Made by a program: the position numbers and the translations under genes
The notes under the pieces: generated by a model
Told to the model about the DNA's origin: nothing
What the model saw: only the letters and a program-made list of their open reading frames with translations
The model's database searches: none
In this document: positions 1 through 64,000 of the stretch, one piece after another
Position numbering within the stretch: the stretch's first letter is position 1
Layout of the letters: each line of letters begins with the position of its first letter
NCBI GenBank assembly: GCA_004764695.1
Contig: SMSO01000032.1
Coordinates: forward strand, 6,282,668-6,346,667
DNA from: Schizochytrium sp. TIO01
Lineage: Eukaryota > Sar > Bigyra > Thraustochytrida > Thraustochytriidae
Direction: 5' to 3'
Length of the DNA: 64,000 nucleotides

Positions 1-304
1 TAGCGTAGTAGTCCTTCGGCTATGGAACTTGGCTTGTTAAAAAGATAAATACCTGGCAAACCATAGTTCCTTCGAGTCAGATACTACCTACATGCTCTGA
101 GAGTCGAGCGCACGTGCCAAATGTCAATGTACGCTGTACACTAGAATCAATCATGTGCAGCAGCAGCAGGCAAAAGACAGCAGCAGCAGCAGCGCGACTC
201 AAAGAACTCGTCAGAGACGTTGGTGGAGTAACACTTTCTCAAACGCACTTGTAATTGAAGGCGCGAGGATCTCACATGAGCCGGGCAGAAGAAGAGTTTA
301 CTGC
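1..304. other. 3' flank of the CoA-transferase gene, no gene seen
   Basis: This stretch lies downstream of the minus-strand CoA-transferase stop codon. It contains a short CAG-rich run at about 155-193. I see no coding sequence or RNA gene in it. Confidence 0.6.
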
Positions 305-2494
305 TTAGGCGAGGATCTCATCCTTGACGTTGCCGAGAATGTCGTCGAAGTTGGCCTTGAGGACGTTCTGGGAGCCGTTGCCGAGGATGCGGATGATCTG
401 GTGGTCGGTGAAGGACATCTGGAGGAAGGCCTCGAGACCCTCCTTGAACTCAGAGCGGGAGATCTCCTCCTTGCCCTTGGAAATCTCAGCCCACATCTGG
501 TCGTTGGAGAGGAGGCTCATGTCCTGGACGGTGCTCTGGCGAGCGAAGGCCTTGCCACCGAGACGGCGGAGGGAGAGGAGGTACTTGTCGCCGGTCTCCT
601 TGAGGAGGGCGTTAAGCTTGACGGAGAGCTCAGGGAGGATGTCGCTGCGCTCGTAGGTGGAAACACAGTGGATCTTGTTCTTGCCGCCCTCGGTGATGCG
701 GTCGAAGTTCTGGTGAACCTCCTCGCAGAGCTGCTTGAGGGTCTTCTCGTCACGGACGCAGATGCCGGAAAGGTCAAGGAAGCAGGTGTTGGTCTCCTTC
801 TTGTAGCTGAAGCGGGTGGAGAAGGCGCTCATGTCACGGAAGAAGTCATCAACCATCTTCATGTCCTCATCGACGAAGATACGGGGGTCCATGATCTTGA
901 GGGTCTCGCGGTTGACGATGGGCTTGGGGTCCATGAAGGGAAGAATGTCCTTGTCGATGTCGATACCGGGGGCAACCTCGGTAAGCTCAACACCATCCGG
1001 GGAGAGCTCGAAGACGGCACGCTCAGTAATGTAGGTGACGTTCTGGGCGTGGGAGAGGGCCTGGGAACCGGAGAAGGTGACCTCACGGACCGGCTGGAAC
1101 ATGTTGATCTTACCCTCGTTGTCAATGTTGAGCTTGCCGTCCTTGGTGGAGACCTTGAGGCCCTTCTTGGTGAAGGTACCGAGGAAGAGCACACGGTGGG
1201 TAGACTGGGTGATGTCAATGAAGCCACCAGGTCCAATGTAGCGCTCACCGAGCTTGGAGACGTTCACGTCACCAGTGGAGGCGTTGATCTCAGCGGCACC
1301 GAGGTAGCAGATGTTAAGACCACCACCGTTGTAGATATCGAACTGCTGGGAGGTGTCGATACGGGCCTCAGGGTTGTAGGCAGGGCCGAAGTTGTGGCCA
1401 GAGGCACCAAGACCACCGAAGAGACCAGCCTCAGTGGTGAGGGTCACGTGCTTGAGGATGGACTCCTCGGCAGCGATGTTGGCGACGTACTCGGGAGCAC
1501 CGATACCAAGGTTGACCATGTCGTAGGGGCGGAGCTCCATGGCGGCACGGCGACCCATGATCTTCTTGGCAGACATGGGAAGACGGGGGACGCTGTCAAG
1601 GGGCTTCTTGATGCGGCCGTTGAGAGAGGGGTCGTATCCAGTGGTGTAGTAGCTCTGGTTGCGGTGCTCAGGGTCGGTGAGGACGATGGCATCAACGAGA
1701 GGAGAGGGGACCTTGACGTCGGTCATGGGGAGAGTGCCGGCAGCAGCGATGCGGTCGACCTGGGCAATGACGATACCACCACTGGCGCGGGCAGCGGTGG
1801 CAAGGAGGAGAAGATCCGGGGAGACGGACTCGTTCTCGATGGTGATGTTACCGTCAGTGTCGGCGGTGGTACCCTTGATGATGGTGACATCAATGTTGAT
1901 GGGCTTGTAGCGGAGGTACTCCTGGCCGTCCATCTCCATGACCTCAACGAGGTCGTGCTTGGTGAACTCGTTGAGCTTGCCACCAGCGTGGCGGGGGTCG
2001 ACGAACGTGCCGAGACCGACCTTGGTGATGTGGCCGGGGGTGTTGCTGGCACGAGCACGGACCATGCGGGCGACGGATCCCATGGGGAAGGCGTAGGCCT
2101 CGATCTGGTTGGCGCGGATAAGCGGGTGGAGGTCGGGGGACTGACCGTAGTGGGAGGCGATGGTACGGCGAAGCATACCGGGGTGGCGGAAGTGGTTGGT
2201 ACCGCGCTCACCGTGGGGGTCACCGAGGCCCATGAACATCAAGGTGAGGTCCTTGGGGTACTGGTTGGCCTGGTAGTGCTCACCGAGGGCCTTGAGGACA
2301 GTCTCGGGAAGAGCCTGGCACACGAAGCCGCTGATGAGAACGGTGTTGCCAGCGCGCACGAGGGAGGCAGCATCGCGCTTGTCGATGACCTTGCTCTGGC
2401 TCTGGTTTGTGAAAAGGCTGCGGAAGCGGCGGAACTCCTTGACGGGAGCGGCCCACTGCTTGGCCTTGTTGGTGGTGGCGAGCTTGGAAAGCAT
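305..2494 (-). CDS. Class I acetate/propionate CoA-transferase (YdiF type), probably mitochondrial, with C-terminal extension
   Basis: 729 aa, single exon. It should move CoA between short-chain acyl-CoA and a carboxylic acid such as acetate. Residues about 35-540 have the two-domain plan of the YdiF/propionate CoA-transferase family: an early GDPHGERGTNHF segment, a VDPRHAGGK segment, and a late TTEAGLFGG block whose Glu355 sits where this family carries the catalytic glutamate that forms the glutamyl-CoA intermediate. The first ~30 residues are rich in Lys/Arg/Ser with no acid until residue 20, which suggests a mitochondrial presequence (inference). Family members are about 520-540 aa; residues ~541-729 are an extra domain I cannot name, ending in two EF-hand-like segments without the usual acidic ligands. 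Codons are strongly biased to G/C-ending forms, unlike most genes here, suggesting high expression. The bias also leaves a longer open frame on the opposite strand, which I treat as a shadow. Start chosen at the first ATG. Confidence 0.88.
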   Translation of the reverse strand: MLSKLATTNKAKQWAAPVKEFRRFRSLFTNQSQSKVIDKRDAASLVRAGNTVLISGFVCQALPETVLKALGEHYQANQYPKDLTLMFMGLGDPHGERGTNHFRHPGMLRRTIASHYGQSPDLHPLIRANQIEAYAFPMGSVARMVRARASNTPGHITKVGLGTFVDPRHAGGKLNEFTKHDLVEVMEMDGQEYLRYKPINIDVTIIKGTTADTDGNITIENESVSPDLLLLATAARASGGIVIAQVDRIAAAGTLPMTDVKVPSPLVDAIVLTDPEHRNQSYYTTGYDPSLNGRIKKPLDSVPRLPMSAKKIMGRRAAMELRPYDMVNLGIGAPEYVANIAAEESILKHVTLTTEAGLFGGLGASGHNFGPAYNPEARIDTSQQFDIYNGGGLNICYLGAAEINASTGDVNVSKLGERYIGPGGFIDITQSTHRVLFLGTFTKKGLKVSTKDGKLNIDNEGKINMFQPVREVTFSGSQALSHAQNVTYITERAVFELSPDGVELTEVAPGIDIDKDILPFMDPKPIVNRETLKIMDPRIFVDEDMKMVDDFFRDMSAFSTRFSYKKETNTCFLDLSGICVRDEKTLKQLCEEVHQNFDRITEGGKNKIHCVSTYERSDILPELSVKLNALLKETGDKYLLSLRRLGGKAFARQSTVQDMSLLSNDQMWAEISKGKEEISRSEFKEGLEAFLQMSFTDHQIIRILGNGSQNVLKANFDDILGNVKDEILA

Positions 2495-3700
2495 GATGCT
2501 AATGCGATGTCTTTCTGTAAATCCACATGGTGTTTCAACAATTGTAAAAAAGCGTTGTTAGTCTCATATGGCATAATAACTTGAGTCAATGAGGATTTCT
2601 CGATACGTGCATTCCTCATCTCAGAAGCCCACGGCGTACACAGCTAGCTGCAACCTGTCTATCGACCTTTCAGGACATTGAATTGACCGCGGTTCGTCCT
2701 CCAAACAGGCCAAAGGATAGATAGACAGATAGATACCCCCAAAGTCCTTTTCTTGTCACTCCATTCACTTGCAACAACATCAACACCATAGTGCTTATTT
2801 GAAGAAGAAGCTTTGTGGGGACTTCGAAGCAGGACATACGGGTTCGTTTGGCAGCAACCAAGGCTTCAATCGGGTAGACGGGCCTCAGCGTAGTGGTTTC
2901 CAAGTGCATGTTGCATCGAGGTTACGTACCGACGGGTTTTTCTCTCGCTCGAGTGGCGAGATTCGGGTTTGCTGCCGCAGATCTGTCTCGACGGCATTGT
3001 TCCCCGCGTTCCCGCCAAGTCTGCTAAAGTGGCACCACTTAAAGTTTTACTTTTGTCTCTCACGAACGAATAATGTGAATGTCTTGTGAGGGGGCCTTCC
3101 ATTTTTTAATTTTACTTTTAAGATTTTGAAAATTACTTCTCTAAACTAATAAGAGACGAATAAAAACGATGCGTGTATATGAATGAACATCGCTGCGTAG
3201 CTTAGAGCAGTTTCCAGGGAGGGTGCAGAGTGAGGGAGAGGTGACGGTCCGCCGATTAATCGGTCGGTCGTCTCGACTTTGGCATGTGCGTGCATGGTTT
3301 AGGTAGGTTTTCTATTCAAAGCGGCAGCAAAGCCATTGAGCTGCTCGGAATCGAAAGAAAGTTTTAATAAAGGCAAAAAGAAAAAGATATATATTAAAAA
3401 AACAAAAACGTTTTGGGCTTTGTCTGTTTTTATTATTATTTTGCTTTTATAACTAATTTAATTTTGTTTAGTGTACCTTTGTGACTTTTAAGATGAGAGG
3501 ACAAAGGAAGAAAGGAAGGCACTGAGGGGCGCAAACTCATCCATACAATAGGTAGTGAAGTGATTCATCACGAATCGCCTCTGTTTTCACGGCTTTGTCA
3601 GGTGTTGATAAGAAACAAATAAATAGACTAAAGGCAGAGAAAAGGCATTGTGAGGGCCAAAAAACAAAGCGTGGTTTCAGCAGGTTTGCGAAGATGTTTC

Positions 3701-3743
3701 ATCAATCAATAAATCAATCAATCAATCAATCAATCAATCATCA
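3701..3743. repeat. (ATCA)n microsatellite
   Basis: About ten ATCA units with one AATC slip near the start. Confidence 0.95.
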
Positions 3744-4963
3744 CTTGCATTGCTGTTTTTAATAGTCACACTATTGGAGGGGGTTTTAGAGCAGCTAGAT
3801 TGGCGAGTTAATAGATATATTAGCTATTTAGGAGGATCAGCTTTTGGGTTCACGGATTGTGATGGATGATAAACTATGGATCAACGGCAGATGAAGATCG
3901 CCTTGGAAACAACTTGCTTTGCTTTATGGATGGACATCCGCTCCGATTTCGTGGAATTCGCTGTGGCTTTGGATCACAGCTGGCCGAGACTGGCGTTCGC
4001 AGTTGCGTCGCGGGTTATCCTGGTGGCGTCGTCAGTTCGTCGGTAGCTGGCTAGCTTGCTATAGCTCGCGAGACTTCTAAAACTCGGTATCTCTATTGCA
4101 GACAAAGCGGATCTTTCAGGACTAACTCAGGCCACGAAAAGGCTGCCTTTTCCGGGCTCCAGCGAAAGCCAAGAAACAAACTACACAAACTATACAAATC
4201 ATCAGTCGAACCTGAGAAAGCGGGTCTTAACAACTTACCTCGAATACATATATATATTAGATACACAATCTGTATTTATGTCGAACTGCCTACCGGTACT
4301 TGCTTCCTGGCAGTGCAGGTGGTTCCTAAATTGTAGAAGGTATGCTTTATCTCTGCCAGAGCTCTAGCGTAGTAGTAGCTCGCTACAAACTTGAACGATT
4401 CGTGTCCAAGAATAACCAACAACCTGCTCTTGGCCATCACAAACACTCCTCACTTCAAATCCAATCGCATTGCATTTTATTGAATTGCATTGGTTTGCTT
4501 TGCTTTGCACTGCACTGGAGCGCATTACATATTATCCTAGCGCCGTGAGGACATAAACAAAAATGTTTGTACACTCCCAAATGGTTTCTTGAAAATCTCT
4601 TGTTCTCCTCCGTCTCCTCTGAACAGCAGCAAAAGTAATATTTTTCTAATTTGCAACTTGAAAAGTAAAATAAAAATAATTGAATAAAATTATAATTTGC
4701 CTTTAATTGTAACATCGCATGCAAAGCATGGAAGGAGGAGGGGAAGCGGCTTTTGAGGGAAGAGTAACAGTCCAACGAAACTAGGCTCTTCTGCCGCCGA
4801 GTTCAGGCTTCGCGAGCGATACCGAGGAAATAGATCTATCTCAGGCAGGGCACGGGCCGCCCCGGCTCGCTGATTTCGATTTCTTGGCCGCGACCCGCAG
4901 CCTTAGTTAAGCTTGTTCTCTCATTTCTCTCTCTGTGGCTGCGGCCTTTTCACTCGTAATCGA

Positions 4964-4974
4964 AGAAAGAACGA

Positions 4975-5006
<32 letters not shown>

Positions 5007-5008
5007 AA
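4964..5008. repeat. (GAAA)n microsatellite
   Basis: An almost pure AGAA/GAAA run. The opposite strand is a TTTC polypyrimidine tract. Confidence 0.95.
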
Positions 5009-5151
5009 TTAAAAAAGAAAGAATCATGGCAACTTTGGTTTTGGAAATTGCCTTTTTCAGGTTGTTTGGCTTGTTTACGAGTGAATGAACGAACGAATGA
5101 ATAACCAATGGGCAATGAATGAAAGGCAAGCTGCCTCTTCGTTCGCACAGC

Positions 5152-5180
5152 AGCAAGCAAGCAAGCAAGCAAGCAAGCAA
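5152..5180. repeat. (GCAA)n microsatellite
   Basis: Seven uninterrupted AGCA/GCAA units. Confidence 0.95.
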
Positions 5181-5370
5181 CGATGCCTTGATTTCCTAGC
5201 TCGACAGGTTATCTATCGTGTATGAGATTTACGCAACTCATCAGCAAATGAGAATAGAAAGCAAGAATCGGCAGAGGCTCTAGCTAACTAACTGACTAAC
5301 TTTAGGCTCTCCTTGGATTGATCGATCGATCCATCGACATGAGAACACATCCTCAATAAGCAGCAGCAGT

Positions 5371-5390
5371 AACTAACTAACTAACTAACT
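5371..5390. repeat. (AACT)n microsatellite
   Basis: Five perfect AACT units. A weaker run of the same unit lies at about 5283-5300. Confidence 0.9.
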
Positions 5391-6850
5391 CACTGCCTTA
5401 TGGTACAGACAGACACATATTTAATAAAGAATGAAATAGATGCGCGAGAGAACACTTACTTAGTCAGTGAGCCCATCTGAACGACTCGAGGGCTCTGCAG
5501 TAGAAACCGCCTCCCTTCGTGACTGAGTTAACAACCAACTGAGAAAGGAAACTCGAAGATCTCCACTCTCACTGCCCAGGGGATCTATATTTTCTGGTGA
5601 TTTGGCCGTCCATCCACAGCCACTTCGAGGTCGGTTTTGAGGTCAGACTAGCTTGGGTTGAGGCCCGCCCTCGAGCGCCTTTTGCCTCTTCTTCGTGGGA
5701 GGCCGTCGCTGGAGTGCACAAATAAATGCATGTATGTATCGCCAGTTATCGCCAGAAGAAACTCAGAGGATGGCGGTCCGAGAAGATAGGAGCTTAAGGA
5801 CCGTGAGTGAGTCTTCTTCTGTATAGTTGCTTGTATTGTTTGTTTGTGCAGTAGTTTGTTTCATCGATTGGTTGAATTTGGCCGTAAGGCGAGGATTGCA
5901 GCACTCACTCACTCCCTCACTCAGTTGTTGTGCTCGCTCGCCTGGAGGCTGCTCCGACTTACGCGATCCTCGAGGTTCTTGGCTGCTGTGTGGTCACTAC
6001 TCCTCACGATGTCGTCAACAAGGATTCATTCTTCAAGTCGGCACGCACTGAAGTTTGGAGGCGTGCAATTCTCGAGTTCGCCAGCTATTCATTACTCAGC
6101 CGGTCAGTAAGTCACAGACATCGAACGAACAGCATTCGACGCCAACCCGATACACGGTGAAAGGGTTTGTAAGCGAATTAGTGAGTTAGTGAGTTAGTGA
6201 CAGCGTGTCCACTGCTGAAGCACGTTCTTACGGGGTGAGAACGTCGTGGCCAGTACCTGGACCTGCTGCTGGCCAAGAATCTTTCGGGCCTCCTTGCTTT
6301 TAGGCAAAAGGCCGAGGCAACGTTCTGTGGTTCTGTAGTCCCTGCTTCGATATCCATCTCATGAATTTCTCCGCATCTGACTGGCATCGCAACTCTCATC
6401 GCTGTGCGTGCTCCTCCTCTTCTTCTACTTCTTCTTCACGCGTTGCACCTCCTGCTCGAATTTATCCGTGAACTCCAAGACCCCGCATCGCTCGAGCCTC
6501 CTCTCACGTCTATCGTCGTCCCAAAGACACTCGCATTTGCTCCTTCGTCTGTTCAACCGTGTCTCCTCGATTCTCGCAGTTTCGTAGTACTTTGTGCAAA
6601 AACCAAAGCTCGAGCGCCACAACAACTAGGCACAGAAAGAAATGCCAGCTCGAGCGACCTAGGCTCTGCAGCTGAATCCAGCCAGCTCCGGGCGTCGTGC
6701 GTGCATCTCTGGCCGTCGATCCAAGTCTCAACGCGCAAGACGACGACGCCTACGATCTCCTCCATCGCAGCAGCTCCCGCCGCGGCGGGGTCCGCGTCCT
6801 CCTCCAAAGCCCTCAAGTCCTTCACAAAGCCCGCCCTGAGAATTACAATT

Positions 6851-6880
6851 TCAATCACAATCACAATCACAATCACAATT
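6851..6880. repeat. (CACAAT)n hexanucleotide repeat
   Basis: About five CACAAT units, followed 60 bases later by a CAG run at 6941-6956. Confidence 0.9.
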
Positions 6881-7206
6881 ACATTTATTCTACAAAGTTA
6901 AATTCAACGCCCAATCGCTGCAAATACACTTCGTCAAAAGCAGCAGCAGCAGCAGCACACGCACGGACAATATGATACCGAGAGTCAAAGCTGTTCTCGT
7001 GAGCAACAGAGTTAACAGCGGCAAAATGCAGTGCCTGCAGGAAATAAATAGCCAAGAAGTGGCCAAATCGTCGATCCTTAAAAGGCGCTGAGCATCGCTC
7101 GCGGAGTCAGCTCTCTCTCAGAGGCGTAGCTAGCTAGGCAAGAAAACCAACCACCTTTGAGACCGCAGTCACAGCATCTTGGCTGCAGCAAGCGCATCCT
7201 CGTCTC

Positions 7207-7228
7207 ATGCATGCATGCATGCATGCAT
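7207..7228. repeat. (ATGC)n microsatellite
   Basis: ATGCATGC run of 22 bases. It is self-complementary and could extrude as a hairpin. Confidence 0.9.
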
Positions 7229-7284
7229 CTATATGGTATGTGTATGTTGTTTGTGTATGTATGTATATACTAGACAAATTCGCT

Positions 7285-7312
7285 GATTGATCGATTGATT
7301 GATTGATTGATT
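7285..7312. repeat. (GATT)n microsatellite
   Basis: Seven GATT units with a single TCGA interruption. Confidence 0.9.
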
Positions 7313-7778
7313 AATCCATTCCTTCGTTCGTTGACTACGTTTTATTTACTCCGAGCAAAACCATCGAACAAAGGTGTACCATTAGTGCTTCAACAGTGTC
7401 TCATCGTTGAAGAAGCCATTTCATTATGATATTTCTATATATACTTTTTTAATTTTTAATTAACAAATATATATATTTTTTTAAGATTAAAAAGAAGTAC
7501 TACTAACTATTGTGCAATACAAATAGAAATCCTCAATTACGTCAGCAGCGCAGCCCTACCTGGCGCTAATTCACTCCTACCGCTCGTACGACGAAGTGGG
7601 CATTTTTCCCATCATTCCATTCGCCAAAAACGCTAAACCGCAGAACAAAGAAAGAAAAAAAAAAGAAAAAAAAAAGGTTCTTTCGACTCTACGTTTTGCA
7701 GATCTATGAGATAGATCGATGGATGAGCAATACGAAGGCAGCGAGCACTCGGTTTGTTGGTTTGTTCGTTTGTTTATC

Positions 7779-7781
7779 TAT

Positions 7782-7860
<79 letters not shown>

Positions 7861-7862
7861 TT
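7779..7862. repeat. (TTTA)n microsatellite, ~21 units
   Basis: A pure TTTA run, the longest perfect tetranucleotide tract in the window. It is open in three forward frames and gives artefactual Phe-Ile-Tyr-Leu translations. Confidence 0.97.
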
Positions 7863-8313
7863 CGATTGTTTATTTCTTTCTTTGCCCTCACCCACTCCGC
7901 GCCGGGCCTCGGCCTGCGAGCCTGCGGACTTTAGCCGGCTTCCCTGCGATCGCCTCGCCTCGTCTGCCTTGGCCTTTTCTTTCTGCGCCAGGCCTGACTG
8001 ACTGCGTGAGAAGAAGCGGAGCCTCAGCCGCAACGCCACTTTTTTTAACAGACAGACACACAATCAACAGCCAAATCGCCAAAGGACTCCCTCAATAAAC
8101 CTCACTATCACTGTAAGATCAACTCATAAAAGTTGTTGAATTAATTAATTAAACTCTGATTTTAGGAAAACAAAAACTCAAACTTAAACACTTAAAAAAA
8201 TAAAAAATAAAAAATATTTATTTATTTATACTTTTACTTTCACAAAAACAATTTCAATGAGGCTTTCATGAACTTGAGGAAGCGATCAACTGCGACTGCC
8301 GGGCCTATAGTTT

Positions 8314-8407
8314 ACCCTATCCCAGACCCTAAGCAACCCTACTGGCCTTTTCTGCACATTCTTGGGCAGGGACAGGGGTAATAGGTCCCGTAGGCACCGG
8401 ATAGGGT
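8314..8407. repeat. Inverted repeat with CCCTA/TAGGG-type words
   Basis: ACCCTATCC at 8314-8322 pairs perfectly with GGATAGGGT at 8399-8407. Between and around them are further ACCCTA and GTAGGG words. They resemble degenerate TTAGGG-type telomere units but are not in tandem. Confidence 0.5.
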
Positions 8408-8550
8408 GCGGTGTAGGGTAGGTCAACCGTGGGCAGAAGGGAGCATGGTTTTACAATTCACTTCTCGTTCATGCATGCGTGTAGAAATAGGACAGAGTCG
8501 ATTGGAGAAGATAGCTGTTGAAGATAGAAATGCTGGGCTTAGAAATGTGC

Positions 8551-8750
8551 TCTTTCTTTCATGACTTGCATGAGCTGTGTTGTGGAGATCTCGGTCAGTC
8601 AACCAAGTCAACCAATGAGTCGATGAGTAAATCAATCGGTGAATCAATTGACATTCTTTCATGGCTTTCATGAGCTGTGTTGTGGCATGCTCTGTCAGTC
8701 AACCAAGTCAACCAATCTGTCGATGAATAAATAAATCGTCGAATCAATTA
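8551..8750. repeat. 100-bp tandem duplication
   Basis: The segment 8551-8650 is repeated at 8651-8750 with an offset of exactly 100 bases. Shared landmarks are TGAGCTGTGTTGTGG (8571 and 8671), CAGTCAACCAAGTCAACCAAT (8595 and 8695) and GAATCAATT (8641 and 8741). The copies have diverged at scattered sites. Confidence 0.9.
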
Positions 8751-8810
8751 ATCAGTGAATCAGTGAATCAATGAATCAATGAATCAATGAATCAATGAAT
8801 CAATGGATCA
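8751..8810. repeat. (AATCAATG)n octanucleotide repeat
   Basis: AATCAGTG units pass into five or more AATCAATG units. The tract directly follows the 100-bp duplication and seems to have grown from its AATCAAT tail. Confidence 0.9.
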
Positions 8811-9140
8811 ATCGATGTTCTGAGTCAGACCTTCTGCGATCTCGCGCTGCCTGCCAACGAAGCAATAACCGACCATCGATCAATCGGTTTCCAACCCAAT
8901 TCCAGTGCATCAGAACTGACTAAATTGTCCGTCCAAACGAGGCCACCCATGGATTCTGCCGGGTTCTGAGCAGCGAGTTCTCCATCGGGTTCTGCGCGCT
9001 CCGCAGAACCTCGTGGCGCCAGAAGATTAGATTAGATTGTGGGCTGCAACGATGGCTCTCGTGCAGGCACCGGAGCTTAGCGACCTTGCTTGCTTGCTGC
9101 AGCCGCTCTGCGTGCGGTTGACGGCGTGGTTTTCTGCATT

Positions 9141-9172
9141 CTTGCTTGCTTGCTTGCTTGCTTGTTTGTTTG
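9141..9172. repeat. (CTTG)n microsatellite
   Basis: Six CTTG units followed by TTTG units. Confidence 0.9.
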
Positions 9173-9207
9173 CATGAATGAAGAAGAACCAGTCGCCGGT
9201 TCTGCTC

Positions 9208-9238
9208 CAAGGCGTCAGAAGAACTAGCTGACGCCTTG
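9208..9238. repeat. Perfect 11-bp hairpin
   Basis: CAAGGCGTCAG at 9208-9218 and CTGACGCCTTG at 9228-9238 form a perfect 11-bp stem with a 9-base loop. No gene ends nearby, so a terminator role has no support. Confidence 0.8.
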
Positions 9239-9733
9239 ACTTCGCTCGAGCTTGCTTCGAAGATCGATCATCCCCGCCTGCCTCGACCTGCTCGCCGGCC
9301 TTGGTCACATTGGCGTGCTCGAACCCGCTCTCGAACGAGGACGACTTCCTGCGCTGACAACGGCATCCGCGAACGCGAAACTTGAGCTGAGCCCGCCGAA
9401 GAATGTATTCAGTCGAACTGGATGGAGCCCGCTCCTGCTCAGCACCTCGCCTCCAGCTGCCACCTCGCGCAGCGCCAAGCTTATCGAGCTCTGTCTCCAC
9501 CACCTCGCGCTCTCGGTGCTCTTGCCGTCGACCATCGCTGCGTCGGCAAGCACGACGTCAACAGCGACCGCAAGAGCGGCGGCAAGAGCGTGTACGTTTG
9601 GCCAAATGCTCTAGCGCTACGTACAGAGAGCTGGTATCATCCCTTGAGCACGGCTCTTGATTTGTGAAACTAGTTAGTTTGACAGTTCTCGCGGACGGAT
9701 TCGCGGGCGGAGATGGTTTCCTCATTCGAGGAA

Positions 9734-9889
9734 GCAAAAGCAAACAAAAGCAAACAAAAGCAAACAAAAGCAAACAAAAGCAAACAAAAGCAAACAAAAG
9801 CAAACAAAAGCAAACAAAAGCAAACAAAAGCAAACAAAAGCAAACAAAGCAAACAAAAGCAAACAAAGCAAACAAGAGCAAACAAAAGG
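9734..9889. repeat. (CAAACAAAAG)n decanucleotide minisatellite
   Basis: Ten or more perfect 10-base units followed by a tail of 9- and 10-base variants. No frame of either strand has a stop within a perfect unit, so long artefactual Lys/Asn/Gln and Cys/Leu/Phe frames appear. Confidence 0.95.
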
Positions 9890-11878
9890 AAACCTCGAAG
9901 AAGTGTAATCGATAAAATATAATGTAAAAATTGTACAAAATCGCAATGAATTGCAATGCTGTGGAAAAACTAGCCGAAAGCTGCTCGAAGATAGCTCAGA
10001 GGGTACCGTTCGCACGTCAACTCAGATGCTTAAGATCGCTTTTGAGCACGAGCTTCTTGAACGCGGAGTCAGTTTTACACGTCGAACGAATCGCTCCGGA
10101 TGACGGGGTTGGCTAAGTTCAACTGAGCTCTCCCTGGTTCTTCTTGTATGTTAAGTCCAATAGCTGATATTGCACTCTTTCTTAGCCAGTTTATTATCTA
10201 ACTGCTAGGCAGCCCGAAGTTCTAATAAGTAACTCTTCTAGTATATTTGGCAACGAATGGCTGGCCAAATGACTACAAGTAAATTGTTTTTCACTGCGAA
10301 AGTAAGCTTACAAAAGATGCCACCGAAAAGAACACCTTGCAAGAAACCTCAGGAGCCAGGAGCCGAACGGTCACAGTGGCCCCTTCGAGGCGACTTTCAT
10401 GTCTATCGATTATGCCGCAGTGATTATAACGCCATCTTTTGCAGAGGACCAGTATCCAAGTTGGCTCTTCGGAGAGGAATGGAGACACCGAAGACGACAA
10501 CTGTGAATGTAGAAACAAATAAATAATTAAAGAAGTAAAGAACTAAATAAAGAAAGAAATAGTGCCGTTCTAAGGGGTGGTGCACCAAATAAGAGACACG
10601 CTACGGGTCCTGGCGCCGGAGAAAGAGGGAAAGAACTAATGCAGAAAGGAAAGAGAATTTAACAAATTAAATAAAGATTAATTGTAAAAAGTTTTTGCAA
10701 ATACTAAGCATTGCGGGTTTTGCAGAATGCCGTACAGAAGGAGATCGATCAATCGCTACATGATCTTTGAAAAGGACTTATCTTTGGGGTTGGGTTTACG
10801 AGTTTATGAATTTAATGCCTAGCATTTTGGACTTTTTAATGGTTTCCACGGGTGGGTATGCAGGCGTACGCAGACGGCTGGGTCAGGGGGGTTGAGAAGG
10901 AAAAAATCTTCTGCTTTGTTTTTGATGCTATTTCGTTTCGTTTCGCTCAATGTAACGCTATCGTGATATATTTTTATTTTTAATTAAAATATTAATAAAG
11001 ATATACTCACCCAGGAAAACTAAAAATTGATTTATTCTCCTCGTTTTATTTTCTTCCTTTGGTTGAAGGAAGCAGCAGTGTTTCTTTAAAAACAAATGCT
11101 GAAATGACATAATAACTAACCTGATGATGAGATGGATGTCGGTGAACTTAATCATAGAGATGCCAGATCTAACAAAGCTCTTCACATCTTCACAACGGAG
11201 AAAATAACCCCAATCGCCGCGTTCTGCACTGTCAACTCTATGTACCGCCCCATGATTTATCCCCCCTGGGAACCGGCAGTCTTCTTTCAAAGGCTTAGTG
11301 ACATCATCTGGTGTCCTATCGTCTAAAGTACGAAGCCCTCAGCCAGGCCCCTCCTCTTAGCACCTCCGTAGTTAACTACTAAATTTGTTGAATTGATTAT
11401 AACTTTTAAGCTTTCAGATTTAACCCCCAAAAAAACTACTCTCAAAAGAAAAGATTCTTTGCTTTTGTTTGGCGCATCCTTCAAGTACTAGGATTCAGGT
11501 ACCTAATACTGTTTGCTTTGTGTCTAGACTGCGCCTAATCGACTACCTTTTAATTGGATAGATGTTTTTTTTTGTTTCCTTAAACTAATTTTTTAAAAAA
11601 TAAAAAGTCATTAAAAGTGCGCGTCTTCTCATCGTTGCGCTCTCTCGACAGTGCGTGAGAAACCTACAACTCACGACGCTCTCTAGGAAGGCTGAAGCTT
11701 CCAAGACGTACTCAGTGATGGCCAGCTTCAGTAGCAAGTTGCTAGGCAGGCAGCTAGCACTTATTTATGAAAACATCACATGATAAAGTAAGGCTTACCT
11801 TACATCACAGCACATTACATCACTTGTATTGTTTTTCTTTGTAGTTACCTGTTGTTTTACTATATTCTTTATTTGGTT

Positions 11879-11972
11879 GGTTGTTTGTTTGTTTGTTTGT
11901 TTGTTTGTTTGTTTGTTTGTTTGTTTGTTTGTTTGTTTACTTATTTGTTTGCTTGTTTGCTTGTTCGCTGCT
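11879..11972. repeat. (TTTG)n microsatellite
   Basis: Fifteen perfect TTTG units, then interrupted TTTA and CTTG units. Confidence 0.95.
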
Positions 11973-12466
11973 ATGTGAATGGGTGAGTGAGCGAGCGAGA
12001 TAACAGAGAACCCCGGACCTAGTGAACCAGCAAGAATATACGATAGAAATCAAGACGTAGAAATCAAGAATAGAGCCAAAGAAACAGCCCACGACGTATT
12101 AACTACCTTCGGCGAGGGGCATTCTTGTTGGATTTGATGACGACTCCAACCCTCCCGACCACCCGGCTGTAGGTGCAGGATCGCTAGTTTCGTAACCAGT
12201 ACAACTCAAGCTTCGCGGGCGCTTTACACCCAAATAAAGATGGCCTTTAAAAGTGAGAACGCGAACGAATCCAGTTCGATTGAACCTGCAATACTAATTA
12301 TTTAAAATCAAGATTTAAAAAAAGAAGAACCTGAGCTCATGCCACATCATTCGTTAGCTTTCTTCAAGACTCGCGAGTGAGCGCTTGCTCGCTAAAGCTT
12401 TGCAGAATTAATTTTCCCTTGTTTATTTTATTGCTCAATTGTTGCTGCTGTTGCTATGCTCGGCTT

Positions 12467-12580
12467 TAGAACCCAGAACTCAGAACCCAGAACTCAGAAC
12501 TCAGGATGCAGCCGAACTGGGTTCTAGGTTCGCGGCTGCGGGTTCCTTCACATAGAACCTGGAACCCGGAACCCAGAATT
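12467..12580. repeat. GAACCC-rich inverted repeats
   Basis: TAGAACCCAG at 12467-12476 pairs perfectly with CTGGGTTCTA at 12517-12526. Many CAGAACTC, CAGAACCC and GGAACCC words fill the segment, so several alternative stems are possible. Confidence 0.75.
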
Positions 12581-12630
12581 TCTAGTTGTTTTTCCTATTT
12601 TAATTGAAATAATTTTCTGATCATAAATAA

Positions 12631-12693
12631 CAATAATTATTATTACTACTATTATTGTTATAGTACTACTACTACTAATAATAATAATAAAAG
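12631..12693. repeat. ATT/ACT trinucleotide repeats
   Basis: Imperfect runs of AAT, ACT and ATT units, partly self-complementary. Confidence 0.85.
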
Positions 12694-13298
12694 AAGTCCG
12701 GGCTTCCTACTTTCTAGGTTCGCTGAAAGTAATAGAATTATCTCTTTAATCTATCTGCGAGTAAAGGCAAATGTCAATGCAGAGCCGAGGGATGAAGAAA
12801 CAAACCGCAGCGCAGCAGCGTCTTAAAGATACCATATGCGGCGGCTTCTGCTCTGGCAGCCGATGAGGCGGTCCGAAAGAGAAGAAGATGATGATGTGGA
12901 GGACGCGTGGAATCTTTGCTTTCATTATCTTTTACATGTTTTATGTTATGTTATTTTATTTTCTTTACTTTCATCTTCGAGTTCAAAATAATTTCTCCCC
13001 TGCCGTTCTCTGCCTCCTAGCGAGGGAATAGGAGGGCTTAGCCAGCCGTGCTTTCTTAAGAGGCAAAGCGCACTTCTTCCTCGTGTAAGAGGTCGCACGT
13101 TCCATCAATCCGCGAGAAATTGCAGCTTTGGCTGAGTCAGTCAGTTTGGCTCTCGAGCTCGTCGGCAACGGCGTTGAGGACCTCCACGCCAGGCAGCAAT
13201 CAATCGCCTGCCAGCCAAGAAGATTGCGAGGCTGGCAGGCATTACACTGGGTTCTCCAAGACAAGAATGAAGATCTATCTGGTGGCTGGGTTGGGTTG

Positions 13299-13351
13299 GA
13301 TTGCTTTGCTTTGCTTTGCTTTGCTTAGCTTTGCTTAGCTTTGCTTTCTTT
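13299..13351. repeat. (TTGCT)n pentanucleotide repeat
   Basis: TTGCT units, with TTAGC variants in the second half. Confidence 0.9.
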
Positions 13352-13690
13352 CTGGCTGCGAATAACGCTGCTTTTATCGATCGCAAAGGGATATCGTCGA
13401 GCGTCTTTGCAGAATGAATGAATGATTGATTGATTGAAAGATTCGTAGATTGGGCGCCTTGGTTGATCGAGATGCCCAGGAACTGCATACAGCTAGCTAG
13501 CTGCTCCAGCGAGGGCCGTGAAGGCAGCCAGCCGCCTGCAGAACGGCAGGTGATGCGATGATGGTATTGATGATGCGCCTGAGAACAGTGAGAGAGTGCA
13601 TCATATCACTCTCATGCATGGCGCCACACAAGTGGTACTGCGAGCTCGCAGTGCAAACACTGGAAACAAACACGCACACGTATATAGTTA

Positions 13691-13793
13691 GTTGAGTTGA
13701 GTTGAGTTGAGTTGAGTTGGTTGGTTAGTTAGTTAGTTAGTTACACTCACTCACTCTCACTCACTCACTCACTCACTCACTCACTCACTCACT
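13691..13793. repeat. Compound microsatellite GAGTT / TTAG / CACT
   Basis: Three adjacent tracts: GAGTT units (13691-13719), TTAG units (13724-13742) and CACT units (13744-13793). GAGT-type and CACT-type tracts are partial reverse complements and could pair. Confidence 0.9.
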
Positions 13794-14507
13794 GACTTAC
13801 CCTTAAAAATACACAAACCTCGCAGGAGAGATATTTGAGATACCGAGACGTTGATTGAGGCGTGGATTGATTCGTGGATTCGCTCACTCATTGATTAGCT
13901 TGGTACACTGGTTTCATTCCGTTGCAACGATCGATGGAGGGAGCTGTCTGCTTCCAGCCCCGGGCGTATGGACAGGATATCTGCCTGCCACCCCGAAGAC
14001 TGACTGACTTGATTGATTCATTCATTCACTCATTCATTCATTGTGTTGAGTTATATGGAAATGAAATGAAATTGAGGCTGAGTTAAGGCTAAATCAGGGA
14101 TTGGTCCTCTTGAAAGTAGCGAGGACGAAGGGCTGTTGAGAATGCCTCGATAGGCGATGAGAAGAGCGAAGAAGTCGCCCGCTTGGGCGGCGGAGACTTG
14201 CTGGTGGATGGTGAGGATGATGATGCCATCATCTCGGATACCGCTCGCTGGATAATGTGGGCCTTTTTTCCAAACGTCAAGTCGTGCAAGCAAGCAGTGG
14301 TAGCCAGGAATGCGAAGTAGGAACTGATGGGCAGACGAAGACTTCGGCGGCCGTGATATACTCCATAGGTACGAACTAACGGGCGTTACTGCAAGATAAG
14401 AGGGCGCTCGCGATCCGAGATATTTTCAAGTCGAGCGGTGCTTAGATAATCTTCGTAAGAACACGGCGCAGATAAACCCTTGGACGCACAAGCAAAGCCT
14501 TCTAAAG

Positions 14508-14534
14508 CGAGTGAGTGAGTGAGTGAGTGAGTGA
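14508..14534. repeat. (GAGT)n microsatellite
   Basis: Six GAGT units. This is the same family as the CACT tracts, read from the other strand. Confidence 0.9.
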
Positions 14535-15782
14535 TTATTTGATCGATTGATTATCTGGTTGGACGATTGGATGATCGACCTCGATGTACGATGAAGCAGA
14601 CGCAGGGAAGGAAAGCAAATGGAAATGAGCGTGATCTATTTTATTTACCCCTTGAGCTTAGAGTGTTGTATAGTAACAAATTGTAAAACCCCATGAAGAA
14701 GCTTTTTCAGTGGCCGTCGGTACGCAGGTTTTGTGATCGCCAGAGACGATAACAATGCGCCTGCGCTGACAACTAGGTACTTGTCTCGTCGTTATTACAG
14801 CAATAGGCCCCACTCCCATTGGATAACAGACCAACCTGACAGCATAACGACCAGTAAATCAAAAGATTGAATTTTTGCAGCACCTGTAAAACCTAAGTTG
14901 ATTTGCCTTTTTATTACAATTAAAATAATGTAACAACTGTGGCTACTACGCTTGGTTCTCAAGGTGGTGTTTCTACAAGAACGGGGGTCGTAAAGCATAT
15001 ACTTTCAGCTATAAATCTCTGTAGAACAACGATGAGCAATGGAAGCTTTGAATCAGTCTCCACTGAGCTACGTATGTAATATCGCTCACATGAAATTCTC
15101 TGCATTTGAAATTCACAAAAAGAAATGATAAGAACGAGATGAAATGTAACAATCGTAAAGTACTGCTAAGCTATCATCTATAAATCTGTGTTTCTTTTTG
15201 AATTGAAAAGACAAATTTGAAAACCAAAAAAGTTTTTATTGGGCTACCGCATGGGACGTTTGACAAAAAATGAAAAAAAAAATGTGCTGAGCAGGATTCG
15301 CTGAGGTGGTATCTTGGACAATCTTGGATGCTTACAAGCAAATGTGGGTCAATGATCTTTTGTGAAATTATGGATCGATAGTCACCGTGTGGATCGATTA
15401 GCTGGAGTTCGACGTGAAATGACACCATGACATGGTTCGAACGATCAACATTTTGACATGTTTTTCCAAATCCATGAATTCTAAATCCACAGTTTCAAGT
15501 AATAGTAGCCCAAGTACACATATTTATTTTTATTTATATCACGCTCATTTGCTTTCGTTATTTTGATTCAGGTAGCACTTTTTCTTTTATTTTCTTTACG
15601 AAGTAAATCCTCGATTTTAGAAGAAAGAAAAATTATATAGATATACTCGCAGACTCTTAAGGTTCAAGGTGTTCATGGTGAATTCTTCAAGTATAGGCCT
15701 TGGGACGCTCCTCAAATCAAACCCCCTCTTCAATATAAACGCGCACTGGCAGATTCATGCAAAAGTACAACGTTCAAGACCC

Positions 15783-16385
15783 TTAACGTAGCGAAGCAAG
15801 TAGATAACCATCCGATTGACCAGCGTTACTACCTTCGTTGCTGTAATCTGGCCCAGAACCGGGATCTGAGGTAGGACTTTGTGGGATTTGGTAGCCTTTC
15901 CGCGAACGGTATCCGCGATATGCCCTCTGAAGATCAAGCGCTGCTGCCTTGCGGCGTTCTTTGCGTTTGCGGGCCTCTGTGACAGCCTTATTCCGATATC
16001 TCTTCTTGGTGTTACCGCTCCCGGGTTGCTGCCCATTTGATCGAGCTTTCTTCTTAGGAGACGCGAGAGATGCCTGCGACCTTTTACTGCTACCGCTTCC
16101 ATTAGAAGAAAAACCCCGCTGCTGATTTCTGGCCAGAGACTTTGAGGATCCAGATTTATTTTTACTGGCCCCAAAACTTCGTTGCTTTCTTGTAAAAGAC
16201 GAGGATCTCGATGAAGCTGATCTCTTCCTATTCCATACTCCATGTTGACCTAGTCGTGAACTTGTCGCACCAACATCAAGCAGCGGCACTTCACTTTGAG
16301 CACTCTCTGGAATTGCAGCAGGGACACCTGCTGGTTTCGATCCTAAACCATTACTATTCCCTTCATCATCGTCCATGTCATTACC

Positions 16386-16417
<32 letters not shown>

Positions 16418-17297
16418 CATAATCCTCATGCATAAGCTTTCGAATCAACCTTCCACGGCATCTCGCTTGGAATTTCACGAGTAGTCGAAAAATCACCTCG
16501 CGATCCTTTCGTACGCTGCGAGCTTTTCGCCATGCTCTCTGGATCATTGTTGCAGCACGGTCTTGAGTTCGAAGCCGTCTTCTGACAAGCCAACCTCGAC
16601 ATGCAGATTGTAGAGGAACACTACTTTTCACCTGCAGAGCCTTTTCGCGAGCTTGGCGGCGACCTTGTGCCACTTTACGTCCCAAACTCCCACGCCAAAG
16701 CGACTGCAACTTCACAGCAGCTGCAGATTGCTGCTGGAATTGTATCCGCCGTCGCTCGCGGTTTTCAATGCGGGCCTTTCGTCTCTGAATGATGCTAATC
16801 TCACGGACCATGCGACGGTGAAAGCTCGAATGCCGCTGCACCTGTGCCTCGAACTTATCGCGTTGGCGTTGCAGGTGAGAAGCCTCCAGAGCCTGCTGCC
16901 GACTGGCTGCCTCGAGGCGTGTATCTCTGAACATGCCAGCTGCAAAGCTTGAGGAGAAACGCTGACTTCTTCGCACAGAAGGTTTTGTAGGGCTGTGCAT
17001 TCCCGCGATCTCGGTTGAGTAAATTGGTGAAGATTGAGCCTGGCACTCATCTCGAGGTGATGATGAAACCGATGACTCTGCGGTTCCAGGCCGCGAGAGA
17101 TCTTCAAAGTCGCCTTCGCCATCTTCAGAGTCCTCACATGTGTCGGTACTGCGATCTTCGCGGGCAGCCGTGGCTACGCTACGGACCTTGCTTCGTCGCG
17201 GCGAAGAAGATGCACAAGATTTCTGCCGCCAAGACCCCGCATCTGGTGCCCGAGGCACCAGACTCGGCGCCGTCGCGACCTGCGGAGCTCGTGGCAT
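15783..17297 (-). CDS. IQ-motif (calmodulin-binding) protein, intrinsically disordered
   Basis: 504 aa, single exon, first in-frame ATG used. Five IQ-type segments (LQxxxRGxxxRK pattern) are visible at about residues 195-214, 226-243, 248-263, 272-287 and 452-468, with cores such as LQSLWRGSLGRK and LQRAYRGYRSRK. IQ motifs bind calmodulin or myosin-light-chain-like EF-hand proteins, so a scaffold role is likely; the partner is unknown. A basic helix (~140-190) precedes the IQ cluster. An Asp run (~291-312, encoded by a GAT/ATC trinucleotide tract at 16380-16430) follows it, then a Ser/Lys/Arg-rich region. I see no motor, kinase or membrane segment. It resembles the IQ-repeat proteins common in flagellate protists, but I cannot assign an orthologue. 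Confidence 0.8.
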
Positions 17298-19283
17298 GGC
17301 GTTTGAACATGAATTCCATCGAAAGTGAGGCGGGGTGCCTTGGATCCAAGTCCTCGAGCGCGGCGGCGGCCTTGAGAAGCGCGATCTGTCTTAAGGTCAC
17401 TTGTGAATCCTATTATTTTGACTACAACGGATCTATCTGGTAATCAAGTAGAGACGAAGATGGTCGAGATTGCAATTCGCAGCCGTGAATCAAACTTTGT
17501 CTTTCATTCACACCCAAAAAGCGCCAGAAGCGCTTTCGTTTTGTGAACGCTTCGAAGAGTAACAAAAGTCGTCACGGAGGGTGCTACGACAACACAAATG
17601 GTACCTTGATCACAGAAACGAAGTTCATTCGCTGCAGTGCGAGTTGGAATTAAACAACCACAATTGACCAAAGGCACTCCAACTTTCATACATTAGATTA
17701 AAGCTATCTATACTATAATCGTTCCTGGATATAGCTTTGCACTGGTGCTGTTAAGCTCAGGATGTAAGGAGGAGTTCCGGCCGCGATCTTCCTGATTAGT
17801 GTTTCCGCTCGCGGAATGGATCAGGTCTGAGTTCGCGGAAATCATAAGAGATCTAGTAGGAAGCATAGTAGAAGTATCTTGCGGGACTACAGGGATGCCA
17901 GGTACATGCATACTCATGAGTACTAGTAGTCAAGGCAAAGAAGAGGAGGCATGTTTTGCTAAAGGTAGTATGAGTAGCACTTTGATAGCGGTGGCGAGCT
18001 ACCACCGAACTATATTTCATACTTGAAAACAGAAACAGACACTGCTGCAGTATTCGAGACAGGAAAACAAACATATGGCGGATCTAAAATTCGAAAAACA
18101 TGTGCGTACTCTTGCTGGTTGCTGAGCCGAACTGCTGTATGGCAGTCTAGGTGGCAATAAGCCAAACCCTCGAGGCTGCTTGTTCATAGTCAATAAATTG
18201 ACGTAGGTAGGCAAAAAACCGCGAACAGAGCGTATCAATTATGCATACTGATAGTCGCTTGAGTCGCTTCCATGTTTTGGGTTCATCATGATCGCGACGC
18301 AGTGGCCAGCTTAATTCAACCTCTGACCTGAGCACGTGCAGTTTTGTATGTTGATCTTCTTCGCCAGACTTACATGTGACGAACGATACTTTCGAAAAGT
18401 TAAACATAAGGTAAGAAGAACCTTTAAATAACCATGAACAAAAGGATAGTTAACGAGAACACTTTTTTAAAAAGTGATTCATTAAAAACGCTAGCCACAA
18501 TGTTCGGTCAAACCCATAAAGGTCATCGATCCTGATCATAGTATGTGACAAGGTAAGAATAGAGTGCCCTTTATCTACAACTTCTAGTAAAACTACGAAC
18601 ACCAACGGTATCTCTCTGAGATACACTATGTATTAGTCAGCTTTTCTCAGCAACTCTGAGACGTAAAATCAATGGGTTATTCGGGTGACTCCAAATTCAT
18701 GTTCGAGGAAGTGCCTGCGAGCACTTCTTTCCCATCAGGAACTTGCAACAAGATATTATACGTAGGTACTTTATGGCGATATGGATCACTTTAGTAGCGG
18801 GTGATGTTGAGACAATCCGGTTATGTTCAAGTTAACATCTCAAGAGCACAAGCCCTCATCGCTTGTTTTAGCGACCTTTTGTTGAAGCTGCCTTGCTTTT
18901 TACTTACCTTTATGTCCTTGTCGCTGTTATTTCCTGATTTGACCACTTGCACTAGTCTAGGCAGGTCCATGATCACTTCCACTAGATTTCTCCCCAAATC
19001 TTTATTAGTCTCGCTTGGGACTTCTTGCATCGCTTGTTTCATGAATGGGTTTCACTACACCTTTCATACATCTTTTCTTTCACTTTTTCGACTTAGTCAT
19101 TTGTGAGTTCTTTTTGATCATTCATTCGTTCATCGTTTCTTCAGTTTATTGTTTTTTCAAAGGTAATCAATTACCTCAAGAATTGAAGGAAACCTAGTTT
19201 ATCCGGCACCCATCGTTTATCGCTGAGACACTTGCCAGTGTCATTGGACGTAGACATAAAGCCCGTCGGTCGTTGGGAAAGAT
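17298..19283. other. Intergenic region between divergent genes, no gene seen
   Basis: About 2 kb between the divergently oriented IQ-motif and acyltransferase genes; it must hold both promoters. Short open frames show no recognisable motif. I identified no clear TATA element and no RNA gene. Confidence 0.6.
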
Positions 19284-20354
19284 ATGCCCGTACAGCGTCG
19301 TGTAAACGGCACAGTCCATACGGGCAAAGTTAGCTCATCTGCAGTCCAACATGGCGAGGATGGAGCAGGTATTCTGCAACCCTTTGCGCGCGTGGACTCA
19401 AACATGAGTACATGGACTCGTTTGAAAGTTGGCCTAGGTCTCGTGACGCTGGCTCCACTTCGTATTGTTTCTTTGGTTTCTCTTTTGGGCGCGTATGGCC
19501 TTACTTTAGCAACCTTCACTGCCGTTGGTGCGCCAACATCACTAGTACTTACCATTACCCGCTGTGTCTCAAGAGCCACGCTTTTTTTACTAGGGTTCTA
19601 TAGCATAGAAGAAGATATGGCAAGCCTAAAGTTCCATTCTCATGACACGCATGCCGCTCATGAGCAACAGCCATGTATCATAGTTGCGAATCACATTTCC
19701 TATCTTGAAATCTTGTATTTTATGTCTACGCGTTTTTGCCCGTCATTTGTTATGAAAAAGACCTGTCTCAAGGTGCCACTTGTAGGTTATGTGGCCATGA
19801 AGCTCGGAGGTGTGCTTGTTGATCGCGAAGGAGGTGGAGAGACAAGTGCATCGGAGGTCATTCTCCAACGTACCCGTGAACATTCTGCGTCAGCACAACC
19901 GCTACTGATTTTTCCAGAGGGCACAACGACTAATGGTTCATGTCTGCTGCAGTTTAAAACTGGTGCTTTTAGACCTGGCCTTCCAGTTCTACCTGTTGTG
20001 ATTGAATTCCCTTTTGCCGAGCAACAGTTTTCTCCAGCATATGAATCTGTGCATACGCCGACTCATCTTCTAAGGATGCTCGCACAGTGGAGTCATCAAT
20101 TACGTGTCAAATATTTGCCCATTTACAAACCTGATGCCGAGGAACGTTCTGATGCACGATTATACGCAGAGCATGTGCGAGCCCAGATGTCAGAGGCACT
20201 AGGTATCCCAGCGGTAGAGCAATCATACGCAGACAAGCTCGTCTACCATAAAGAACTGATGGAGCACTACAAAAGAGCCGGGCCCTGGTCACTGTATCTT
20301 TATGTTCGCCCTGATCTTTTACCTGAATCTGATGCCACCTCGGCTGCCAAATGA
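19284..20354 (+). CDS. Membrane-bound lysophospholipid acyltransferase (PlsC/LPLAT family)
   Basis: 356 aa, single exon. It should transfer an acyl group from acyl-CoA to a lysophospholipid, probably at the ER, in phospholipid synthesis or remodelling. Family motifs in order: NHISYLE (136-142, His137, H-X4-E form), GGVLVDRE (~175-182), FPEGTTTNG (210-218, the acyl-acceptor binding block) and LPVVIEFPF (~236-244). Two hydrophobic segments (~50-78 and ~84-106) precede the catalytic domain. The usual H-X4-D aspartate is glutamate here. I recall an H-X4-E form in plant LPEAT2-like enzymes, which would point to the LPCAT/LPEAT branch, but the substrate is not certain. ATG at 19284 is the first in frame; the next, at residue 41, would also leave all motifs intact. 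It converges on the SAM-DUF445 gene, with 279 bases between the stop codons. Confidence 0.87.
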   Translation: MPVQRRVNGTVHTGKVSSSAVQHGEDGAGILQPFARVDSNMSTWTRLKVGLGLVTLAPLRIVSLVSLLGAYGLTLATFTAVGAPTSLVLTITRCVSRATLFLLGFYSIEEDMASLKFHSHDTHAAHEQQPCIIVANHISYLEILYFMSTRFCPSFVMKKTCLKVPLVGYVAMKLGGVLVDREGGGETSASEVILQRTREHSASAQPLLIFPEGTTTNGSCLLQFKTGAFRPGLPVLPVVIEFPFAEQQFSPAYESVHTPTHLLRMLAQWSHQLRVKYLPIYKPDAEERSDARLYAEHVRAQMSEALGIPAVEQSYADKLVYHKELMEHYKRAGPWSLYLYVRPDLLPESDATSAAK

Positions 20355-20633
20355 ATGAATCATTCAGTCTTATACAGCGAGCCAAGTAATTACAATGAAA
20401 ACGAAATCAAAATCTGGATATCACAGTAAGGTGATTTCTTATGTCTTTTCAACTAGTCTTTGTACTTACAACGGCAATGTCATAAATGCTTGATTTCCCT
20501 AATGAAGATGCTATGAATGTTAGTTTCGCCACATTGTTAAAATCTAGCTACCTTGCTCAAGTTGAGATATAAGCTGAAGACTTAAAAATCTTTGCAATTA
20601 TGATTTATATTATTTCCTTATATTTTAGTTTCC

Positions 20634-22391
20634 TCAGAAGCCAACAACTTGAGCCTGGAATAGCCCAAACAACGCTCCAAGCACGCCACCTACAATAACA
20701 AGTTTCCACTCTTCAGCTTGGAAGACAGGATGTAATAAACGCTCAAAATCTTTGGAGGGAAGATCGTTCATTCGAGCAGCGAGAGTTCGCTCTAGGTCGA
20801 AGGCATCGTCCATGTACGGTTCTGCAGTGCGCATGGTATCATACATTTCATTACTGAGCTCATCCGCCATGCGGTCTCCAATGCGCTCTAGTGCATCACC
20901 CATTAAAGACCGAAGTGGACCAACGACAGCTACTGCCCGATCGAAAGCCTCGCGAATATGCTTCTTAGCTAGGTCTTGCACCTTTTCACGTTGAGGTCCT
21001 TGCATAAGCGCTCTATTTAAATTTTCTGCTGTCAGCACCTTGTGCCGCACAATGTGGCCGTATAATTTGGCTACCTGAGGTTGACGCTTCAGAAACAAAC
21101 CCTGCAAGACAATCCTTCCGCCACAGATGCGGATTGGGTTAACTGGATGAAAAATAATGAACAAAGCAATCCAGTTGGTGATTGCACCCGCGACCAAACC
21201 TACTACAGGAAGAACCCAAGGTGAGCGCTGGAATATAATTGACAACACCATTTGGCCAATCCCAAAGAGCCCTCCCATGTAGGCACCAGTATCACGAATG
21301 AAGACTAGTTCGCGATCAGACACTTTAATAAAAAGGTCGTTGGAGAGAGCAACATCTTCAACCATGATATCTACCACAAGTGATTCAAGGTCAAATAGTG
21401 TTCCGATATTTTTTTGGATGTCGGTGAGAAGCCCTTCGATAACAAGCGCAGATTCCTTGGTCGACTTATTCAACATCTCCCTCCTCACTGCATGCGGAAG
21501 CATATTCCATGCGCGAGGTGCTTCGTCTGAAAGAACAGTGTCTAGCACTCGAGCGGTACGTTGCTTGAGCTCTGGTTCAAGCTCAGCCGAAAGTTTGTCC
21601 GCATCCAAACGATCAAAAACCTCATTGACCGAGAGCAGCTTTGTTGTCATCTGATCAACAGCTAGTCGAGCCATCGGCTCAACTTTGAAAGGCACAATAC
21701 CCTGCCAACCAAATGGGAAGCCTACATTTGTCCCCGGGATCTGGTAGCACCCACGGAATTTGAGTGGGTAAAATGTCATATACAATGCAAGCCATATATG
21801 CACATATGTAAAGGGAACCATGAAGACTGGGATTGATTCATAGCGCAGAAACGATCGCACGAACTCCTTCGAATCAAGCTGTAACATGTCTGCGAGCCTG
21901 TCCTTGAACACTGTGCAGCACAACACTGTAATAGTTGTGACAAGCACAAAAATCGTAGTTGGAAGAACTCCTGGTCTCTCAAACAGAGGTGGAAATCCAT
22001 GCTTATCTGGGTCAATGCTTGGATCATAATCTTCCTCCTCCTGGTCCTCAAGCCTCGAGTAAGCGTATGCATCCTTCCCAGCACCTCCACTCGACCTCAA
22101 ATTTGAGGAAGATCTACTTGAGGATTTGGATAATCTCGACTTTGATTTTGAAGAACTTTTTGCAATGGCTTCTCTAGCTACGTGCAATAGCCTCCTAGTC
22201 AGGCTACGATCTCCAAGTACTTCACGACAGGCCTCTTCGCTAGTCAAAGCCTCGAGTTGGCGTCCATTAATGAGTCCCCGACTGGCCACTGCCCGAGCGA
22301 CCTCTTCGTCCTGTTGCCTCAGGTACGCTAGCACATCCTGCTCGCTCCACGCGCGGAGGTCCGTATCTCTGCCGACTGCTATTGATGCCAT
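20634..22391 (-). CDS. SAM domain plus DUF445 multi-pass membrane protein
   Basis: 585 aa, single exon. Residues ~12-76 look like a sterile alpha motif (Trp-Ser-x-x-Asp-Val-x-x-Tyr-Leu start, Leu-Ile-Asn-Gly-Arg-Gln-Leu middle), a protein-interaction domain. A Ser/Lys linker and an acidic stretch (~115-130) follow. The rest matches the DUF445 family: GWQGIVPFK (~228-236) after TM1 (~141-162) and TM2 (~188-210), a long helical soluble region, TM3 (~366-386), TM4 with AITNWIALFIIFHP (~403-416), LQGLFLKRQ (~429-437), a second helical region and a final TM (~562-583). DUF445 includes bacterial YheB/YjiN-type proteins and has no established biochemical role, so the function is unknown. The stop lies just past the convergent acyltransferase gene. 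Confidence 0.83.
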   Translation of the reverse strand: MASIAVGRDTDLRAWSEQDVLAYLRQQDEEVARAVASRGLINGRQLEALTSEEACREVLGDRSLTRRLLHVAREAIAKSSSKSKSRLSKSSSRSSSNLRSSGGAGKDAYAYSRLEDQEEEDYDPSIDPDKHGFPPLFERPGVLPTTIFVLVTTITVLCCTVFKDRLADMLQLDSKEFVRSFLRYESIPVFMVPFTYVHIWLALYMTFYPLKFRGCYQIPGTNVGFPFGWQGIVPFKVEPMARLAVDQMTTKLLSVNEVFDRLDADKLSAELEPELKQRTARVLDTVLSDEAPRAWNMLPHAVRREMLNKSTKESALVIEGLLTDIQKNIGTLFDLESLVVDIMVEDVALSNDLFIKVSDRELVFIRDTGAYMGGLFGIGQMVLSIIFQRSPWVLPVVGLVAGAITNWIALFIIFHPVNPIRICGGRIVLQGLFLKRQPQVAKLYGHIVRHKVLTAENLNRALMQGPQREKVQDLAKKHIREAFDRAVAVVGPLRSLMGDALERIGDRMADELSNEMYDTMRTAEPYMDDAFDLERTLAARMNDLPSKDFERLLHPVFQAEEWKLVIVGGVLGALFGLFQAQVVGF

Positions 22392-25300
22392 GCTGGCCTA
22401 AGATCGTTGCGTTTTCGTTGAGGGCGCAGACGCTATTGAGTCAGGGTGGAGTTCACGAACGATGCTGGCGAGGAAGATTGCACTCCAAAGTAAAGTAAGG
22501 AAATGCCAAGAACAACCGAACCAGCTGCAGGTTATGTCACGATCTATCTTCTTTCTCACAAGAAAGTCACTTCTTTTCTCTGGTCCTTCTCTTCTTCCTT
22601 TTTCTGCAAAACCTCGCGAGGTTTGCAGGACGCCAAGAAAGACGTGGATTTGCGGGAGACTCAGCACCCCGGAAAGGGCTGCTTAAAATGATATCGTTTA
22701 TAGGAAGTACCAGACTCTGTATATTAATATACATACTTGGCTGGTTTCTTAGCCGAAGCCACAAACGGGTTTCTTATAAAATTGCTGATATTCTTCGGGG
22801 GATGGGGAAGGGGCGAGGGCAGGAATCAGTCAAAGATTTGGTAAAGGATGAACTAGAAGATGCGACAATACAAATCAACTTTACACAAATATTGTTTTCG
22901 AGCAGACCAAAATACTTTACCCTTAAAGGAGACAATCTTTCCTTTTGTTTCGCTAAACCTGGACCTTGTGTAAGTGTTATAAGTAGCTAGCAAGCGTGTT
23001 TGATTGAAGGAGGTATGACTCAATCACTATTTTGTGCTCCTTTCCCCTACATCTATTGTACATTAGTCTCTCTCAGATGTGCATTTGTAGAATTACATAG
23101 TCTCATGCCATTTATGAAATTAGTAAAGAAATGTCATAGTTTAGAATTCTTGCTATCCATGCAGCAAAATAAAAGCTTGTCCCTGGTTCTGTGTGTTATA
23201 GGTGTATGTATTTAGTGACAGAGCTTCGAACCAGCTTATATAAGAAATGTAAAGTTTAATCTTTATCAGAATTGAGCACTACACGGAAATTGTAGTAGAA
23301 TAGGATCGGAAAGTCTTTCGAGTTACTAAATGAATGGAATTTAGAACTAAAGGTTTCAAGTTTTAAATTGTCTCATAGCAAATCTATGTATGTCAGGCTG
23401 GGCGTACTTTAATATGCAATGGAGCTCGCTACGAGGCAGCCAAATTCACCTGTGTCGATTCTTACTTTCTATCGTCCATGAAACAGGGTTTGGCTGAGGA
23501 TGCCAACAGCTCGGTTTCTATTGGGCAAGGTTCGTCGTGACCAGGATATGACAACGACTGCTTTAGATTTCTTGTCAAAATAAATATATGAATTACATAT
23601 GTCTCAAGTAAATCTTCCTTATGTAAACAGAACAAACTATATACGTATGCACTTACATTTCTACAATTCCTACCATGTCACAACTCGATAGCGTGAGGAC
23701 CAACGTTATCACTTGCAAACGCAGGTGCAATATATATATATACCCCTGACAGACATTCTAGAGAGCAAGGATCAATCGTGCCCTTTTGTCCACCCTAGAA
23801 ATTTCATGACTGAATTGCTAGCTTGAAGGGTTCATAATATTTCGCTTGTACGCCTCACAGTACCTACGTACCTACTGCTGCCATTCCTAAAAGATAAAAC
23901 ATAATCCTCAGGGCCTAATTTATCATAATGTTTCATATGAAAAAGAGAACAACAACAAAAGTGGCTCCAAACGAACCTTACATCCACTGCACCCTCTATT
24001 ATCTTACCTTGAGCCTACATTTACCGCTGCTTTAGAATTGCACCAAAAAATCAAACCAGTCTCCAGAACAAGATCTTTCAAATTCGAGCCAAATTGGGGA
24101 AGAATTTAAAAAATAAAATGAAAAATCCTAGTATTCTTAGCCCCTTTTTGAACAACCACCACTGCAGCAATACTATTGGCTCAACGGCCAAAACTACGCC
24201 AAGCTCAGTTTAGATTTCATTCTTGGCTAATGATGCCAGTGTTTTGAAGCTTTTAGCTTTTTTTGGTTCTTTTTTTTTGTTTCAAGCAAATGCTACTATG
24301 TTTGATTTTAGCTAAGATTTCAGCCATACTAGACTTGGCAGACCGATTCTGAAGCCAAAAGGAAGATTTGATCCTTCTCTGTTTAATAAGAGAAAGATGT
24401 CAATTAAAGATTGTGTTCAATGGACCGTGGGTACTTTACATCAAATTAGAAGCAAAGATTATATTTCAACTATTGAGCCTCACGACAATTCATCGGATTG
24501 ATTGCAGTTGCATTTCAAATCGTTATTCAGAAAGAGTATGCCTCCTGAAAGGCCGCTTCCGATTTTGCGACCAGTTCCAGTTGAGCATTTACCTTGAAAG
24601 ATCAACTAATGCACTCAGGAACCATTACAGAAAATTTGATTTCGACTGTTTCTGACAAGACCGGAAAACAAAGCGGACAGGAATACTGGAAATGCAAGCT
24701 GGCATTAGAAAAGCCTATTTAGGCCCCACCGAGAAGGTCATTGTGAAAACAAATTATCATAGGCCCGGCCTGGACGAAGCTTTTTGGTTACCGGCACATT
24801 TGCGATCTCTGCCCAGCGCGTGAAAGTGGGCACCAGGTACTAGTAATACTGCTAAGAGTAGTTCCCTACAACCTAGTAGCCATAAGTTCATAAGGTCCCC
24901 CTTAGATTTACAAACATGAACTTACGAGCTAAAAGCAGCAAACTAGACGATGACATTGCTTTCAACCAGTCAGTATCTACAAAGCTCAAATTCATCGAAG
25001 TGATAAAAGCGTTTTAGCTTTCGAGCCCCACGGCCGCGACAGCCGTCACGATCATTCCTAAGATCGTCGTGTTGCGCACACACGTTCCTCATTGGCTTTT
25101 GAACTACCTGTTTTTTGTTTTGTTTTTTTAATTAATTTAATTTACGCAATCTAATTTTCACTAATGTACTACTAGTAGTAGCTATTATCACATACCCTTT
25201 TTTTTGTTGTTTTATTTAATTTTAAATCATTATTTTTATCAGATTTCGTGGCCATCGCACTTCCCTTTATGCCTGCCTTTTGAATTGCCACCGTTCTCCT

Positions 25301-28300
25301 ACCATACGATCAACCATGCGTTGTGGCGTCCCAATCAAGCCGGTGCTCCAGGTCCTTGGCCACTTCAAGTTTACTCAAACAAGCCATCATCGAAACGAGC
25401 CTGCTCTCGATACACTATGCATCATTTCTTGAATGTCTTTACGGAGCTCCGAGCAGCGATCCTACAAATGCGTTCTCTATTGCAGTGATGAGGAGGCCGC
25501 ACACTAAGATCGTCATCATGCAGGTGGCAGCAATAGTGTGAGCTTTCCTTGCTCGATACGCTGCGTCTCACCTTGAGGAACAAAGTAACTTCCTGCATTT
25601 TCTGCTTTTGCGGCAGTTCTGCGACACTTGTAAATTCGGATAGCAAAGAGTGGCCGACGTGTGCAGCGCCTTTCGTGCAAAGCGTCGCCATGCGCTGTTC
25701 GTTCCCTCGCCTGGGCCGTCCGTTTGCAACTCCCTCCCAGTAATCAATCCGCTCCCCAGCCTGCGTGTGAGCAACTTTCACTCACTACCACCACAATCAT
25801 AAAAAGCAAGAGCGACCACAAGAATTGAAGATCCAAAGACCAGATCATTTTCCAAGCGATTCTCAGGTTCCCGAGTTCTTCGACTTCGACCTCAGCGGAA
25901 AGACCTTTGGCGCTGCCAAACTTTCAGAACTTGCCCTTCTGGAGATAAATGGATGCATTTTAGCTCAAGTATCGTAGAATCACTGTGGCGACGATAATGG
26001 TCACATAGGCCAATGCAATTTCAACTATGAGCTCGCAATGAGGATCGCAACATAGACTCTTTTCTCTAACTTGACAGCTCCTAAATCGATCCTGTCCGCA
26101 CTTGTAGATCGCTCCTGCGCGTGCAACTACGGCACTTGTAATTTCTGGCAGTTTGCAGTTATTTCTATTCTTTTAAAGCTCAAGACCAGACATACCAAAT
26201 CTCCACGATCTGATCACAAAGCTACGCAATCAAATAAATGCGCATTCCAAGTCATTGCCCTTTTACTCGGCTACTCAGCCGCCGGCTGTAAATGCCAACA
26301 GAAGCACAAAATGATGCTATTTCCGTTGACTCGGAATCGCTTGTCATTCATGAACATCCCCAACTTACTAAAAAAGCTTTGCAACTACTATAAATAGCAG
26401 CCACTTTCAGTCGCTCGAATGATCTCTGCCAAATCGAAGTTTAAGGTGATCAGTCCTTTTGCTTTTCGACTTTCGATGCACAGTTATTCTCTTAAAGAGC
26501 GAGGCCCAATTAAGCTTTTTTATTGGCGACGCTTCGCAAATGAAATTGACTGGCATCGTCAAGCGGTGCGCATGGGTTTGACTGCCTCGAGTTCACTCTG
26601 TGCCTATCAACATTGGTGAATGAACCTTCGCTCGGGCTGGCTGCTCAGTGTAAAGATGCAGTCTGCGGTCACATCCGCACAGACTTTCACGGCCAGAGTC
26701 GGCGTCATAGTGAGTGCTTGTTGGTGGATGCCACATTGCAATCCCGAGAGATGATTGTAGCAGATTCATTGGTAGCAGTAGGTCAACGGCCAATCGACTT
26801 GCATTATTTATCCCAGCGCCCGAAGTCGAGAGTGAAGACAATCATCACTCCACTCCGAGTTACGAAAGATTTCTCGAGGCGGAGTAATTTGTGTTGAATG
26901 CAGATGAAAGTACCGCTGACACCGTGCTGATGTGGTAACGAACGGGTGTCCGTACAATGAAAATGTATTACAACAAGTCCTTCTTCGTGTGGAGGGAGGA
27001 TTTCCTCTGCATTCCACTGGCACAGAGACCAAGAACTTTTGCAGCTCGCGCTAGTTTCAGCAGATTAAGGACTTGGTCTAAAGGACAATCCTCCAACTAC
27101 TAGCCATAAGTTATTCATTCAGGCCCGACTCCTAAGATTCTCTCCGCGATTTCCTGATCTCGACTTCGTTTCACCAAACAAACGAACGAACAAAAAATGT
27201 AAGTCAGAGCGACATCGAAACATCAAAACAAACTTCGAACGAACTAACGAGCGAACAAACTTCACGTGCCGGCGACTTTGCTGCGCATGACGCAGGGCCT
27301 CATGACTCGGCGCTGTCTCACGCGAACTTGGCCACGGAGTTCAACCCCCATTGGCATACAAGCTAATAGTTGACGAAGAACCTGAAGATTACGACCCGCG
27401 AAGTCTCGGCGCATATTTTATGCATATTCTCACAATTATGACGGTAGCAGCGTACGCCAACACAATAAGTTAAGGCTTGACGCCAACTCGCAGTTACATT
27501 CGGCTTGGTCGCCATCTCCGTCCTGAAGAATCAGTGAAACTCATCCTAGCTTGCAATTCGAGCAGCCAATCTTCAGTCATCGAGGTCAGCAGGGCTTCTT
27601 CACTCTGTGCAGCGGTGCATGTCCAATGACTACCTGGATAATAAATAATAAGTAGTGACCCTTGAATTTCTCAAGATCAAGCTGTTCTCACGAGCCATGG
27701 CGGTCTTGGCGAAGGCTAGCTCGGCTTTAGAAGAGTTCATGCAGGAACGAGCTGCTAGCCAGCCCGACCAGCGAAAACTCGTGCGGCTCGATTGAAGCGT
27801 GAAGAGTTTGGGCTCCTTTGCTGCTGCGCATTGATGAGTGCTTATAGAAAGTTTGTTATTTTCTTTTATTATTTTCTTTTTAGAATTGAAATTTATAAGT
27901 TAATTTTCAATTACGTAGATTTTAAATCTTGTTTGTGCTGGTTGATTTGATGAGGGCGACAAGTGCTTCTGAAAATGGGTCCTGATAATAATATATACAC
28001 ATGTTTCATAGAAAACTTCGTCCGAAAGCGAGTGAGGAGCTCGCACCGCCCAAGCCTTCGAGTCCTTACCAGTCGCAACAAATGATCCTCGAAGTCTGCA
28101 AAATCAGGTTACCTTTTTTATAACCTTTTTATTTTATTTTTTTAATAAAATAATAAAAATAAGTTAACAATTGACCAAGTAGACTACTAGAAAAAAAACT
28201 AGGCGCGAGTAATCCTTGAACATCTTGCAAATAATAGGGCTAACTATGGCAGCTAGTAAGAGAGGTGTGTGCTATGTACTACGCTCAATGATAATGCAGC

Positions 28301-31300
28301 GTGCGAAGATTGTAGAAACCCTAGTACAGTCGTGCTCGCTCTGCCTTAACCATGTTGCTAGCCGTGAGGTGGGCTCGCATTAAACCCTCAGTGCAATGTA
28401 TACAACTTCAACTTGCCATTGAGCCGGCTTCTGGTTTGTCACGGCCTTCAGTCTCGCCAGCAATTGCCACTGAGCCGAGCATCATCACGAGCTCGCACAC
28501 CCAATATTTCAAACCAGACCTGCGTATTATATGCTAAATGTCAAACGCTCGCTTCCTCATAGATATATTAAATTCAAAGTTGCGATTATGAGATAAAATA
28601 CAACGAGTCCGGTAAGATATTGTAATGCCGCTCGTCCGGGCTGTAGGAGGAAGAAAGCGAGGAAAAGGAAAAGAAAGGGAAAAAGAGGCCAAATGGAAGA
28701 AACTGCTTTTCTTCCTTCATGTTTAATCTATAAAAATAGCAAAAGATCACGAAAAATAGCATATTAGCAATGATACCTATTTCGATCAAATATAAAAAGT
28801 GCAATTAATTTGTAGGATTGTCATTAGCGGATGAAATAGTAATCGGATCATTCAGATGGAGGAAAATAAGTTAGAATCAAAAATGGAGTTTTAATTTGAT
28901 TTTTTGTATTTTATAATTTTATTTTTTTACATGAAATAAATAAATAGCTTTTATACGAAGAGTAGGCACGGATAGAGAATAAAGTATTTCTCAGTTGACT
29001 GTTTGTTTGTTTATTTTGTTTCAACATGCTTTTGTTTTCTTGCCACGATGCTGCCTACTGTCTTCACGTTAAGTTCGCATCGTACTAGGCCCCTTTGAGA
29101 TCCAATGCAAGCCTCAGATTGTTTTGGTGATATTCTCCAACGGCAGCTAGAAGTAAGCTTCATCTTCGCTTTCTGAGACACGAAGGTCTTGAACTTCAAG
29201 TTGAACAGAGTTACTCTGCCACAAGCCCCGCGCGGTGACCTACAGTTTACCATAATAGTTGGAGATATATCTCCGCACGTGCGGCACGTGCCCAGAGATG
29301 AAGAGCTTTCAAGTTGCAGCACTTGGCGATGTTGTCGCTGAGCAAGTTAAAGACTTGCTTGGTGTTGAGGTCCGAGTCGGGACTAGAAGTAAGTATGATT
29401 GGAAAAGATCGCTATGGCCGGTTTCAAGTTATCGAGATAGTGAACTGTCGTCAATGGCGATCTCGAAGGAGGTGCTCATTCATGGCCGTTTGAAGCAGTT
29501 AGAAAAAGGAGAGAACCTCCCTGGGCCAGATGCTGTGAATAAAAGAAAGTGAACTACAGCATAGTAGTTGGCTTAGAGAAGATGCAGTAATGACGTCACG
29601 CCTTCTTCCCTTCAAATGGAAGCCTCAGGCTGAGTGAGCTACCAAGTTTGCCATAATAGCAGCCGTTCTTCATAAGCTTCGCGCTATGCAAATGACTATA
29701 AGTCTCCTGCTGTGACTCCTGACAGCCAGTTAGTCAGTAGGTATGTCTGTATGTATTTAGTTAATCACTTACTCAGTCAGCGTCAATCACCGTGATTTAC
29801 GTTGCGCTCAATCGCGCTGGCATCGGCTCAGACGAAGCTAAATGAAACTGAGTCAGTCAAGTTGCAATCATTGCGCTCTGAGAATGAAGTTTGGCAGCTG
29901 AGCCGTGATCATTGGCCGCAGCTAAGTCCAAAGTACAAGTCGAACTAACTTACAAACACCAGTCTCAGCCCATGCAGAAGTCTCATTCGATTCCACTTCC
30001 TGGCAGCTCATGTTCCTCTAAAGTTTCCTTCTCACTCACTCGCTCATGTCAGAATCATCAACGTTGGTGATGATTAGTTCCACCATCACCAGTAATCGTC
30101 GCGGGTCAAGTCCTCCCTTCACTCATTTATTCATTTATTCATTCATTCCTTCGTTCGTTCATCTGCCTTGAAGTTACGCAATTCCATAGCTAGTCACTGA
30201 GAGAGAGTGAGTCTTTTGCGCTGAGTTGTCCGCAGGTTTTGACTTGAGGAAGGAAGGTGAGCTGAGAAGAAACGAAGTAAATAAAAGTGAATGCCTGCGA
30301 ACTTAAAGGTTCTTCAAGTCATCCCCATCCCATCTCTCTGCTATCAAGAGAATCAATCCCCATCGCCACAGCCTGCCAGCGAAGACGGGAGCCTGAGAGA
30401 ATACGTCCAAGAGTCGAATTGGGCAGATGCGAGGAGGAGAAGAGAACTAAGCGGGAAAGTTAAGCAAACAAACACCCAAATCGCGAACAACTTCAAGTTG
30501 TTTCTGTGTTGAACAAAAAGAAAATTTTTACTACCTACTAAAAGAAAGGAGAAGAAAATCAGAACAATCATTCGATTAATTTTATTTTAAAAGTAATAAT
30601 AATAAGCGAAGAAGAATAGAAGGAATAGAAAGAAAAGGAAAGAAAAGAGAGCGAAAGAAAACAAACAGCAAGCAAACTAGCTTCTCTCCAAGCCTCCATC
30701 CCTCGCTCCGTACCTCCAACGCAGAGCCACGAGCCTTCCTAAAATTGCAGACCGGACGATCCAGAGAGCAAGCGCTCAAGCAAACAGTCAAACCAAGTGG
30801 CAAACCCTGCGTATGGCGTGCACCTGGTTTAAGACGGCAGCAATCGCATCAGCACGTATCAGCACGTATCAGCACGGATAGACGAACCGTGGCTTCCTTG
30901 TCGAAGAGCGGCAAACTTGATAATAAGACTTTGGCAGCAAGAACATCAACTGCAGCAATACCAAAATTACACGAGGGACCTATTGTGATTTGTGATTTAA
31001 GTTGCGTACATACTTCTAGGGACTCGGCGTAGAACTCGTTCTATACTACAAATTGGGCGTGCTACTCTCGCTACTCTCTACTCTCTGTGAAGGTAGAGTC
31101 CGCTCTCTCACACACTCACTCATTCGTGAAGTAGGCCAGCTCGAAAGCATCTGCCTTGCGAAGTAGGCTTACCCTAACTCCAGATTCCGGTGCAGCAGTA
31201 CCATATCCCACAGGAGGAGCAAAGGCCCTTGCTTGCTTGTTGAACACGCTGCTTCACTTGTCAATAAAAATAGAGACACCAGACGACTATACCTCAACTC

Positions 31301-31531
31301 CGAAGAACCTCTTGTGTTTATTTCTCGAACTCTGTGGATTGTGCCTAGGACGAGGCAAATAGTGCCGGGGAAGAACGAAATAGCAGACGGAGAGCCCCTG
31401 CTGAGCTTTCTTTCCCACTAACGTGCGAACGAGCCAGCACGTACCACGACAAAAGAGTGAGGAACGCTTTGGGAAATATTTGAAATCTTGAATTCCTAGG
31501 CGTCACCAAACCTCTTTTCGGCCAAGCCACT
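22392..31531. other. 9-kb AT-rich region without a supported gene
   Basis: Only short open frames occur. The longest with an ATG include a 100-codon frame at 22688-22990 with one hydrophobic N-terminal segment, and a frame whose first ATG is at 29298 and which ends at 29552. Neither shows a recognisable domain. The 31.0-31.5 kb part must hold the promoter of the FABP-like gene. Simple repeats are much sparser than at 3-15 kb. Decayed mobile elements are possible, but I could not recognise any conserved block. Confidence 0.5.
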
Positions 31532-32371
31532 ATGAAGAGTCTTCGAAAGAGCCTCAAGCGACTGAGTCAGTCGCGCGATCGTAAATCACTCATGAGACCC
31601 GAAGAGGACGATGAACAGCCGCTCCTCCAAAAGACAGAAAGCTACGCACGACGAGAAAAGTCTGGTCGCTCCTTTGTAGAGCCGCGTATCATGACCAAGA
31701 AGAAGTCGCGCAGCAATATGGTGTCAAAGCGCTTATCACCTGTCCGCGAGGGATCTCCAACCCCCAAGCCTCTCACAAGCATTGGACGGGACATCCAGGA
31801 GCTCGATTTTGAAGAAGAGCTTATTCCTCGTGAGTTCCCAACGCGCCCGGGGCCTCATCACAAGCCTTCCAAAACACGTCGTGGGGGTTCTGATTTTATT
31901 ACAATAGACCCGAATAACCCATTTTCGGGCAAGTGGCTGAGCGAAAGTGTTGGAGACGAGGAAAACTTCCTTACAGAGCTCGAGGTATCCTCGAAGTACT
32001 CTAAGTTAGCGTCTAAATTCGGGGGCTCCCAGCAACAAACCCTCGATATCGTACAACTTGGAAATCGCTTTACAATCACGTCTAACAACGACCGCAGGGA
32101 GGTGGTGCACAAGTTTACTATTGGAAAAGAATTTTATAGCGAAAATGAAAAAGGAGATCCTATTATTTGCAATGCCACGTGGGAAAGTGACATGCCAAAT
32201 ACCGTGCTCATCGTTCATGCACGTATTGATTGCCAAGAGCCCGGCACTCCTCATGGGAGTGTTCGTATCACTCGGCGTGAAATTCTGTCCTCCGGGCAGC
32301 TCCGTGAAGAGGTCTGTGAAGAAGATAGATCGGGTAATAATACTACCCGTAGCTACAAACGTACTCGGTAA
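31532..32371 (+). CDS. FABP-like (intracellular lipid-binding protein fold) with basic disordered N-terminus
   Basis: 279 aa, single exon, ATG in CACTATGAAG context. Residues 1-128 are Ser/Lys/Arg/Pro-rich and look disordered. Residues ~130-278 have the plan of the intracellular fatty-acid-binding-protein family: FSGKW at 131-135 (first strand), an ENF at ~144-146 with a helix-turn-helix-like stretch to ~165, then alternating strands including RFTITS (~179-184) and HKFTIGKEF (193-201), ending in the Arg-x-Tyr of TRSYKR (Arg273, Tyr275). In animal FABPs the matching Arg-x-Tyr near the C-terminus binds the fatty-acid carboxylate. Length (~148 aa against ~132) and motif order agree, with a 3-residue insertion before ENF. 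A likely role is binding fatty acid or acyl-CoA; the basic tail could direct it to a membrane or nucleus (inference). Confidence 0.72.
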   Translation: MKSLRKSLKRLSQSRDRKSLMRPEEDDEQPLLQKTESYARREKSGRSFVEPRIMTKKKSRSNMVSKRLSPVREGSPTPKPLTSIGRDIQELDFEEELIPREFPTRPGPHHKPSKTRRGGSDFITIDPNNPFSGKWLSESVGDEENFLTELEVSSKYSKLASKFGGSQQQTLDIVQLGNRFTITSNNDRREVVHKFTIGKEFYSENEKGDPIICNATWESDMPNTVLIVHARIDCQEPGTPHGSVRITRREILSSGQLREEVCEEDRSGNNTTRSYKRTR

Positions 32372-32760
32372 GACACGATCTTGGTGATCATCACTTTCAC
32401 GAGCTCCGGGTTCTCCCGTCATGCGCGATGTTTATTTCTCCACCCCCAACCCAACACACACACACACACCTTGTTTCAAACCAACAAGATATTGTCTATA
32501 TTGTAGCTCTTGTATTTGAGCTCTGCCCTGCACACACAAAACAACCACCATCATCTATGCTTTTCTTTGACTTTTCTGGTCGAGACCATTTTCACACGGC
32601 AATTGTTCGACTTCAAGACCGGCAGTGGACTTGACTCAGCTTACCTTCTTTTTGTTCTCAGTACCCGCTATTTTTTTTTCCAACTCTATATATAAATGCA
32701 ACAACTATAGCGCACCGTGACGGGTAACCATGTCCAGCATATCTGCTTTACGTGTATGCC
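32372..32760. other. 3' flank of the FABP-like gene
   Basis: Contains a short CA run (32456-32470) and T-rich stretches consistent with a 3' untranslated region. No gene seen. Confidence 0.5.
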
Positions 32761-32766
32761 CACTTG

Positions 32767-34310
32767 ATGAGCAAGATTGGTGCACTGTGGATTTTATTTG
32801 ATGTTGACTTTGCATTACACAACGAGTTGGCAATCCAACCTCTGTTTACCATTGAAAATTATGAATTCTTACATAACAGCTTGACTTCTTTTTATGTCTC
32901 ACCTTTATGTTCTTGATCCGGTGACTTATCCCTCTTATAAATTCTTATATATTAGTCAGATTTATTTCCTGGAGCAAATGCCAAGTGCTTTTAAAGGACT
33001 AAGTAATATCTACAACATCTGAATTAAACGCACATTAATTTTTGCACAAAGATTTCCAACATTCAAAGCGGGTGACCACAATGAGATTGCTGATTTTACA
33101 ATCAACGCAGGATACCTCGTAGTCATTGGGCATGAGCATCTGGCAACCGCAATTGTTAACTTTAAGAAACTAGCTGAGGAAGTAGATATATTTTATGAAA
33201 ATGACTATTGTAAAACCAGACCAAATACGTGGGTGACAGTACAGAATATTGAAGCTATCTTGCAACAAGATAGAAAGTCCACGTTTGAGCAAACCTAAAG
33301 CTTCCCTTGTCAATACATCCTAGTGAAGGCTAGCATGCTCGCATTTATTCGCAAACCTTGAAGTGCATTACCTTTGCCACTGAACAATGTAGTACTATAG
33401 AAAAAGCCGAGGCAGAAGCTTGATTAAGGCTGCTCATGAAGATTCATTCTGAACTTGTTGTAGAGTGCATACGTCGATTCGAAACTTAATCTTTCCAATT
33501 CAATTAAATTCTTAGCATTTCTCTCCCAACGGAGACATGTCTATGGTTGGAGATTTCGAGAATTTCAGGGTCTTGTATGACTGAATGATTTAGGCATTTA
33601 AAGTTCCAGAAAATTTGAACCCATACACTTTACTTCTAGTTTCAGAATAGCGCTGTGTGTAAAGGCGAGAGTATAATAAAAACTTGGATAATCTTATACA
33701 AACCCTAGTCACTCCGCGATTATGATTCTTAGCTAGTGACAAGACGATTATGAATGAGTTTCAACGTCATGATTGTCTATAAAACGTAGTCCAAATTTAA
33801 ACGCTGACATTTCTTTGTGAAGTGTGCCGATCCTCGAAGGTAGATCATATTGTCAAAGTCATGTCTCAAGGAACTTCCCAAGCGAATATGCCAAGTGCTT
33901 AATCATGTCCTTATAGATCAAGTTGAATTTTGGATGAAAACCTTAGATCGCTTGGTCCTACTACACTGCTATCAAGGTTGGCAAGTTCCTTGAGAATCTA
34001 AATCTCATTGTGGAATAGCATAGTGGCGCTTTTGCCTTAGTCTTTCTCTCAACGAGCATGACTATTTGTATGTGTCAATATCCAGGAATGGACTGCTTGA
34101 TGTATACGAGCATAGCGATGTGGACCGTGACCTTAAGTCTCGTAACTTTATGATGCATTGGAATGAGTTAGTCTATTAATTGATTCCAGTATGACAAAAT
34201 CGAATCCAAGTGACACGTGATAAGTTGATTGCTATAGATGCGGCATATCAAACAAAACAGTTCATCCAGGTAATTGATTTCATAGTAGCTTAAATTCTGT
34301 TTGGCTACCT
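32767..34310 (+). mobile_element. Decayed Ty1/copia reverse transcriptase-RNase H relic
   Basis: Three in-frame fragments follow the order of copia Pol. At 32767-32916, LFDVDFALHNEL recalls the RT block L-D-V-x-x-A-F-L-x-G-x-L. At 33023-33298, a Met-less 91-codon frame contains GYLVVIGHEHL in place of Y-V-D-D-L-L-x-x-G, followed by IVNFKKLAEEVDI, like the helix after the active site. At 34030-34300, EHSDVDRDLKSR corresponds to Y-S-D-A-D-W-A-G-D-x-x-x-R, and ELVY-stop-LIPV-stop-QNRI corresponds to L-V-S-W-x-S-K-x-Q in the same frame, followed by LIAIDAAYQTKQFI matching A-E-Y-I-A-x-x-x-A. Stops and the lost catalytic Asp pair show it is dead. I found no integrase, gag or LTRs. Confidence 0.62.
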
Positions 34311-35318
34311 CAATTAGTATCTACCTGAACTAGTAAATAAATATACGAATTGCAACATCTGGTCTAATGCATCAATATTATGGTATCTTTTGCTCTCCTC
34401 GTAGCTGTAGCATTGTTACCTATGTTTTCGACGGCACGTTGCGGATGTGGTACTGAGCTCAACTTTTACCGTTCAGGAGGGTTGATGGCGTTGGGCAAGA
34501 TATCACGTGCAGCTTGTATTGGGTGCTTAAATATGTGATCAACAACGAAGCACTATAGTTTTAAAAGAAGTCGTCATAAGTTTATGTAGATTGCCACTAT
34601 CCCTATCAAAGCCGTTGCGATCTTTGGTAGTTATTTTTTTCTGTTCATTCTTCATAAACGTGGGCTGTGCCCCTGGAGGTATTGCTTTCTATCACTCTTG
34701 GCAAACCATATAAGGATCAACAAACGAATTCTCAAAGCCACTTTAGTACAGTGAACTGGGGACACCCCAAATATGAATCAAGTGCCTAGGGGTTTTGAGG
34801 CTCGAAACCACCACTGCGAGCTCGACTACATCGTTCAGGCTAATTTAATGTTGCATCTATTCTCAGAATTTTAAATCGCCGAGCCATCTGGTTGGTTTTC
34901 GCCCTAAAGAAAGCCTGTCTTGAAGTCTCTACTGCAGAGATTACTTTTCCCGTGTCTGTTGAAGTCACGTGTATCTTTCCGGCCAGTCTTGTACCTGATG
35001 AAGCCCAATCACGCATTGATTCTGCAATACTGGAAGTACTGGTTATAAATAGAACGTATCTTCACCAGAACATACAGCTGTTGCCCTTTTTTCACTCAAA
35101 ACCAACTCTTTATCCACATCTCCGTTCATGCATGCCACGCATTACTAAAAACACAGAAGCTATGCAGCATTTCCTGCTCATCTAGCGAACTCGTACACAG
35201 ACCTACTATTGATTCTCCCTAATAGGGGTTGCTTGAACAATTTCTTGCTTCCTCGTTGCGACTTTGCAAAAGCTAATAACTGAGTCAATTGTTGTTGGAT
35301 TTTTACTCTAAGCGGCGT
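34311..35318. other. Intergenic region, no gene seen
   Basis: Between the copia relic and the next gene. A short open frame ending at 35185 lacks an ATG and shows no motif. It may include more decayed element sequence. Confidence 0.45.
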
Positions 35319-35461
35319 ATGCCACATCCCGGGGTCTCTTTGCCAGGACGTCGTGTCAAACAACGTGTGCTTAACTCGTGTCCCTTAAAAGTTGGAAGCA
35401 ACGCACAAGCTTTACGTCTGGTGCCAAAGCTCATCTCTCGAAGTCGTTTAGTTCTCGTCAA

Positions 35462-35660
35462 GTGAGAGAATCAGGGGTCCACAGAAACAGACTATCTGGA
35501 GCCTCTTCGCAAGAAGAGAATTTGTTGACAATCCACACTGCAATAAAGAAGACCAGGGAGCAAAACAAGTAAGCAACCTCTTCGGTAAAAGAAAAACTCA
35601 AGTAGGTTAACACTCAAAGGTTGCAATCAACTTGGTCATCACTAAACGGGAGTTTTCCAG
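35462..35660 (+). other. Candidate intron at the 5' end of the THAP-like gene
   Basis: The acceptor TTTTCCAG at 35653-35660 restores the downstream frame as Lys-Gln-Asp when joined to either of two donors: CAA|GTGAGA at 35462, whose upstream frame starts at an ATG at 35319 and gives 460 aa in total, or CAA|GTAAGC at 35569, whose upstream frame has no ATG. Both junctions are phase 2. RNA evidence would be needed to choose between them. Confidence 0.45.
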
Positions 35661-35772
35661 GCAGGACATAAAGGGCATAGCAGATAGCTCCAGTTATCAC
35701 GAAGCGAACACAGTCTCGACATCTTTACCTGAACAAGTGAATTGTACTAGTAGTTTACAAACTGCAAACAAT

Positions 35773-36900
35773 ATGACGGCTTCTTCACCAATCTCGGTAC
35801 CTCAACTTCCTTCTGAGATGAGAGCGTTAGCGTCCAAGGGCAATCAGTTCAGGTACAAGGCTGTCACATGCTTGTGTGAGTTAGTACCGTCTCACTCAGC
35901 AGGACGATGTAGAATCGAAGAAACCCAGAATCCATCTTCTGAACTGTTTGGTCTGCGACTCAACCTACCCTCTGTAAGTGAGACCGTTTCCGGCGTGAAC
36001 AGGCGACAACGCTGGCTTGCGCATCTTGGAATCAGTGAAGCAGACTTAGATAATATCCCAGTCTCCCGACAAATGGTTTGCTGGACACACTTTCGAGCGC
36101 AGTGTTTTGAGTTTGATGTTAATATGAAGCGCAGACGGATGAAAAAGCGCGTTCCCATCTACGAGGGCGCAAATGAACTGGATATTGTTGATGCTAATTT
36201 TAAAGGTGGGCGAGGCCGGACGGAAAAGGCCGTCCTGGTGACACCCGATGTGTCCTTTCCCGAGAAGACGGTGTCAGTATCTACAAACACGAATACGCTC
36301 TTGACTCCAGTCGATTGTAGCGCAGGATTGAAAAGCATGCGGACATCTCACCGAGGAGCACAAACTCGGCGTAAGGAACAATCGAAGTCTACTCACAGAA
36401 GACGCTCTTCACGTAACACTAAGTCACGTTTTCAGATCCCAGCGTCAATTGAAAAAGAGGAAGTGCTTCATACAGTGGTCGAGCAATCACTGCTTCATCA
36501 AGCAGATACTCAGGTTCACAAGGCTTTCAATGAAATATTGTTGGGCGAAAGTCCACGATCCTGTGCCAGCTCGAACTCCACAGATCAAGCAGGATCCATT
36601 CCGAAATCCCCCTCAAGTACTAAGGAGCAGGAGAATATCCAGATCAACGAGATTTTGCATAGCGTGGGCGACATTTGGACCTCTGCGGCTCAAATCCTTG
36701 ATCTTGAGGCGCAACTCGAACAATTACGTACTGAGCATAAAAAATCTATTGACAAAATCACGAAGCGTTTGAAGGTACAAGAGAAGGAGCATTCACGTGT
36801 GATAAAGACGCTAAAACGAGATGTCACATCACTGCAAAAGGAAAAGGACTCATTGACATATCAACTTGCAAGTGCCAGAAGGAAAGCGAGCAGAGTATAA
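35773..36900 (+). CDS. Protein with possible THAP-like C2CH zinc finger and C-terminal coiled coil
   Basis: 375 aa from the first ATG of the long exon; the true start is probably upstream, across an intron (see the intron entry; a spliced model from 35319 gives 460 aa). In the unspliced numbering, residues ~30-130 contain Cys residues, an L-x-L-P segment, RRQRWLAHLGIS, then VCWTHF and, 20 residues on, RVPIYEG. This order (Cys cluster, Pro, Arg-x-x-Trp-Leu, Cys-x2-His-Phe, Val-Pro-x-[IY]) resembles the THAP DNA-binding finger, but the spacing of the first Cys pair is not canonical. A basic Ser/Arg stretch (~205-230) may be a nuclear localisation signal. Residues ~310-375 form a heptad-rich coiled coil. 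DNA binding is inference; otherwise the protein is unrecognised. Confidence 0.6.
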   Translation: MTASSPISVPQLPSEMRALASKGNQFRYKAVTCLCELVPSHSAGRCRIEETQNPSSELFGLRLNLPSVSETVSGVNRRQRWLAHLGISEADLDNIPVSRQMVCWTHFRAQCFEFDVNMKRRRMKKRVPIYEGANELDIVDANFKGGRGRTEKAVLVTPDVSFPEKTVSVSTNTNTLLTPVDCSAGLKSMRTSHRGAQTRRKEQSKSTHRRRSSRNTKSRFQIPASIEKEEVLHTVVEQSLLHQADTQVHKAFNEILLGESPRSCASSNSTDQAGSIPKSPSSTKEQENIQINEILHSVGDIWTSAAQILDLEAQLEQLRTEHKKSIDKITKRLKVQEKEHSRVIKTLKRDVTSLQKEKDSLTYQLASARRKASRV

Positions 36901-37790
36901 ATGCATGCACGCTTTCTCGTATGGTCTTCCAAATCTACGTCGGCAATTTGCATCTGACCTAACATCCTGTATATACATGATTTAATTTCTGTTGACCCTT
37001 TTGGTCTATGCCACTTTAAGTTTACCCAAATCTCCCTGAAACGCTTTCTTTCTTTAATTGCTATAATCTAACTCTGATCAATCAGGCTTATCTTGTGGAT
37101 GATTCTTTTTAAGCTCCAGAAAATTGAAAGGACCTTAGAGCATGTTTGTATCGATTTTTGAAATAGAAAACGAAAAGAAAAGTCGAACGATATAACCTAC
37201 TAAAAATTAAACCATCAAACTCTGCAAAGGTTTCGTCAATTGTTCATGGTCAACCAGTACTTTATTTTTTATTTTTTTTTAAATTAAAATAAATTAATAA
37301 ATTGTAGATCCCGCAACATAGTATTTAAGCCTCTTTTAATCATAAATAGACCCTTTACAGTTTGGCGAAGAATAATCAATCAGTTTATATTAGATAATAA
37401 AGAAAAAGGAAGAAGAAGAAGCTCCGTTCTTCTTCAAGAGCTCACTGGTAGACCAAGCCCGTACAAAACCACTTTGTCATTTTCCTGTGGACACCTTTGC
37501 ACGGTGTCTTCAGTTCTGCGTGAAAGCGACCCTCTCGCGTTGCTGTTCTTCGTCTCCTTCTTCTTTCCTCTTCTCCTGTTTGGCACCAACGTCCTTTACG
37601 TTGTTCACTGATTAGTGCCGCTTAGACTTCTTCGAAAAACGTTGACGTCTTTCCAAGCTCTCAAAGCAAGTCAAGATAGGTCAAGACAAGTGGTCATTTT
37701 ATTAGCATCCCTGCTGGTTTATATCGTCTCCTCCATACCCTTCACCTCTCGTTTTAATAGACACGTTTAGATCACATTACATTTCACATT
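36901..37790. other. Intergenic region, no gene seen
   Basis: AT-rich 3' flank, then a pyrimidine-rich segment (~37490-37600, many CTTCT words) upstream of the secreted-protein gene, which could be its promoter or leader. No RNA gene seen. Confidence 0.5.
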
Positions 37791-38567
37791 ATGCGGACCT
37801 CATCTCTCCTCGCATGGCTTGCCTTTGTGGTGACATTTGTGGCACTCGTCAGCTCCTCAGATGCTGCTGCCTCCAGTCGCAAGCGCCGCAAGAAGTCCAA
37901 GATTGACGTTGACGCGAACAACTTCTACTCTGGCGTGACCCCATCAGGATCCACAAAGTGGAGGTCTGAAAGCAAAGGTGTTATCTATACTACCATCGAT
38001 ACCTCTCACCTGAACTTCGATCGCGTGCCAAAGTACTTTTGCTCCGTGGTGGACTCAAGCCGCGCTTATACGTCATCTAGAATCAACGCCACTGTTCTCT
38101 CAAGCGAGGCTGTTAGCGTTCTCACCAACGTCACTGGCAAGAACAAGCCCGTTCGCGTGACCAACTCTGGATTTCGAGTTCGCCTTAAGTTCACTGATGA
38201 GACAGGCCGTGACCTGACTGAGTCTGATGCACGTATTGGCGGCTGGCGTGTACGCTGGGCAGCAGTATCTGAGCCGCACTCTTCGTTTGAGGCTGCTCGC
38301 AAGTTTGTAGAAAATGATAAGTATGACACCGGAATCGAAGACAAGCCTGTGGGGGAGGCCCTTGCATACGTGGAGATGCTACGCCGCCTTGCAGTGGAGG
38401 AGCCTCAAATGGTCCAAGGTATCCTTGGGGCAGACTACGTCAAACCCATGCGCATGCGCCCCAAGCCCAAGCCTGCTAAGGCGTCTTCAACTGATGCTGA
38501 CGCATCCTCTTCGGAGTCTGCCGACGTTGATGACTCTGCCCCTGAACCTGAAGTTGAAACCCAGTAG
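37791..38567 (+). CDS. Secreted protein with a beta-sandwich-like domain and acidic tail
   Basis: 258 aa, single exon. Residues 1-~26 form a clear signal peptide (hydrophobic core LLAWLAFVVTFVALV, then Ser-Ser-Asp-Ala-Ala). A basic patch (KRRKKSK) follows. Residues ~60-160 hold the pattern Gly-Val-Ile-Tyr-Thr-Thr-Ile-Asp-Thr, P-x-Y-F, G-F-R-V-R-L-K-F and G-W-R-V-R-W. I associate this with a small uncharacterised beta-rich extracellular domain found in microbial secreted proteins (G-F-R-V-Y-V ... G-W-x-I-x-W); this is from memory and not certain. N-glycosylation sequons are at Asn99 and Asn113. The C-terminal ~30 residues are Ser/Asp/Glu/Pro-rich. It probably enters the secretory pathway and may be a wall or scale component; the function is unknown. 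Confidence 0.78.
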   Translation: MRTSSLLAWLAFVVTFVALVSSSDAAASSRKRRKKSKIDVDANNFYSGVTPSGSTKWRSESKGVIYTTIDTSHLNFDRVPKYFCSVVDSSRAYTSSRINATVLSSEAVSVLTNVTGKNKPVRVTNSGFRVRLKFTDETGRDLTESDARIGGWRVRWAAVSEPHSSFEAARKFVENDKYDTGIEDKPVGEALAYVEMLRRLAVEEPQMVQGILGADYVKPMRMRPKPKPAKASSTDADASSSESADVDDSAPEPEVETQ

Positions 38568-40220
38568 TTCTTGAAATCATACATTTGCATTCTAGTTAAC
38601 CGAAGTACTTTTTCTGACCTCATTACGTTGCAATGTGAAGACTTTGGCCCATAATCGCAAGCAATTCATACCGACTTTCGGAGAATAACTTGCCTACACT
38701 TTACGTATAGAATTGTTTGTTTAAGGGTTTATCGAAATAGGTAGAGGTGAGCAGGGTGTGCTTTCAAATAGTTGAAGGCTGTGCCTATTCTCTTCCATCT
38801 TTAACTAAGCTAAAGCTAAGCCGACCGGGCCAATTCAAAACCAAAAAAGACACTAACCACTTTCGATATTTTTTAGTTATTAAGTCAACGATAAATAAAA
38901 ATACACACTATATCTAAGGGCGTGCCTCTCGATCTTCCATATAATTCAAGTGTGATTGAGTTAATCCTTATCAAGCATCTTCGACCAAGAAAAATGATCT
39001 CTGACAATCTTTAATTAGATACTCAGGTTTGATATAACTGAGGGAAAACAATGTCAACGAAATCGCTCTGAAACCCATCAGGCCATGGATGGTTTCAGAA
39101 ATTCAAATTGTTGGTTTACATGCTCATGACTACTTTCTGTAACTTCATACATTGACTTTTTAGTCTTCTCACGATTGCTCTATGCACCATCTAATATGAA
39201 CATTACTATCCGTTTCTTGTTACTTGACTCATGAACGGTCCAATGCGACCATCATATCTCAGGTGTGTAGAATGCCTTCATACCCTTCCTTTGTGCTCTT
39301 CTTTCACAGGAGTTACAAGGCCTTCCTCTCTGTTATATAAAGAATTTGAAGCTTGTTAGACATCTTGTGTAGAAACTATTGACACTATTAAGTTCTTCAA
39401 CAGGCAACTCAAGACGGTGTCGATCTTTGAGCTGCTGAGAACCCTAATCAACTGTGTTGTTTTATGCACTGCTGTTTTTACACTCACAATTATACTTCAA
39501 ACAGTAGTAAGGAAGTAGTGTCGAGGCACTTCAAGATATGACGCAGAGGCTTCTAAAATGTTGCTTTGCTTGATTCCACCAAAAGCAGAGCCGAGGTACT
39601 ACATTTGTACGTTCTTTTTGTACTTCCTCCAGAATACGAAAAACCTTGACTGAATACTGTATCCTTTCAATGGGTACGTACGGATCCTTCACATAATATA
39701 AACATATAACTATCAGGTAGGAGAATGATACGCATTCAGTTGTGTTAGGTTGTGCAGTCCAAAGTCCATCTACAATCACCTCCAGATGCTTCTTACTCTT
39801 TACTTCACTTCAGTTTGTTCAAGAGCTGGTACACTAGGTACTGTACTGATTACATTCATAACCCCGGAGTTGATATTTGCTGCATATGAAGCTGTCTTTC
39901 GGACCGTTCATGGAAAGGTGAGGTAGTCTCAAGCTCAGCTCGAACAAATCCCAATGCCCGATGTTGCTCTGTCGAGCAGGGTGCAGGTTGAGTAATATTA
40001 TACGACAAGAAACTTATATATATGTTTTATGAGAATCTGAAGAAAGAAGAGTAAGAATAAGGAATTGAGGGTGGTTGGTAAGATTGGTTTGAACGGAAGC
40101 AGGATTGGAAACTTTTAGAGCAAGAGTTTGAACAGTATCGACTTAATCAATACAGTCTTTCCATCCCTACAAAATTAAAATAGTCACGCAACAGGAAAAG
40201 GGAATAAACAGTGATTTAAG
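38568..40220. other. Intergenic region, no gene seen
   Basis: About 1.65 kb of AT-rich sequence between two + strand genes. Short open frames lack motifs. No repeats longer than a few units were seen. Confidence 0.5.
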
Positions 40221-41801
40221 ATGAGCTTTGTACGACCACGGACACTATCTCAAGTTGTAAATGCACAAGTAAAAATCATTGACGTCAAATCTGTTCGTGC
40301 GTTTGCTGGGATAGCATTTGTAGGCGGACTTTTAGGAACCATTGCAGGAGGGCTTGCATTGGAGGGCGCAGGGAATCTCAACAATTATGCCACTTTGGCA
40401 AAGAATATCGATGTAGGAACATTTACCACGCTAAGAGCGTGTGTTTATATTTTGTTTACTGGGTCTATTCTCTTGACTGTTGCATCTGCCGTACAGTTCT
40501 GGATAGCGCAGAGAAACAAGCGGCGACGGCGGATCCTTCTCTCAAGTATAGTCGTTCTTTTCTGTGCAGCTATGCCCCTTGCAAGCTCAATCATTGGGAA
40601 AGGTGCAGTGGAAGATTTATACGAAGCTTTGTGCTATACATCAACAAATTGCACACCCCGAGACGACCTTATTGAGCGAGCTCAGGCAATCGTAGATGTA
40701 GAGCTCGCTATTTTTGATACCTGCTGCATTGCAAACGCACTGGAGTATAGCCTACAGCAGGATAATCTCACAACTGCTTTGGGTGTCTCTGATGTAAACT
40801 TGTATGAGGAGCGGATCATGACAGAGCCGTACGGCATCTGCTCAACTGGAAATATTCAAGAAGCCAACTGTGCAGGGAAGCTCCCTGCTATCATAGACAA
40901 TTTAGGACTAGACGATTTAGGGGCGCGGCTGTGCACCTGCGCCCCAAACCTTAAGGATGAGTATAACATCACTGTGGAAGAAATTGAAGCTACGAACGCG
41001 TGTGAAAATTTCGAATATATGCAAATCACTCTTGATACGAGTACATACATTCCCACTCAGCAGTTCAGCTTACTGAGTGTTTTAACGTCGTCTTACCGTG
41101 AGTATTTTTCTCTGCATCCTGAGCAAAAGACTGAGATAGTAACACCGATTGTAGGGTCCCCTGGCCCGCCCTGGGATGCTGCCGCGTTTCCGTACGGAGG
41201 ATTTGGTTGTGGCTTAGGCATGTCGAAGGGGTTTATTTGGTACACCTACTTGTATGCCGAAGAGAACTTTTCTAAATCTTTTACTCTAGGTTTAGCCAGC
41301 GCAGGTTTGGCAATATCTGCGAGCTTACTCACAGGATGCTTTTTGCTTCTACTTAACAGCAATGACCTCGATATATGGGATTATGGAGAGAATGGTCGCA
41401 ACACAGACTTTACGACCATATCTTCTCGATCACAGCAATCTAGTGATAGCAATCCGGTCTGGGTTCCAACACGAAATACTCAAAAAGAGGCCCGTGCCTT
41501 GGGCACTGGCTCGAAAAGGGTGCTAGTGACACGTGCGGAGCAAGAGGCTCTCCAAGTTCGCCTGAACGCGTTTTATGCTGCATACGAACCAAGTAAGCTT
41601 GATAGCAATGGGTGCGTAGACCAGGATATCGTAAATTTTGGTTTAGTTCGAGGCGAGGATGCTCTCAATGCAAAACTTCGTGCCAAGTACGGTGCGGACT
41701 TACAAGGTCTTACCTCTGGCTTGGGTCTCACAACACCGAACCAGAAACTGAGTAATCTCGGTGCAAACATCATGAAACAGAGTGTAGATGATCTAATCTA
41801 G
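40221..41801 (+). CDS. Tetraspanin-like four-pass membrane protein
   Basis: 526 aa, single exon. Four hydrophobic segments lie at about 26-48, 68-95, 105-126 and 353-378. A ~225-residue loop separates TM3 and TM4 and carries at least nine Cys, including Cys138, Cys144, a Cys-Cys pair at 168-169, Cys207, Cys217, Cys238, Cys240, Cys261 and Cys330, plus sequons (e.g. Asn143 and Asn249). Four TMs with a large Cys-rich second extracellular loop containing CC is the tetraspanin plan, though the canonical Cys-Cys-Gly is Cys-Cys-Ile here and the loop is about twice normal length. The cytoplasmic tail (~148 aa) is also unusually long. It is probably a plasma-membrane or endomembrane organiser; membership of the tetraspanin superfamily is inference from topology. 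Confidence 0.7.
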   Translation: MSFVRPRTLSQVVNAQVKIIDVKSVRAFAGIAFVGGLLGTIAGGLALEGAGNLNNYATLAKNIDVGTFTTLRACVYILFTGSILLTVASAVQFWIAQRNKRRRRILLSSIVVLFCAAMPLASSIIGKGAVEDLYEALCYTSTNCTPRDDLIERAQAIVDVELAIFDTCCIANALEYSLQQDNLTTALGVSDVNLYEERIMTEPYGICSTGNIQEANCAGKLPAIIDNLGLDDLGARLCTCAPNLKDEYNITVEEIEATNACENFEYMQITLDTSTYIPTQQFSLLSVLTSSYREYFSLHPEQKTEIVTPIVGSPGPPWDAAAFPYGGFGCGLGMSKGFIWYTYLYAEENFSKSFTLGLASAGLAISASLLTGCFLLLLNSNDLDIWDYGENGRNTDFTTISSRSQQSSDSNPVWVPTRNTQKEARALGTGSKRVLVTRAEQEALQVRLNAFYAAYEPSKLDSNGCVDQDIVNFGLVRGEDALNAKLRAKYGADLQGLTSGLGLTTPNQKLSNLGANIMKQSVDDLI

Positions 41802-43033
41802 AGTCCAGCGCAAGTGTGCTTCCCTTTTTCTTGATCTTTTCTGTTTTTCTAAAAAGTATTGTTGAACTGTTTTCAACCACAAGTTCCTTTTATTGCCTAT
41901 TTGTCCATCTGCATAAATCCTCTGCAAATCCATTTCGATACATGTGCGTCAAAAGGTTCTAAGAGGTTTATGCCTGAAGCCTTCGAGCCACGGTATCATT
42001 TACAAAACCCTTCGTTCGCTTCTGGCAAGTACTTTCATCGAGCCCTTGAAAAAAATAAAATCCTGTTCACTTATCCAGCGCAAACGCCAGAAAGTCCATT
42101 TACATCGTACAAAGCAAGCGAACTTTGAACTTCCAACAATTATATCAGTTATTCTCACGATCAAAAATTGATTGCTCTACTTGGCTCTGAGCAATGCGAT
42201 ACAAACGTACTGGTACTTATTACAGATCCCTATATATTAGGGCACTTATAATGTTCCAATCTTGACAACTGGCATAGTCCCCTTTATGGCTTGCGGCACT
42301 TCAACAGAGGATTTCATGTTTCGAGCTTTTGTTCCATCAAACTTGCGTTTGTTTGATCTACGTGCACATCCACCTCGAAGATGGATATCTTAGAAGTGTT
42401 GGACCATATTGGATCCATCCCAGATAAGCTCCAATTCTCTAATAATCAGACGTGGGAATGGCAATGCGCGGCTACTCCACACATAAAGACGCACCCCGCA
42501 GAGAAGTTGATTTACTTGATGGTTTTCAGTCCATCATTTGTGCAAAGCATAAAGTCTGAATGGGTTGAAGACTACAAATTGGATGGGCTAGCCATGGCCA
42601 GGCCAGTTAGTCTTAGGGCTAGTTCTACTCTAGCTAGGTATACATACCTACGGTAGTGTAGAGAGTCCAGGCCCAAAATCTCCAGCTTCCAACGTTCGCC
42701 TCGCCATTTAGTCAATTTCCCACGTCGTCGAGGACCCATAGGGAAGATGGCACAGAGCTGTCAAATCCAGGTTCGTCATCAACACGCCTTGGCTTCAAAG
42801 CTTTGTGTTTGGTTTGGTTCTTCAAGGCTTTCACTCCAGCTAAAACAAGACTTGTCGCCTCGAGTCCATCTCGTCAAAGGCGGGCGCTCTTGAGTCCTTT
42901 TTCGGGTCAATATCATTCATCGCATTCATACTCTTAACAGTTACCCCTAAACACCCCTATTGAGTTTCGTTTTAGGAAAAGAGCGATGGGTATTTTTTTT
43001 CTCCTTAGTGAACAAAGTGGAAAAGGAGTCGAA

Positions 43034-43036
43034 AAG

Positions 43037-43091
<55 letters not shown>

Positions 43092-43098
43092 AAAAAAG
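43034..43098. repeat. (AGAA)n microsatellite
   Basis: About fifteen GAAA units, the same family as the tract at 4964-5008. Confidence 0.95.
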
Positions 43099-43918
43099 TT
43101 AAAGACCAAGTGGGTATCCATTATGCCAATATGGATCCCAGCTTTAAAAACGTTTTATTTCTTTTTTAGATCATAGTAAGCGCTAGATAGGATTATCGCA
43201 CTCTTAGTGATACGAGCACTTGCTAGATTTGGTCTTCCAATTCGGGTGGAGTTCTTCACTCCGGTTGAGTCTGGGGGAAAACGCTAGAAACTCAACATCA
43301 TTCCTCAGAAATGGGTTTATAGACACTCATTTTGACATGTGACGACGAAGTTCATGCCCTAGTCACCATATATCTCTGCCTGCTGGCTCGCCCCAAATCC
43401 ATCTCAGGTCCTGTTCTGCACTTTTTCTTCTTCACTTCCTTATAATCAAAGAGTAAAACAATGATTGGAAATGAAAAAGAAAAAGAAAAACTTTGAAAAA
43501 AAACTCTTTCTATCACTAGCTAGGGTATCGCTTAGCACCCTTCATAGCAGGCGCCTTCTACTTGAATACTGAGGTCACTGAAAAGACAGGTCCCTTCCCT
43601 TTATTGTGGACGCTAGCGAGTAGCGGTCTTTCTCAGTGTGGGTATAGATAAGACTAAGCAGAGCATAGCCCTCGAATCGGCCTCTCAGCCTCGATGCATT
43701 TTCCAGGTTGCGCTCATCCACATCTGTCTTTCAAAGTTCGCAGCCGCTCCCTCTGCTATCCACTGAGGCCTGGTGTGGTTGTGCGGTGTATGGCGTGCGA
43801 GGCCTCCTTTCTCTCGCACGTGCTCGCGGGTCTTTCAAAATGTCACGCTCCGCCCTCTGCTGCCACTGACCTTTGGCCTTCCAGCCAGTCGCGGTCCCTC
43901 CCGTCTTTCGAGTTTCGT

Positions 43919-43964
43919 GAGATCTCGTCGCGATTCGCTCTGAGATCTCGCCGCGATTGGCTCT
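43919..43964. repeat. 23-bp tandem duplication
   Basis: GAGATCTCGTCGCGATTCG is followed by a near-identical GAGATCTCGCCGCGATTGG unit; the two copies differ at two positions. Confidence 0.85.
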
Positions 43965-45052
43965 GAAGCCGTGCGCCTTCCGCCGCGTTCGCTCCTTTCG
44001 GCGGCTCTGGAGCTCTGCCTCCATAAGCCTTTTCTTTCATCCAACCATTTGCGATCACTTCGTTTGCATTTGATTGAGCCATCACCAATTGCGCGTGCGT
44101 GCCTGTCCAGGGAGGCCGACTCTTCATGTACGCAACTCCTACCGATTGGGCTATGTAAACCCTAGTTATATTCCACTCCATTCCTCGACCTTTTCATGGC
44201 GTTCGCAGCGAAGTGCCGTCTATTCGGAGCAGGTTCGCAACAATGGGCGGCATCGACGAGGGAAGCTGTCTCCTTGTACCTCGCGGCGCTGCAGATACCA
44301 GGGGCCTACGCGTATCGACGGTACGAAGGCACGACTTTCTCGAGAGGGCTTTGTTTTCCTTCGTCAATTCTATGACATTTAATCTTATAATTCTAACTCA
44401 CAATCATTTTTATTATTATTTTTAATTTAAAAAAACAACAAAAAAAAACAACAAAAAAACTTATCATCGAAGTGCCCTTGCTTACTCAAAAAAATGTGCG
44501 AAAAGAACCTTTGGTCGATGTGCGAGTTCGGAAGACTCGCGAAAAATGTGCAGAGACCCACTGTTCTTTGGAGCTGTGCTTATTATTAAATTATCAATAA
44601 TAATAATATTATTATTATTGCTATTCTTAGAAGGGAGCAGGCAAGTTTACAAGCAAGCAAGCAAGTGCACAAGGCCTACGCATTTCCCTAAAGAGCCACT
44701 AGCAGGCGGGCGCTCCCTCTCACCTGGTGGGCGCCTAAGAGTGTAATATCTAAAACTATAGTAGCTATCGACACTCGCACTTAAAAGGAAGATTAGCCTA
44801 GGGGTATCTACTGCTCAGCTAGGCTGCCTTCTATTTCTATTGATTCTAAAATTTTTATTGTAAGATGAAAGAAGGAAGATTTTTCTGTCTGTATTTCTAT
44901 GGAAAGAAAGAGAAAGAGCGAAGAAAAATACGATTAAAAGAGTCATTGAGTTTGTCATGAATTGTGGTTCTGGGTTCTGAGGAAAACAGTCAATCGGCGA
45001 CTCTGGACAGAAGAACTTGGAGCAGAAAGCGACCCGAGACTCGGCCAGAGAC

Positions 45053-45079
45053 TGCCTGCCTGCCTGCCTGCCTGCCTGC
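45053..45079. repeat. (CCTG)n microsatellite
   Basis: Six CCTG units in GC-rich sequence. Confidence 0.9.
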
Positions 45080-45189
45080 GGACAAGCCCTCTCCTCGAGG
45101 CCCCAAGCACGGCTTTGTGGCTCCGAATAAGAAAGGCAGCCGGCGGCCTCTAGGACCGTGTGCTGGACCTAGCGAATTCACTTTCTCTC

Positions 45190-45318
45190 GCTCACTCACT
45201 CACTCACTCACTCACTCACTCACTCACTCACAAACGTGCATAAATGAATTATAAATGAATTACAAATGAATTATAAATGATTTATAAACGATATATAAAT
45301 CATTTATAAATGGTATTA
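45190..45318. repeat. (CACT)n followed by ATAAATGAATT-type repeats
   Basis: CACT units at 45190-45232, then imperfect 11-base ATAAATGAATT/ACAAATGAATT units to about 45318. Confidence 0.85.
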
Positions 45319-45762
45319 TGGCAATTGTTATGGGATATAGAGAGAGAGTAGAAAGTGAATAGGAAAAAGGTAAGAAATGACGATGATTGAGAGGAAAGCC
45401 AAAGTAAAAACTCGACCAACTCGAAATCAAATCGAAAAGTAAAGGTCAGGAAATCGATCGATCGCTATTCGAGTGATTCATCGATCGAGTGCGTACTCAC
45501 TCACACGCAGGCAGGGCAGAAAGCAAACTGCTAAAGGCAGGCCGCCGGTCTCCGCTGCGCTTCTTCGTGAACGCGTGTGCGGCGAGGACCTTGCGCAGTT
45601 CCTGCGGCGTCGCGAGGATTAGTCGAAGAGATTCCGCAGGACTGAACTGGTTTTGATTCATCGCCATCGGCACTCGAAGACGAGCTGTGGAATTGCGATA
45701 GAACCGCGCCACTTCGCGCGTTAGATTCAACCGGGTGGTAACGGGGAAGAAGTCATCCCGCC

Positions 45763-47868
45763 ATGGCGGAGCTCCTCAGACAGGACTCAGGCCTAAGGGC
45801 CCACGAGACTGCCTCGATGCAGCGCGACGGACTTGGGACGGGTGCAAGCTCGAGGGACCGCTTAACCCGCGAGGGCGCCAACGCGAGAGATCGCAAGCTT
45901 TCTTGGTCCTCGATGCTTGCGTCTACGCTGATGGGCGATAGAAGTGCAGAGGATTTCGACAGTGACAATGATGGCGTCGACGACGACAATGTGGACAGTG
46001 ACTTCGAGGATGCTGAGCAAGATGGAGACAGTGCGTACGGATTTGGAAGCACCCGGCATCGCGTAGCAAGGGCATTTTCATTGTCATCTTACCTGGGCGT
46101 GATCAACGTCTTTAGCACAGCCAACGGCGATGAAGATGCGGACTACTGCGACAGCGAGGGTGGTTTCACGCCGCTTTCGCCCCACACGCCCATCTCGGGA
46201 AGGCGTAACTCATGGGCAGGAAGCTTCTCCCCACTCAGACCTTCAGATGCCACTGATACAGGATTGTCAGCGATGGACTCCCCAAGGCAACTATCAGGAG
46301 ACAACCCTGCTGGATTACGATGTGTTAGCCGCGGCGGGCAACCACACATGCGCCTGAGGCCGCTCGTGCTTCGTGAAGCAGCGCCCGAAATGGGTTCATC
46401 AACGCCTCTGTCTTCGCCGTATTCGTTGCCTCCAGAACAGTGCGGCGAGCAAGAACCTGAGCTGGAGTTCGAACCCCAATCGACTGCCGCAAGCAAACGT
46501 GCTCGGTACCTGTGCAAAATCAATCCGGATGGTAAACCTATGACAAAGGAAGAAGAGCTCGAGGCCATGTACAACAGCTTTGCATCGGGTGAGCAGCTTC
46601 CGACGCCGCCCGAGGCAGAGTTCAAGAAGCCCGCCCCAGTGGCTTGTCCCAAATCGCCCATGAGTACAGATTGCGTCACACCATACACTGCAGAAAATGA
46701 TGTGGACGTGGACCTGAACGATAGCAACGAAGACACATTCTCGGTGATTGATGAGGATTGCTGCTTTATATGTATGGCACCTTTCTCCGACGACGATGAG
46801 TCAGAACGAATCGAGCTCCCCTGTGTCCGCGGATGTAATAAAACCCCGGTCCATGCTAAATGTATTTTTGAGTGGCGAGAGCATCGTAACAACTCCAAAG
46901 AGGCCTCTGGCACATGCCCGTTATGCCGTGGCCCTCTAGGCTACATTAAATATCTTCCACCAGACCCTCTGAACCGCGCTGGGTTCGTAGTCTTTGAGGC
47001 TCGCCGTGAGTTTGTATTGCACCCAGTGCCACGTGAGCATGGCACACTTCGCTGTTTTGTGCGCGTAACACCCTCTGGGTGGCTGGGAGTAAACTCCTAT
47101 CAAATGTATATTCAAGCACCCTGTGCGCTACCTTATCCTCAGGGATCGCTGCCTCTTGCGGAGGGTCCTGTTCAGGGCGACCAACTTTTGATGTGCGCGA
47201 AGAAGCGAAATCCTTTTTTTGGCTCACCTCGAGTTGACATTACACTAGATCGAAATGGTAAAGACTACGATACAAAGGGGCCGAATTATATCGGTCATGT
47301 GAACTCGAACTTTATCGGCCTAGAACACACTGTTGTACAACCCTACCAAATGGATGACAAACGCACTGGGTATCAGGAGCTTGCTTGCGTCATGTACCAG
47401 CAGAACCGTATTGGTATGGGTATGGGTCCTCGCAGGATGCGTGTTTGTATACCGGTCACAGAGGAGCATGAAAATTCTGACGAGCCAGCAACAACGGCGA
47501 TGTACCGACCTTCTCGCAAGAAGGATAGTCTTGCCTCTCTGTTGCAGAGTTCCACGCCTGATGAGCTTATCTCGAATCAAATCGTGCAATATGGTGAGAA
47601 TCGGGAGCCTAGCTGGCTTGAGGCGATCCAAGCGTATTCTCTCGACTTTTACGGGCGCGTTACGCTTCCCTCAAACAAAAATTTTCAGCTCTGCTTACAC
47701 GATGATCCAGAGGCAGCCGACACCTGTGTTTTGCAATTTGGCAAGATTGTATCACACGAGAGTAATGACGTAGCAGTGTACACCTTGGACTTTCAATATC
47801 CTATGTCACCATTACAAGCTTTTGGAATTTGTATTAGCGCTGCTGACCGGAAATTCATGTGTGCTTAA
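45763..47868 (+). CDS. RING-CH (C4HC3) plus C-terminal Tubby domain protein, putative E3 ubiquitin ligase
   Basis: 701 aa, single exon, ATG in the strong context CCGCCATGGCG. Residues 1-~320 are Ser/acidic and likely disordered. A zinc-binding module follows: Cys334-x2-Cys337-x16-Cys354-x3-Cys358-x5-His364-x2-Cys367-x17-Cys385-x2-Cys388, the C4HC3 order of RING-CH/MARCH-type fingers, with Trp371 after the His. Residues ~425-701 match a Tubby domain throughout: LRCFVRVT, QLLMCAKKR, DTKGPNYIGHVNSNFIG, ACVMYQQNRIG, GPRRMRVCIP, SYxLDFYGRVTLPSNKNFQ, LQFGKI, and a C-terminus YPMSPLQAFGICIS ending near ADRKFMCA. Tubby domains bind PI(4,5)P2, and RING-CH domains recruit E2 enzymes, so a phosphoinositide-directed ubiquitin ligase is the natural inference. 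There is no transmembrane segment, unlike many MARCH proteins. Confidence 0.9.
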   Translation: MAELLRQDSGLRAHETASMQRDGLGTGASSRDRLTREGANARDRKLSWSSMLASTLMGDRSAEDFDSDNDGVDDDNVDSDFEDAEQDGDSAYGFGSTRHRVARAFSLSSYLGVINVFSTANGDEDADYCDSEGGFTPLSPHTPISGRRNSWAGSFSPLRPSDATDTGLSAMDSPRQLSGDNPAGLRCVSRGGQPHMRLRPLVLREAAPEMGSSTPLSSPYSLPPEQCGEQEPELEFEPQSTAASKRARYLCKINPDGKPMTKEEELEAMYNSFASGEQLPTPPEAEFKKPAPVACPKSPMSTDCVTPYTAENDVDVDLNDSNEDTFSVIDEDCCFICMAPFSDDDESERIELPCVRGCNKTPVHAKCIFEWREHRNNSKEASGTCPLCRGPLGYIKYLPPDPLNRAGFVVFEARREFVLHPVPREHGTLRCFVRVTPSGWLGVNSYQMYIQAPCALPYPQGSLPLAEGPVQGDQLLMCAKKRNPFFGSPRVDITLDRNGKDYDTKGPNYIGHVNSNFIGLEHTVVQPYQMDDKRTGYQELACVMYQQNRIGMGMGPRRMRVCIPVTEEHENSDEPATTAMYRPSRKKDSLASLLQSSTPDELISNQIVQYGENREPSWLEAIQAYSLDFYGRVTLPSNKNFQLCLHDDPEAADTCVLQFGKIVSHESNDVAVYTLDFQYPMSPLQAFGICISAADRKFMCA

Positions 47869-48528
47869 GTTGCAAGTCATAATTTGACTTTCTCTATGGT
47901 TCACACAAGTAGTCTCGTTGCCGGAGTTTAAGCAATTCCGCAATGCCATCGATGTTTCTTGCTTTCCATTTCTGTGTGATTTGACCAAAAGCAATAACAT
48001 AGAATTAGGTGTCGTCGTGTTTCAGGTGATGGTGTTTTCGTCGATTTTGAAATGTGTTCTTCTTATATATTCCGCCATTCTTCTCTTCTTTGTGTACGAA
48101 ATATTATCCCAATTCTCATCAAATTTCTTAGGGTGAGACATTCCCAAACAACCTTTGTTAAAATTCCAAATCGACTGATTTTGTTAGCATAGTTTACCTC
48201 TAGATTCAGGCAGTCGACCCAAAATTTGCCGTTTAGTTTAATAATGCTTTGCTCCTCCCCCCTCTAGTCTATTGTCTAACCCAAGTACAATAGACATGTG
48301 TAGATGTTGGGTAGCGTGCGTTAATAATGTAGCAATATATAAATATAATATGGCCTTTATTTGATGAACTATCATTTCCTAAACAAAAAGCAAATATTGC
48401 TTGTTCTCCAATGTCATTTCACCTTCTCTAGCAAATATACCAAAATAGTCTTCAGAAATCAAGACACAAAATAGATCTTATGGATAGAAGGAACACTTGA
48501 ATAATTCATCTGTTACCAAAAAGCATTA

Positions 48529-48742
48529 TTGCGGGAGCACGGGGAGTGGTCATGCTATCAAACAGCAACAAACATCATAGCTAGGAACATGGGGGTGATC
48601 ATGCTACTTAACAGCAAGAATCCTTGTTTATAGCGGGGAATGCGGGGAATCATAATACTTCCCAAAACGTGGAGCCCTCTTTATAGCCGGGAAATCGGGG
48701 AATCATAATACTAAAAGGTAGAGCCTTCTTTATAGCGGGATC
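48529..48742. repeat. ~50-bp minisatellite, four to five degenerate units
   Basis: Units start near 48529, 48579, 48631, 48683 and 48732 (partial). Each begins TAGC-GGGAA-like, then GGGG-A/G-AT-CAT-A/G-ATAC/GCT, and ends CCTTCTTTA-like; the third and fourth units share GGGGAATCATAATACT exactly. Confidence 0.8.
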
Positions 48743-48835
48743 AGTAAATTTGATGGTATTGTATAAATGGGCTGCAGTCCCTCAACCTCAGTATGAAAAG
48801 AAAGCAGTTCCCTCTGTACAATCCTCGCGTCCACG

Positions 48836-49063
48836 ATGCTTAAGCAGGAAGCCACTCAGGTGATATCAGCGCATGAAAAGGTGCAGCAAATGGTTTTTGA
48901 AGAAGAAAAGGCTACTTGGGTTACCATGGACTGCGAAAACGAAGATGGCCAACAAACCAGGCTGCTGGAACCCTGCAATGAGATGTGCGAAGTATCAAGC
49001 GAGACTGACTCAGATTTTGAGCTAGGAATAGTGGTGAATCCTACGCAAGACGATTCAAGTTAA
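48836..49063 (+). CDS. 75-aa acidic mini-ORF, paralogue of the one at 51213
   Basis: 75 aa from ATG. It shares with the 51213-51431 frame the start MLKQ, a central QQ-x-L pair, and the block PCNE-M/I-CE-V/L-SSE-x-DSDF, then VN-x-TQDD; about half of the aligned residues are identical. Similarity weakens upstream of the ATG but seems to continue some 90 bases past the stop. It could be a small gene or a remnant of a dispersed element. I do not recognise the protein. Confidence 0.4.
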   Translation: MLKQEATQVISAHEKVQQMVFEEEKATWVTMDCENEDGQQTRLLEPCNEMCEVSSETDSDFELGIVVNPTQDDSS

Positions 49064-51212
49064 ACATAAACCAAGGTCTGAACCGAAGGTGTGATATAAA
49101 ACAAAGTCTATGGGTTAGTGCAGCTGCCACCACATACGCTTGTTCGTAAACCTTCTGCTACTATGATAAGCTTACGCAAACTTGCTTTAGATCTAAGCAG
49201 ATTTGTGGAGAATATAGCCTGGACATGTCTAATATCCGATTACTATAATACGGGCCTGGACCGAGCAGTAGATTTAAAAGACCAGAAGCTCCTTCTATAC
49301 CATGAAACTTCACGTCGCAGTATTTGAGGGTGTCTCAGCTTGTCAGTCCCTTTGCTAATCTTGCCGAGCCCAAGTCTATAATTATATTTGATAACCAAAA
49401 GTGCGATTTTGACACATTTCTACGTTTATTAAGATTAGCTAGGCCTATAGCCTAAGCAATAAATGGAACACAATAGAACAATGCTTTGCAACTGTGTACC
49501 AATGATGGGAACTAATTCATGATGAGAAACTTGTCGGTCAGATCATTAGGTTGGACTGCGATGCTAAAAATCGTCTCTCTTCCAACTTATTAGGTTTGGG
49601 CTAGTTGTGAGAGCACTGTCAGAGCGACAACTTGCTGCAGTGACAATAATACGTGTCTAATTTCCTAACATATTTTGTAGGAACTATGCTTTGCGCTCTC
49701 GAATGATGGCCAAATAGCATTGATCGCAGGTAATGTCGAGCACCAGACAGTACATGCCTGAAGAACGTGCGATGCTGTAAGACACTGCTATCATCACTCT
49801 CACTAGTCAGAGGCACTGAGTTGAGCATAGCAGTTCATTCCCAACTGGAACTGAGCGAAGAACTCGCGCTTAGAGCGATTTTGAGTTAGTAGGAAGGTTA
49901 TACGAATGATGTTCCGCTCTAAACCAACCATGAGTCAAACATTGTCTTCGAGTTTTTTGCTCATTTGGAAGAGAGCCTTTTGTCAGCATGGCAGTGAAAC
50001 GTATAGATTGCATATCAAAAAGCCCGCCAACACAACGTTTTTGTGAGGAGAAGTAGAATTTACCGCCAAATCTGCGTCTGTTCTCTCTTATGAGCTCTAT
50101 TGTATTCCCCACGCGAGTGTTTTTTGAGCATGGTACGGCACACATGCATTCCCTTGACTTGAGATGTTATGACATGAACAGCATATACGGCTCTTTATTC
50201 CCTGTATCCCCCTTGTACCCTGGCGAATTGGTAGTACTGGTGTGCCGAAGACAAGGGCGTACACGTTTTAGGGAACACAGAAATCCCTTGATTTTTCGCC
50301 AAGACGCGAGACAGTTTTCAGAAGACGTTAGCTACATAGAGGGTACTCAACAGTATATCCCAAATATCTCAACTTTTTAATGCACCAAAACTAAGTATTT
50401 GCTTTGCATTCGGTACCACTTTTCCCAAAACTAACTTGTAAGAAATATTCGGAAAATAATTTGTCTTAACTGAAGCAACATCTCCAATACCACTAGTTCT
50501 TCAAAGATATAGTCATACCGAGGCTCTAGTAGTTAAGGGTTGGTTATGGTTAATAATAAATAACTATTAACACAAGCAAAAAGTGTCCTATATATGTATT
50601 CATTTTATTGTTGTTCTATGAGTAGACATAGTTACAAAACACTGTGTCTTGTAGAGAGATCATATATATATCAGCAGACAACAGGAAAGACTTAGCGATT
50701 AGAAGAGTTAGTAACTATCCACCAGCCACTGAGAGGCTCTAAAGTGAAATACACCCCATGGGGGTGTAGTATAGGAATAGGGTGGAAGTAAAGTGGTCTA
50801 TTCTCGTGGCGCAACCCAAAATGTTCTGCCTATTTATGAAGCAAAATTGAGCAACATTGAGGTGAATTGACAGAGGCTTCGATCGCGCGCAGTAAACTTC
50901 ACTTTTCTCGACAGCCAAAGCTCGTAGCTAGGAGCTGAAAAGTGTGCCGAGAGCGCCTCGGCACGGTGAAGAGTCCTGGAAGGAAGCCTTCTTCCTAAAA
51001 GTGTTCTGGCCTAAAACTGAAGGACGGGGGAGCAGCATTTGGCGGATAGCGAAGCAGTTGCGAGATAGCGAAGAAGACACTTTAACACGATGAAAAGTGT
51101 TAAAGGTGGGGCTTGTCACTTATGAGTGTTGCATTTGGAGGAGCAAACCCTTAATCTCAGCACCAGAAGAAGCCTATTGTTCCTACTAGGCCTAAAGGTT
51201 TTAGGGAATATT

Positions 51213-51431
51213 ATGCTTAAGCAGAGAACTGTTCAAGACATAGGAGCTCACAGAACTCCTCAGCAAATACCTTCTAAAGAAGAAGCTACAGGCCCGGCTA
51301 AGGATGAAGATCAACAAATTAAGCTGGATGGGCCCTGCAATGAGATCTGCGAGCTATCAAGTGAACGTGATTCAGATTTTGATCCAGAAATTACTGTAAA
51401 TATTACTCAAGACGATTTAATGCCAACATAG
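51213..51431 (+). CDS. 72-aa acidic mini-ORF, paralogue of the one at 48836
   Basis: 72 aa from the ATG at 51213; the frame is open further upstream without an ATG. It shares MLKQ, PCNEICELSSE, DSDF and TQDD with its paralogue 2.4 kb upstream. Many differences are third-position changes (CAG/CAA, GCGCAT/GCTCAC), suggesting the copies diverged while under coding constraint. Function unknown. Confidence 0.4.
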   Translation: MLKQRTVQDIGAHRTPQQIPSKEEATGPAKDEDQQIKLDGPCNEICELSSERDSDFDPEITVNITQDDLMPT

Positions 51432-51644
51432 AAGACCGAAGAAGATGATATCATGGCTTACGGAAAAGCGTAATTATCGCCACGTACACTTGCTGAAAAT
51501 TCTATAAGCATTATATAATACGTGAACGCAACTTATTTTTATTTTTATGTCATCAACACGTCCACAGCCCCAGTGCGCCTTTGCGAACCTGTATCAGGTT
51601 GCTTTCTTACATTCTGACGAAAAATGCCTACATCAGTTGCCCGA

Positions 51645-53387
51645 CTATAAACTCATGTACTTCAATGAGTCGTGAGCCAACTCTTCATCGTTATTGTCGT
51701 CATGGTGATCAGTTTTATTCGAACTACTATTGGTCCTCTCAAATACTTTGACGTGATCCTTGTTTGCGTCCGATATCAATACAGGGCCAGTTTGATCTGT
51801 TTTTTTGGTTGTAGCTGATGGGTCGGCCGATACATTGGCCTTCTGTTGATCTTGTGCTTGTTGTTCTTGCTGATGTTCCTGTTGTTTCTGTTGTTGTTTC
51901 TCAACTCTAGTTGAACTTGAGGAACGGGAGAAAAACGAAAACATGGATTTTCCACCACCGCCTTTGGAAGATGGGGTAGCGTCACTATCCTTGCCCGGAG
52001 CTCCGACGGAAGCAGCAGCACCATTTGCAACCGAGGCAGACCCAGCGCGACTTGTACGTCCCGCCATACGAGCCTCGGTTTTGCGAATTTCCTTGTATTT
52101 CATCTCTTCCTCGGCACGAACGGCTTGAACGAGGGCTTCCATAGCCTGGCGTTGGTCCAAAATGAGCTGGTCGATGTCTTCTTGAGCCTTGCGTTGTTCC
52201 TCAATCCGAATTTTCTCGCTCTCAGCCTTGAGCATCGCTGCAGTTTTGCCGTCGAGGGCAGCGATGCGCTGCGATTCTTGAAGTTTAAACTGGTTCGCCT
52301 GCTCTTTGATGCGCTCTTCAAGCTGTTTGACCTTATCTTGTGAATCCTTAAGCTGCTTCTTACTGCTGCGTAAATCATGTTGTGTCATTTCGAGTTCTTC
52401 CTCAATTTCTGCGTAGGCAACTTTGCGAGATTCTTCCGTTTCGCGATACCGCTCTTCGAGTTCTGCACGCCGGGCCTCATCTCCGGACGTGGCGCGTGAG
52501 AGTTCTTGTTCGGAAGCTTTGAGTGCATCCTCAAGTTCCTTCACACGCATTGAAGCTTTGTGTGCTTGGTTGGATTTTTCTCGCAACTCCTGTTCGAGGT
52601 TTTCGCTCTTAGCCTTGTACTCTTCGAGCTCACTTTGCACTATAGACATACCAGTGAACTCCACAAGTTGTTTCTCGAGAGACTCTTTCTGCTTCTGCAT
52701 GGCTTTGAGCTGCTTTTCAAGATCAACCGTCATTTGCTTGTTGCTCTCTGTGCGTGTAGCCTCTTGTTTCGCTAGCTTTTTAAGTTCCTCCTCTTGGGCC
52801 TTTGCTTTGCCTTCCCAGTACTCCATCTGTTCGAAAAAGTATTTCTTATCTTTGTCAAATTCCGTATTTTTGTTTGAAAGAGAGGATTCAAGCTTATTAT
52901 TGGTAGACTCCAAGTCGCTCAGTTTGAGCGCTGCCTCGCCAAGCTCATCTCTAGCCTGGTCAGCGCGCGCTGTTACCTCCTCAAGACGTGCCTTGATCTC
53001 CTTTTCTTCAATACGAACCTTGCGCAGCACACTAGCCTGCTCCGCGAGATTTTCGCGTGCTGTGTTGAGCTCCTGCTTGGTTTTTTTCAGTTCTTCGTTT
53101 TTCCTACGCAACTGATCTTCCAGCTCCTCTACTTGTGCAGCCATTTTAACTGCCAGATTCATGGATGTTCGCTGGGCTGTGCTCTCGATTTTGGATTCTA
53201 CTTTTTCAGTGCCTGAAGAACTCAAGTTGCTGTTACTTGTGCCGACGCTAATGTTGGGACTCGGGCTGCTGGACCGCACCGGGGCGGCTGGGTTCAATGC
53301 GGGCACATTCTGTGAGGGCGGTGGGTTTCCCAGGTTGCCGCTGTTGCTGCGTTCCTTGCCCTTCTCCTTTTTCTTAAACATCTTCAT
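51645..53387 (-). CDS. Long coiled-coil protein with low-complexity ends
   Basis: 580 aa, single exon. The N-terminus is basic (MKMFKKKEKGKER) then Ser/Pro/Asn-rich to about residue 70. Residues ~82-450 are nearly continuous heptad-rich helix (Glu/Lys/Leu/Gln), with short breaks. The C-terminal ~130 residues are Ser/Gly-rich with a Gln run and a His/Asp/Asn/Glu tail. No catalytic or membrane motif is visible. Coiled coils of this type occur in cytoskeletal, centrosomal and vesicle-tethering proteins; matches to a named family by composition alone would be unreliable. A second ATG two codons in (residue 3) is equally possible. The opposite strand carries Ser-rich open frames that are shadows. 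Confidence 0.8.
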   Translation of the reverse strand: MKMFKKKEKGKERSNSGNLGNPPPSQNVPALNPAAPVRSSSPSPNISVGTSNSNLSSSGTEKVESKIESTAQRTSMNLAVKMAAQVEELEDQLRRKNEELKKTKQELNTARENLAEQASVLRKVRIEEKEIKARLEEVTARADQARDELGEAALKLSDLESTNNKLESSLSNKNTEFDKDKKYFFEQMEYWEGKAKAQEEELKKLAKQEATRTESNKQMTVDLEKQLKAMQKQKESLEKQLVEFTGMSIVQSELEEYKAKSENLEQELREKSNQAHKASMRVKELEDALKASEQELSRATSGDEARRAELEERYRETEESRKVAYAEIEEELEMTQHDLRSSKKQLKDSQDKVKQLEERIKEQANQFKLQESQRIAALDGKTAAMLKAESEKIRIEEQRKAQEDIDQLILDQRQAMEALVQAVRAEEEMKYKEIRKTEARMAGRTSRAGSASVANGAAASVGAPGKDSDATPSSKGGGGKSMFSFFSRSSSSTRVEKQQQKQQEHQQEQQAQDQQKANVSADPSATTKKTDQTGPVLISDANKDHVKVFERTNSSSNKTDHHDDNNDEELAHDSLKYMSL

Positions 53388-54639
53388 CTTAGAGGCTTGT
53401 AAGTGTGGCTGTTGTCAATCGCTAGGCAATTCCCACTCCCTTTTTACTCTTTAGCAATAAAGTCTATAATCTTTGCAAGTCGTCTCTAATAATTTTTGGG
53501 AAGAGCCTCTGCCTAAAATTTGTCTGATCAACAAATCTTTGTATCGAGCAATAACAACAACAGATCAGAGTTTCACTTTATTAGCACAACGGAATCTGTT
53601 GTCGGCCTTCTTTTCGAGGATCCTCAGCTTTCGAGAAATAAGTTGTCCCACAGAAATCTTCGGATACCTGATTCCTATCACTAGTCACCACTACTACGTC
53701 ACGACGACGAGCCTCTCAAGGTAAGAGCAAAGCAGCAAAATCGTCGTCAAAGAAATACGAGATCTTCTCGTATGACTACTTGTGCTTGTTCACCTCAGGC
53801 TGTCAGACTATTGTTCGATCAAGTGTTGCCCTTGTCAAATAGGACCGAGATATTCCGGTACGAAGCGAGTCTCAGCTTTGCAGCGAGTAAGATCTTGTGA
53901 CAATCTATGAGATTAAGCAAGGTTCCTAATTTTCTGATTTGTCCCACCACGGTCTTGATAATCTTTATGGAAAACAACAGATGACCGATATCACACTCCA
54001 AGGTTTGGGCGGGTCGAGGTCCAAGGCGATAAAATGTTCTGACCTTTCTTTGCCTCAATGCCCCCACTTGGATCTCTGTTCCTTCAAAGATTCAGGGGAT
54101 TAGAGTCTGTTTTCTTAGGCTATAGCCGCTCCACCGACAACGCTAACGAGGCCGTTCTCGCCACAGAATCGACAAATCTGCACGAAGTTAAAGCAGCCTC
54201 GCCCTACAGATCAGTCACACCTGCGTAGCGCCTTCGCTAGGCAGTCGCGCGGTGGGCCGCAGAAGCAGGATGCCAACTGCAAGATCGCTACGACCCTTGC
54301 GATAGGTCGCGGTCGTACTCCTGATATTCGGAAATGAAGTGGAATTAGTTTGGGATTTTAGGCCTTTTAGAACCTTATTTTCTTGTATACTATAAAGTCG
54401 ATCAAGCAACCCAAGGGGCAGCAGAATAGACCACTTTATTGAAAACTATAATAAATCTGGTAGGAATAAAATCTCGATAAGGGAGGTAACATATGCCTGA
54501 GCTTATGAACTTATGGATTGCTGAGCTGCTAGTGTCTTATTTCTTCAAGAATACAATTACTTTCCAAAGCTTTAACTTGAGAATATAATCCCATCCTTGT
54601 CATGCTCTAGTCAGATTTTTTTGAGTTTAAGAAGGGTTA
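53388..54639. other. Intergenic region, no gene seen
   Basis: 5' flank of the coiled-coil gene followed by mixed-composition DNA with only short frames. No repeats or RNA genes recognised. Confidence 0.5.
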
Positions 54640-55185
54640 TATTTCAGGCTAAAGTCCAAAAGCGTCCTTTTGGGGTTTACTTTTTAAAACATCCATTAAT
54701 CCTCTTTGGGGAAAGCGTTCTGCTTAAGAAGTTCATGTGTAATGCGGAAAGCAACTGAAAGATACTTTGAGTATGCTTCTTATTCTTGGCAGACCACTGA
54801 ATGTCTCTGATAAAATCCTCATTGATCTATATCCTCCAAAGCATATTCTACTGAACAGAGGATATCAAAAGACAAGTTTATAAAATTCTTTGACCCTGGG
54901 GAACAATATATTTGAAAGGTTAACTCCTTCTTGAGCTTCAATTCCACGCCAGCTTCATTGACAACCACAGTTCTAAACCCTGTCACAGGGATCGTTTATT
55001 TGAAAATATTGGATACATATCGTTGAAGCGAGATTTAGGGCCTCTGTGCGTGTGACAATTTTGTTATAACTACAATAACTATATGCAGCGAGATTGCTAT
55101 AAAGCACGATGCTGCATCTTGTACAATAAATATGATTTTTTCGCTTAAGCAATATGCGATGAATTTTCATAGCACCAGTCATTGA
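54640..55185 (-). mobile_element. Decayed Ty3/gypsy-like reverse transcriptase relic
   Basis: On the minus strand, a frame ending near 54975 contains ALNLAS and then QYFQINDPCDR, like the gypsy RT block L-D-L-x-S-G-Y-x-Q-I. After a frameshift, the next frame (from ~54990 down) reads FRTVVVNEAG, then TFQIYCSPGSKNFINL, in the position of the F-R-T ... P-F-G-L-x-N-A-P-x-x-F block. Past a stop it reads EAYSKYLSVAFRITHE, as in the E-H-x-x-H-L-x-x-V-F segment after the Y-x-D-D site. The catalytic motif itself is destroyed. The order and spacing fit RT, but each block is degraded, so the family call is moderate. Confidence 0.5.
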
Positions 55186-56143
55186 TATAATGAATTTGTT
55201 TGGTCAATCAGACATACCTATGGAAACAAATGAATTAACAAAAGCTGCTGCCATAAGTATGTCTTTCTAATAGCAACGTAATTCATTCAAGGTAGCAGCG
55301 AATATTTACTATAATTATTTAGAAGAACCGCACGTATCATAATATACAACTCCTCCACCTCATTTCGGGTATCACTGCGCTTGTTCTATCTAAGGATCCC
55401 TTCTCCTCTTCTGACTCCTTAGAGTCGAACTCTGTCTCTTCTATGTAAAAAAAATACATAATCATTACCAGGAACTTGAGAAGAAACCGGTCTTTGGTTA
55501 TTTTTAAGCTTGCATGTATTTCGCTAGAGTACAATTGAGGTCAAAAGAGGAGATCATATGGGAGAAACATCAACAAGGCACAGCGGAATTTACGCATTAT
55601 CCCTTGAAGTTCCTTATACAAAGATAAGCGTAAACAGATCTGCTTGAAGAAAAGAAGAATTGATAAACAGGCCAAGAACAATAGCCGTTGGTTCAATGAG
55701 CTCACGATCTCTAAGATGTTTGCGGCTTCTACGTCAGGCTTCTTCGTCTAAGTTCGGTGCAATTGCTGGGACCTTGAGCTCAATGGGCGATAAACTCTTC
55801 AAATCCTTAATATCAACAATTTGTAAAATAAACACTAATGGTCCCACATTGATTAATTCAGTCCGTCTACGCCCCAGCTTTGGCAAAGCTTGCGGTTCGC
55901 GCTGCCAAGACCTCTCATATCTACACATTTCATCACGTTTCATCCCCATTTTAATTCCTCGGCCTCACCAGACCAATTCAATGACAGTTAAAGCGTGCCC
56001 TTCTTTGACCTCAAAGAGATACTTAAGGACGTGCAAATAGACATCTGCACTTCAGCTCACGCTATCTCTCCTCGGCTTCCTAGGTCTTGTGCGGCGGCCC
56101 TCTTGCTCAGGCTCCTCTAGGACTCCAAAGCGTCCTCGGCGCC
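55186..56143. other. Intergenic region, no gene seen
   Basis: Contains an ATG-less open frame (55660-56040) with no motif, and the promoter of the mitochondrial carrier gene near its right end. Confidence 0.5.
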
Positions 56144-57253
56144 ATGTCTGTCGGCCGCGAAGGCAGTTCAAACAGCACTCAAGGCGCTAATGATACTCCT
56201 GAGCATCGCGAGGCTCTGCGCGCGGTGTTGCGGCGTTCTCTTTCAAACGAAGGCGTCCAAGTAGACTTTGCTGCGGATGAGCAGGACGCAGTTCTCCTTC
56301 GACACGTTTCTGGCGGGGACCTCGACGGAGATTTCGACGATGATGAAGACCAGCTCACCAGCGACACAAGCCCCGTCCACGGCGGAGTTCGTGAGGCATT
56401 TCTATTCTATGGCGCCAAGTTCGCTCTCACGGGCACCTCCGCAATGCTAGCCGAATCTGCAACATTTCCCATCGAGCAGATTAAGGTGCGGCAGCAGCTT
56501 TCGACAACTTCAGGTTCTGGATTTCTTTCCACCGCAGCTCATGCGGTAAAATCAGAAGGTATTCAAGGTCTTTATAAAGGCCTCGCTCCCGCTGTGCTGC
56601 GTCACGTACCTTACACAGGCTCTCGAATCCTGCTGTATGACAAGCTTCGAGGTGTCTTCATTCAGGAGGACGGCTCCGCTCCTTTTGTGAGCAAACTCTT
56701 TGTTGGATTTACAAGTGGTGCTGTTGGACAGACAATTGCGGTGCCCACTGACCTCGTAAAAATCAGACTTATTGGTGATGCTCAGAAGGCAGAGTCTCAG
56801 CGAAGATACAAAGGCCTTCTGGATGCTTTTCGAAAGATCCCTCGTGAGGAAGGTGGTATCTTGGCACTTTGGAGTGGAAGCTCTCCTGCAATTTTGAGAG
56901 CGGCGCTTGTGAATCTTGGTGAGCTGGCTACTTATGATGCTGCTAAACGTAATTGGCTGGCCACAGGGCTTGTGGAGGACGACTTCCGCTGCCACGTTCT
57001 CTCTGCGGCTGCATCGGGACTTGTAGCGAGTTTTGTGAGCTGTCCTGCGGATGTTGTCAAGAGCCGTATTATGAACAATTCAAAGGCTTACAATGGCATC
57101 TTGGACTGTGCGGTGCGAACCGTCAAGGCTGAAGGAACGCTTGCGATGTGGAAGGGCTTCTTCCCGACGTGGGCACGTCTTGCACCGTGGCAAGCTGTGT
57201 TTTGGGTGTCGTATGAACAGTTGCTTAGACTCAGCGGCATGGGCTCCTTTTAG
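56144..57253 (+). CDS. Mitochondrial carrier family (SLC25) protein, UCP/dicarboxylate-carrier-like, with acidic N-terminal extension
   Basis: 369 aa, single exon. Start chosen at the ATG in GGCGCCATGTC; the frame is open a little further upstream without an ATG. Three carrier repeats are visible by their P-x-[DE]-x-x-[KR] signatures: FPIEQIKVR (~108-116), VPTDLVKIR (~200-208) and CPADVVKSR (~300-308), each followed by a second helix. The end, WKGFFPTWARLAPWQAVFWV plus SYEQLL, is typical of the uncoupling-protein/dicarboxylate/oxoglutarate branch. It should exchange or transport small anions across the mitochondrial inner membrane; the substrate is unknown. The ~85 residues before the first helix, with the acidic run GDFDDDEDQ, are unusual, because carriers of this branch generally begin within a few residues of TM1. 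It converges on the carnitine acyltransferase gene. Confidence 0.88.
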   Translation: MSVGREGSSNSTQGANDTPEHREALRAVLRRSLSNEGVQVDFAADEQDAVLLRHVSGGDLDGDFDDDEDQLTSDTSPVHGGVREAFLFYGAKFALTGTSAMLAESATFPIEQIKVRQQLSTTSGSGFLSTAAHAVKSEGIQGLYKGLAPAVLRHVPYTGSRILLYDKLRGVFIQEDGSAPFVSKLFVGFTSGAVGQTIAVPTDLVKIRLIGDAQKAESQRRYKGLLDAFRKIPREEGGILALWSGSSPAILRAALVNLGELATYDAAKRNWLATGLVEDDFRCHVLSAAASGLVASFVSCPADVVKSRIMNNSKAYNGILDCAVRTVKAEGTLAMWKGFFPTWARLAPWQAVFWVSYEQLLRLSGMGSF

Positions 57254-57702
57254 TGAGTTTTGGTTTGTTTCTACTTCATACCGAATCCTTATCTTCTCGC
57301 AGTAGCGTCGTTAATTCTAGTATTCCTGATGTGGATTCGTTCTCTCTTTCAACAATACCAATTAGTATTCTCATATCTGCCAAGTCTCTGTAAGCTGTTT
57401 AGTCCCCGTTCTGTCAGGTGTTGTATAACGTGCCTCTGTCAAAATTAGGATAAGAATAATAATCAGTCATTTTCCCATGTATGTATAGCGATTTCTACCA
57501 GTTTATCAAACACGCTTAGAGAAATGATGTTATGGGGGGTTTCTGAAAACTCAGAAGTTTTATGAATGAAAAAATATATGAATCATTTGCAAGAAAAGAA
57601 AAGAGAATTAAAATTAGACTTCTATATGATATGATAAAAGGAAAAAAAACGAAAAGGGCAGCGGATGAAGTCTTGCACCAGCAAAAGATTTCTCTCGAAA
57701 AA
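57254..57702. other. Convergent intergenic spacer
   Basis: 3' flanks of the carrier and carnitine acyltransferase genes. No gene seen. Confidence 0.6.
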
Positions 57703-59895
57703 CTAAAGCTTAGCCATCGGGTTAGTGCTGAGTACCTCGTGAATGTCACGAAAGGCCTGCTTAATCATCTCTGTGAAACGAACCGCATCCTTTGTGCCAC
57801 CAGAGCGCTTACGAGACACAACAGTAGCTACAATCGAGTCTGAGCTCGTGAAACGATAGCACGTGGCGTACGCTTTCGGGTCGTATGCGCCGAAACCAGG
57901 CCAATCCTCCATGGCCCAGGGCATTTGCGAGGTGGACAAAGTAAAGCAAGTGCTCACCTGGTAAGCCTTATCCGCAAAAATGGCTGGGGTTTCGATGCCG
58001 TTCATGGCTGCGAGCACGCGTAGTCCCAATAAGTGACGATCAATACCCTTGCCAGCCATGCAACGCCTCATATAGTTACGGTGATAGTCAGCGGCAGCAC
58101 GAATAAGATCAGCAACCTGTGCACGGGGTACTGAGGAGTTATCAAAAGCTTGTAAGAACTCCTTCATTGCCAATGATTGTGGTCGAATAGTTTCCGTTCG
58201 ACCATGGAAGAAGCCACGCGTCGATGCCGTTTCGTAAGGCACGGGGACCTCGCCTTGATCACGGTAGTACGCTAAGGCCAAAGACATTTGCACGAAAGAG
58301 TCAGTAGTTACAGGTTTGCAGGTGCTGCTAATCGTTTTGGCGCCAAACTCAAGAAACTCAAGAGCTACAAGAGTATTATCGTCGATGATCTTCGCGAGGT
58401 CAGCTTTGGCCTTATGCAGAGCCTTGTGCAGGTCAGCATCCAGCTCAAAGTCCAGGCGTCTGGGTTTAGCAAGAGATGAGCTCTTCGTGCCAAATGGAAC
58501 ACGGGTGACCTCCATTTTAGCAAGACCTGGCGTATACTTGTCGCCAAGCTTCACGGAATACCCAACCTCTGGGCAATTGGCGTGAATGAACTCATCCACG
58601 TACGTCCAAAAGCGAGCAGGGACAACGGCGTCGGCACTGGTGTGCTCTAGGTTACTAATCATCACGCCATTGTCGCAAATCAGGTGGCTACCACTTTTAT
58701 CAAACCAGATTTGTTCGCCATTACCACACTGGCCTTGACGTTGGGCTTCAGATGGGGTATCCGGCGTTGCCTCACTCAAGCAAATGTGAAAGATTGCAGA
58801 TTCCATGATCTCTAGCATCTCAGCGTTGGCCTTGCTGAGTTTACGGAGTTTATCACGTGCATCAGCCCAACTATCACGATCCGTGCCAGTAAAGGCGGCA
58901 ATGCCAGGGCCCCGAGCCTGCACATCGGCGTCATCCTTGATGGCTTGCAACACCTCGTAAAAGTCCGCAACGGAATACTCGTGGACATTGTCGAGGACGT
59001 ACCAGTGTCCACGGCGTTCAACACAAATGTGGCGGCTCTCTGTATATGTCATAAGATGATCACAGTTCTTGAGCGGGATGCGCGTCGTAGAATATACACG
59101 CATGTATTGCGAGTTGCAGAGGACGGCACCCTTGCCAGCCTTTTCTGGTTCCACAAGTTGCTCCACAAGCTGGCGCTGGGCATCAAGGCACCCCTTGAGG
59201 AACCACGCGCCACGAAGCAAGGGCTGTGAGCACGGACGCGAACGCAAGTGCGTCTGGAAGCAGTTGATATTGACGGCAAGGCTTGTGCGGTCCTCAAGGT
59301 ATGCTTTGGACTCCCACCATTCCTCAAGCCAGTGCGCATTTGGATACGCGGATCCATCAGGATGATTTGCGGGAGTCACGATTTTAGGCCCATCCCGGGG
59401 CTTAATTTTGGATGCACGCTCCAACAGCATAGCATGGAGCTTCTCACCTACACCACCCGCACGGCCAAAATCTTCGACCTTCTTTTTAGTCTCTGTGAAC
59501 AGAGAAGTATTTTAAACATGCATGTGGCATCCAAATACGGTTAGTCCTTTCTCTGAGTATCATCGTGCAGTCCCACAAAGCACCTCGTCGTAGCCTGTCT
59601 GAACAATTTATTCATACTGGACGTAATCTGTAAAGAATGCTGCTCAAATAAGAGTTTGAGGGCTAAGCTGTCATGTGTACTAGTCTCACAGTTTGCATTT
59701 GCGACCTGTTCTTATTATAGCTCCAATAGACTGACGGACTGAGTATTTTGTTTACTTGCACTTACCTGCAAATTCCTCCTGGGTCAGAAGGGGCTCCACG
59801 GACTCGAGGTAGACCTTGAGGGTCTCCTTGAGGTCTGGCACAGGCAGCACCGGCAGGCTGCTCTGCATCTCAAACGTCTTGATCTTGGGTGCCAT
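57703..59895 (-). CDS. Carnitine O-acyltransferase (choline/carnitine acyltransferase family), two exons, C-terminal PTS1
   Basis: 639 aa after joining exon 1 (59895-59766, minus) to exon 2 (59492-57703). It exchanges acyl groups between acyl-CoA and carnitine. Exon 1 supplies the family N-terminus LPVLPVPDLKETL ... YLESVEPLLTQEEFA; the junction (phase 1) continues as ETKKKVEDF, matching the family. Catalytic His327 lies in SNLEHTSAD; the carnitine-site region YETASTRGFFHGRTETIR (~463-480) and the LSTSQM motif (~562-567) are intact. Length matches carnitine acetyltransferases (~600-650) rather than CPT1, and no membrane segments are present. The C-terminus Ala-Lys-Leu is a canonical peroxisomal PTS1; no clear mitochondrial presequence is seen, so a peroxisomal (possibly dual) location is inferred. 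Confidence 0.92.
59493..59765 (-). other. Intron of the carnitine acyltransferase gene
   Basis: On the minus strand the donor is GCAG|GTAAGTG and the acceptor TTCTCTGTTCACAG|AG, 273 bases, phase 1. Removing it restores a continuous family-consistent reading frame. It is the best-supported intron in the window. Confidence 0.88.
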
Positions 59896-60235
59896 TTTTA
59901 CCACGTGTATACCTCGCCAAAAAACAGCTGCTCCTATTGCTTCAGACCTCTTCGCGTCCCGTCAATGTTGCAGCGCAAGTCCAGGTAGGTAAGCCTGCTT
60001 TGTCCCAGCCCTGCTTATGGCAGCGATCTTCGCCCCAGGCTCTCGCTCGAGGCCGCTTCCGTGCTCGCGTGTCTGCAATCTGGGTTTGCTGGGTTCTCCG
60101 GTCTTCCCTGCGGAATCTCAAAGGGCCTGAATCGAGCAATCAAGACGTACTACTGTTACTCAAAGTTGTAATCAGTAAAGCATTACATCGTTGTTTTTTT
60201 AATCAGCAATTCCGCGCGTCCTTTCCCTTAAAGCT

Positions 60236-60296
60236 TTATTTTATTCTGTTTTATTTTATTCCATTTTATTTTATTTCATTTTATTTTATTCCATTT
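60236..60296. repeat. TTTTATTCCA-type A/T repeat
   Basis: Imperfect 15-20-base units of TTTTATTTTATTCCA and TTTATTTCA. Confidence 0.85.
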
Positions 60297-61052
60297 AAAA
60301 CTAAAATAAACAAATGTGCTATTATGAATTACCAGTAGGCACCATTAACAGCCAACGATGTAAAAAACTACCGCGACAGATAATTAACTAACTCCATTTC
60401 ATTTATGTACAGGGAGCGGCCTTCATTCATTGGTCTCTTTCGCAGTTTTAGGGAGAGGACTGATCGGCATCTGCCACATTCCTTAGGCGCGTCAACTTCG
60501 GCTTTCGCTTCTTTCCTGCTCTTGGAGCTCTTTGCTTCAGGACTTCGGATCGACGATGGTTGAAAACATCAACAACGAGGCTGAAGAGAATCCATCTTCT
60601 CACGTGCAAAAGAAAGGGAAAGAGATACATACATGCTTTTATAATTACAATCATCATCATAATAATAAAAAACGATTGCTTACATCAGCAATATTACACC
60701 AGGGTCTTATGACTCCAACTCCACCAGGCCAGCGAGCCGCTTCTTGATCAGCACGCTTACGAGCACGCCATAAAATGCGATAAGGTCTGGACACGCCTTG
60801 TTCGGCAGGACGCAGCTTCCCTTCACACCCATCAGAGCTCGTCTGCGCAGCTCGATCCGAGGAATATGTATCGCCTCGAAAGAAGACATCAACAGAAGAA
60901 CTGAAAACCAAAGCCCAAAAGAGACCATACCATCTTATTTTTAACTTTAAAAACAAACAAAATTATAATTTTTCATTTAATTACAGAGAGGTCCTCTCTT
61001 TCTTCAGTATCCAGGTACTAATAGTCCTTACTGGCGGCTAGCTAGAGCAGCA

Positions 61053-61142
61053 GTATATTTTTATATTTATTTTTATATTTATATTTATTTTTATATTTAT
61101 ATTTATATTTATATTTTTATTTTATTTTTATTTTTATTTTAA
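61053..61142. repeat. TTTATATT/TTTTTATA repeat
   Basis: Nearly pure A/T run of TTTATATTTATTTTTATA words that degrades to TTTTATTTT. Confidence 0.85.
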
Positions 61143-62116
61143 AAGTTTTTAAAAATACTACTACTAATAATAAAATAAATTAAAAATCAGTAAGCAGAAA
61201 GAACAGAAAGCAAAGTAGTACCTCATTTCTGGCAATGCAATGCAATTGCTCTGCAGAGGGTTCTCGAGGCCGCGGCACAGCTCTCGAGGGTCGAGGACGC
61301 TGTGCCTCGGCTGCGGCGTGCATCCTTGGTCTCCTGGGTGTCCCCCGCGCCTCTTGGGCCACGGCGCAGCGCGGGCAGGTCCTCTCGAGGCAAATTACAT
61401 CTTGATCGCCTCGCAATTGCAATAGCAATTACACGCGCTTTCTCCGCATTTCACCTCTGAAGATAACAAACAACAATGTGGCGCATCAAAGCGATGCGTT
61501 GCAAATTCGGCAGAGAGAGGGCTCCGCCATCAGCAGACTGGCACCTCTCTGGGTGGGCGCCCTGTGCCTCTAAGGCCTCCGCTCACAGCCTCCGTCTCCG
61601 AAGAAGTAAGTCTCCTGATGTGCCGCGTTTCCGCAAATTGATTGATTGAGATTTGTTTGTTCGCGCCACGATCAATGGGCGAGGCGTTACGAAACCGACT
61701 ATTGTTTGTGCGCCCCGTTGAATGAGGCGAAGTCTGCGAAATGGCGAAAAGAGCTCTCCGGCGATTGGACCTTTCGAGACACGGCGTCGCGTAAGAACGA
61801 AGCTTGCGTATGCAAAGACAGGCTTGAGGACGACTGCGATGGGCTTGAAGAGCTTTAGGAGCACCGTGCAGTCGTCGCTTCGAAATTGTGCAACTCTCGT
61901 GATTCCGATCTCCAAAATGTGGCCCCCTCCGGATTGTAATACGAAGTGCGCAACGCAAAATGGGAGCGTTGTGTACTTTGGGTCGCGAAGTTGAAGAAGA
62001 TCATGGCATGAAGAGCGTGAGCTAAAGCACGAGGTGGGAGTGCTCAAGACCCACGTCGAGACGGCGTCGAAGGCAAGCTTGGGCCTGACTCACTGGCTCG
62101 CGTGCTCGACCAAGAG

Positions 62117-62482
62117 ATGCAGGGTATAGACGGAAAGGACATAACGCTACAAAAGCCTCAATGCGCTGGCTTTGAAGTGCCTTTCGGGATTTTTTACAGG
62201 GTTTGTACGAACTGCAGATATCAGTATCAGATAGATTATAAACCTACTTCGAACCGAATTCTTGGAAAAGTTGGTATACGTACATCTCATGCCTCAGAGA
62301 TGATGAGAAGCGGCAGGCTTTCTGACAGACACAATATCGTCAGTGCAGCTCAAGTTTTAGGTATCGTGAACTACATCATAGCAAATAAGTTTGTTTTAGA
62401 AAGCATGAAGCCTATGGCTCACACTGCCATGAACTTGCGTAAAGCAAGAGCCAAGAACTACACCCAATTAGGCAATTTCTAG
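62117..62482 (+). CDS. Possible 121-aa protein, unrecognised
   Basis: Frame open from 62102, first ATG at 62117. The N-terminal half has Cys residues in CTNCRYQYQ; the C-terminal half is helical and basic (NLRKARAKNY). I do not recognise it. Composition is protein-like rather than repeat-derived, so it could be a small gene, an exon or a relic. Confidence 0.3.
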   Translation: MQGIDGKDITLQKPQCAGFEVPFGIFYRVCTNCRYQYQIDYKPTSNRILGKVGIRTSHASEMMRSGRLSDRHNIVSAAQVLGIVNYIIANKFVLESMKPMAHTAMNLRKARAKNYTQLGNF

Positions 62483-62753
62483 CATGCGTATACACACAGT
62501 CCTGCAAGATTATCACAAACTAGGAATCGATCTCTTCGATGAATAACACAATCAAAACTGACTATAAACTTTGTAAATAAGGGGGCACTCCATCCAAAGT
62601 TCAAGTTCAAAAGCTATGTCTATCACGAAAAGTACCAGGAAGACTGTGTATAAGAGGTGATTATCATCTGAGTCAGTAGGTAGGTATATAGGTACATGTA
62701 CCAACCTAGCAACCTAGTGACTTGGGTGTGCACCAATGCAAAGGTGTGTGAAT

Positions 62754-62774
62754 GTCCCCGAGTGTGTCGGGGAC
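62754..62774. repeat. Perfect 8-bp hairpin
   Basis: GTCCCCGA (62754-62761), loop GTGTG, TCGGGGAC (62767-62774). GC-rich stem in AT-rich surroundings; role unknown. Confidence 0.75.
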
Positions 62775-63401
62775 CCCTCGCTGAGCCTGAGTCCTAGACC
62801 ATCGTGAAACGGAAGAATCATAAATCCATGATCGTGAGTAATCACCCACAAAACTTGTACTAGTACCTAACTACTCGTACGAACTCTGCACTTCCTCGCC
62901 CCCATCGATGAGGCACGCTTTTTTCATCAATAATTCGCCTTCTGCTGTCAGCAAGAACTCTTGGAGGGAGAAGTAGGTACCTACTAAGGCTACTTTCATA
63001 CCTTCTATCATGAGGATTATACATGATGACCATATACATAGGAGGTACTTAAGAGGAGTTGAGGGATAGTAGTACAGAATGTAAATTGATTTTCGGTTGA
63101 CAAAAATAAAAAACATTACAAACAGAAGCATCGGCTCAATGAAAGAGATGAAGCTTGATGAGATTGACGATCCTCGCATCATCCTCTGTTGTCGTCCAGC
63201 AGGTTGCCTCAGAACTCGCTTGGACAGGAACTAGGCACCATGATGCATGCTAGCTGATCAATAGGGTTAGAATTGTACACATGGATGTGCGCACAACTAT
63301 TGATTACAGTAAGAAAGTCCTAGTTTATTTATGTGTATTAATACACATTATGAAATCTTGCGCTTTCGTGCCTGAACACGAGGTCTTCAGCGCTAGCAGA
63401 C

Positions 63402-63424
63402 GCCCAATACAGCTGTGATTGGGC
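63402..63424. promoter_or_regulatory. CCAAT / E-box palindrome upstream of the edge gene
   Basis: GCCCAAT at 63402-63408 and ATTGGGC at 63418-63424 flank ACAGCTGT-G, so a CAGCTG E-box core sits between two inverted CCAAT-type boxes. It is about 90 bases upstream of the ATG at 63510, a plausible promoter site. Function is inference. Confidence 0.4.
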
Positions 63425-63509
63425 CTACGATGCGCCCGCGGTGCTGAGTCTGGCCAGCTTATTGCTCGTCTCTCCTGACCCAACTTGTGTATTTTTTTAG
63501 CTCTGCGTC

Positions 63510-64000
63510 ATGGTGGGGAATCTTGCCTCTGTCTTGGACGTGAATGGTGTCTCTAGCGAGCCCATGAGCGTCGCTACCTTAAGTATGAGTCCACACGAGG
63601 AGCTGGACAGGCCAAAGATACCCAGGATGTCGGGTTTAAACCGCATGATCTCTAGAGGCTCCTGTGACAAGGTGTCATCCTGCGTGCGAGGTTTGCACCG
63701 CGTGAAGGCTCAGCTCGCCATGCTCGTGCTCATCGCAGTGGCTTGGGTTGGTTTGTGGTATTTCTACTGTGCATACGATCTCTCGATGGCGCTGTATTTG
63801 CAAAAACAACGGCCACGATCAGACCGCTTCGAGAAACTAGCAACGAGCATGTTCTTATACACCTCAAAAGAGTACTCTGTAGATAACGAGATGAAGTTGG
63901 CCTTGAAACAGGCGTTTCAAGATCAAGAGGCTCGAGCCGTAGCGACAGGCAAGATTGATGGCGTTCGCGCTGCTAAAGATCTTGGCGAGCTTGGCAAGTA
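63510..64000 (+). CDS. Single-pass membrane protein, truncated by the window edge
   Basis: At least 163 codons from the ATG at 63510 (GCGTCATGGTG context), still open at the edge. Residues 1-~66 are Ser/Met-rich and basic, then one strong hydrophobic segment, AMLVLIAVAWVGLWYFYCAY (~69-88), followed by a helical, charged region with several Lys/Glu. Basic residues before the segment suggest a type II orientation, N-terminus in the cytosol. No family is recognisable from this part. A pyrimidine tract ending in AG (TATTTTTTTAG at 63490-63500) ten bases before the ATG could be a splice acceptor, so an upstream exon or a 5' UTR intron is possible. Confidence 0.65.
   Translation, partial: MVGNLASVLDVNGVSSEPMSVATLSMSPHEELDRPKIPRMSGLNRMISRGSCDKVSSCVRGLHRVKAQLAMLVLIAVAWVGLWYFYCAYDLSMALYLQKQRPRSDRFEKLATSMFLYTSKEYSVDNEMKLALKQAFQDQEARAVATGKIDGVRAAKDLGELGK

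Follow-up and report, generated by a model that had tools for sequence, protein, structure and literature searches.

In animals the Tubby (Tub) domain is joined to ubiquitin ligases via a SOCS box, and in plants via an F-box. TULP4, the SOCS-box Tubby-like protein, couples its Tub domain to a ubiquitin-ligase link and reaches a cullin ligase through WD40 repeats plus the SOCS box, while the F-box of the plant proteins needs SKP1, cullin and RBX1. The gene described here, from the thraustochytrid Schizochytrium sp. TIO01, encodes a Tub domain that is likewise preceded by a putative N-terminal ubiquitin-ligase module, as in the plant Tubby-like F-box proteins (TLPs) AtTLP3 and MdTLP7. The module of the plant TLPs is an F-box, whereas in the Schizochytrium protein it is a RING-type finger itself; similarly, where TULP4 uses WD40 repeats and a SOCS box, this protein has a built-in RING finger. 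The Tub domain is what it has in common with mammalian Tubby, TULP1 and TULP3, as solved mammalian Tubby/TULP chains match it in the Tub domain alone and never in the finger.

The lipid binding of Tubby proteins provides a second point of comparison. Excerpts of two reports describe binding of PI(4,5)P2 by mouse tubby via residues K330 and R332, and a second basic lipid site at residues 301–305 (PMC10445746, PMC6366083). Equivalents of K330 and R332 are still present in a good number of plant TLPs, according to the excerpted part of one of these sources (PMC6366083).

The window, by which is meant the whole 64,000-nucleotide stretch of DNA analysed, contains the gene at positions 45763–47868 (+) as a single open frame of 701 codons plus stop, with no internal stops; all features of the gene given below lie on the same strand (+). 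Its ATG sits in GCCATGG, and an in-frame stop is found seven codons upstream of the ATG. The N-terminal region (residues 1–331; 45763–46755) is poorly conserved, with 17% pairwise identity across the window protein and three paralogues introduced below, and it gave no match in a Pfam scan at E-values up to 1. An NCBIfam search with the window protein returned 0 families. An AlphaFold2 model of residues 325–701, computed without an alignment, had a mean pLDDT of 36.5, and nothing is drawn from it. Approximately 10 CTCA repeats occupy window positions 45191–45231, some 530 bases upstream of the start codon.

The Tub domain (residues 420–695 by Pfam; 47020–47865) starts approximately 30 residues past the finger, which spans C334 to C388. 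The Pfam Tub family (PF01167) matches the window protein with 145.9 bits (E = 2.2e-42), above its curated cut-off of 27 bits, and the match covers positions 3–255 of the 256 in the profile, i.e. a near full-length domain. Six PDB sequences of Tubby/TULP proteins also match the protein with E-values of 3.5e-23 to 1.9e-21, of which the best solved relative is TULP1 (2fim, E = 3.5e-23); their alignments begin at residue 477, 495 or 501, and five of the six reach residue 700. An earlier, sequence-only reading of this DNA had placed a full Tub domain after a zinc finger in one uninterrupted frame. Both points are borne out, by the near-complete Tub profile match and by the 701-aa frame, whose finger-then-Tub order recurs in the three paralogues; so too, as judged by sequence, is its proposal that a RING-type finger stands with a full Tub domain at the place of the plant F-box. 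Pfam found no F-box in the window protein (E up to 1) or in 14 other Tub proteins of the genome (E up to 0.1).

The paralogues were found by searching the genome of this one species, 64 Mb in 37 contigs. PF01167 gave 16 matches, two of them within one 787-aa frame, which amounts to at least 15 Tub genes; this count is taken from the best-scored candidates only, and more are possible. A RING-like Cys/His pattern lies within the Tub frame of 3 of the 14 genes outside the window (L013, L017 and L018), and the order of finger then Tub in one open frame is accordingly seen in 4 of the 15 Tub genes found. These four, here called RING-Tubs, are all single open frames, and three of them are on contig C36, two approximately 36 kb apart. 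No RING was matched by Pfam (E up to 0.1) in the other 11 Tub open frames, a scan confined to those frames that finger exons lying beyond them would escape. The recurrence of finger and Tub exceeds chance, as three paralogues repeat the combination in one frame, and the RING-Tub architecture is real and repeated.

As the frame was called without regard to introns, an annotation artefact might also produce such an arrangement, either from two adjacent genes lying in one frame or from an unseen intron between finger and Tub. The junction between the two domains (residues 391–425; 46933–47037) bears on this question. Across 210 codon pairs, which derive from six gene pairs and are not independent, codon positions 1, 2 and 3 of the junction differ in proportions of 0.45, 0.38 and 0.71, with 43% pairwise amino-acid identity. 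The corresponding values are 0.45, 0.36 and 0.69 (43% identity) for the first part of the Tub domain, and 0.68, 0.63 and 0.74 (17% identity) for the N-terminal region. Because its codon-position differences match those of the first part of Tub, the junction is coding in this frame and conserved. Since four paralogues share the arrangement and the junction is constrained in the same frame, a read-through or gene-fusion artefact was rejected, and an annotation error of either kind is considered highly improbable.

In a tree built from the Tub domains only (16 rows, 276 columns), a branch with support of 99/99 sets the four RING-Tubs apart, and two genes with SH3 and GYF domains (L010 and L011) group with support of 100/100; six of the remaining rows sit on long branches, and 8 of the 13 inner branches have support under 80. 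A group test, confined to the RING-Tubs versus the two SH3-GYF rows, adds little: the result held in 100% of 200 bootstrap trees, and 75 of 500 shuffles were as low. The single clade is observed, and from it the fusion may have arisen once and then been duplicated in the lineage, with the timing and direction of these events conjectural. Among viral contigs, 28 pattern matches to RING-Tub relatives were obtained and 0 were confirmed. In open-licence PubMed Central, the titles and abstract starts of the best matches named no RING-Tub protein. As far as these limited literature searches reach, the RING-Tub joins two known domains in a new, undescribed way.

The finger (46762–46926) has the ligands C334, C337, C354, C358, H364, C367, C385 and C388, in C4HC3 order, with the pattern C-x2-C-x16-C-x3-C-x5-H-x2-C-x17-C-x2-C. 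The spacing common to all four RING-Tubs is C-x2-C-x(14 or 16)-C-x3-C-x5-H-x2-C-x(13 to 17)-C-x2-C. In Pfam, residues 333–389 of the window protein scored 25.1 bits with zf-RING_2 (cut-off 27.3 bits) and 14.8 bits with RINGv (PF12906; cut-off 21.6 bits), and each of the four RING-Tubs missed both cut-offs (zf-RING_2: 25.1, 22.5, 22.4 and 26.5 bits; RINGv: 14.8, 15.5, 13.4 and 16.8 bits). Pfam placed the C-terminus in Tub, as the sequence-only reading had it, and left the finger sub-threshold with both RING models. Against solved structures, a profile of the four fingers had RNF38 as its best match (E = 3.4e-4) and also matched MEKK1 (0.29) and DOA10 (0.87); the L018 finger alone matched RNF4 (E = 2.6e-4), RNF38 (0.002) and DOA10 (0.047); and a whole-protein profile matched APC11 (E = 1.2e-5), RNF38 (2.7e-5) and the SWIM-RING of MEKK1 (5.4e-5). 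On these comparisons and on the invariant residues given below, the finger looks like the RING of an E3 ligase.

Assignment of the finger to a class within the RINGs is less direct. RING-CH fingers have the core spacing C-x1-C-x7-H-x2-C, and most MARCH family members have transmembrane helices. The RING-Tub finger shares its C4HC3 order with RING-CH/MARCH proteins and with DOA10, the latter a weak structural match. It differs from them in that all four RING-Tubs have C-x3-C-x5-H-x2-C instead of the RING-CH core, score below the RINGv cut-off and gave no transmembrane-like stretch in a simple 19-residue Kyte–Doolittle scan (largest mean 1.32). The sequence-only reading had named a RING-CH finger; its C4HC3 order and RING type hold, but RING-CH as the exact class was rejected on the spacing and on the sub-threshold RINGv scores in 4/4. 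MEKK1 and its SWIM-RING kind share the C4HC3 order, the C-x3-C between ligands 3 and 4 and the terminal CPLCR with the RING-Tubs, but MEKK1 has C-x4-H where the RING-Tubs have C-x5-H.

Fingers elsewhere in the same genome represent both kinds. Searching the genome with the window finger gave six scored matches, namely the finger itself, the other three RING-Tubs (E = 1.7e-16 to 3.6e-13) and two proteins outside the family, L027 (E = 0.006) and L028 (E = 0.017). The L027 finger (59 aa) has exact RING-CH spacing and scores above both cut-offs (RINGv 23.2 bits against 21.6; zf-RING_2 33.9 bits against 27.3). Among solved structures it is closest to RNF13 (E = 1e-4), which we take to be a RING-H2 protein, and it also matches a chain that is presumably MARCH-type (E = 0.025). 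L028 (G000:C30, around 5105336–5105455) is a protein with a RING and a ZZ finger, and its alignment to MEKK1 (E = 1e-14) takes in the SWIM and RING parts of the latter; in Pfam, its ZZ match is above the cut-off and its zf-RING_2 match below, and there was no SWIM match. It presumably resembles ZSWIM2-type ligases.

When the RING-Tub profile was scored against four comparison fingers, which were chosen by hand and do not constitute a survey, the ranking was L027 (34.9 bits), L028 (27.6), RNF38 (24.9) and MEKK1 (17.5). The RING-CH-spaced L027 is thus the best non-family match in the genome and the best of the four comparison fingers, a point in favour of the original RING-CH label, while L028 is of the MEKK1/SWIM-RING kind and MEKK1 itself scored lowest. 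Because of the genome search for kin and this profile scoring, the finger is described, on sequence, as a C4HC3 RING with spacing between RING-CH and MEKK1-like, neither by letter.

Conservation within the finger extends beyond the metal ligands. In addition to the eight ligands, residues I336, P353, N359, P362-V363, A365-K366, I368, E370, W371, P386-L387 and R389, among others, are invariant across the four RING-Tubs. In particular, Ile at C1+2, Trp at C6+4 and the CPLC followed by Arg are unchanged in 4/4. We take the Ile between C1 and C2, the Trp after C6, the Pro after C7 and the Arg after C8 to be positions that hold E2~ubiquitin in RING E3s, and Arg389 (46927–46929), directly after the last finger Cys, to stand where RINGs have their 'linchpin' Arg. 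An excerpted source gives the linchpin Arg of RING E3s a role in holding E2~ubiquitin (PMC12326332).

A RING fold does not always imply catalysis, and some RINGs lack ligase activity, such as those of class VI TRIMs in the excerpt cited (PMC6487577). The RING-Tub could accordingly be a non-catalytic scaffold, i.e. a Tub-based adaptor with a structural zinc finger and without ligase activity, to which the unusual ligand spacing and the two sub-threshold RING models would be suited. Such a scaffold is nonetheless judged quite unlikely: the four paralogues, divergent as they are, all share the same E2-contact-type residues and the Arg that follows the last Cys, and the top structural matches of the finger are RINGs of E3 ligases.

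What the Tub domain might bind was assessed from its lipid-binding positions. N310 and R363 are presumably further PI(4,5)P2 ligands of Tubby. Its residue numbering fits the printed sequence at one offset, which places the N in SNYLIS, the K and R in GKLRSN, the R in LRQEL and RKRKK at 301–305. All 15 genes were aligned with Tubby; in this alignment, which joins distant sequences and may be one residue off, above all at N310, the positions N310/K330/R332/R363 read R/H/N/Y in the window protein, V/C/K/Y in L013, Q/H/A/V in L017 and V/S/S/Q in L018. The K330 and R332 positions of the window protein are H512 and N514 (residues 512–514; 47296–47304), and by this alignment the canonical PI(4,5)P2 ligands are lost. 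All four pocket positions are replaced in 4/4 RING-Tubs, although R332 to Lys in L013 is conservative. Tubby has these pocket residues and plant TLPs often keep the K330/R332 equivalents, whereas in the RING-Tubs they are replaced. The pocket residues are a functional feature, and assignment to the Tub family on sequence does not depend on them.

Of the 14 Tub genes with letters at the pocket (L019 has none there), only L009 keeps all four residues (N/K/R/R, as in Tubby). Among the 10 of these 14 that are non-RING genes, four keep no pocket residue (L010, L011, L012 and L014, with a gap at the R363 position in L010 and L011) and five keep one or two. As far as the alignment tells, loss of the pocket in this genome extends beyond the RING-Tubs.

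The second basic lipid site is partly retained. Tubby RKRKK (301–305; PMC10445746, in excerpt) corresponds to K480, K481, R482, N483 and P484 of the window protein (47200–47214), and the four RING-Tubs read KKRNP, RKRTL, HKRPE and QKRLT at this site. Two or three of the five basic residues remain, from which binding of acidic lipids by the RING-Tub is possible.

The alignments bear on a model in which a RING E3 is recruited to the plasma membrane by Tubby–PI(4,5)P2 binding, ubiquitinates nearby membrane proteins and is released when PI(4,5)P2 falls. The nearly complete Tub profile, the Lys-Arg of the second basic site kept in 4/4, the His that the window protein and L017 have in place of K330, and the Lys at R332 in L013 would all accord with this model. 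However, N310, K330, R332 and R363 are replaced in 4/4 RING-Tubs and all kept in L009. In the excerpted study of mouse tubby, R332H alone was enough to lower both the affinity for PI(4,5)P2 and clustering, and with KR330/332AA clustering was almost lost (PMC10445746). Complete pocket loss in 4/4, as aligned, weighs against canonical PI(4,5)P2 sensing, which was rejected as the leading mechanism on these replacements, and recruitment of this kind appears unlikely, though it might still act through the reduced basic patch. The phosphoinositide sensing that the sequence-only reading had coupled to ubiquitination consequently lacks support in its canonical form, with all four checked pocket positions substituted and 2–3 of 5 basic residues left at the second site.

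The preferred reading, which we consider probable, is that the RING-Tub is a single-chain RING E3 whose Tub domain has been repurposed for targeting. The RING would recruit E2~ubiquitin, given its invariant E2-contact and linchpin-type residues. The short linker, for which constraint is observed and the geometry is conjectural, may hold the finger against the Tub domain, and the Tub domain would bring the ligase to its target. Because the canonical pocket is gone in 4/4, the most likely ligand of the Tub domain is a protein or some lipid head-group that is not PI(4,5)P2, and the reduced basic patch may aid the binding. The loss of the lipid-gripping residues suggests that what was once a lipid sensor now aims a one-piece ubiquitin ligase. 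A more specific version, which is put forward tentatively and may well be wrong, is that RING-Tubs form a lineage-specific class of one-piece ligase with the pocketless Tubby barrel as substrate receptor, a solution shared with the plant F-box-Tub proteins but reached independently and with a RING, in which a lipid sensor would have become a reader of protein or of a new ligand.

If the preferred reading is true, a distant protist would have a third, self-contained route from Tub to ubiquitin, with the RING built in. This would point to Tub as an aiming module that can be reused for ubiquitination. Pocketless RING-Tubs separate the role of Tub as lipid sensor from that as targeting module, and a small recombinant protein would suffice to test the latter directly.

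Several other Tub genes of this organism have features of their own. L009 (G000:C5:151000-157500), with the best Tub score in the genome (E = 1.9e-83) and four intact pocket residues, is probably the conventional Tubby of the organism. L010 (G000:C30:2419000-2425500) and L011 (G000:C6:1895000-1901500) have N-terminal SH3 and GYF domains followed by Tub, an unusual combination, and their PI(4,5)P2 pocket positions with letters are also replaced. The N-terminal half of L014 (G000:C30:1870000-1876500; frame 2869–4560, +), upstream of Tub, is BTB-BACK-like by eye, but this part had no Pfam support for BTB-BACK (E up to 0.1) and matched 0 solved chains (E up to 10). In L012 (G000:C30:2913000-2919500), sub-threshold PDZ and zinc-ribbon-type matches lie upstream of Tub.

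The window also carries metabolic genes for a CoA transferase (305–2494, −), a mitochondrial carrier (56144–57253, +) and a carnitine acyltransferase (57703–59430, −), with no evident link to the RING-Tub gene. Elsewhere in the genome, G000:C4:591651-617209 is a PUFA-synthase-like locus with PfaA-like (omega-3 polyketide-type) sequence. A PfaA-like search of 14 control genomes gave matches in 11/14 and exceeded the family cut-off in 0, a cut-off that a 2172-aa PfaA-like frame on C4 exceeded with 1157.4 bits. A 2044-aa open frame with a weaker PfaA-like match lies on the opposite strand, approximately 14 kb off, and the PUFA-synthase locus of thraustochytrids has a divergent gene pair of this kind.
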